Shown here: one piece after another, positions 1-32,373 of the stretch | Position numbering within the stretch: the stretch's first letter is position 1 | Layout of the letters: the number at the start of each line of letters is the position of its first letter | Assembly: GCA_944376685.1 (NCBI GenBank) | Contig: CALWDN010000010.1 | Span: 1-32,373, forward strand | Origin: an uncultured Mediterraneibacter sp. | Lineage (GTDB): Bacteria > Bacillota > Clostridia > Lachnospirales > Lachnospiraceae | Reading direction: 5' to 3' | DNA: 32,373 nucleotides | Notes under the pieces: generated by a model | The model's input: only the letters and a program-made list of their open reading frames with translations | Databases searched by the model: none | What the model was told of the DNA's origin: nothing | Position numbers and translations under genes: made by a program

Positions 1-544
1 CAAGATGATCCCGTCTGCTGACCATTATAGCACAGATCGTGCGTTTTGCAGATGTCTCATCCCGTTTGTCCGTAAAACCCGCAAAATCATGTGTCCCTTC
101 CAGATACCGGGCTGCTTTCTGCATCGCATCATGGTCAGGACTGTACGGGAAATGATAACAGTACCGGCGGCGGAACACATCCGGCCGCTCCCCGGCATCC
201 ACATAATATTCATAGGCTTTCCCCACGGCGCTCTTCCGTGCGTGGAAGCCATTCTTCACAAGCTGCGCATCAAGGATGCGGATGTCTCCGGGCAGCATGC
301 CGTTGACCGTCCCTGTGAAAAAATCATCCGGCACGGCGCCGGAAAGGACCACGCTGGCCGTCTGGCCCAACGCATGGACCCCTGCGTCGGTCCGTCCGGA
401 GCCGTCCGCTTCCACCGGGTATCCCGCGGCTTCTGACAGGGCGCGCTCCAGCACCCCCTGGACGGTCCGCTCTGTCAGCGCCTGCCGCTGCCAGCCCTGA
501 TATCCCGTCCCGTCATAAGCGATCTTCAGTTTATAAGTCCTCAT
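1..544 (-). CDS. truA: tRNA pseudouridine synthase A, N-terminal part (gene cut by window edge)
   Basis: Translating the minus strand from an ATG at 544 gives an open frame of 181 codons to the left edge with no stop, so the C-terminus lies outside the window. The start is typical of TruA (MRTYKLKIAYDGTGYQGWQ), followed by TVQGVLE and the catalytic-loop motif GSGRTDAGVHALGQ, whose aspartate is the nucleophile in the TruA family, and then FHARKSA. TruA makes pseudouridine at positions 38-40 of the anticodon arm of many tRNAs in the cytoplasm. The gene starts 3 bases after the nrdR stop, so it is almost certainly translated from the same mRNA. The GSGRTDAGVHA and HARKSA wording is slightly off the commonest form, and some Clostridia have more than one TruA paralogue, so which paralogue this is stays open. 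Confidence 0.93.
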   Translation of the reverse strand, partial: MRTYKLKIAYDGTGYQGWQRQALTERTVQGVLERALSEAAGYPVEADGSGRTDAGVHALGQTASVVLSGAVPDDFFTGTVNGMLPGDIRILDAQLVKNGFHARKSAVGKAYEYYVDAGERPDVFRRRYCYHFPYSPDHDAMQKAARYLEGTHDFAGFTDKRDETSAKRTICAIMVSRRDHL

Positions 545-547
545 GGC

Positions 548-997
548 CTACTGCAGGAACTTCTTCAGTTCATCCATGAACGTATTCACGTCTTTGAATT
601 CCCTGTACACAGATGCGAACCGGACATAAGCCACCGGATCCAGCTTTTCAAGCTTCTCCATCACGATCTCCCCGATCACGCTGCTCGGAAGCTCCTTCTC
701 TTCCCGGTTGAACAGTTCCAGTTCCACCGCATCGATCGTCTTCTGGATCTCTTCCGCCGGAACAGGGCGCTTATAACACGCGCTTAAGATTCCTTTTTCC
801 AGCTTCGCCCGCTGATACTGTTCCCTGTTATTGTCTTTTTTTATAACGATGAGCGGGATCGTCTCCACCTTCTCATATGTCGTGAATCTCCGGCCGCATT
901 CGTCACAGGACCGGCGACGCCTGATGGAACTCTTGTCTTCAGCCGGACGGGAATCGATCACTCTCGTATCAGGGTTGCCGCAATATGGACATCTCAT
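548..997 (-). CDS. nrdR: transcriptional repressor NrdR
   Basis: The 149-residue protein has the full NrdR layout. An N-terminal zinc ribbon has cysteines at 3, 6, 31 and 34 (RCPYCG and CDECG). A basic stretch RRRRSC precedes it, and an ATP-cone domain runs from about residue 49 to 139. In this family the ATP cone senses ATP/dATP and the protein represses ribonucleotide reductase genes by binding NrdR boxes. Length matches the family norm (about 150). It sits between a ylmC/ymxH-type gene and truA in a tight minus-strand cluster. No ribonucleotide reductase gene lies in this window, so its targets are elsewhere. Nothing in the sequence suggests loss of function. Confidence 0.97.
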   Translation of the reverse strand: MRCPYCGNPDTRVIDSRPAEDKSSIRRRRSCDECGRRFTTYEKVETIPLIVIKKDNNREQYQRAKLEKGILSACYKRPVPAEEIQKTIDAVELELFNREEKELPSSVIGEIVMEKLEKLDPVAYVRFASVYREFKDVNTFMDELKKFLQ

Positions 998-1044
998 AGT
1001 ATTTTCCGCCTTTCATTCCAATCTGCGTCCATTATACACAATCG

Positions 1045-1299
1045 TCAAAACTTTTGCAAAAACTTTTCTTCCTGGATCTCCACGAGCACGGCGTCCGGGC
1101 CGATCTTCCTGATGCACGCAAACGGGATCACATATTCACAGTCCGTTCCCAGCAGGCCGCAGATCCGCCCCGGCCCGGGGATGATCACTGCTTCCACCGC
1201 CCCGCCGCACGGCTCGATCTCCACATCCACGATCCGGCCCAGCCGCTTCCCGCTGCATATATTAATGACCTCCCTGGCCTTCAGCTCACACATCCGCAT
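1045..1299 (-). CDS. YlmC/YmxH family sporulation protein (PRC-barrel)
   Basis: The 84-residue protein begins MRMCELKAREVINICSGKRL and continues with GRIVDVEIE, the pattern of the YlmC/YmxH PRC-barrel family found in spore-forming Firmicutes. The precise biochemical role is not known. Family members are annotated as sporulation-related from distribution and regulation. The ATG at 1299 is preceded by AAAGGAGG eight bases upstream, which fixes the start despite another ATG at 1293. Two internal cysteines (ICS, CGG) and a third at ICGLLGTDC stand out but have no assigned role. It is the first gene of the ylmC-nrdR-truA cluster and runs divergently from the DUF3783 gene. Confidence 0.88.
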   Translation of the reverse strand: MRMCELKAREVINICSGKRLGRIVDVEIEPCGGAVEAVIIPGPGRICGLLGTDCEYVIPFACIRKIGPDAVLVEIQEEKFLQKF

Positions 1300-1328
1300 G
1301 CCGGGCGCCTCCTTTTCCCTCTCTTATG

Positions 1329-1357
1329 TATATATGCAGTTTTTCCCGGCATGTGAA
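1329..1357 (-). promoter_or_regulatory. candidate promoter for ymxH-like - nrdR - truA
   Basis: On the minus strand TTCACA (1352-1357) and TATATA (1329-1334) are separated by 17 bases, about 30 bases upstream of the ATG at 1299. The -35 is 5/6 to the sigma-A consensus and the -10 is only partial. CATATATA also resembles sporulation sigma -10 elements, so the sigma factor is uncertain. Confidence 0.45.
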
Positions 1358-1433
1358 TTGATGAAAACCCTTTCTTTTTTAAAAAACCTGGCTTACAATA
1401 AGGAAAATGTGTAAAAGGAGTACAGACAGACAT

Positions 1434-1814
1434 ATGAAAGAAACGATCCTGCTTTTCAACGCGCCGGAGAAGGAAGCGCTCCTCAAGATCGAAGCCGCGC
1501 TCTTCCCGCTGCATATACGCATGAAGCGCATTTCAAAAGAAAACTATAACCAGCCGCTGGGATCCCTCGCCGGCTTAAAAGACGTCCGCCCTGCAGACGG
1601 AGCCTACGAAGGCCCGGAGCTTCCGGCCCCGATGTTCATCTTCTGTTTCCTCAGCGAAAGCCGGCTCAGCCAGGCCCTTGCCGCCCTCAGAAGATGCGGC
1701 GCAGGCCCGTTCCCGTATAAAGCGGTCCTGACACCCACGAACAGCACCTGGACCGCGCCGGACTGCTTTGCGGAGATCCGCCGCGAACACGAGGCGCTCC
1801 ATCCGGAAAAATAA
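1434..1814 (+). CDS. DUF3783 domain-containing protein
   Basis: The preferred start is the ATG at 1434 (MKETILLFN), giving 126 residues. An in-frame ATG at 1407 lies upstream of the AAAGGAG motif at 1414-1420 and so is unlikely. The C-terminal half has the DUF3783 pattern: PMFIFCFLSESRLSQAL, then PYKAVLTPTNSTWT and a final IRREHEALH. The protein looks small, soluble and cytoplasmic, with no membrane segment or signal peptide. Function of the family is unknown. It stands alone, divergent from the sporulation gene and followed by a separate promoter for the next gene at 1821-1849. Confidence 0.85.
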   Translation: MKETILLFNAPEKEALLKIEAALFPLHIRMKRISKENYNQPLGSLAGLKDVRPADGAYEGPELPAPMFIFCFLSESRLSQALAALRRCGAGPFPYKAVLTPTNSTWTAPDCFAEIRREHEALHPEK

Positions 1815-1820
1815 GGCTTC

Positions 1821-1849
1821 TTTACAACCGGAAACAGATAACTTATAAT
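1821..1849 (+). promoter_or_regulatory. sigma-A type promoter for the DUF975 fusion gene
   Basis: TTTACA (1821-1826) and a perfect TATAAT (1844-1849) are separated by exactly 17 bases. This places transcription start near 1856, about 47 bases before the ATG at 1903. The -35 box begins six bases after the DUF3783 stop codon, so the gene is independently transcribed. Confidence 0.75.
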
Positions 1850-1902
1850 TAACTATCATTTACCGGTCAACCCCATGATATAAACGGAAAGGACAATCTG
1901 CC

Positions 1903-3486
1903 ATGTGGAAAAGAAGAGTCATGAAGAAACGGGCGGTCGAACTGCTGAAGCAGAATTACTGGCGCATGGTCTCCGTATGCTTTCTCATAGCCGTCCTTAC
2001 CACGGCTTATTCTGTTTCCACTACGTTCCTCAACCTGCAGATCCCTTCGACGGAAGAACCGGCCGAGGCGGTCTTTACGCTCAGCATCCCCAACTCCGAA
2101 GCCGTGATCAGCGCAGTACGGAACCTGGCGGAACGCACACCGCTCCCCGGCATCTTTAACGGGATCGTGGAAGATATCGCCGCTGTCCTGATCGATCTGT
2201 TCTCATCAACGATTTCCGTATTTTTCACGCTGCTGCGCACGGTCAATACGGCATTCTCAGAGGGAGCCGGCCCGGCCGTGGTCTTTTCAGCCGCCGGCAT
2301 CCTGCTGGCCTTTTTTTACCAGATTTTTGTGAGCAATATCCTCATCATCGGCGAGCGCCGGTTCTTTCTCGAAACGCGCAATTACAGGAGGACCTCCATT
2401 TCCAAGATCTTCTTCCTCTACAAGCTGCGCTGCGAACGCCGTCCGGCCTGGATCATGTTCTGCCGCTCCCTGTTCCAGTTCTTCTGGAACCTGACCATCA
2501 TCGGAGGAATCATTAAACATTACGAATACATTCTGATCCCTTACATACTGGCAGAGAACCCGAAAGCGTCCCGGCGGGAGGCTTTCAGCCTCTCCAGGCA
2601 GCTCATGCGCAGGAATAAATGGAAGTTCTTCATCCTGGACCTGTCATTCCTGGGATGGCATTTTCTCTCGCTGTGCACCCTCGGCTTCCTGAGCTATGTG
2701 TTCGTACATCCCTATGTTGCGGCGTGCCGCGCGGAGATCTACGCGGTCCTCAGACGGAATTATATACTGTCCCGCTCATCCGGCTATGAAGTGCTTAGCG
2801 ATTCCTACCTGGAACACGTCCCTTCGGAAGATGAACTGCTGATCAGCAAGGCACTATATGACGATTCACAGGGGCCCTATACGAAGACATCCTACTTCGC
2901 CCCGGACCAGTATCCGGTATTTCTGTTTTCCGTGCAGCCCCCTCTCCGGGCCGTCAAAAATCCGGTTGATCCGTCACGCAGGTATGATCTGCTGTCGTAT
3001 CTGTTCCTGTTCGCCGCGTTCTCTGTGTTCGGCTGGCTTCTGGAGACGCTGCTGCAGCTGCTCACAAACGGCGTCCTGGCGGCGGAGCCTGTCCTCGCAG
3101 GCCCCTGGCTGCCGGTCTACGGGGCATACGGCGTACTTTCGCTCCTGCTGGTCCGGCGTTTTTACAGGAAGCCGGTGGTTACTTTTACACTGAATTTCCT
3201 GCTGTATTCCGTGCTGGAATATGCTTCGTCCCTGGCCATGGAGCTGCTGACCGGGATCCGCCCCCATGATTACAGCGACTTTTTCCTGAACCTGAACGGG
3301 CGGGTATATCTCGGCGGATCAGTATCCTTTGCGCTCATCGGCAGCGCATTCCTGTACTACCTGGCGCCCCGGTGGACAGACCGGTATATGAAGCTCGGGC
3401 ATTCCCGGAGAGTCATGGTCTGTTTCATCCTGTATGCGCTGTTTATTGCTGATGTGATCTTTTCATTTCGGTTGATTTTTATCTGA
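1903..3486 (+). CDS. DUF975 membrane protein fused to an ABC-transporter type IV (PF06541-like) domain
   Basis: The 527-residue integral membrane protein starts at 1903, after GGAAAGGA nine bases upstream. The first ~310 residues resemble DUF975: a start like KKRAVELLKQNYW, a first membrane span near residues 22-42, further spans near 125-150, and the signature HYEYILIPYILAENP, then LDLSFLGWHFLS and HPYVAACRAEIYAVLR. A hydrophilic linker of about 60 residues follows. From about residue 361 a second membrane block begins (LFLFAAFSVFGWLLETLLQ, then GPWLPVYGAYG and RPHDYSD), which matches the 'putative ABC-transporter type IV' family. No ATPase gene is next to it. Both parts lack a proven substrate, so the fusion is described but not assigned a function. 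It has its own promoter and no convincing operon partner. Confidence 0.8.
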   Translation: MWKRRVMKKRAVELLKQNYWRMVSVCFLIAVLTTAYSVSTTFLNLQIPSTEEPAEAVFTLSIPNSEAVISAVRNLAERTPLPGIFNGIVEDIAAVLIDLFSSTISVFFTLLRTVNTAFSEGAGPAVVFSAAGILLAFFYQIFVSNILIIGERRFFLETRNYRRTSISKIFFLYKLRCERRPAWIMFCRSLFQFFWNLTIIGGIIKHYEYILIPYILAENPKASRREAFSLSRQLMRRNKWKFFILDLSFLGWHFLSLCTLGFLSYVFVHPYVAACRAEIYAVLRRNYILSRSSGYEVLSDSYLEHVPSEDELLISKALYDDSQGPYTKTSYFAPDQYPVFLFSVQPPLRAVKNPVDPSRRYDLLSYLFLFAAFSVFGWLLETLLQLLTNGVLAAEPVLAGPWLPVYGAYGVLSLLLVRRFYRKPVVTFTLNFLLYSVLEYASSLAMELLTGIRPHDYSDFFLNLNGRVYLGGSVSFALIGSAFLYYLAPRWTDRYMKLGHSRRVMVCFILYALFIADVIFSFRLIFI

Positions 3487-3578
3487 AATGATAGTAAACT
3501 TTCTATAAATGATCCGTCGCAGTCCAGATTGGAAAATACAGAACAGCTGCCGCGAAAGGCAGCGGAATGGAGACAGTT

Positions 3579-4508
3579 ATGAAAAAAAGAGTTGTATTAG
3601 CATTAGGACACCGCGCCCTCGGGACGACCCTCCCGGAACAGAAGGCCGCGATCGTCCATACGGCAAAATGCATCGCCGATCTTATCGAAGAGGGGTATCA
3701 GGTAGCCATTACCCACAGCAACGCCCCCCAGGTAGGCATGATCCATACGGCAATGAACGAATTTGCCAAAGCACATCCCGAATACACCGCATGCCCCATG
3801 TCTGTCTGCTCCGCCATGAGCCAGGGATACATCGGATATGACCTTCAGAACGGGATCCGCGAGGAACTGTTAAACAGAGGCATCTACCGCACCGTCAGCA
3901 CGATCCTCACCCAGGTGATCGTCGACACGTATGATGAAGCCTTTTACACCCCCACCAAAGTACTGGGCCGGTATATGAACGCCCAGGAAGCCAATGAGGA
4001 GCGCAGAAAAGGGAACTACGTGATCGAAGAGGCCGGAAAAGGATTCCGCCGTGTCGTTGCCGCTCCGAATCCGGTAAAGATCGTTGAACTTGACGCCGTG
4101 AATGCGCTGCTTGACGCCGATCAGATCGTCATCGCCGCAGGCGGCGGGGGGATCCCTGTCATGGAGCAGGACAATCATTTAAAAGGCGCCAGCGCGGTCA
4201 TCGAAAAAGACCTTGCCGCCGGCAAGCTTGCCGAGGGCGTCAATGCTGATATGCTGATCATACTCACAAACGTAGAGCAGGTTTCCATCAATATGGGGCA
4301 GCCCAACGAAGAGCGCCTCGGAGAGATCAGCACCGAGCAGGCAAAGAAATACATGGAAGAAGGGCACTTCGGCGTTTACAATATGTATCCCAAGTTCCGC
4401 GCTGCTGTTGAATTTATCGAAAAAGGCGAGGGACGGTCCGCCTGCATCACATCCTTTGACAAAGTCAAAGACGCGATGAAAGGCAGGACGGGTACGGTCA
4501 TCAGATAA
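3579..4508 (+). CDS. carbamate kinase family protein with altered signature motifs
   Basis: The start at 3579 (MKKRVVLALG) follows GGAG six bases upstream, and an in-frame ATG at 3567 has no ribosome site. The 309 residues cover the whole amino-acid-kinase fold of carbamate kinases, which interconvert carbamoyl phosphate + ADP and ATP + carbamate. Conserved parts include AMSQGYIGYDLQ, TQVIVD, GGGGIPV and EKDLAAGKLA. Two glycine-rich signatures differ from the textbook enzyme. ALGGNALG is here ALGHRALG (residues 8-15), and THGNGPQVG is THSNAPQVG (45-53). CGAMSQG is CSAMSQG. No arginine deiminase or ornithine carbamoyltransferase gene adjoins, so arginine fermentation is not implied by context. 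It may be a true carbamate kinase of a clostridial subfamily or may use another carbamoyl substrate. A strong terminator follows. Confidence 0.87.
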   Translation: MKKRVVLALGHRALGTTLPEQKAAIVHTAKCIADLIEEGYQVAITHSNAPQVGMIHTAMNEFAKAHPEYTACPMSVCSAMSQGYIGYDLQNGIREELLNRGIYRTVSTILTQVIVDTYDEAFYTPTKVLGRYMNAQEANEERRKGNYVIEEAGKGFRRVVAAPNPVKIVELDAVNALLDADQIVIAAGGGGIPVMEQDNHLKGASAVIEKDLAAGKLAEGVNADMLIILTNVEQVSINMGQPNEERLGEISTEQAKKYMEEGHFGVYNMYPKFRAAVEFIEKGEGRSACITSFDKVKDAMKGRTGTVIR

Positions 4509-4518
4509 AATATGTTAT

Positions 4519-4550
4519 AAAAACCGGGAATCCCCGGTTTTTATTTTGTC
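4519..4550 (+). terminator. intrinsic terminator after the carbamate kinase gene
   Basis: A 10-base-pair stem (AAAAACCGGG / CCCGGTTTTT) with loop AATC starts 11 bases after the stop codon and runs into TTTTATTTTG. This is a textbook rho-independent terminator. Confidence 0.92.
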
Positions 4551-4561
4551 TAAATTTATAA

Positions 4562-4590
4562 TTGATTTTTATGAATGTCTGATGTAATAT
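4562..4590 (+). promoter_or_regulatory. candidate promoter for the hemolysin III-type gene
   Basis: TTGATT (4562-4567) and TAATAT (4585-4590) are 17 bases apart and lie just after the upstream terminator. The leader to the ATG at 4664 is about 65 bases, AT-rich, and holds a small palindrome (TATGCATA) right after the -10 box. Confidence 0.5.
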
Positions 4591-4663
4591 ATGCATATAC
4601 TTAATGTAGTTTTTAAAACCATATGTTGTTTTATCCATATATTAATACTTGGAGGTGCATATT

Positions 4664-5386
4664 ATGGAAAACATCGGAATCATGAAATCCACAGTCAGCA
4701 TAGACGCTCCCGTTGCCGTAAGAAAGCCGGCCGGAAAATTCCATATCAAAGACCCCGGCAGCGCGATCACTCATTTCATCGGCATGATAATGGCCATCAT
4801 CGCATCTGTCCCGCTGCTGGTCCGTGCAGCCATGCAGCCGGACGGGATATATATCATCGCCATGTCTGTCTATGCCGCCAGCCTGATCCTGCTGTACGCG
4901 GCAAGCACGGCCTATCATACATTTGATATTTCTGAGCGCGTGAATAAAGCGCTGAAAAAGACCGACCACATGATGATCTCCGTCCTGATCGCCGGAAGCT
5001 ATACGCCCGTATGCCTGCTCGCGCTCAGAGGACGCACCGGCATTATCCTTCTTTCCATCGTGTGGGGGATCGCCATCGCAGGGATCCTCATAAAGGCATT
5101 CTGGATCTTCTGCCCGAAATGGGTGTCCTCCGTCCTTTACATCGGCATGGGCTGGACGTGCGTGCTCGCCTTCACACAGCTTCTCAGCAATCTCGCCCCG
5201 GCCGCCTTCGGCTGGCTGCTTGCAGGCGGGATCATCTACACGATCGGCGGAGTGATCTACGCCCTGAAGCTGCCCCTGTTCAATACGCGGCATAAAAACT
5301 TCGGAAGCCACGAGATCTTCCATCTGTTCGTAATGGGCGGGAGCGCCTGCCACTTCATCGTAATGTATGTATATCTGCTGCCATAG
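4664..5386 (+). CDS. trhA: hemolysin III / PAQR family membrane protein (TrhA-like)
   Basis: The ATG at 4664 follows GGAGG by eight bases, giving 240 residues. The TTG at 4649 in the same frame precedes that site and is not needed. About seven hydrophobic spans fill the protein. PAQR/hemolysin III hallmarks are visible: GSAITHFIG near the N-terminus, ASTAYHTF, and the C-terminal SHEIFHLFVMGGSACHF, whose histidines form the proposed metal site. In bacteria, members such as E. coli TrhA affect membrane fluidity; the name hemolysin is historical. The N-terminal 30 residues before GSAITH are hydrophilic. The stop codon lies only 2 bases from the stop of the convergent AIM24-type gene, leaving no room for a terminator between them. 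Confidence 0.92.
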   Translation: MENIGIMKSTVSIDAPVAVRKPAGKFHIKDPGSAITHFIGMIMAIIASVPLLVRAAMQPDGIYIIAMSVYAASLILLYAASTAYHTFDISERVNKALKKTDHMMISVLIAGSYTPVCLLALRGRTGIILLSIVWGIAIAGILIKAFWIFCPKWVSSVLYIGMGWTCVLAFTQLLSNLAPAAFGWLLAGGIIYTIGGVIYALKLPLFNTRHKNFGSHEIFHLFVMGGSACHFIVMYVYLLP

Positions 5387-5388
5387 CC

Positions 5389-6069
5389 TTATTTGCTGGG
5401 CGGCATGAATTTGAGGATCTCTGCTGCGACGCCTGACAGAGGCATTGTCTGAAGCCATACGCGCCCCGGCCCGGTAATGACCGTATTAAAGATGCCCTCG
5501 CCTCCGAACACCATGTTTTTGAGTCCCGGGACTGTCCTGACATCCATCTGGCATGTAGCGTCCATCGCAGCCAGGTATCCCGTGTCAACCACGATCTGCT
5601 GCCCCGGCTGAAGGTTGTATTCCACCACGTGCCCGTCAAATTCCAGGAATGCCGTCCCGCGCCCGGAAAGCTTCTGCATGATGAAGCCTTCCCCGCCGAA
5701 GAAGCCGGCCCCCAGTTTCTTCTGGAAGAAAACGGACAGATCCACACACTCTTCCGCTGCAAGGAATCCGGATTTCTGCACGATCACTTCATTGCCCGGC
5801 CCTACTTCCCACGGGCGGATCTGCCCCGGGAAGCTGGAGGCGAACGCGATCATGCCGTTTCCGTCCATGGCCGTATAACGGTTCTGGAAGAGTGCCTCGC
5901 CGGCGAACATCCTGCCAAGCGCCTTCCCGATCCCTCCGTTCGACGTCGTCTCCATCTTCATATTCGGGGACATCCAGCTCATGGATCCCCGCTCTGTTAT
6001 CATTGTCTCTCCGTCTTCCAGGTAGCAGATCACTACCGGAAGCTCCCCGCCTTTGATCTCGTATTTCAT
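5389..6069 (-). CDS. AIM24 / TIGR00266 family protein
   Basis: The 226-residue protein begins MKYEIKGGELPVV and shows the repeated glycine-rich beta strands of the AIM24/TIGR00266 family (AMDGNGMIAFASSFPGQI, FFGGEGFIMQKLSG, VFGGEGIFNTVITGPG). The name comes from a yeast mitochondrial protein. The bacterial function is unknown, though the fold is related to tryptophan-RNA-binding attenuation protein-like barrels. There is no signal peptide or membrane span. GGAG six bases upstream of the ATG supports the start. A terminator at 6134-6174 separates it from the sensor kinase upstream, so it likely has its own promoter in 6070-6133. Confidence 0.9.
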   Translation of the reverse strand: MKYEIKGGELPVVICYLEDGETMITERGSMSWMSPNMKMETTSNGGIGKALGRMFAGEALFQNRYTAMDGNGMIAFASSFPGQIRPWEVGPGNEVIVQKSGFLAAEECVDLSVFFQKKLGAGFFGGEGFIMQKLSGRGTAFLEFDGHVVEYNLQPGQQIVVDTGYLAAMDATCQMDVRTVPGLKNMVFGGEGIFNTVITGPGRVWLQTMPLSGVAAEILKFMPPSK

Positions 6070-6133
6070 TCTGTTCTCCTTTCCGCGGCGGCCGCTTCGA
6101 CCGCAGACTGTACATTTTTATTTCATGATACCA

Positions 6134-6174
6134 TAAAATCCCGGCGGAGCATATCCTGATCGCCCCACCGGGAT
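6134..6174 (-). terminator. intrinsic terminator after the sensor kinase gene
   Basis: On the minus strand a 13-pair stem (6174-6162 with 6150-6138, two G-U pairs) and an 11-base loop are followed by TTTTAT. The plus strand also has TTTTT after the stem, so it could work in both directions. It closes the long minus-strand cluster that begins near dinB. Confidence 0.85.
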
Positions 6175-6190
6175 CCTTTTTAACTTTCTT

Positions 6191-8473
6191 TTAACTTTCC
6201 GTTCCGTTTCCTGCTTCCTGCTCCGCCTGCCGCCTCTGCTCTTCTTCCGGCGGGACCGGAAGTTTCGGCAGGATGATGTCCGCCCGGAAAAGGTCGGCCT
6301 CCGTAGAGATCTTCAGAGAGCCGTGCTGCAGCTCCACAAAGCTCTTGGCAATCGCAAGTCCCAGGCCGGATCCCTCGGTATTTCGCGATGCATCGCCGCG
6401 GACGAACCGGTCTGTGATCTCTTCCGTATCAAAGTTGAGCTCCGATGCGGAGATATTTTTCATGGAAATGTGCACCTCGTTTTCCCGTTCTTCCATCTCG
6501 ATATAAACCCGCGTATGCGGCATGGCATACTTCGTGATATTTACGATCAGGTTCTCGAAGATCCGGTAGGTCTTCTGGCTGTCCAGCCACATGATGAGCT
6601 TGTGATCCGGGAGCTTCCACCGGAAGTCCAGGTCCGCGGCCTTGATCTTGCTGTCGTTTTCCAGGCCGGCCTGTTTGATCAGGTCCACGATGTCCACCTT
6701 CATGAAATGCATGGCCACACTCCTGCTCGCCGCCTTGCTGATCTCAAAGAGATCCTCGATCAGCACCTTCAGCCGCAGGTTCTTCTTCTCCAGCACTTCG
6801 ATATATTCTTTCCGCTTCTCCTCATCCTTTTCATTCTTCAGAAGATCCGTATAAGTAATGATCGCCGTCAGCGGCGTGCGCAGGTCGTGGGACACATTGG
6901 TCACCAGCTCCGTCTTCATGCGCTCATTCTTCACCTCTTCATCGACTGCTTTTTTGAATCCTTTCTGGATCTTCTTCAGTTCATCCTGGATCGGCTCAAA
7001 GATGCCCACATCCTCATCGATGGGCACATCCAGGTGTCCTTCCGCCAGCTGGTTCGTTGACTTCAGGAGCAGCTGGTATTTTCCCTGCAGGTCTTTTACA
7101 TATTTCCGCAGGAAGAGGAACAGGAGCACCGAATAAATGATCAGCGCCAGCGCCCCGTAATACCAGAGGAAACACACGATTGCAAGGATGATGTAGTTGA
7201 TGATGACGATCTTCAGGATCGTACGGTTCGTCTTCTCCCTGAAATCAATATGCTGCAGGGCGTCGTACTGTCTTGCGAAAAAGGCTTTCATGCGCCTGAT
7301 GACGCCGCCGGCTTTCCGCACCATCTCCTCATCGCTCTCCGTCCCGCGGCCGCGGTAATGACGGATCAGCTTCGCCGTCAGCGTCCGTTCGCGCCAGTAT
7401 GCGCCCTTCATGCGGAACATGGCCCTTAATGACGTCGCCGCCCAGAAGAAGACGCCGATCAGCACGAACCACATGGCAAAATTAAACGCCATGGCGAGCA
7501 GCCAGATTCCGTTTCCCATCTGCATGCCCGGAAGGAGCCTGTCTTCCACTGTATGCTCCACGATATAGGGCACCGGTCCGTCCAGGCAGACCGTCGCAGT
7601 CAGGAACCAGACCAGGAGCGCCGCCTCAAAGGGCACGTCAAACAGCTTCATTTCACTGATATCCAGCTTCTTCCGGAAGGGAAGCAGGAGCGCCGCCAGG
7701 ATCACGAGCACCCACAGCGTCTCCAGTGTATCCCGGTAAGCGCCTGTATACTCTATATCCGGCGGATACTCCTCTTCAACCCAGGCGTTTTTCTCCATGA
7801 AGGCGTCCATGTTTTCCGCATTCATCCCGTAGATGACGGTTACATCCTGGGGCGACGTGATGCTGGAAATATATTCATCATTTTCGGTCTGCTTGGCGTA
7901 CGCAAGGAACTGATTTTCCAGATCGTATTCCTCTTCCGGCGTCAGTTCCGTCCCGTCCCCCTGGATGCCTGCAAGCTGTCCGTCTGCTGAAAATGTATAT
8001 TCCGCCCGGAACGCATAGCCCGCGCTCTCCTCATCCGGCTCCTGCAGACGCCGGTCGGTCGTACTCATTTTGGTTTCCGTATCCCCTGTTTCAGACGTTG
8101 TTGCTTTCTCGTCCGTCTCCGCGGTTTCAGGCTGCGCTTCCGTAAGCGGCTTCCCCTCCGCATCGTACAGGCCGATATCCAGATACTTCGCGGTCAGTTC
8201 AAAATTCCGCTGCCCGTAATCACTCAGCACATCCGCAGGATCCGTGTCATGAGAATACTGATTATATACCAGATAATTCCCTTCCGCCAGATCCTGTCCG
8301 ATGCTGCTCTCCCTGAGTGTATCTGAAAAGGACGCCTCGTACGCAGTCGGCGCCGTCTCGACCGCCCCACGGATCGAGTCATACTGGGACAGCATCATCA
8401 CCGAGCAGAACGCAAGCAATATTACAGTTATGATGATCCCTCTTTTATGGCTGTTTTTCAATTTTGTATCCAA
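6191..8473 (-). CDS. membrane sensor histidine kinase with large extracytoplasmic domain
   Basis: The frame encodes 760 residues. Span 1 is about 12-29. An extracytoplasmic region follows, about 31-250, with a Thr/Glu-rich stretch near 111-150. Further spans lie near 252-266, 281-298, 322-346 and 419-456, and a HAMP-like linker follows. The HisKA dimerisation helix carries the phospho-acceptor in NVSHDLRTPLT (His529). The N box is FENLIVN (639-645), and the G2 box GSGLGLAIAK is at 701-710. The G1 region reads MKNIS instead of DxGxG, a form common in Firmicute VanS-like kinases. The start is uncertain: the TTG at 8473 touches GGGGAG directly, and a TTG at 8461 is better spaced. The gene overlaps the response-regulator end. 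Signal sensed is unknown; the neighbours suggest envelope stress or envelope composition. Confidence 0.93.
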   Translation of the reverse strand: MDTKLKNSHKRGIIITVILLAFCSVMMLSQYDSIRGAVETAPTAYEASFSDTLRESSIGQDLAEGNYLVYNQYSHDTDPADVLSDYGQRNFELTAKYLDIGLYDAEGKPLTEAQPETAETDEKATTSETGDTETKMSTTDRRLQEPDEESAGYAFRAEYTFSADGQLAGIQGDGTELTPEEEYDLENQFLAYAKQTENDEYISSITSPQDVTVIYGMNAENMDAFMEKNAWVEEEYPPDIEYTGAYRDTLETLWVLVILAALLLPFRKKLDISEMKLFDVPFEAALLVWFLTATVCLDGPVPYIVEHTVEDRLLPGMQMGNGIWLLAMAFNFAMWFVLIGVFFWAATSLRAMFRMKGAYWRERTLTAKLIRHYRGRGTESDEEMVRKAGGVIRRMKAFFARQYDALQHIDFREKTNRTILKIVIINYIILAIVCFLWYYGALALIIYSVLLFLFLRKYVKDLQGKYQLLLKSTNQLAEGHLDVPIDEDVGIFEPIQDELKKIQKGFKKAVDEEVKNERMKTELVTNVSHDLRTPLTAIITYTDLLKNEKDEEKRKEYIEVLEKKNLRLKVLIEDLFEISKAASRSVAMHFMKVDIVDLIKQAGLENDSKIKAADLDFRWKLPDHKLIMWLDSQKTYRIFENLIVNITKYAMPHTRVYIEMEERENEVHISMKNISASELNFDTEEITDRFVRGDASRNTEGSGLGLAIAKSFVELQHGSLKISTEADLFRADIILPKLPVPPEEEQRRQAEQEAGNGTES

Positions 8474-9143
8474 CTCCCCACACCACCTTTAAATATTTCG
8501 GATTCTTTGGATCGATCTCGATCTTCTCTCTGATATTTCTCACATGGACCATGATCGTATCGGTATTAATGGCTTTTTCCTGCCATACCCGCTCATAGAT
8601 CTCCTCGGACGAGAAGACCCGGCCCGGATTCTTTGCCAGGAGCAGCAGGATCTTGTACTCGATCGGCGTCAGTTTTACCGGCTTCCCGTCCATGGTCACT
8701 TCCACTGTATCCTCGTTGATCTCCAGGCCGCCGATCACATGGACGTTCTCCTGGGGCGCCAGCTTCTCCAGAAACTTGCGGTAGCGCCGAAGCTGAGAAT
8801 TGACCCGCGCCATCAGTTCCATGGGCGTAAAGGGCTTCGTCACATAATCGTCCGCCCCGATATTCAAGCCTGTGATCTTATCCACTTCTTCGGATTTGGC
8901 CGAGAGCATGATCACCGGGAAGTCGTGCTTTTCCCTCAGCTTCATGGTCATGCGGATGCCGTCCATGCGGGGCATCATTATGTCCACAATGGCCAGATGG
9001 ATGTCTTCCTTCTCAATGACTTCCAGTCCTTCGATGCCGTCCGCCGCCTGGAACACCTTATATCCCTGGCTCTGCAGATAGATCTGCACGCCTTCGCGGA
9101 TTTCTTTATCATCCTCTACGATCAGTATGTTGTTTGTCTCCAT
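8445..9143 (-). CDS. OmpR/PhoB-family response regulator
   Basis: A receiver domain starts at NNILIVEDDKE. The acidic pair is EDD, the phospho-acceptor is Asp54 in LAIVDIMMP, and the conserved lysine is in VTKPF. A winged-helix Trans_reg_C domain follows (GGLEINEDTVEV ... LTPIEYKILLLLAKNPGRVFSSEEIYERVW ... HVRNIREKIE). I place the start at the ATG at 9143 (232 residues). The in-frame ATG at 9170 adds nine residues but has no better ribosome site. It overlaps the start of the sensor kinase gene, its evident partner. It also lies within about 50 bases of the DUF374 stop, so the pair probably shares a transcript with the lipid/glycolipid genes upstream. Regulon unknown. Confidence 0.96.
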   Translation of the reverse strand: METNNILIVEDDKEIREGVQIYLQSQGYKVFQAADGIEGLEVIEKEDIHLAIVDIMMPRMDGIRMTMKLREKHDFPVIMLSAKSEEVDKITGLNIGADDYVTKPFTPMELMARVNSQLRRYRKFLEKLAPQENVHVIGGLEINEDTVEVTMDGKPVKLTPIEYKILLLLAKNPGRVFSSEEIYERVWQEKAINTDTIMVHVRNIREKIEIDPKNPKYLKVVWGVGYKIEKQP

Positions 9144-9190
9144 GATGTCTTTCTTCTCCCTCGTTCTCATTTATTCCCGCGTACAATAAG

Positions 9191-9778
9191 TCAGGCGGGC
9201 AGTTCCGGAATGCAGTCCTTTCTGACCACTCCGTAATTTCTCACCGACACGTCCACCGTGCTCCACGGCAGCGGGATCACGTATCGGTCCCAGCGGCGCC
9301 GGAGCCGGATGCACGAGGAGTAAGAAACCGTGATGCCCACAAAATCTTCTTCCGCGTGTTCCGACAGATAAAACGCCAGCTTCTTCGGTTCATGCCTCGG
9401 CCCCAGCGGGCCGTCCAGCGCCACTGCAATGGAATGGGTTTTCTCGTAGCTGTCCTTCACGATCTTCTTAAGCGCTGTGAACGCCCTGTATCCGTCCGGT
9501 ACCCTCAGTGCGTTCCCTCCGCACTGCCGCACCATATATTCAATATAATTTCCCCTCGCATCTGCGGTCACGATCACATCCACCGGCGTCGTCCTGTCCG
9601 CCAGCCGCTCAAGCACCAGATTCATAAAGAAGCTGTCTTCATGCCAGAATCCGTAGATCTGGCTGTCTCCGTACCGGTTGCCGTCATCCCACCGGACGGC
9701 CACCGTCCGCCTGAGAAGGTCAAGATACTTTGCGAACAGCCGCTGCAACATGCCCGCCCCGGTCTTCCGAATGTTCAT
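9191..9778 (-). CDS. DUF374-type lysophospholipid acyltransferase-like protein
   Basis: The best start is the ATG at 9778 (MNIRKTGAGMLQRLF, 195 residues), because AAAGGGGAG lies seven bases upstream. The open frame extends further upstream but only as a shadow of the overlapping glycosyltransferase gene. The DUF374 pattern is clear: YGFWHEDSFF near residues 42-51 (counterpart of the acyltransferase HxxxxD box), VIVTADARGNYIEYM and VALDGPLGPRHEPKKLA. DUF374 belongs to the lysophospholipid acyltransferase superfamily, so acyl transfer to a lipid or lipid-linked sugar is the likely reaction. The 59-base overlap with the glycosyltransferase gene implies translational coupling and a shared pathway. 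Substrate not determinable here. Confidence 0.78.
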   Translation of the reverse strand: MNIRKTGAGMLQRLFAKYLDLLRRTVAVRWDDGNRYGDSQIYGFWHEDSFFMNLVLERLADRTTPVDVIVTADARGNYIEYMVRQCGGNALRVPDGYRAFTALKKIVKDSYEKTHSIAVALDGPLGPRHEPKKLAFYLSEHAEEDFVGITVSYSSCIRLRRRWDRYVIPLPWSTVDVSVRNYGVVRKDCIPELPA

Positions 9779-11009
9779 ATCCGTTCTCCCCTTTCCGCAG
9801 TACACACTGATTGTAGAGCATCTCCGCATAGATGGCAAGCCTGGATGCCCGGTAATCATCCGCATCAGACCTGGCCGCCTCCCGCATCCGCCCGAGATTC
9901 TCCGGGCGCAGCGCCTCCGCCGCTTTCTCTGCCCAGGCGGCCTCATCCTCTGCTGTAAGAAATCCATTTACGCCGTTCCTCACCACGTCGTCCGCGCCTG
10001 TCGCATGCACCGCCACGACAGGGCATCCGGCGGCAAGCGCTTCCGCCAGGACAATCCCCTGCGTCTCGGACCGGGAGGCAAAAAGGAAGAGGTCCGCCGC
10101 ATTCAGATAATCTTTCACCTGAGCATTGGGTACACTTCCCATAAAAGTCACTTTATCGCGTATCCCGAGGATCGATGCGCGCACTTTCAATTCTCCCATC
10201 TGGCTTCCGTCCCCGATGATCAGCACATGGAACGCATCGCCCAGCCGCTTCTCGATCTCTGCGATCCCGCGGAGAAGGAAGCCGTAATTCTTCTCCCGTT
10301 CCAGTCTGGATACCGTGACCAGAAGGTGTTTCCTGCCTTTTGCGTACTGTTCCCGGATCTTCTCTGCCCGCCCTGCATCACTCCGGTAAAAAGAAGCGTC
10401 CAGTCCGGTCGGCATAACCGCAGCGGGTACGGACACGCCCTGCCGCCTGATCACCTGCAGCATTCCGGCGGACGGCGCGACCACCAGATCACACTGGCTG
10501 CAGAACCATTTCATATAAGACGGGATCACGAATCCTTTTACCCAGTCTGTAAATCTGTTCCTGATATGCCGCCGTTCCTCTTTCTCCCGGAAGAACGGGA
10601 TATAATGAAGGTAGTCCTCATAGCGGGTATGGTATGTATATATGACCGGGATATCATATTTCTTTCCCAGGCTGAGCGCCCATATTCCTGCGAATACCGG
10701 ATGATGCACATGGATGCAGTCGAACGTCTCCCGCTCAAATAGCGCGAACACCTCCCCCGGCCGGAATGACGGATACACCATGCCGTTTGGCATTTTCATT
10801 TTCTGTGTACGGTAACGGACCACCCGCTCCGGCGACCGCTCATCCTGTTCCAGCACCCGGCTCCTCTCCTCTTCATCATCCCCGTACATCGGCGCGACCA
10901 CCGTCACCTGATGCCCCAGCCTGGTCAGTTCCTGCGCCTGCCGTTCCACCGACACCGGCACGCCGCCGACAAACGGCCTGTAATTATTTGTAAGCATTGC
11001 AATCTTCAT
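9720..11009 (-). CDS. GT4-family glycosyltransferase (diacylglycerol glucosyltransferase-like)
   Basis: The start is the ATG at 11009 (MKIAMLTNNYRPFVGGVPVS), seven bases after GAGGAGGG, giving 429 residues. Rossmann-like GT-B features are visible: an N-terminal GGVPVSVERQAQELTRLGH acceptor-site loop, IHVHHPVFAGIWALSLGKKY, then LLVTVSRLEREKNYGFLLRG and the nucleotide-sugar box ETQGIVLAE (Glu-x7-Glu). The overall pattern resembles enzymes that add glucose to diacylglycerol in Firmicutes, with ETQGIVLAEALAAG typical of them. The product would be a membrane glycolipid or lipoteichoic acid anchor made at the inner membrane face. It lies between dedA and the DUF374 gene, which it overlaps by 59 bases. 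Sugar and acceptor specificity are inference. Confidence 0.9.
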   Translation of the reverse strand: MKIAMLTNNYRPFVGGVPVSVERQAQELTRLGHQVTVVAPMYGDDEEERSRVLEQDERSPERVVRYRTQKMKMPNGMVYPSFRPGEVFALFERETFDCIHVHHPVFAGIWALSLGKKYDIPVIYTYHTRYEDYLHYIPFFREKEERRHIRNRFTDWVKGFVIPSYMKWFCSQCDLVVAPSAGMLQVIRRQGVSVPAAVMPTGLDASFYRSDAGRAEKIREQYAKGRKHLLVTVSRLEREKNYGFLLRGIAEIEKRLGDAFHVLIIGDGSQMGELKVRASILGIRDKVTFMGSVPNAQVKDYLNAADLFLFASRSETQGIVLAEALAAGCPVVAVHATGADDVVRNGVNGFLTAEDEAAWAEKAAEALRPENLGRMREAARSDADDYRASRLAIYAEMLYNQCVLRKGENGYEHSEDRGGHVAAAVRKVS

Positions 11010-11025
11010 GTCCTGTCCCTCCTCA

Positions 11026-11535
11026 TCATGTAAAAAGCCGGATCGCCGCGTCTCCGAAGAAATACCCGGCTCCGACAAAAGCCAGATTCCAGAGGAATAT
11101 CCCGCACGCGGAACTGACGGTATACCGCACAAAATCCATCTTCACCATGCCTGCGGGAATGGAGATCAGGGTGCGCACCATCGGCAGCAGCTTGCTGACA
11201 AACACACCGGCGCATCCTTTTTCTCTCAGGTAGTCCATCTTCTCCTCGATCACCGGCCGGTGCTTCGGAAATTTCCGGAAATAAAATCCGAGCAGCTTAT
11301 TTCCCCCGAACCGCCCCAGCAGATAGAGGAGCCAGCTTCCGGTCAGCCCGGCCGCCACCGTCAGGATCATGACCACCGGGAAACTGATCTCACCCTGCGC
11401 CGCCCAGATGCCGGAGAGCGGCATGATCACCCCCGCCGGGAATCCGGGCAGGTTCATATACTCCAGGAGTACGATCAGATAGATGAAAAAAGCGCCGTAT
11501 TGCAAAAAAAATTGGGTAAGTTCATGAATATCCAT
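11026..11535 (-). CDS. DedA family membrane protein
   Basis: The 169-residue protein (MDIHELTQFFLQYG) has the DedA/SNARE-associated layout: re-entrant and full spans, EYMNLPGFPAGVIMP, GLTGSWLLYLLGRFGG, and the conserved FVSKLLPMVRTLISIPAG with its key arginine. DedA proteins are membrane proteins linked to lipid-carrier (undecaprenyl phosphate or phospholipid) scrambling and proton-motive-force maintenance. At 169 residues it is shorter than the usual ~200. GGAGG lies ten bases before the ATG at 11535, but that same GGAGG is in the 3' arm of a perfect 12-pair hairpin (see 11536-11593). The glycosyltransferase gene starts 16 bases after its stop. Confidence 0.92.
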   Translation of the reverse strand: MDIHELTQFFLQYGAFFIYLIVLLEYMNLPGFPAGVIMPLSGIWAAQGEISFPVVMILTVAAGLTGSWLLYLLGRFGGNKLLGFYFRKFPKHRPVIEEKMDYLREKGCAGVFVSKLLPMVRTLISIPAGMVKMDFVRYTVSSACGIFLWNLAFVGAGYFFGDAAIRLFT

Positions 11536-11593
11536 AAAAAATACAGCCTCCTTTTTTGATCACAGCATAGCCTGTAAATCTAAAGGAGGCTGT
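11536..11593 (-). promoter_or_regulatory. terminator-like hairpin enclosing the dedA ribosome-binding site
   Basis: On the minus strand the arm ACAGCCTCCTTT (11593-11582) pairs perfectly with AAAGGAGGCTGT (11554-11543). The 27-base loop itself holds a small ACAG/CTGT stem. The 3' arm contains the dedA GGAGG. It is followed by A and six T residues that run directly into the ATG at 11535. The shape is that of an intrinsic terminator, but it can also hide the ribosome site. It separates the upstream acyltransferase gene (stop at 11630) from the dedA-glycosyltransferase group. Confidence 0.75.
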
Positions 11594-11629
11594 TATAAGA
11601 TTCAAAAGATTTTCTTAAGATTAAGAGAT

Positions 11630-12643
11630 TCAGGTGATCTTTCGTCCGATCTTCACTCTTCTGAGCAGCCACACCGAAAGGAATGACACAACAGCGAGCG
11701 CCGCCGTCAGAAGCGGCACGATGATCCATGCCGAAACATCCGCTGCAGCCAGATGCTTTTTATAATTATCAAGATAGATCGGATGGATCAGATAAATACC
11801 GAACGAACAGCTGCAGAATACATCGATGATCTTCCGGGTCCGTTCGGAGAACTGCAGCCTGCCGTCCCCGAGCCGGATCATGAACAGGAAGAACGCGCAC
11901 GCCGCAAGGATCGCAAAAGGCGTGGAGTACGCAAGCTGCGTATCGCAGTGTTTATCCATTACAGATGTGGCGCCCCAGGTCGCTCCGAAGGTCACCGCCA
12001 TGCTCAGCACGCAGATCAGCGCCAGCGTGCGCTGCCGGATGCGGAATTTTCTCCGGTATTTCATGAGGTAATATCCTGCAAACATGTACCAGACATACAC
12101 CTTGTCCCCGATGATGGGCAGGTCATAATAAGGCTGGGCGCCCATAAACCGCAGAAGCCACGTAAAGAGCACCGCGCCGGATGTAATGACCATAAACACC
12201 CGTTCCATCCGGACATTCATGTTCCGGCAGAGGATCTGCAGAAAGGGCATGGCCAGATAGATCGGAACCATGGCGTACAGATACCACAGATGCGCTTCCG
12301 CCGGCACATAGAGGATCTCTTTGAGATCGAATTCCGACCGCATATAATATGTATTCCACAGATAATAGACCGCATCCCACACGATCAGCGCCGTCAGGAA
12401 ATGAAGGGTCCGGTGCAGATGCTTCTTCACCGGTTCCTCCCGCCCCAGGAGCAGCGCCCCGGAGATCATCAGGAAGCAGGGCACGCTCATCCTGGACACC
12501 ACATTGACCGCCAGGGAAAATACATATTCCTCCTGCGGGATCTTCCCCCAGGCACGGCAGTAATAATTCGTCACATGGATCGCGATGACAAAGATGAAAG
12601 AGATCATCCTCACCAGTTCCAGATTATAGTTCTTTTCTCTCAA
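11630..12643 (-). CDS. membrane acyltransferase, acyltransferase-3 family
   Basis: Translation begins at a TTG at 12643, eight bases after GGAGGGGG, giving 337 residues (REKNYNLELVRMISFIFVIA). The signature start NLELVRMISFIFVIAIHV holds the family histidine in span 1. A second motif is SRMSVPCFLMISGALLLG. About ten membrane spans follow, and the protein ends in a basic tail. Family members (OafA/WecH/YeiG type) move acyl groups onto sugars or surface polymers on the membrane. The gene starts 20 bases inside the end of dinB, in another frame, so its translation is likely coupled to dinB even though the functions differ. It is followed by the hairpin ahead of dedA. Confidence 0.9.
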   Translation of the reverse strand: MREKNYNLELVRMISFIFVIAIHVTNYYCRAWGKIPQEEYVFSLAVNVVSRMSVPCFLMISGALLLGREEPVKKHLHRTLHFLTALIVWDAVYYLWNTYYMRSEFDLKEILYVPAEAHLWYLYAMVPIYLAMPFLQILCRNMNVRMERVFMVITSGAVLFTWLLRFMGAQPYYDLPIIGDKVYVWYMFAGYYLMKYRRKFRIRQRTLALICVLSMAVTFGATWGATSVMDKHCDTQLAYSTPFAILAACAFFLFMIRLGDGRLQFSERTRKIIDVFCSCSFGIYLIHPIYLDNYKKHLAAADVSAWIIVPLLTAALAVVSFLSVWLLRRVKIGRKIT

Positions 12644-13877
12644 TTCCGTTCCCCCTCCTGCGTTTCTCTTCTTTCGTCTTTTTCGGCATCATGCTCGCCT
12701 TCACGACCGCCCCGTCGCCGAACCGCCTGTTCAGTTCATCCATCGCCTGTTTCAGGCGTTTATGCTTCTCATCCGGCTCTTTGGGCATCTCAATGTCAAA
12801 TATGGAAAGCTGTTCCGGCGCGTCTTCATCCGACAGCTTGGAGGTGCGTATCCCGAGCAGGCGCACCGGCTCCCCGGTCCAGATCTCAAGGAACAGGCTG
12901 CAGGCCGTCTCATACAGGACGTCCGGTTCGCTGGACGGTTTCGCCAGCTGCATCTGATGGGAAGCCGTCCGGAAATCATAATACTTGATCTCCATGCTCA
13001 CCATGCCCGCTTTCTTCCCGGCTTTCTTAAGCCGCATCCCCACGCTCTGCGCCAGCCTCTTAAAAACCGGCCGCACTTCTTCCATTGTCGCCGCATCCTC
13101 GCTCAGCGTCGTCGAATTGCCGACTCCTTTCGCCTCGTCCGGCTCGGACTGAACCACATCCCTGCCAATGCCGTTTGCAAATTCCCAGAGCAGTTTCCCG
13201 TGGCTTTTCAGGTGAAGCATGATGAGCTTCGGATCCGCCTGGGCCAGATCCCCGATCGTATTGATCTCCAGCTTCTTCAGCACTTCCACACTGGAACGGC
13301 CCGCCATATAGAGGTCCCCGATGGGCAGCGGCCACATTTTCTCCCGGATCTCCTCCGGATATAATGTATGGATCCGGTCCGGCTTCTCAAAATCCGACGC
13401 CATCTTAGCCAGCAGTTTGTTCGTGGATATGCCGATATTCACGGTGAATCCGAAACGCGCTTTGATCCCGTCTTTGATCTCCCCGGCTCCTTCTATGGGC
13501 GAACGGTACCGGTCCGCGATCCCCGTGAAATCCATATAACACTCATCCACACTGACCTGTTCGATCTCTTTCGTAAATGTCCGGAGATAGGCCATCAACT
13601 GGCGGCTTTTCTCCCGGTACATCCGGTGGTCCGGCGGATACATGACAAGATTCGGGCACTTACGAAAGGCATTCGCAACGGGTTCCCCCGTGCGGATGCC
13701 ATATCGTTTCGCCGCAGGGGACTTGGCGAGCACCACGCCGTGGCGGGACTTCTGGTCCCCGCCGATAATGGCCGGTATCTCGCGCAGATCCACTGCGGCT
13801 CCGTTTTTCAGTTGTTCTACTGCTGTCCAGCTTAAGTAAGCTGAATTTACATCTATATGAAAGATGATCGGCGTCAT
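12624..13877 (-). CDS. dinB: DNA polymerase IV (Y family)
   Basis: The 417-residue protein is an error-prone Y-family polymerase. The catalytic carboxylates are Asp9 (FHIDVNSAY) and Asp111/Glu112 (SVDECYMDF). Tyr14 occupies the steric-gate position, preceded by Ala where many homologues have Phe. NIGISTNKLLAKMAS and an HhH region (LEINTIGDLAQ) follow, then the little-finger domain. A beta-clamp-binding motif, QLSIF, lies about 50 residues before the C-terminus. The tail after it is rich in Lys/Arg. AAAGGGG lies eight bases upstream of the ATG at 13877. A promoter candidate is at 13908-13936, and I saw no LexA-type GAAC-N4-GTTC box there. The last 20 bases overlap the next gene. Confidence 0.96.
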   Translation of the reverse strand: MTPIIFHIDVNSAYLSWTAVEQLKNGAAVDLREIPAIIGGDQKSRHGVVLAKSPAAKRYGIRTGEPVANAFRKCPNLVMYPPDHRMYREKSRQLMAYLRTFTKEIEQVSVDECYMDFTGIADRYRSPIEGAGEIKDGIKARFGFTVNIGISTNKLLAKMASDFEKPDRIHTLYPEEIREKMWPLPIGDLYMAGRSSVEVLKKLEINTIGDLAQADPKLIMLHLKSHGKLLWEFANGIGRDVVQSEPDEAKGVGNSTTLSEDAATMEEVRPVFKRLAQSVGMRLKKAGKKAGMVSMEIKYYDFRTASHQMQLAKPSSEPDVLYETACSLFLEIWTGEPVRLLGIRTSKLSDEDAPEQLSIFDIEMPKEPDEKHKRLKQAMDELNRRFGDGAVVKASMMPKKTKEEKRRRGNGIERKEL

Positions 13878-13907
13878 CTCTATCGCCCCTTTCCATCTGT
13901 CCTCTCA

Positions 13908-13936
13908 ATAATGACATGGATCCGGGGATTCGTCAA
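13908..13936 (-). promoter_or_regulatory. candidate dinB promoter
   Basis: On the minus strand TTGACG (13936-13931) and CATTAT (13913-13908) are 17 bases apart, about 30 bases before the dinB ATG. The -35 is 5/6 and the -10 is 4/6 to consensus. Confidence 0.5.
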
Positions 13937-13940
13937 TGAC

Positions 13941-13959
13941 CTGTCCGTATCCCGGACAG
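13941..13959 (-). terminator. short hairpin between clpB and dinB, weak terminator candidate
   Basis: CTGTCCG and CGGACAG form a perfect 7-pair stem with a 5-base loop about a dozen bases after the clpB stop. No T-run follows it on the minus strand, so it is at best a weak or factor-assisted terminator, or an mRNA 3' end stabiliser. Confidence 0.35.
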
Positions 13960-13971
13960 ATCACTTCTTTA

Positions 13972-16575
13972 TCATTCTGCTTCACGCAGGCCTTCCTTCA
14001 CCCGCGCGGTCAGTTTGCCATCCTGCACATCAATAAGGATCGTATCCTCCCTGCCCACATTGCCGGCAAGGATCAGCCGTGCGGCAAGGGTCTCCACATT
14101 CTTCTGCAGATACCGCTTCAGCGGCCTTGCGCCGTACATCGGATCATACCCGCCTTCCACGACATAGTCTTTGGCCGCCTCTGTCAGTTCGACCTTAAGC
14201 TCACGCTCCGAGAGCCGGCGGTTCACGTCCGCGATCAGCAGGTCGATGATGGACCGGATGTTCTGCTTCGTCAGCGGCTTAAACATAATGATCTCGTCCA
14301 GACGGTTCAGGAATTCCGGCCTGAAGTGCGCCTTCAGATCGTTCATCACCATCTCCTGGCTGTGCGCATCGATGGACCCGTCGTCGTGGATGCCTTCCAG
14401 CAGGTATCCCGCGCCGATATTGGACGTCATGATCAGGATCGTATTCTTGAAATCAACGGTCCTGCCCTGGGAATCGGTGATCCGTCCGTCGTCCAGCACC
14501 TGCAGCAGGACATTGAACACATCCGGATGGGCTTTCTCCACCTCGTCGAAAAGGACTACGGAGTACGGTTTTCTCCGCACCGCCTCGGTCAGCTGTCCGC
14601 CCTCATCGTAACCTACATATCCCGGAGGCGCTCCGATCAGACGGGAGACGGAATATTTCTCCATATACTCGCTCATATCGATACGGACCATGTTGTTCTC
14701 ATCGTCAAACAGGCTCTGGGCCAGCGCCTTCGCAAGCTCCGTCTTGCCCACGCCGGTAGGTCCGAGGAACAGGAAGGATCCGATGGGCTTGCTGGGATCC
14801 TTGATCCCGGCTTTGGAGCGGATGATGGCCTCGGTCACAAGTTCCACACCTTCATCCTGGCCGACCACCCGCTTGTGGAGTTCATCCGCCAGATGCAGGG
14901 TCTTGTTGCGTTCGCTTTCATTCAGTTTCGCCACAGGGATGCCCGTCCATCTGGATACGATGCGCGCGATCTCTTCGTCTGTCACCGCCTCATGGACAAG
15001 GGACAGATCCTTTGCCTTCACCTGCTCTTCCTCTTCTTCCAGCTGTTTCTGCAGCTGGGGCAGCTGGCCGTACTGCAGCTCCGCCGCCTTGTTCAGGTCA
15101 TATTCCCGCTGGGCTTTCTGGATCTCTTTATTGACCTGCTCGATCTCCTCACGGATCTTCTGGACCCGTTCTACGGATTTCTTTTCATTTTCCCACTGGA
15201 CTTTCTTGTTGGCATACTGCTCTTTCAAGTCCGCCAGTTCTTCCTGCAGATGCTCCAGGCGCTCTTTGCTCAGCCGGTCTTCTTCCTTCTTCAGCGCCGA
15301 CTCCTCGATCTCCATCTGCATGACTTTGCGCCGCAGCTCGTCAAGCTCCGTCGGCATGGAATCCAGTTCCGTCTTAATGAGCGCGCACGCCTCATCCACC
15401 AGGTCGATGGCCTTGTCCGGCAGGAACCGATCGGAAATGTACCGGTTGGACAGGGTAGCCGCCGCCACCAGCGCACTGTCTGTGATCTTCACGCCATGGA
15501 ACACTTCATAGCGCTCCTTCAGGCCACGCAGGATGGAGATGGCGTCCTCCACCGTTGGCTCATCTACCATGACCGGCTGGAAACGACGCTCCAGCGCCGC
15601 ATCTTTCTCGATGTACTGCCGATATTCATCCAGCGTCGTGGCGCCGATGCAGTGCAGCTCGCCTCTGGCCAGCATAGGCTTGAGCATATTGCCGGCGTCC
15701 ATGGCACCGTCCGTCTTGCCCGCTCCCACGATAGTATGAAGCTCATCGATGAACAGGATGATCCTGCCGTCGCTGTTCTTCACTTCCTCCAGGACCGCTT
15801 TCAGACGTTCCTCGAACTCACCCCGGTACTTCGCACCGGCCACCAGCGCGCCCATGTCAAGGGAGAAGATAGTCTTCTCTTTCAGGCCCTCCGGCACATC
15901 GCCGCTGACGATCCGCTGCGCCAGTCCTTCCACCACTGCGGTCTTGCCGACGCCCGGCTCGCCGATGAGCACCGGGTTGTTCTTCGTCTTACGGGAAAGG
16001 ATGCGGATCACATTGCGGATCTCCTCGTCCCGGCCGATGACCGGATCGAGCTTCTGATCCCTGGCACGCTCCACCAGATCCTGTCCGTATTTATTCAGCG
16101 TATCGTAAGTCGCTTCCGGATTGTCGCTGGTCACCCGCTGGTTCCCGCGCACCGTCGAAAGCGCGTGCAGGAATCCCTCACGGCTGATGCCGAACTCCCG
16201 GAAGAGCTGCTTCATATCTTTACTTGCATATTTTAACAGGGCAAGGAACAGATGCTCGACGGATACATATTCGTCCCCCATCTGTTTCGCCTCATCCTCT
16301 GCGTGGATGAGGACATTGTTGAGATCCTGGCCCACGTAAGCCTGGCCGCCCTGGACTTTCGGCCGCTTTCCGATCTGCTGCTCCACCCGGTTGATGAAGA
16401 GCTGGCCCTGGATGCTCATTTTCTCAAGCAGTTTTAAGATCAGGCTGTCGTCCTGCGTGAGCAGCGCGTAGAGCAGATGCTCCTGCGCCAGTTCCTGATT
16501 GCCGTTGTCCGCGGCGATCTTCTCACAGTTCTGCACAGCCTGCAGTGAATTCTGTGTAAATTTATTAATGTTCAT
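13972..16575 (-). CDS. clpB: ATP-dependent disaggregase chaperone ClpB
   Basis: The start is the ATG at 16575 ([15 protein letters not shown]), seven bases after GGAGGG, giving 867 residues, the usual ClpB length. An N-terminal Clp repeat domain runs from 1 to about 145. The first AAA+ module has Walker A GEPGVGKT at 205-212. The long coiled-coil M domain (about 400-525, rich in Glu/Lys) is what separates ClpB from ClpC and ClpA. The second AAA+ module has [10 protein letters not shown] near 600-610 and ends in the D2 small domain. ClpB hexamers thread proteins out of aggregates together with DnaK. Control is by a CIRCE element over its promoter, so HrcA is the expected repressor. The gene is followed by dinB. 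Confidence 0.97.
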
Positions 16576-16624
16576 AGTACTTCCCTCCTTCAGGCAGACA
16601 CTAGTGTTTTCGTGTTCTACTGGA

Positions 16625-16653
16625 AATATAGCAAATGTTGTTAGCACTGTCAA
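16625..16653 (-). promoter_or_regulatory. clpB sigma-A promoter
   Basis: On the minus strand a perfect TTGACA (16653-16648) and TATATT (16630-16625) are separated by 17 bases. This predicts a start near 16618 and a leader of about 43 bases. The -35 box lies within the CIRCE element. Confidence 0.85.
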
Positions 16654-16667
16654 GTGTCGAGTGCTAA
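16641..16667. promoter_or_regulatory. CIRCE operator (HrcA binding site)
   Basis: TTAGCACTG - N9 - GAGTGCTAA matches the CIRCE consensus TTAGCACTC-N9-GAGTGCTAA with one mismatch. HrcA represses class I heat-shock genes through this element. Here it covers the -35 box of the clpB promoter. Confidence 0.93.
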
Positions 16668-16689
16668 TTTGATTTAAATATTTTTTTCT

Positions 16690-16800
16690 GTAACTATATT
16701 GAACTTATCTGCATAACATGGTATAGTTACTTAAGTTTAAATTGAACTTTCAGTTTTAATTTTGAACTTTTCATCCATTGCAGATTATATTTTGAACTTT
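16690..16800. repeat. four TTGAACTT repeats and a 9-base inverted repeat upstream of the HTH-aminotransferase gene
   Basis: TTGAACTT occurs at 16699, 16742, 16762 and 16792, the last three as TTGAACTTT. The spacings are 43, 20 and 30 bases, close to whole helical turns. The second copy pairs with AAGTTTAA at 16733-16740 to make a near-perfect palindrome around one A. Separately, GTAACTATA (16690-16698) and TATAGTTAC (16722-16730) form a perfect inverted repeat. The stretch is very AT-rich compared with the genes on both sides. A DNA-binding protein, most simply the XRE-type domain encoded just downstream, is the natural candidate ligand. Confidence 0.8.
16762..16791 (+). promoter_or_regulatory. 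candidate promoter of the HTH-aminotransferase gene
   Basis: TTGAAC (16762-16767, part of the third repeat) and TATATT (16786-16791) are 18 bases apart. This predicts a start near 16798, inside the fourth repeat. AGGAG at 16806-16810 then serves the ATG at 16820. Repeats thus lie at -35 and at the start site, a layout suited to repression. Confidence 0.55.
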
Positions 16801-16819
16801 TTTACAGGAGCAGATTACT

Positions 16820-18328
16820 ATGTCTAATGAAACATTCGCTCAGCGCCTCGCTTCAGCCATGGCAGAGCAGGGCATGAAACAGGTGGATCTGATCCGGGCT
16901 GCCGCCGGATGCGGCGTGAAGCTCGGCAAAAGCCATATCAGCCAATACGTCAGTGGAAAGACAGTCCCGCGGGCAGACATCATGCATTTTCTTGCCGAAA
17001 CACTTCACGTCGAAGAATCATGGCTCCGGGACGGGCAGACAGCACCGGGTCCGGTCAATGCAGATCCGTGCAGAACTATTAATAATGAAATAAACAAGGG
17101 GGTACAGACCATGCGGACTTTTAAGAAATCTTCAAAACTCGACAATGTTTTATATGATGTAAGGGGCCCGGTCGTAGACGAAGCGGCCAGAATGGAAGAA
17201 GACGGAACGCAGATCCTGAAGCTGAACATCGGAAATCCTGCGCCCTTCGGCTTCCGCACGCCGGATGAGGTCATTTATGACATGCGCAAACAGTTGACCG
17301 AATGCGAGGGCTACTCCAACGCCCAGGGCCTTTTCTCAGCAAGAAAAGCGATCATGCAGTACGCCCAGCTGAAAAATATCCCGAATGTATCTGTGGAAGA
17401 CATCTACACCGGGAACGGCGTCAGCGAGCTGATCAACCTCTGCATGTCCGCCCTGCTGGACGACGGCGACGAGATCCTGATCCCCTCGCCCGACTATCCG
17501 CTGTGGACCGCCTGCGCCACACTGGCCGGCGGCAATGTGGTCCACTACATCTGCGACGAAGAATCCGAATGGTATCCCGACATCGAGGACATTAAGAAAA
17601 AGATCACGGACCGGACCAAAGCCATCGTGATCATCAATCCCAACAACCCGACCGGCGCGCTCTACCCGAAGGAAGTCCTTCAGCAGATCGTGGACGTGGC
17701 GCGGGAACACCAGCTGATCATTTTCTCCGATGAGATCTACGACCGCCTGGTCATGGACGATGCAGAACATATCTCCATCGCATCCATGGCGCCCGACCTC
17801 TTCTGCATCACCTTCAGCGGTCTGTCCAAATCGCACATGATCGCCGGCTTCCGCATCGGATGGATGATCTTAAGCGGCAACAAGCGCGTGGCAAAAGACT
17901 ACATCGAAGGGCTGAAGATGCTCTCCAACATGCGGCTCTGCTCCAACGTGCCGGCCCAGTCCATCGTACAGACTGCACTCGGCGGACACCAGAGCGTGCG
18001 CGGCTACATTGCGCCGGGCGGACGGGTTCGTGAACAGCGTGACTACATTTACAAAGCGCTCACCGACATCCCCGGCATCAGCGCCGTGAAGCCAAAAGCC
18101 GGATTCTACATCTTCCCGAAGATGGACGCGAAGAAGTTCAACATCACCAACGACGAGCAGTTCGCCCTTGACCTGCTCCGGGAAAAGAAGATCCTCCTCA
18201 TCCACGGCGGCGGATTCAACTGGGCGCAGCCGGATCACTTCCGCATCGTCTATCTCCCGAGGATCGAAGTGCTGAGAGAAGCCATGGAAAAGATGAAAGA
18301 CTTCTTCAGTTATTACCGGCAGGACTGA
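16820..18328 (+). CDS. XRE-type DNA-binding domain fused to an alanine-type PLP aminotransferase
   Basis: The 502-residue frame starts at 16820 after AGGAG. Residues 5-72 form an XRE/Cro-like helix-turn-helix domain (TFAQRLASAMAEQGMKQVDL, then KSHISQYVSGKTVPR). Residues ~98-502 form a fold-type I aminotransferase close to AlaA-type enzymes: NIGNPAPFGF, GYSNAQGLFSARKAI, NPNNPTGALY, SDEIYDRLV, the PLP lysine in SGLSKSHMIAGFRIGW, and FRIVYLP near the end. Such enzymes pass amino groups between alanine or another amino acid and 2-oxoglutarate/pyruvate. The linker (about 78-97) reads like translated leader DNA and holds a strong internal ribosome site before Met98. Either one fused regulator-enzyme or two products are possible. 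A bidirectional terminator follows. It resembles GntR/MocR fusions in concept but uses a different DNA-binding family. Confidence 0.9.
   Translation: MSNETFAQRLASAMAEQGMKQVDLIRAAAGCGVKLGKSHISQYVSGKTVPRADIMHFLAETLHVEESWLRDGQTAPGPVNADPCRTINNEINKGVQTMRTFKKSSKLDNVLYDVRGPVVDEAARMEEDGTQILKLNIGNPAPFGFRTPDEVIYDMRKQLTECEGYSNAQGLFSARKAIMQYAQLKNIPNVSVEDIYTGNGVSELINLCMSALLDDGDEILIPSPDYPLWTACATLAGGNVVHYICDEESEWYPDIEDIKKKITDRTKAIVIINPNNPTGALYPKEVLQQIVDVAREHQLIIFSDEIYDRLVMDDAEHISIASMAPDLFCITFSGLSKSHMIAGFRIGWMILSGNKRVAKDYIEGLKMLSNMRLCSNVPAQSIVQTALGGHQSVRGYIAPGGRVREQRDYIYKALTDIPGISAVKPKAGFYIFPKMDAKKFNITNDEQFALDLLREKKILLIHGGGFNWAQPDHFRIVYLPRIEVLREAMEKMKDFFSYYRQD
17096..17113 (+). promoter_or_regulatory. internal ribosome-binding site and start inside the HTH-aminotransferase gene
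   Basis: AAGGGGG (17096-17102) lies eight bases before an in-frame ATG (17111-17113) that begins MRTFKKSSKLDN. This is the exact expected N-terminus of a free-standing 405-residue AlaA-type aminotransferase. The DNA just upstream is AT-rich, like an intergenic leader. Confidence 0.65.
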
Positions 18329-18334
18329 CAGACG

Positions 18335-18386
18335 CAGTAAAACGGGGACACAGCGATATTTTCTGCCGTGTCCCCGTTCCTGTTTT
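18335..18386. terminator. bidirectional terminator between convergent HTH-aminotransferase and ctpA
   Basis: AACGGGGACAC (18341-18351) pairs perfectly with GTGTCCCCGTT (18368-18378). The flanks CAGTAAAA and TTTTACTG are also complementary, giving T-rich tails on both strands. It begins 6 bases after the aminotransferase stop and reaches the ctpA stop at 18386. Confidence 0.88.
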
Positions 18387-19594
18387 TACTGATTTACAAC
18401 TTCAACCGCCTTCTCCAGCTGATTATCCCTCTCCGGCTCATCCTCGTCATACTCATACTCCACTTCCACATCCGGCGTCACCCCGGTCCCGTTGATGCTC
18501 CTGCCGGACGGGGTATAATACTCCGAGATCGTGACCTTCATGCATGTGCCGTCTCCCAGGTCTATCGTCTGCTGAACCACGCCTTTCCCATACGTCTGGG
18601 TCCCGACGATGGTTCCGACGCCGTAATCCTGTATGGCCGCGCTGAATATTTCGGAGGCGCTGGCACTATTGCCGTCCACAAGCACCGCCAGCGGCTTTTT
18701 GAATTCGTGATCCCCGTCACAGGTGATCTCATCCGTATTGCCGTACTTGTCTTTTGTGGAGACGATCACGCCTTCCGGCAGAAACAGCTTCAGCATATCT
18801 GTCACTGTCGTGAGCTGTCCGCCGGGATTCCCACGCAGGTCAATGATCAGGCTGTCCATGCCCTGTCCTTCCAGATCGTCCAGGGCCGCTTTAAACTGGT
18901 CATATGTGACTTTATCGAATTCTTCCACCCGGATATATCCGATGCCGTCTTCTTTCATTTCATATTCCACCGTCTGCGTCTCTATGATATCACGGGTCAC
19001 CGTTACATCCATCTCCTCACCGTCTCTCAATATGCGCAGTTCCACGTCTGTCCCCGGTTCTCCCGAGATCCATGACACGACCGTGTCAAGATCCCGGCCG
19101 GATACCTGGTGCCCGTCAGCCTTTAATAGGACATCCCCTTCCTTTAAACCGGCCCGTTCAGCAGGAGACCCTTCATAGACTTCGCTGATCAGGATCTCAT
19201 CTTCATCAGCCTTTTTCGATACGGTGGCTCCGATCCCGCCAAATTCTCCGCTGATGGATTTCATAAACTCGCGGGTTGCCTCCTCGTCATAATACGTCGT
19301 GTACGGATCGCCCAGCGACGCCGTATATCCCGCGTAGATTCCTTCAACGAGGGCTTCCGTGTCAATCTCGTCTTCATAAAGATAATACTGGCTGATCACG
19401 GAATTGATCTTGTCAAGCTTATCCTGCACATCTTTCTCAGACACCAGTCCGCCTGTATAATCTCCGCCTGCCAGCCCCAGCATATACCGGACTCCAAAAA
19501 CTCCCGCCAGAAGTATTGCCGCCGTCAGAAGGCCGGCCAGGAATCCTTTTCTGAAACCGCCGTTTTTCTTTTCCTCTTTATTCTCCCTATCCAT
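18386..19594 (-). CDS. ctpA: S41 family carboxyl-terminal processing protease
   Basis: The preferred start is the ATG at 19594 (MDRENKEEKKNGG), eight bases after GGAGG. An in-frame ATG at 19609 has no comparable site. The 402 residues comprise a short basic cytoplasmic tail, one membrane anchor (about 14-40), a PDZ domain (GGIGATVSKK ... GSPAERAGLKEGDVLL) and the S41 protease core. That core includes the serine motif NSASASEIF and the lysine motif TYGKGVVQ, 25 residues apart, forming the Ser-Lys dyad. It is a membrane-anchored protease facing outside, probably acting on envelope proteins. It lies downstream of ftsE-ftsX but behind a terminator. In many Clostridia a related protease gene follows ftsEX, so a link with cell-wall remodelling is likely. 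Confidence 0.94.
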   Translation of the reverse strand: MDRENKEEKKNGGFRKGFLAGLLTAAILLAGVFGVRYMLGLAGGDYTGGLVSEKDVQDKLDKINSVISQYYLYEDEIDTEALVEGIYAGYTASLGDPYTTYYDEEATREFMKSISGEFGGIGATVSKKADEDEILISEVYEGSPAERAGLKEGDVLLKADGHQVSGRDLDTVVSWISGEPGTDVELRILRDGEEMDVTVTRDIIETQTVEYEMKEDGIGYIRVEEFDKVTYDQFKAALDDLEGQGMDSLIIDLRGNPGGQLTTVTDMLKLFLPEGVIVSTKDKYGNTDEITCDGDHEFKKPLAVLVDGNSASASEIFSAAIQDYGVGTIVGTQTYGKGVVQQTIDLGDGTCMKVTISEYYTPSGRSINGTGVTPDVEVEYEYDEDEPERDNQLEKAVEVVNQ

Positions 19595-19628
19595 CTCCAG
19601 GCCCTCCATTCGTCTCTGCCATTACTGC

Positions 19629-19665
19629 AAAAAGAGGACAAAACGGATCATTCCGCTTTGCCCTC
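19629..19665 (-). terminator. intrinsic terminator between ftsX and ctpA
   Basis: On the minus strand a 14-pair stem with two G-U pairs (19665-19652 with 19647-19634), closed by a 4-base loop, is followed by TTTTT. It lies about 30 bases after the ftsX stop and about 35 bases before the ctpA start. Confidence 0.87.
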
Positions 19666-19696
19666 CCTCGTTCTTTATTACTGTGGCAACTGCCGC

Positions 19697-20650
19697 TTAC
19701 ACCTTCAGATGCTTGCGCACCGTGAAGAAACTTCCAAGGAAACCGATACCGATACCCATCACCAGTCCGATAGGGAGCAGGACCTGATATACCGTCCCGA
19801 CCGGAAGGAAGTCAATGATATTCTGCAGGATGCTGAATTTGGTCATAATGTATTCCACAGCCTTGTCATACAGGAAATACAGTAGCGTCAGCGGGATCGC
19901 CGCACCGAAGATACCGATGATCAGACCTTCGATCACGAAGGGCGACCGCACCACAAAGTCCTTGGCGCCGATATATTTCATGATGGCGATCTCTTCCTTG
20001 CGGACGGTGATGCCCATGGTGACTGTGTTGCTGATCAGGAAGATCGACACGCCGAACAGGATGATAATGATCGCAATGGATACGATCGCCACCAGCGTGT
20101 TGACGCTTGAAAGCGTATTCGCCACCACATCCGACTTGTTGACCTCACGCACGCCTTCCAGGCCCTGGGCAAACTCCACCAGGCTGTTCTGCGTCTCCGA
20201 GAGCGACCGGCTTCTCGCGATCAGGCTCTTGCCGTTGTCATCCATGGTCTGCATATACACTTCATAGTTGTCGGAACTTGCCAGCGGGTTGTCGTCTTTA
20301 AACCCTTCCGCAAGCTCCGGATTATCCCCGAAATACTCTTTCTGGAACTCATCCCACGCTTCCTCGGCAGAAACATAGACTACATCAGACACGCCTTCAT
20401 GCGCCTCAAGCTGTTCGCCGATTTCTTTTTTCTGGGCCTCTGTGGCGTCTTCCTCGAAAAATACGGTGATCGCAACGCCTTCCTCGGCCGTTCTTATAAT
20501 ATACTGAAAGTTCACAAGGATGGAAAAGAATAATCCGAACAGGAAGATACAAGCTGACATCGTCGCAATGGACGCGAGTGAAAACATCTTGTTCCTCCAG
20601 ATATTCTTGACGCCCTGTTTTCCTACGTATCCAATTGTACTAATCCTCAT
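19697..20650 (-). CDS. ftsX: cell division ABC transporter permease-like protein FtsX
   Basis: The 317 residues show the FtsX pattern. The cytoplasmic start [20 protein letters not shown] leads into span 1 (about 22-45). An extracytoplasmic domain follows (about 46-185), including [19 protein letters not shown] and [11 protein letters not shown]. Three further spans occupy the C-terminal third, ending [12 protein letters not shown]. With FtsE it forms the FtsEX complex, which does not transport but activates cell-wall hydrolases at division or sporulation. Its ATG at 20650 lies inside the end of ftsE (11-base overlap), preceded by AGGTGG, so translation is coupled. A terminator follows. Confidence 0.96.
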
Positions 20651-21326
20651 TTATATACCCACCTTTTTGTTCATCGCTGACGATCACGCCCTGTTTCATC
20701 GTGATCACACGCTCGTTCATCTCGTTTACGATCTCCTGGTTATGGGTTACGACAAGCACAGTCGTCCCCCTCTCATTGGCTTCCTTCAGGATACTCATGA
20801 TCTCCCATGAGTTTGTCGGATCCAGGTTACCAGTCGGCTCGTCGGCCAGCAATATGGCAGGCTCATTTACAAGAGCTCTGGCAATCGCGACACGCTGCTG
20901 CTCACCGCCCGAAAGCTCTTTCGGGAAAGACTTATATTTCTGCGCAAGGCCGACCAGAGAAAGGGCCGCCGGCACTTTCTTTTTGATGATCCTTGACGGA
21001 GTCTCCGTCACACGCAGCGCAAACGCGATATTTTCATAAATGTTTCTGTCCTTCAGCAGTCGGAAATCCTGGAAGACCACGCCGAGGCCTCTCCTGTATT
21101 TCGCAATATTGCGGTGTTTCATACGGTTGAGGTTCTGTCCGTTTACGATGATCGTTCCTTCCGTCGGGTTCAGCTCTTTCATGATAAGTTTGATCAGGGT
21201 GGATTTACCCGATCCGCTGTCGCCGACGATGAAGACGAACTCCCCGCGTTCGATCTTTACAGATACTCCGTTGAGGGCCGCATTGCCCTTGGAATACTCT
21301 TTCGTCACCTTTCTTAATTCAATCAT
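20640..21326 (-). CDS. ftsE: cell division ATP-binding protein FtsE
   Basis: The 228-residue ABC ATPase has Walker [10 protein letters not shown] at 35-43, a Q-loop in VFQDFRLL, the signature [10 protein letters not shown] near 138-147, Walker B ILLADEP near 158-164 and the switch histidine in VVTHNQE. FtsE is the cytoplasmic engine that, with FtsX, converts ATP hydrolysis into activation of peptidoglycan hydrolases outside the cell. GGAGG lies five bases upstream of the ATG. The gene is preceded within 51 bases by a CdaR/PucR-type regulator on the same strand with no terminator between them. Confidence 0.97.
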
Positions 21327-21377
21327 AAATTCCTCCTAATTATTCATACTCCTGCCTGCACCATGGCCCGCCGGAAT

Positions 21378-22469
21378 TCAGTACTCCAGCGACTCCATAT
21401 ACTTCATATATTTTACGACCATCAACGCGATCTTGAATGTAATAGCGTCTTCAAACACACGAAGATCCAGACCGGTGCTCTTCTGGAGCTTATCCAGTCT
21501 GTATACAAGAGTATTTCTGTGAATATAAAGCTGCCTGGACGTTTCTGATACATTGAGGCTGTTCTCAAAGAATTTATTGATCGTCGTCAATGTCTCCTCA
21601 TCAAAATCGTCCGGAGATTTCCCCTCGAAAATCTCTTTGATGAACATCTTGCACAGCGGGATCGGGAGCTGATAGATCAGACGTCCTATCCCGAGAGTCG
21701 TAAATGCCACGATATCTTTCTCATCGAAAAAGATCTTTCCAACGTCAAGCGCGAGTTTTGCCTCTTTGTATGACTTGGACACTTCCTTGATGTCATTGAC
21801 GATCGTACCGTACGCGATGCGGATCTGTTCATCTTCGCTTTCACCGCGGAGCGTATCAAGCATTTCTTTCGCCATCTGCTCAAGTTCTTTATTGCCGTCC
21901 TTTTCGGAAAGTTCTTTGACGACTATGATATTCTTCTCATCAACGGCTGTGATGAAATCTTTTGATTTGCCCCCGAGAAGGCTCCTCACATTTTCAAGCG
22001 CAGCATTATCTTTTTCGTGCAGTGTCTCAATAATAAAGATAACACGTTTTACTTCTGTGTCAATATGTAATTTTTTTGCACGGTTATAAATATCTACGAG
22101 AAGCAGATTGTCAAGCAGCAGATTCTTGATGAAGTTATCCTTGTCAAACCGCTCTTTATAAGCGACCAGCAGGCTCTGGATCTGGAATGCCGCGATCTTT
22201 CCAAGCATATAGACGTCCTCGCTGTCTCCGTCGGCAAGAAGCACATATTCAAGCCTCTGTTCATCAAATATCTTAAAAAACTGGCATCCCTGGATGACCT
22301 GGCTGTCAGCCGGGGACTCAACAAAAGAGATAACCGCGCTGCCGCAGTCCTGGACATTATCAAACGTGGCAGCCAGTTCCTTGCCCTCTGTGTCCAGCAC
22401 ACAGAAATCAACTCTTGATATCCCTTTCAGTCCGTCGATCGTATTTTGTAATATCTGGTTAGAAATCAT
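21378..22469 (-). CDS. CdaR/PucR-type helix-turn-helix regulator
   Basis: The ATG at 22469 (MISNQILQNTIDGLKG), six bases after GGAGG, gives 363 residues. The longer frame to 22514 lacks a ribosome site. The N-terminal ~110 residues look like a sensory domain (RVDFCVLDTEGKELAATFDN). A GGDEF-like central domain follows, as in CdaR (RVIFIIETLHEKDN ... RIAYGTIVNDIKEVSKSYKEAKLAL). The C-terminal PucR-type helix-turn-helix reads FFENSLNVSETSRQLYIHRN, then TLVYRLDKLQKSTG. CdaR relatives sense sugar acids or other small molecules. Here no catabolic gene adjoins; the next genes are ftsE and ftsX. The sensed signal and target genes are unknown, and co-transcription with ftsEX is inferred from spacing only. 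Confidence 0.88.
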   Translation of the reverse strand: MISNQILQNTIDGLKGISRVDFCVLDTEGKELAATFDNVQDCGSAVISFVESPADSQVIQGCQFFKIFDEQRLEYVLLADGDSEDVYMLGKIAAFQIQSLLVAYKERFDKDNFIKNLLLDNLLLVDIYNRAKKLHIDTEVKRVIFIIETLHEKDNAALENVRSLLGGKSKDFITAVDEKNIIVVKELSEKDGNKELEQMAKEMLDTLRGESEDEQIRIAYGTIVNDIKEVSKSYKEAKLALDVGKIFFDEKDIVAFTTLGIGRLIYQLPIPLCKMFIKEIFEGKSPDDFDEETLTTINKFFENSLNVSETSRQLYIHRNTLVYRLDKLQKSTGLDLRVFEDAITFKIALMVVKYMKYMESLEY

Positions 22470-22576
22470 TCTCTTCCTCCACTCCTCCGGGTAAGCAATG
22501 TACACTTTACACAAAAACCTGGCACACGCAGGCCGCAGTATGCCATTCCACGTCTACTATATTAATGCAAAACACC

Positions 22577-22618
22577 AAAAAAAGAAAGAGGAAATCCATT
22601 TTTTTTATGCATTTCCTC
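22577..22618 (-). terminator. intrinsic terminator after the TagA-like gene
   Basis: On the minus strand GAGGAAAT (22618-22611) pairs with ATTTCCTC (22595-22588). Four more positions inside, with one mismatch, extend the stem to 12. It is followed by TTTCTTTTTTT. It lies in the gap 22470-22661; the rest of that gap holds the leader of the CdaR-type gene and shows no further gene. Confidence 0.82.
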
Positions 22619-22661
22619 AAACATTTTACAAAAAATTCATATTTCAGGTCCTATACATTCT

Positions 22662-23342
22662 TCACAAAAACGCACTGTTTTTCTGTTGGTTCCCGACCCG
22701 GCGCCGGAACACCGCCTTCTGCAGGAAGCGGATGGCCCTGTTCAGCGCGCCGCCTCCGCAGTTTTCCGCCAGCACCGCACCGAAGCCGCACCACACCCCC
22801 ACATTAAGAAGGCTTCTGTTCCTGCTGACAAAGGCTTCCTGGTATGGTGACGGAAGGACGGAAATGATGCAGTCCGTCTCCGTTCCGTTGATATTATTTA
22901 CGATCTCGTCTTCACGGCCGTCTTCCGGCCGGACTGTATCCCTGCCTGTGATGCGGAGCCCGCGGTTCATATGCCGGAGCGCGCCCGTAAGTTTTTCCAT
23001 ATCCGGCTCGTCAGCCGCCAGCAGATAGATCCGTTTATGGTTTTTCTGGAGATATTTCAGGAACATCTTCAGAAATGTCCGGTTTGCAAGCTCCTTTTTG
23101 CGCAGTTCATCCCGGATGCCTGCCGCCTCCAGCACCTCCGGGTCTCCGGGGAGGAGAAGGTCCATATCTCCTGCCTGTGCTGCCCACGCCTCGTCTGCGC
23201 TGCAGCGGGCCAGCGTGTCCATGGTTATGATCTCCATTGCCTCAACCGGGGTATCCTCTGTATACCGCATCGCGCGCAGCATTGCTTCTTTGGCGCTCAG
23301 GCAGTCGATCCCGATCCCAAGGATCTCGATTCTTTCATTCAT
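22662..23342 (-). CDS. divergent WecG/TagA/CpsF-family glycosyltransferase
   Basis: The 226-residue protein aligns by pattern to the GT26 family: start RIEILGIGIDCLSAKEAM, a central RIYLLAADEPDMEKLTGAL, and the late motif LPSPYQEAFVSRNRSLLN, then VGVWCGFGAVL. Family members add N-acetylmannosamine or similar sugars to lipid-linked precursors on the inner membrane face. Two family hallmarks are changed. The T-x-N motif of strand 2 reads IITMDTLAR, and the PDG motif that carries the proposed catalytic aspartate reads LLLPGDPEVL. Activity is therefore uncertain. The C-terminal tail is basic, as expected for membrane contact. Promoter at 23377-23405, terminator at 22577-22618: a single-gene unit. 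Confidence 0.82.
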   Translation of the reverse strand: MNERIEILGIGIDCLSAKEAMLRAMRYTEDTPVEAMEIITMDTLARCSADEAWAAQAGDMDLLLPGDPEVLEAAGIRDELRKKELANRTFLKMFLKYLQKNHKRIYLLAADEPDMEKLTGALRHMNRGLRITGRDTVRPEDGREDEIVNNINGTETDCIISVLPSPYQEAFVSRNRSLLNVGVWCGFGAVLAENCGGGALNRAIRFLQKAVFRRRVGNQQKNSAFL

Positions 23343-23376
23343 ATTCCATCACCTTATCAGATTTCCCAGTCGTACA

Positions 23377-23405
23377 ATTCTACCAGATATACCTGTTTTT
23401 GTAAA
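23377..23405 (-). promoter_or_regulatory. promoter of the TagA-like gene
   Basis: On the minus strand TTTACA (23405-23400) and TAGAAT (23382-23377) are 17 bases apart, directly after the SASP gene stop. Both boxes are 5/6 to the sigma-A consensus. The leader is about 30 bases. Confidence 0.68.
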
Positions 23406-23408
23406 GTT

Positions 23409-23606
23409 TTACTGCTTTTGTTCTGCCTGTCTCCTCTTCCTTGTCACGATCCCTCCGATCCGTCCGGTCTCTTTTGACGTAAGTGATTTCCATCCATCCG
23501 AAAGCACACGGTCCAGCAGTCCAAGTTCTTCCGCCACTTCGTATTTAAGCTTCTCGCCCGGCTCCAGATTATTGAGGTCAATCCTTTTCTCTTTCTTCTT
23601 TGACAT
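23409..23606 (-). CDS. small acid-soluble spore protein, alpha/beta type
   Basis: The 65-residue protein has the alpha/beta SASP signatures. LKYEVAEELGL includes the germination-protease cleavage context (Y-E-V-A), and SLTSKETGRIGGIVTRK is the second DNA-contact helix. The start MSKKKEKRIDL and the end KRRQAEQKQ are strongly charged. Such proteins coat DNA in the forespore and protect it from UV and heat, then supply amino acids at germination. The ATG at 23606 is preceded closely by AAGGGG. Expression is expected from a forespore sigma factor, but I could not identify a convincing box. It is direct evidence that this lineage forms spores. Confidence 0.9.
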   Translation of the reverse strand: MSKKKEKRIDLNNLEPGEKLKYEVAEELGLLDRVLSDGWKSLTSKETGRIGGIVTRKRRQAEQKQ

Positions 23607-23645
23607 GATACCCCTTCTTTCTTTTTCAGGAGTATAACCATAGAA

Positions 23646-23669
23646 GCGCCGGAATATACACTCCGACGC
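23646..23669. other. hairpin between pspC and the SASP gene
   Basis: GCGCCGGA (23646-23653) and TCCGACGC (23662-23669) form an 8-pair stem with one G-U and an 8-base loop. No T-run follows on the minus strand, so it is only a weak terminator candidate for pspC. Confidence 0.35.
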
Positions 23670-23693
23670 CTCGCTTCAACAGATTTTATTCTT

Positions 23694-23885
23694 TCATACA
23701 GCCGGTTCATCCGGGATGATGATCGCCGCGATAATATAAGCCAGCACACCGCCTCCCGTGCACCCGAACAAAACAAATGCCAGTCGGATCAGTGTCGGAT
23801 CAATATTGAAATATTCACCGATGCCGCCGCACACACCGCAGAGGTACCTGCTGTTTCTTGAACGATATAACTTCTTTCCATCCAT
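23694..23885 (-). CDS. PspC-domain membrane protein
   Basis: The 63-residue protein is a single PspC domain. It has RSRNSRYLCGVCGGIGEYFNID (residues 8-29), then PTLIRLAFVLFG, a hydrophobic hairpin and the ending AYIIAAIIIPDEP. PspC domains occur in phage-shock and envelope-stress proteins and in small stand-alone Firmicute proteins such as B. subtilis YvlC. GAGG lies six bases before the ATG. It follows the padR - DUF1700 - DUF4097 genes by 39 bases on the same strand and probably belongs to their transcript. Confidence 0.94.
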   Translation of the reverse strand: MDGKKLYRSRNSRYLCGVCGGIGEYFNIDPTLIRLAFVLFGCTGGGVLAYIIAAIIIPDEPAV

Positions 23886-23924
23886 AATTTTCCTCTCCTT
23901 TACTGAATTCTGTCCCCTGTAAGT

Positions 23925-24767
23925 CTACTGGAATCTGATTTCTATAAGTCCCATTCCACAATCCGCTTTGATAAGACGTTCGCTTTCATGATCGATCTTC
24001 TCGTTTTTGCTGACGCCCGCAAAAGAGTCGCCGCCTATGAGCAACTCGCCGGCGCCGCAGGACAGTTCATAATTATAGTCTCCTTCTGTTCCGGGCACTG
24101 TATAAATAATCTGACCAAGATCGCAGTCAATCTCCGCTTCCCGCACAGTCTCGCCCTGCAGCCGGATCTGGCCGGCCCCGCAGTCCGCGTCCAGTTCTTC
24201 GGTATAAAAGTTCTCTGCAATGATCTCTCCGGCTCCGACTTCAAGCGAAAGTTCCTCTGCCCGGATACCGTCCAGTTCCAGTGATCCTGCACCCATCCAT
24301 GCCGAAAACGAATGAAGGAGCCGATCCTCAGGAACCATAATATAGAGCGTACCTGTCCCGTTGGTGTTCAGTCCGTGTCCCCGGTGTCTCATCTCGATCT
24401 CCAGTTCATTTTCATCCCGGCTGACCATAAGTTCCTCCCGGATATCCGAGCGGAGCGCTGATGTATCCACCTGTACCCCATCCGTATCACCGGCTGTCAC
24501 ACACACCTGGATGCCGCCCAGTTCCAGCGAGATTTCATCAACATGGTCATGGATCACTCCATCCTTCATCCCCGGTTCCGGCGCTTCTTCATCCTGCTCT
24601 CTATTCTCCAGTCGTTCCAGCCAGCGCGGTGTGATCCCGACCTCCAGATTCTGCGCGCTGCGAAGAGCGCTTATGCCTCCGAGCACCACGCCCACTGCCG
24701 TAAGCAGCAGTCCCACTGCCGCCAGCACCGCACATACGATCCAGAATATTTTCCAACCTTTTTTCAT
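23925..24767 (-). CDS. DUF4097 membrane-anchored protein
   Basis: The ATG at 24767 (MKKGWKIFWIVCAVLAAVG) overlaps the upstream stop as ATGA and gives 280 residues. One N-terminal membrane span (about 5-30) precedes an outside domain of repeated short beta strands typical of DUF4097: GAGSLELDGIRAEELSLEVG, then AGEIIAENFYTEELDADCGA and ADCGMGLIEIRF at the end. The family includes YvlB and LiaG-like proteins linked to envelope stress. No catalytic site is recognised. The DUF1700-DUF4097 pair with PadR is a frequent Firmicute module whose exact role is unresolved. Confidence 0.88.
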   Translation of the reverse strand: MKKGWKIFWIVCAVLAAVGLLLTAVGVVLGGISALRSAQNLEVGITPRWLERLENREQDEEAPEPGMKDGVIHDHVDEISLELGGIQVCVTAGDTDGVQVDTSALRSDIREELMVSRDENELEIEMRHRGHGLNTNGTGTLYIMVPEDRLLHSFSAWMGAGSLELDGIRAEELSLEVGAGEIIAENFYTEELDADCGAGQIRLQGETVREAEIDCDLGQIIYTVPGTEGDYNYELSCGAGELLIGGDSFAGVSKNEKIDHESERLIKADCGMGLIEIRFQ

Positions 24768-25441
24768 CTCTGCACCGCCTTTCCATGGATCGGCCTTCTG
24801 CACAGTTCAACAAATCCTCTGAGCATCGCCGGATATACAATGATACATAATTTTACAGTTCCCACAGTAGCGATCAGTCCCAGGACGAAAATCAGGATCC
24901 CGATCCCTAACGTCAGCAGGCCGGCTGAAGGATATGATGCCACCAGAAGAAGGCCCGTTACGCCAACCGCTCCTCCTGCGATCATCACGGAAGCAGCCGC
25001 GATCACCAGCGCTGCGAAAAAGCAGATTACCGTTGCGGCAATGCCCAGCACCGCACAGATAATGCCAAGGGATAGCGGCCATACAACGATCGCGATCAGG
25101 ACGATCAGAAGGATCTTCAGGCCGCGGCTGGTCCACGGTTTCTTCGCTTCTCCGGACGCCGTCCCGGAAGTTCCTGCCTGTCCGGAAACCTGCTGCCCAT
25201 ATTTCTCCATGTAATCCTTATGGTCATATTTACTTTCGTCAAACTCTCTTCCGTAATAATCCGCTTTGATCGACTCCGCAGTCTTCTCAGGACTTCCCAG
25301 TTCCCGGATCACTTCAGCCTCATTTTCCACACCGGCATCTGCAAAATAATCTGCATAGTACTGAACCGCCGCCTGCCTCTCTTCCTCCGGCAGATCCGAA
25401 AGCAGCCTCTCCAGTTCAGTCATAAATTCCACACGGTTCAT
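24764..25441 (-). CDS. DUF1700 membrane protein
   Basis: The 225-residue protein has the DUF1700 start MNRVEFMTELERLLSDLPEE and continues VQYYADYFADAG, ENEAEVIRELGSPEKTAESI. After a polar linker (GQQVSGQAGTSGTASGEAKK) come several hydrophobic segments (about 108-205) rich in Ala, Gly, Ile and Val, and a basic tail. The family is unnamed in function; the N-terminal helices are thought to be cytoplasmic. It overlaps padR at its start and the DUF4097 gene at its end, each by the 4 bases ATGA, so the three are translationally coupled. Confidence 0.92.
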   Translation of the reverse strand: MNRVEFMTELERLLSDLPEEERQAAVQYYADYFADAGVENEAEVIRELGSPEKTAESIKADYYGREFDESKYDHKDYMEKYGQQVSGQAGTSGTASGEAKKPWTSRGLKILLIVLIAIVVWPLSLGIICAVLGIAATVICFFAALVIAAASVMIAGGAVGVTGLLLVASYPSAGLLTLGIGILIFVLGLIATVGTVKLCIIVYPAMLRGFVELCRRPIHGKAVQR

Positions 25442-25761
25442 GCCGTCGCACCTCCCTCAAATATCTCATTGATCTTCTTTATATAAGCCTTCCATTCCGA
25501 CTTATACAGATTCAGCTGCGCCATCCCTCTGGACGTCACTTTGTAGTATCTCCTGTTCCTTCCGTCGAACTGCCTGTCATATACTTCCAGACAGTCATCC
25601 TTCTGCAGGCGCCGCAGGACCGGATACAGCGTTGATTCCGATACATCGATGATCCTGCGCACGTCCTGCGTGATCCGGTATCCGTATGTGCCTTCGTCTT
25701 CCCTGGAAACCACGGCGAGAACGATCGCATCCAGAAGCGCTGCACCTGTATTAAAAACCAT
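25438..25761 (-). CDS. PadR-family transcriptional regulator
   Basis: The 107-residue protein is a PadR winged helix: AALLDAIVLAVVSREDEGTYGY, RITQDV, SESTLYPVLRRLQKDDCLEV and the wing RRYYKVTSRGMAQL, ending in a short dimerisation helix (WKAYIKKINEIF). Small PadR proteins of this class usually repress their own operon and respond to membrane-active compounds or envelope stress. It is the first gene of padR - DUF1700 - DUF4097 (- pspC). Its promoter carries a perfect dyad over the -10 box, which is the obvious autoregulatory site. Confidence 0.95.
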   Translation of the reverse strand: MVFNTGAALLDAIVLAVVSREDEGTYGYRITQDVRRIIDVSESTLYPVLRRLQKDDCLEVYDRQFDGRNRRYYKVTSRGMAQLNLYKSEWKAYIKKINEIFEGGATA

Positions 25762-25792
25762 GCAACCACCCTTTCTTATATTGTATGTTTTT

Positions 25793-25830
25793 CTATATTA
25801 TATTCTGTATAATATAGTATGTCAATACAG
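25793..25830 (-). promoter_or_regulatory. padR promoter with embedded operator dyads
   Basis: On the minus strand TTGACA (25825-25820) and TATAAT (25802-25797) are both perfect and 17 bases apart. A perfect 10-base inverted repeat, CTATATTATA - TTCTG - TATAATATAG (25793-25817), covers the -10 box and half the spacer. A second inverted repeat, CTGTAT ... ATACAG (25805-25810, 25825-25830), touches the -35 box. This combination predicts a strong promoter shut by a dimeric repressor, most likely PadR. Confidence 0.82.
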
Positions 25831-25870
25831 TATTATTTAAGTTATAGGAAAGAATATCTGAAGATTTTCC

Positions 25871-25901
25871 AAAGAAAAGCAGCTGTCCTAAAACAGCTGC
25901 T
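25871..25901 (-). terminator. intrinsic terminator overlapping the end of dapL
   Basis: On the minus strand AGCAGCTGT (25901-25893) and ACAGCTGCT (25886-25878) form a perfect 9-pair stem with a 6-base loop, followed by TTTCTTT. The dapL stop codon (25890-25888) lies in the loop, so the terminator shares sequence with the last codons. Confidence 0.82.
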
Positions 25902-27090
25902 CAAAACGTTCCATTGCTTCTCTTGTCTTTTCATGCGTCCCGAATGACGTCAGCCGGAAATGATATTTCCCGTTTACGCCGAATCCGGCGCCCGGAGTGC
26001 CGACGACCTGAATGTTCTCCAGCAGATAATCAAAGAGTTCCCATGACTCCATTCCATCCGGACACTTAAACCAGATATACGGAGAATTCACCCCGCCGGT
26101 AAACGGAATATTCTTTCTCCGGAGCGTCTCCGCGATCACACGCGCATTTTCCATATAATAGGAAATGTTCTCCATACACTCTTCCATGCCCTGCTCTGTC
26201 AGCACCTGTGCCGCCGCATACTGGATCACGTACGGCGTACCGTTGAACTTTGTGGACTGCCGCCTGTTCCACATATCATGGAGGCTCATCATCCGGCCGT
26301 CCGAAGCTGCAAATATGAGTTCCTTCGGCACGACCGTGTAAGAAAAGCGGGTTCCGGTAAATCCGGCTGTCTTGGACAGTGAGCAGAACTCGATGGCGCA
26401 TTTTTCCGCTCCTTCTATCGCATAAATGCTGCGCGGCAGCTCCGGCTCGGATACAAACGCTTCATAAGCCGAATCAAACAGGATCACCGCCTCATTTTTA
26501 AGCGCGTAATCCACCCACGCCTTCAGCTGGTCCTTATTGTAGCATGCACCGGTCGGATTGTTCGGCGAACACAGATAAATGATATCCGCCTTCACGCTGT
26601 CATCCGGCATTGGCAGGAAATCATTCTCCTCGGTCCCGTTCATATAAACGATCCGTTTTCCGTCCATTGTATTGGTATCCACATAAACCGGGTAGACCGG
26701 ATCAGGCACAAGGATCACATTGTCCTTTGCAAAAAGCTCCGTGATATTTCCGGTGTCGCTCTTCGCGCCGTCGGAAATAAATATATCGTCCGCATCCACT
26801 TCCACACCGTTTCTTCTATAATAATCTGCAACAGCTTCCCGCACGAACGCATATCCCTGCTCCGGCCCGTATCCTTTGAATGTTTCAGATGCCGCCTGTT
26901 CTTCAACGGCCCTGTGGAGCCCCTCAATGGCGCTCTTCGTCAGCGGACGCGTCACGTCGCCGATCCCAAGGCGGATGATGCTGCCCGCCTTGTCCGGATG
27001 GCTCTCCTCATAAGCTTTTACTCTGCGTGCGATCTCCGCAAAAAGATAACTGTCCTGTACATTGAGATAATTTTCATTTAATTTCGGCAT
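25888..27090 (-). CDS. dapL: LL-diaminopimelate aminotransferase
   Basis: The ATG at 27090 (MPKLNENYLNVQDSYLF) follows AAAGGA and gives 400 residues. The frame to 27108 has no ribosome site. DapL hallmarks are present: IIRLGIGDVTRPL, GYGPEQGYAFVREAVA, DGAKSDTGNI, PDPVYPVYVDTN, SPNNPTGACY, the PLP lysine in SLSKTAGFTGTRFSY, and VVGTPGAGFG near the end. It converts tetrahydrodipicolinate directly to LL-diaminopimelate using glutamate, a lysine/peptidoglycan shortcut that bypasses acylated intermediates and is known in clostridia, chlamydiae, plants and others. No other lysine gene is nearby. The gene has its own terminator and a structured leader. Confidence 0.95.
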   Translation of the reverse strand: MPKLNENYLNVQDSYLFAEIARRVKAYEESHPDKAGSIIRLGIGDVTRPLTKSAIEGLHRAVEEQAASETFKGYGPEQGYAFVREAVADYYRRNGVEVDADDIFISDGAKSDTGNITELFAKDNVILVPDPVYPVYVDTNTMDGKRIVYMNGTEENDFLPMPDDSVKADIIYLCSPNNPTGACYNKDQLKAWVDYALKNEAVILFDSAYEAFVSEPELPRSIYAIEGAEKCAIEFCSLSKTAGFTGTRFSYTVVPKELIFAASDGRMMSLHDMWNRRQSTKFNGTPYVIQYAAAQVLTEQGMEECMENISYYMENARVIAETLRRKNIPFTGGVNSPYIWFKCPDGMESWELFDYLLENIQVVGTPGAGFGVNGKYHFRLTSFGTHEKTREAMERFEQLF

Positions 27091-27119
27091 TTTTCTTTTC
27101 CTTTCCATGTGTAATTATG

Positions 27120-27188
27120 AAAGAAGCGGGACTGCCCCTGCCACGCCGCCCCTTTGCGGCAGGACAGGGGTATTGATCCCGCTTCTTT
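27120..27188 (-). promoter_or_regulatory. long rod-shaped hairpin in the dapL leader
   Basis: The outer stem pairs AAAGAAGCGGGA and TCCCGCTTCTTT perfectly (27120-27131 with 27177-27188). A middle stem of CCCCTG/CAGGGG and an inner GCCGC/GCGGC with a 6-base loop stack inside it. An alternative inner pairing CCTGCC/GGCAGG exists. On the minus strand it lies about 30 bases upstream of the dapL ATG, just before the ribosome site. I do not recognise a known riboswitch class in it. Confidence 0.7.
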
Positions 27189-27202
27189 AATCTGCACGTT
27201 TA

Positions 27203-27231
27203 ATATTAACAGAAAACCCCGGATTTTTAAA
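27203..27231 (-). promoter_or_regulatory. candidate dapL promoter (extended -10)
   Basis: On the minus strand TGT precedes TAATAT (27208-27203), forming an extended -10. A weak TTTAAA (27231-27226) lies 17 bases upstream. Transcription would start near 27196, placing the leader hairpin almost at the RNA 5' end. The -35 overlaps the upstream terminator. Confidence 0.42.
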
Positions 27232-27254
27232 GAGCCCGCGTAAAAAAATCCGGG
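27211..27254 (-). terminator. intrinsic terminator after the addB-addA-DUF1294 cluster
   Basis: On the minus strand CCCGGATTTTT (27254-27244) pairs perfectly with AAAAATCCGGG (27228-27218) around a 15-base loop and is followed by GTTTTCTG. It lies about 40 bases after the DUF1294 stop. Confidence 0.85.
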
Positions 27255-27293
27255 ATTCCCGACATTTTAGGCTTCCCGCGCCCCCGGCTGCAT

Positions 27294-27557
27294 CTATCTC
27301 AGCACAAGCGCAGCCACGATCAGGCAGTGTAAGACGAACATCACCGGTACGCTGATAAAGAACTTCGGCTTCCTGGTCTTGTGCCGGAAGAGCATCATCC
27401 CGGCCATCGCGCCCACGGAGCCGCCGGCCAGCGCCAGCAGCAGGAGCACCCGCTCAGGGATCCGCCACGCACCGGTTTTCGCTTTCCATTTATCCAGCCC
27501 AAACGCAAGCCAGGTCCCAATATTTACAATGATCAGATACCACATCAATATCCTCAT
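27294..27557 (-). CDS. DUF1294 small membrane protein
   Basis: The 87-residue protein has the DUF1294 pattern. A first span WYLIIVNIGTWLAFGLDK leads into the basic loop KWKAKTGAWRIPE, then span LLLALAGGSVGAMAGMMLF, the loop RHKTRKPKF and a last span. The function of the family is unknown. Its ATG overlaps the addA stop as ATGA, so it is translated from the addBA mRNA, although nothing in its sequence suggests a role in DNA repair. Confidence 0.92.
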   Translation of the reverse strand: MRILMWYLIIVNIGTWLAFGLDKWKAKTGAWRIPERVLLLLALAGGSVGAMAGMMLFRHKTRKPKFFISVPVMFVLHCLIVAALVLR

Positions 27558-30500
27558 ACCACGATCTCCTCTCCCAGTGAAAATGAGTAGATGATCTTCT
27601 CCTTAACCGGTTTTCCCGTGAGCTTCTCGAGCGCTTCCGCGTAATAGTCGAGCTGCGCGTGATATTTTTCCTTCAGTTCTCCCGCAGTCTTTACTTTGTC
27701 TGTTTTATAATCCAGTACAGTCAGCCCGTCCCCTTCCTCGAAATACACGTCTATGATCCCCTGCACGAGGATCTTCTCTCCCGAACGGTCCTCCGGGTAG
27801 ATCTCTGACGCATCCACGGCCAGCACAAAGGGCTGTTCCCTGTAAAGGTTGTTATTCTGCGCCGCCGCCCTCATCCGCCTGCCGCTCTCACTTGCCAGAA
27901 ACCGAAGGATGTCTCCCGGCCGGATGCACGCCGCCATCTCCTCTGTGAGCCGGCCCGTTTCGCGGAAATGTCCGACCGCTCCGGCGAGCTTTTCCTCACC
28001 GTCCGCCGCCCCGTATTCTTCACGGAAATCCAGAAGCTCCAGCAGTTTGTGGTAAGCGCTTCCCCTGGAAGCCCCGGTCAGCGCTTCCTCTTCTTTCATA
28101 AATGCCGGAAGAAGGGGGATCACCTCAGGCTCCTCATACATCTCTTCACCGGCTTCTTCTGCAAGGACCGCCCGCTTTTTAAGTTCAGAGACCGTGAACT
28201 TCAGCTTCATTTTCCCTTCATCCTTAAATGGATAAATGTAGTCCAGCTGGTCATCCAGCCGCTTTCTGAATTCCGGCAGTTCCGTCTTCGAAACGTCCCA
28301 GTGGCGGAATACATCTTCCGCCAGTTCCTCCACATGGACCTCCGTCTGTGCCGGGCGGAGGTCTCCCGCATCAAACACCCGGATGTCAACCGGTGCATCC
28401 GCTTTCACCTCTCCCGTATCCTCTGATATGATGCAGGGCAGGATCCAGTCCAGATATTTTTTCGCCCCTTCCGGACGAAGGATGCTGTTCTCCATCTTAA
28501 GCGCCCCGTCTTCCGTAAATTCCGCGGCGCCCGCCATGATCAGCTTTTCTTTCGCGCGGGTCAGCGCCACGTAGAGGACGCGCATTTCTTCGGCAAGATT
28601 TTCAAGGACCGTCCGCTCACGGATCATTTTTTTCAGGAATGTGGGCGTCTTTGTCCGGCGCTTAAGATCGATCAGGTCCAGCCCGGCGCCCCACTCGGAA
28701 TGCAGCAGCACGCTGCCCTTCAGGTCCTGGGTGTTAAAATTTATGCCCAGTCCGGCCACAAACACGACCGGGAACTCCAGGCCTTTACTTTTGTGGATGC
28801 TCATAATGCGGACCGTATTTTCCTGTTCATCCATGATCCCGGCCTCGCCGTAATCCACATCGTATTTCTTCAGCTGTTCGATATACCGGATAAAATTAAA
28901 CAGGCCTTTATAGCTGGTCCCCTCGAACGATGCCGCACGCTCCGTCAGCATGTCGAGATTTGCCGCACGCTGCGCGCCGCCCGGCATGGCCGTGATGTAC
29001 AGCCGGTATCCGGTCTTTTCCATGACCTCTTCCAGCAGTTCATGGATCGGCGTGTAAGACACCTTCTTCCGGAAATACGCTGCCTGGGCGTAAAATTTCC
29101 GCAGTTTCTCCACCGCACGCTGTCCGGGCCCCTGTTCGATTCCATCTGCCGCACGCTGTCCGGGTCCGTGCTCTGCATCCTGTGCTTCCGCATACATCTG
29201 CGCTGCCTGGTAAAAGGGCACGTTGGGATACGCGATCCGGACCGCTGCAAGTTCCCGCGCATCCAGGCCGCAAAAAGGCGAGGTCAGCACAGCCGCCAGG
29301 GGCAGATCCTGTCTTGCATTATCCAGGATCCTCAGATAATCCAGCAGCACGCTCACTTCATATGTCTCAAAATATCCCTCCCGGCTTACCGAATACGCCG
29401 GAATGCCCTCTTCCCCGAGCACGGCGGAACAGGTCTCCGCCCATCCGCGGATGCTCCGTGCCAGGATCACGATATCGCTGTACCGGATCCGCCGGAGCGT
29501 TTCTGTCTCCTTATCATACACCGAACCGTCCCGGATCAGTTCGTGGATGCGGCGGGCGATCATCCGGGCCTCCGCCTGCGCAGCATCATCCTCTCCGGTA
29601 TTCTTTTTATCGAGCAGAAGAAGCTCGCTCCGGTAAGGGTCCTCCCCCTGTTCCGGAAGCGGCGGGAATTGTGCACCCGGATAAAGAGCCGCATGATCGT
29701 CATACTCGATCCCGCCAAGTTCCCGGTGCATGAGCTGCCGGAAAATATAATTCACACTGTCCAGCACTTCGGCGCGGCTGCGGAAATTCCGGTGGAGGTC
29801 GATCCGCTGCCGGTCACTGTCCTCCAGACTGTATGTATGGTATTTCTCCATAAAAAGTTCCGGCCGGGACATGCGGAAACTGTAAATGCTCTGCTTCACG
29901 TCGCCGACCATGAATACGTTATTCTGCCCGCGGCTCACCCGCGAAACGCTGTTCAGGATCGTCTCCTGCACCAGGTTGCTGTCCTGGTACTCATCGATCA
30001 TTACCTCGTCAAACTGTTCCTGATATTCCTGCGCTGCCGCTGACGGCGCCAGCTGTCCGTCTTTTTCCTCTGTGAGGATGGATAGAGCAAACTGCTCCAT
30101 ATCACTGAAATCGATCAGGTTCCGGGCCCGTTTCTTCTCATCCAGCAGCGCCGCGAACTTCTTTACAAGTCCGGCCAGCACAGACAGGGACGGGGCCGCA
30201 TCCTCCATATCCTTCTCCCACACCGGGCGGGGGACATAGAAATAATCCGCCTTCAGGTCATCCAGCAGCGCCTTTGCCTGCGCACGCAGTTTCTTCACCT
30301 TTTCTTTTTTCTCCGGAGAGACGGTCTCATCTTTCTTTGAAGACAGTCGTTTCCACGTAAAGCCGGCAGCTGCCTCATACATGCCGTCAAAATCCCCGGC
30401 CTGCTCCAGCTTCTTCAGTTCCTTCAGGTCCGACTCCAGCATATCCCCGTACATGTAGGGGCCGTCCGGCGTTTCACACAGCTTCAGTCCCCGCTCCAGC

Positions 30501-31165
30501 ACCCGGCGGATCTCCGCAGTTCTTCTCCGGATCCGTTCCTCAGCGGCCTCTGCAAGCACCGCCGGATCTCCTGCCGTCCCGCACCGGTCCAGCCACCGGT
30601 CCGGCCGGGGATAGCTTCGGGAATATTCATACATTTTCAGGATGATCCCCTCGATCTTCCGGTCGTTCCGGCCTGTCCCGAACCGCTCGGTGAACTCCAG
30701 GAAATCCTCCTCCCCGGACGCATACCACGCCTCCAGCAGTTCATCCATCACATCCTGTTTGAGAAGCTTCAGTTCTCCTTCTTCCGCGATCCGGAATCCC
30801 GGATCGATCCCGATCACATGGAAATGGTCCCGGATGACCGACAGGCAGAAGCTGTGGATCGTCGTGATCTGCGCGCTGTAGATCAAAGTCGCCTGCCGCT
30901 CCAGATGGGCGTCCCCCGGATGCGCCTCCAGCAGCTTCTCAACCGCGGCTCCGATCCGCTCCTTCATCTCGGCCGCCGCGGCCTCCGTGTACGTCACGAT
31001 CAGCAGACGATCCACGTCCAGCGGCGGATCGTCCTGCGTCAGGCGGCTGATGATCCGCTCCACCAGTACCGCTGTCTTCCCTGAACCGGCAGCGGCGGAT
31101 ACAAGGATATTGCGGTTCCGCAGATCAATGACTTTCTGCTGTTCACTTGTCCATTTTACACTCAC
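27554..31165 (-). CDS. addA: ATP-dependent helicase/nuclease subunit A
   Basis: I place the start at a GTG at 31165 (MSVKWTSEQQKVIDLRN), which overlaps the addB stop as GTGA and sits nine bases after GGAGG. This gives 1203 residues; the frame upstream to 31201 is the addB end read in another frame. UvrD-type helicase motifs are clear: Walker A SAAAGSGKTAVL near residues 23-34, DEYQDSN, GDVKQSIYSFR, and VRIMSIHKSKGLEFPVVFV. The C-terminal RecB-like nuclease has TVLDYKTDKVK and downstream QLDYYAEAL. AddAB resects double-strand breaks to start recombination, acting as the Firmicute counterpart of RecBCD. An internal 12-codon repeat (GPGQRA twice) occurs near 29113-29164. Confidence 0.97.
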   Translation of the reverse strand: MSVKWTSEQQKVIDLRNRNILVSAAAGSGKTAVLVERIISRLTQDDPPLDVDRLLIVTYTEAAAAEMKERIGAAVEKLLEAHPGDAHLERQATLIYSAQITTIHSFCLSVIRDHFHVIGIDPGFRIAEEGELKLLKQDVMDELLEAWYASGEEDFLEFTERFGTGRNDRKIEGIILKMYEYSRSYPRPDRWLDRCGTAGDPAVLAEAAEERIRRRTAEIRRVLERGLKLCETPDGPYMYGDMLESDLKELKKLEQAGDFDGMYEAAAGFTWKRLSSKKDETVSPEKKEKVKKLRAQAKALLDDLKADYFYVPRPVWEKDMEDAAPSLSVLAGLVKKFAALLDEKKRARNLIDFSDMEQFALSILTEEKDGQLAPSAAAQEYQEQFDEVMIDEYQDSNLVQETILNSVSRVSRGQNNVFMVGDVKQSIYSFRMSRPELFMEKYHTYSLEDSDRQRIDLHRNFRSRAEVLDSVNYIFRQLMHRELGGIEYDDHAALYPGAQFPPLPEQGEDPYRSELLLLDKKNTGEDDAAQAEARMIARRIHELIRDGSVYDKETETLRRIRYSDIVILARSIRGWAETCSAVLGEEGIPAYSVSREGYFETYEVSVLLDYLRILDNARQDLPLAAVLTSPFCGLDARELAAVRIAYPNVPFYQAAQMYAEAQDAEHGPGQRAADGIEQGPGQRAVEKLRKFYAQAAYFRKKVSYTPIHELLEEVMEKTGYRLYITAMPGGAQRAANLDMLTERAASFEGTSYKGLFNFIRYIEQLKKYDVDYGEAGIMDEQENTVRIMSIHKSKGLEFPVVFVAGLGINFNTQDLKGSVLLHSEWGAGLDLIDLKRRTKTPTFLKKMIRERTVLENLAEEMRVLYVALTRAKEKLIMAGAAEFTEDGALKMENSILRPEGAKKYLDWILPCIISEDTGEVKADAPVDIRVFDAGDLRPAQTEVHVEELAEDVFRHWDVSKTELPEFRKRLDDQLDYIYPFKDEGKMKLKFTVSELKKRAVLAEEAGEEMYEEPEVIPLLPAFMKEEEALTGASRGSAYHKLLELLDFREEYGAADGEEKLAGAVGHFRETGRLTEEMAACIRPGDILRFLASESGRRMRAAAQNNNLYREQPFVLAVDASEIYPEDRSGEKILVQGIIDVYFEEGDGLTVLDYKTDKVKTAGELKEKYHAQLDYYAEALEKLTGKPVKEKIIYSFSLGEEIVV

Positions 31166-32373
31166 TGATCCGCACCTCCGCTCTTCTTCATCTCCGCCCA
31201 CATCTTCGCCACTGCATCATCCATTGAATATTTTTCCAGTTTCCGGTATCTGCAGCCGCTGATCCGCAGGTCAAAGCCGCAGATATCCCGGTAGGCGCAG
31301 TAGTCGCATCCGGTCGCATCCTTCATCTGATAGGGTGCGGCCTCTGTTTTCCCCGCGCAGATATCTGCACGGATCTGTTTTTCTTTTTCACCGGCATAGG
31401 CCAGCACCGTCCGGAACACTTCCGCCGGGAGTGCATGTGAATTTTTGCTGAGCGATCCGTCCTTATTGCGTCCTGCCGGGATCAGCAGGGATGCGCCTGC
31501 AAGTCCACGCTCCAAATGCTCCAGCGATGCTTTCTCATCATTGATCAGACCGTCCAGCCGCAGTTCTTTCAGGATACGGTTCTCCACGTCCTGATCACTG
31601 TCGGCCCGGTCAACCACCGGATCCTGGATCCGGTAATAGAAGATCCCCGCCGGCACGATCTCCTTATCCGAAAACCGCTCCTTCTCCGCCTCAAGAGCCG
31701 CGTTCATATACACCGGCAGCTGCATCTGCAGGCCATGATACAATGCGGTAATATCAAAGCTCTTCATCCCGGTCTTATAGTCCGTTACTTTCACATACAC
31801 GCAGTTATCCGCCTCATCTTCGCAGATATCGATGCGGTCGATCTTGCCGCTCCCGAACTTCAGTTCATAGCCGCCCGGCACGAAGTCGCCCTTCTCCAGC
31901 TGTTTCGTAAGCGCCCACACCGAGCGCCGGATCAGCCGCCGGATCCGGCGGATCATATATTCATTGCGAGCCGTGCTGAAAAGGACCGTGTTGCCATAGT
32001 CCAGCACGCTTTCCTCCACGCACGCATCGATCATTTCATCCCGCACGTCATCCGGGATCTCTTCCCAGCGGAGCTTCTCCCGGTCCGCCTTTCTGGAGAA
32101 ACGTTCCAGGGACTGGTGGGCGATATTTCCCAGATCCACCGCTTCAAAGCTGTACTCCTCCCGGTCTGACAGACGGAGTCCGTAACTCAGGAAATGAGCA
32201 TAGGCACAGGATGTAAACTTTTCCATCCGCGTCACACTGATGCGGTCCGGATCCGGATACAGCGCATCCGCCTGTCCCGGTTCGAGATCCGGATACACCC
32301 GCTTCAGGAATCCTGCCCGCAGGATCTGCTCCATAGCCTCCTTTGCAGATGCATCCCGGCAGAACCGGGAATA
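31162..32373 (-). CDS. addB: ATP-dependent helicase/deoxyribonuclease subunit B, C-terminal part (cut by window edge)
   Basis: The frame is open from the right edge to the stop at 31162, giving 403 residues of the C-terminus. ISVTRMEKFTSCAYAHFLSYG carries the first iron-sulfur cysteine. GKIDRIDICEDEADNCVYVKV and DYKTGMKSF form the RecB-like nuclease site, and Q in LQMQLPVYM is the family glutamine. The trio CDYCAYRDICGFD completes the 4Fe-4S cluster that AddB uses to hold its nuclease domain. The gene is upstream of addA with a 4-base overlap. The missing N-terminus would hold the inactive helicase half that reads Chi-type sites. Confidence 0.96.
   Translation of the reverse strand, partial: YSRFCRDASAKEAMEQILRAGFLKRVYPDLEPGQADALYPDPDRISVTRMEKFTSCAYAHFLSYGLRLSDREEYSFEAVDLGNIAHQSLERFSRKADREKLRWEEIPDDVRDEMIDACVEESVLDYGNTVLFSTARNEYMIRRIRRLIRRSVWALTKQLEKGDFVPGGYELKFGSGKIDRIDICEDEADNCVYVKVTDYKTGMKSFDITALYHGLQMQLPVYMNAALEAEKERFSDKEIVPAGIFYYRIQDPVVDRADSDQDVENRILKELRLDGLINDEKASLEHLERGLAGASLLIPAGRNKDGSLSKNSHALPAEVFRTVLAYAGEKEKQIRADICAGKTEAAPYQMKDATGCDYCAYRDICGFDLRISGCRYRKLEKYSMDDAVAKMWAEMKKSGGADQ

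Follow-up and report, generated by a model that had tools for sequence, protein, structure and literature searches.

A phage CI-type DNA-binding domain fused to an AlaA-like aminotransferase, with a conserved direct-repeat array in its promoter and a candidate internal translation start

The window, by which we mean the whole 32,373-nucleotide stretch analyzed here from an uncultured Mediterraneibacter sp., carries on its forward strand a gene (16820-18328) whose 502-residue product joins a short N-terminal helix-turn-helix (HTH) domain (roughly residues 7-70) to a class I aminotransferase (residues 131-490). PF00155 recognizes the aminotransferase fold at 195.6 bits, and in the PDB the enzyme domain matches most closely the glutamate-pyruvate aminotransferase AlaA of E. 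coli (4cvq, E = 3.5e-171), a chain of 431 residues. The match is restricted to the enzyme part of the fused protein; it spans the whole enzyme with the catalytic motifs kept, which is the basis on which we assign it by sequence to AlaA, and the NCBIfam alanine aminotransferase equivalog scores 379.7 bits, below its cut-off of 534. Identity between the AlaA-like part and its unfused homologues reaches 83%. Of the 104 fused proteins, 103 retain the catalytic motifs in full, the exception (L051) being frameshifted, and the enzyme is therefore probably active. That the gene begins with an XRE-type domain, as originally predicted, is borne out, although Pfam HTH_3 reaches 21.4 bits, just below its 23-bit cut-off. 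No GntR domain is found among the Pfam matches of the fused protein. The intervening linker is hypervariable and predicted to be disordered, with a length of 8 to 63 (median 28) across the 104 fused proteins by our script's measure. With a pLDDT of 67.8 and a pTM of 0.54, the AlphaFold model of the full-length protein has moderate quality, and therefore no dimer geometry was taken from it. The divergent neighbor is clpB, as its ClpB domains indicate, and a CIRCE-like element with one mismatch (16641-16667) lies on the clpB side, clear of the repeats described below. Past the fused gene, a terminator-like 10-bp inverted repeat, ACGGGGACAC/GTGTCCCCGT, with a 16-nt loop and a following T run occupies 18342-18377; a terminator scan covering loops of 3-8 missed this hairpin. 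Rfam at gathering thresholds returned zero matches to known structured RNAs in the window.

Table 1. Positions of the features at the fused gene
Feature	Positions	Strand	Remark
Operator copy 1, TTGAACTT	16699..16706	+	TTGAAC serves as -35 box in the conserved promoter
Extended -10, TG-G-TATAGT	16719..16727	+	Spacer to -35 is 17 bp; predicted start, by inference, near 16734
Operator copy 2, TTGAACTT	16742..16749	+	Just downstream of the predicted start
Operator copy 3, TTGAACTT	16762..16769	+	From the sequence
Operator copy 4, TTGAACTT	16792..16799	+	Ends 6 bp before the first Shine-Dalgarno
Shine-Dalgarno AGGAG, full-length product	16806..16810	+	From the sequence
TP901-1 CI-type HTH domain	16820..17032	+	Residues 1-71; recognition helix residues 37-45
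Flexible linker	17033..17110	+	Hypervariable in homologues; residues 75-96 have pLDDT <50
Internal Shine-Dalgarno-like GGGGG within AAGGGGG	17098..17102	+	Core conserved in homologues
Internal ATG (Met98), ancestral alaA start	17111..17113	+	Predicted start of free AlaA
AlaA-like glutamate-pyruvate aminotransferase domain	17111..18328	+	PDB match and catalytic motifs

Four copies of TTGAACTT precede the gene, at 16699, 16742, 16762 and 16792 with spacings of 43, 20 and 30, just as the original prediction had it. The whole window holds 7 copies on its two strands versus 0.59 expected, and the pair pattern TTGAACTT-N8..40-TTGAACTT is found in the source genome (85.8% complete, 171 contigs) only at the array, as 3 overlapping matches. 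Two symmetrical elements had been noted together with the repeats. The near-palindrome AAGTTTAA-A-TTGAACTT (16733-16749) is present as described but is not conserved, such a left half standing at 2 of 287 copies, the window's own included. Likewise, the 9-bp inverted repeat GTAACTATA/TATAGTTAC (16690-16698/16722-16730) is present, but the four closest relatives do not show it. Because neither is conserved, we reject both as operator symmetry and regard the palindrome, on the sequence comparison, as incidental.

Fused homologues were gathered by protein similarity alone, giving 105 distinct proteins, of which the 104 with the HTH were kept and L032, which has none, was excluded. In the 250 bp upstream of the 104 genes, TTGAACTT is the most frequent 8-mer, with 287 copies on the gene strand versus 22 on the other; dinucleotide shuffles of the same regions give means of 2.3 and 0.8 and maxima of 8 and 3, respectively. 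At least one gene-strand copy occurs in 98 of the genes and at least two in 84, with up to five exact copies per gene, while 20 have fewer than two exact copies and 6 have none. Among 25 representatives below 85% identity, 21 have at least one copy, 15 at least two, and 14 a copy in the -35 position. Judged by this comparison, the four copies in the window are a conserved putative operator array, far beyond chance. Within the genus, the fused gene is present in 19 of 58 genomes (frameshifted in one, G308), and 18 of the 19 carry a pair of repeats there. Only two of the 39 genus genomes lacking the fusion have a pair anywhere, before a prophage-type repressor gene in G310 and inside an open reading frame in G353. 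In a family-wide sample of 299 genomes, one per genus, the fusion occurs in at least 30 of the genera, and 16 of the 30 fused genomes have a pair in the searched spacing at the fused gene, in one case on the opposite strand. The pattern is less complete at this level because several genes have wider spacings, single copies or a variant operator. Pairs occur anywhere in 66 of the 299 genomes, 16 of these at the fused gene; the remaining genomes with pairs elsewhere, about 50, are no commoner than those with a reversed control pattern (also about 50). Many of the 27 non-fusion pair sites inspected in family and genus lie within open frames, others between genes. A fused gene with one exact copy of TTGAACTT is also found in an actinobacterial record, Bifidobacterium pullorum (L141), which suggests horizontal transfer.

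The array is organized around a promoter. The placement proposed originally, with 16762 as the -35 box, 16786-16791 as the -10 box and another copy at the start (16762/16792), is rejected, as the conserved frame is instead TTGAAC at 16699 with TATAGT at 16722-16727 and its extended TG. An alignment of five genomes keeps exactly the unit 16699 / 16722-16727 / 16742, and three of the four copies therefore lie downstream of the predicted start. A copy serves as the -35 box, with a -10 element (at least 4/6) at an offset of 22-24, in 74 of the 104 fused genes, leaving 30 without a -35 copy by this rule. At an offset of exactly 23, a -10 of at least 5/6 accompanies 64 copies, and 58 have both the TG extension and a -10 of at least 4/6. 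The next copy follows the -35 copy by 40-44 bp in 42 of the 74 genes. Spacings between neighbors in the fused set peak at 20, 30 and 41-43 bp, and the 73 distinct patterns are phased at 10.5 bp with a coherence of 0.61 (99.9% null, 0.27). Among the 25 representatives, 10.5 bp is again the best-fitting period, with a coherence of 0.63 that exceeds the 99% null (0.61) but stays below the 99.9% null (0.65). In many homologues further copies lie ahead of the -35 box, clustering near -20, -41 and -51; the window has none there.

The array goes with the fused gene. No copy occurs within 280 bp of the start of the AlaA match in any of the 39 upstream regions taken from AlaA homologues that lack this HTH, and one of them has a single TTGAACTT at -378. 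Forty such regions were fetched, from which L145, being fused, was excluded and in which L180 (from G247, with a different XRE domain) was retained. An AlaA tree from a quick search, comprising 67 of the 104 fused proteins (identity <92%), one more fused row (L315) and 36 others, and omitting L307, L316, L329 and L330 for broken or misread frames, gathers the fused genes into a single group (71 rows, SH-aLRT 99) that includes three unfused members. The least-change reading of this tree would be one gain of the HTH and three secondary losses, while the strongly supported branches alone require only two changes. None of the three unfused members retains the array. In the unfused L032, one ATAAACTT remains, before a degenerate promoter.

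The HTH itself is homologous by sequence to the CI repressor of phage TP901-1 (E = 4e-9) and resembles it in fold as well, its top four Foldseek matches being the PDB entries 5a7l, 8qao, 3zhi and 3zhm. The TP901-1 CI half-site is given as AGTTCAYR (PMC8516035). Its complement contains TGAACT, a core also found within TTGAACTT; the agreement does not extend to the two flanking bases of AGTTCAYR. Phage loci were chosen from the HTH matches, 12 being fetched among the matches listed (40 of 72), of which L262-L264 were not counted. All nine remaining CI-type repressor loci have TTGAACTT on the gene strand within 320 bp of the match start, seven of them more than once, for 21 copies versus 0.37 in shuffles; the phages are partly related, so that there are fewer than nine independent cases. 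By our reading L262 and L263 are bacterial fused genes, and L264 is a frame without the enzyme. The records behind the first two (MT839381 and MT839198), although labeled Bacteriophage sp., carry an HTH-AlaA fusion gene and for that reason are probably bacterial DNA. In the viral contigs, no relative with the HTH alone was confirmed. These results point to a phage-type repressor domain as the source of the HTH.

In one clade, the recognition helix changed along with the operator. The 83 genes of helix class H39/T48 have 252 copies of TTGAACTT and 4 of ATGAACTT, whereas the eight with Q39 and either A48 or S48 have 6 copies of TTGAACTT and 15 of ATGAACTT or ATAAACTT. Six of these eight have a single TTGAACTT with a -10-like hexamer at an offset of 23, convincing in four and far upstream in two. 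In this clade the array has switched to ATGAACTT/ATAAACTT, with TTGAACTT retained in the -35 copy. As most of these genes belong to one clade, the co-change amounts to about one event. Three observations speak against a simple code: nine genes with Q39 and T48 mostly keep TTGAACTT (21 copies, with 3 variants), L005 with A48 and H39 has five TTGAACTT and one variant, and L023 with Q39 and A48 has neither ATGAACTT nor ATAAACTT.

Besides the fused genes, a search across the genus with the promoter pattern returned a single site before a small protein in three genomes and the prophage-type repressor gene of G310. The former is a lone TTGAACTT in the same -35/extended -10 setting in the close relatives G304, G311 and G326 (L275, L280 and L284), and the small protein behind it, which we take to be TSCPD-like, is possibly a second target. 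We claim no wider regulon in the genus, since single copies are insufficient to define targets. The latter (L279/L218) is a CI repressor gene with two TTGAACTT just upstream in the same promoter pattern, among neighbors that presumably encode Rha-like and metallopeptidase-like proteins. An XRE-only gene with the helix GKSSVSQYVNG has two upstream copies in G062 (L251). In G038, a genome in which the fusion has no close homologue, three copies 19 and 20 bp apart (L242) precede a permease gene, presumably LivH-like. An independent fusion of an unrelated XRE domain to AlaA, known from one genome of its genus, occurs in G247 (L335 and L332; G247:C6, gene from 35910), where an 18-bp direct repeat, TATCARTATAAAGAAYGG (16/18 identical), at -112 and -26 flanks a TTGACA/TACGAT promoter-like pair.

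A further conserved feature lies inside the gene. Met98 corresponds in position to the start of unfused AlaA, and an in-frame ATG stands at this ancestral alaA start in 95 of the 104 fused genes. Every one of the 95 has a Shine-Dalgarno (SD) core of at least 4 nt at -17 to -5 of that ATG, inside the hypervariable linker, and for this reason free AlaA is probably also translated, so that the gene probably makes both HTH-AlaA of about 56 kDa and AlaA alone of about 45 kDa. Codon shuffles of the linker (92 genes) yield an SD core in 26%, and in 89 of the 95 genes the internal site ranks within the top 5% of positions in that gene. Five of the remaining genes have an SD core with a GTG (L051) or a shifted ATG (L094, L096, L108 and L118); L130 has the core and no standard start codon, and L027, L122 and L139 have no SD with a start. 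Alternatively, the internal SD and ATG might be an unused relic of the alaA leader, a pausing signal or part of a GG-rich linker, with only the fused protein being made. The fusion probably came about when an HTH frame became joined to alaA via its leader, and codon phase 2, in which GG is often encoded, dominates (76 genes versus 11 and 8 in the other two phases), both of which would fit that explanation. The core nevertheless occurs in all three phases, and so encodes different residues (GG, GE, EE, KE or EA); the site has been kept while the linker around it varies freely; and representatives below 85% identity still have the ATG in 24 of 25 and the SD in 24 of 24. We therefore consider such a relic unlikely, while granting it more weight than the other alternatives below.

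Our main reading, with a probability of roughly 0.75, is that the fused AlaA, through its CI-type HTH, binds the TTGAACTT array of its promoter and represses its own gene, while the internal start also yields free AlaA. HTH domains bound at the -35 box and just past the predicted start would block RNA polymerase, and it is the location of these two sites that argues for autorepression. Direct repeats two, three or four turns apart on one face of the DNA, combined with a flexible linker, would fit cooperative binding by aminotransferase dimers. The ribosome site and ATG retained in the linker would allow AlaA lacking the DNA-binding domain to be made as well. Dimers that combine the two forms, and so have a single HTH, should bind less well, and the ratio of the two products could thus set repression. 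Comparison between genomes establishes the conservation and phasing of the array, the promoter geometry, the link with the fused gene, CI homology, the one-clade co-change and the conservation of the internal start. It strongly supports autorepression by the fused protein, which we infer along with binding, the sign of regulation, the two proteins and the mixed dimers. The original prediction is borne out in part: self-control by a fused regulator-aminotransferase is well supported in this light, its promoter placement, palindrome and inverted repeat are not, and the tuning by an amino acid or PLP that it proposed is hypothetical. Absence of the repeats upstream of close homologues had been named as evidence against it; the arrays are present, an outcome that favors self-control. 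The phage-type origin of the HTH and the internal start were overlooked in that earlier reading.

Binding of the array by some other XRE or phage-type repressor of the cell is made conceivable by the repeats that CI-type repressor genes of prophages and phages share with it, which could allow cross-talk. We find this improbable, as arrays in the genus track the fused gene (18 of 19 versus 2 of 39 genomes), are absent from all 39 homologues without the HTH, and changed along with the fused protein's own recognition helix in one clade. About equally improbable, in our estimate, is activation of the promoter, instead of repression, by the fused protein. The copies that many homologues have upstream of -35, with the peaks given above, speak for it, but the -35 hexamer is itself one of the copies and another is found just beyond the predicted start, the good extended -10 should need no activator, and the window is without any copy upstream of -35. 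As for chance or low-complexity DNA, the region is AT-rich, yet the counts in the window, those in the fused set against shuffles and the representatives refute this explanation almost entirely. Beyond autorepression with two products, we offer more tentatively, at somewhat less than even odds, that a domesticated phage-repressor module makes a core enzyme its own counter. Mixed dimers would titrate cooperative binding at the phased array, the ratio of isoforms and the occupancy of the enzyme would together set alaA expression, and the arrangement would be convergent with MocR, perhaps with a second origin in G247.

Among known systems, TP901-1 CI, with which we group related streptococcal phage repressors, is close in its homologous HTH, in the TGAACT core of its half-site and in the presence of TTGAACTT near cI genes. 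A hook and an oligomerization region follow the HTH of TP901-1 CI (PMC7250872), and its operators are paired half-sites, each pair bound by one dimer (PMC4941734). In the fusion, the helical hook and C-terminal oligomerization region are replaced by the linker and AlaA. The fused gene has direct repeats instead of paired half-sites, which counts against our main reading, and its divergent neighbor is clpB instead of a mor gene. MocR, GabR and PdxR likewise combine a DNA-binding domain, a flexible linker and an aminotransferase in one chain. Direct repeats spaced by two or three helical turns are among the MocR operators and are explained by head-to-tail dimers (PMC5320631). Repeated direct boxes whole helical turns apart are thus common to both, as a shared property that does not prove membership. 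The HTH of the fusion is of CI/XRE type whereas that of MocR is a GntR-type winged HTH. The aminotransferase part of the fusion is an AlaA-like enzyme with a kept internal start, the fusion has up to five exact copies of its repeat, and the only convincing target found for it is its own gene. By its domains, then, the fusion resembles MocR regulators and is placed outside the MocR subfamily.

E. coli AlaA is the nearest relative of the enzyme domain, by the PDB match and the kept catalytic motifs, and to our knowledge has no HTH. PutA, BirA and NadR are active enzymes carrying a DNA-binding domain that controls their own gene; the fusion differs from them in its phage-type HTH, its repeat array and its probable second, enzyme-only product. 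In the open-access literature, no paper on an XRE-AlaA fusion or its array was found among the matches listed. A self-regulating enzyme, a phage-type HTH and a direct-repeat operator are each of a known kind; their combination with an internal start appears to be new. The XRE-AlaA fusion now has an operator and promoter architecture that can be tested, and, as the internal start is conserved, two point changes would allow a direct test of how a cell keeps regulator and enzyme functions of one gene apart. If the main reading is true, an aminotransferase with a DNA-binding domain acting on phased direct repeats, as in MocR, has evolved independently.
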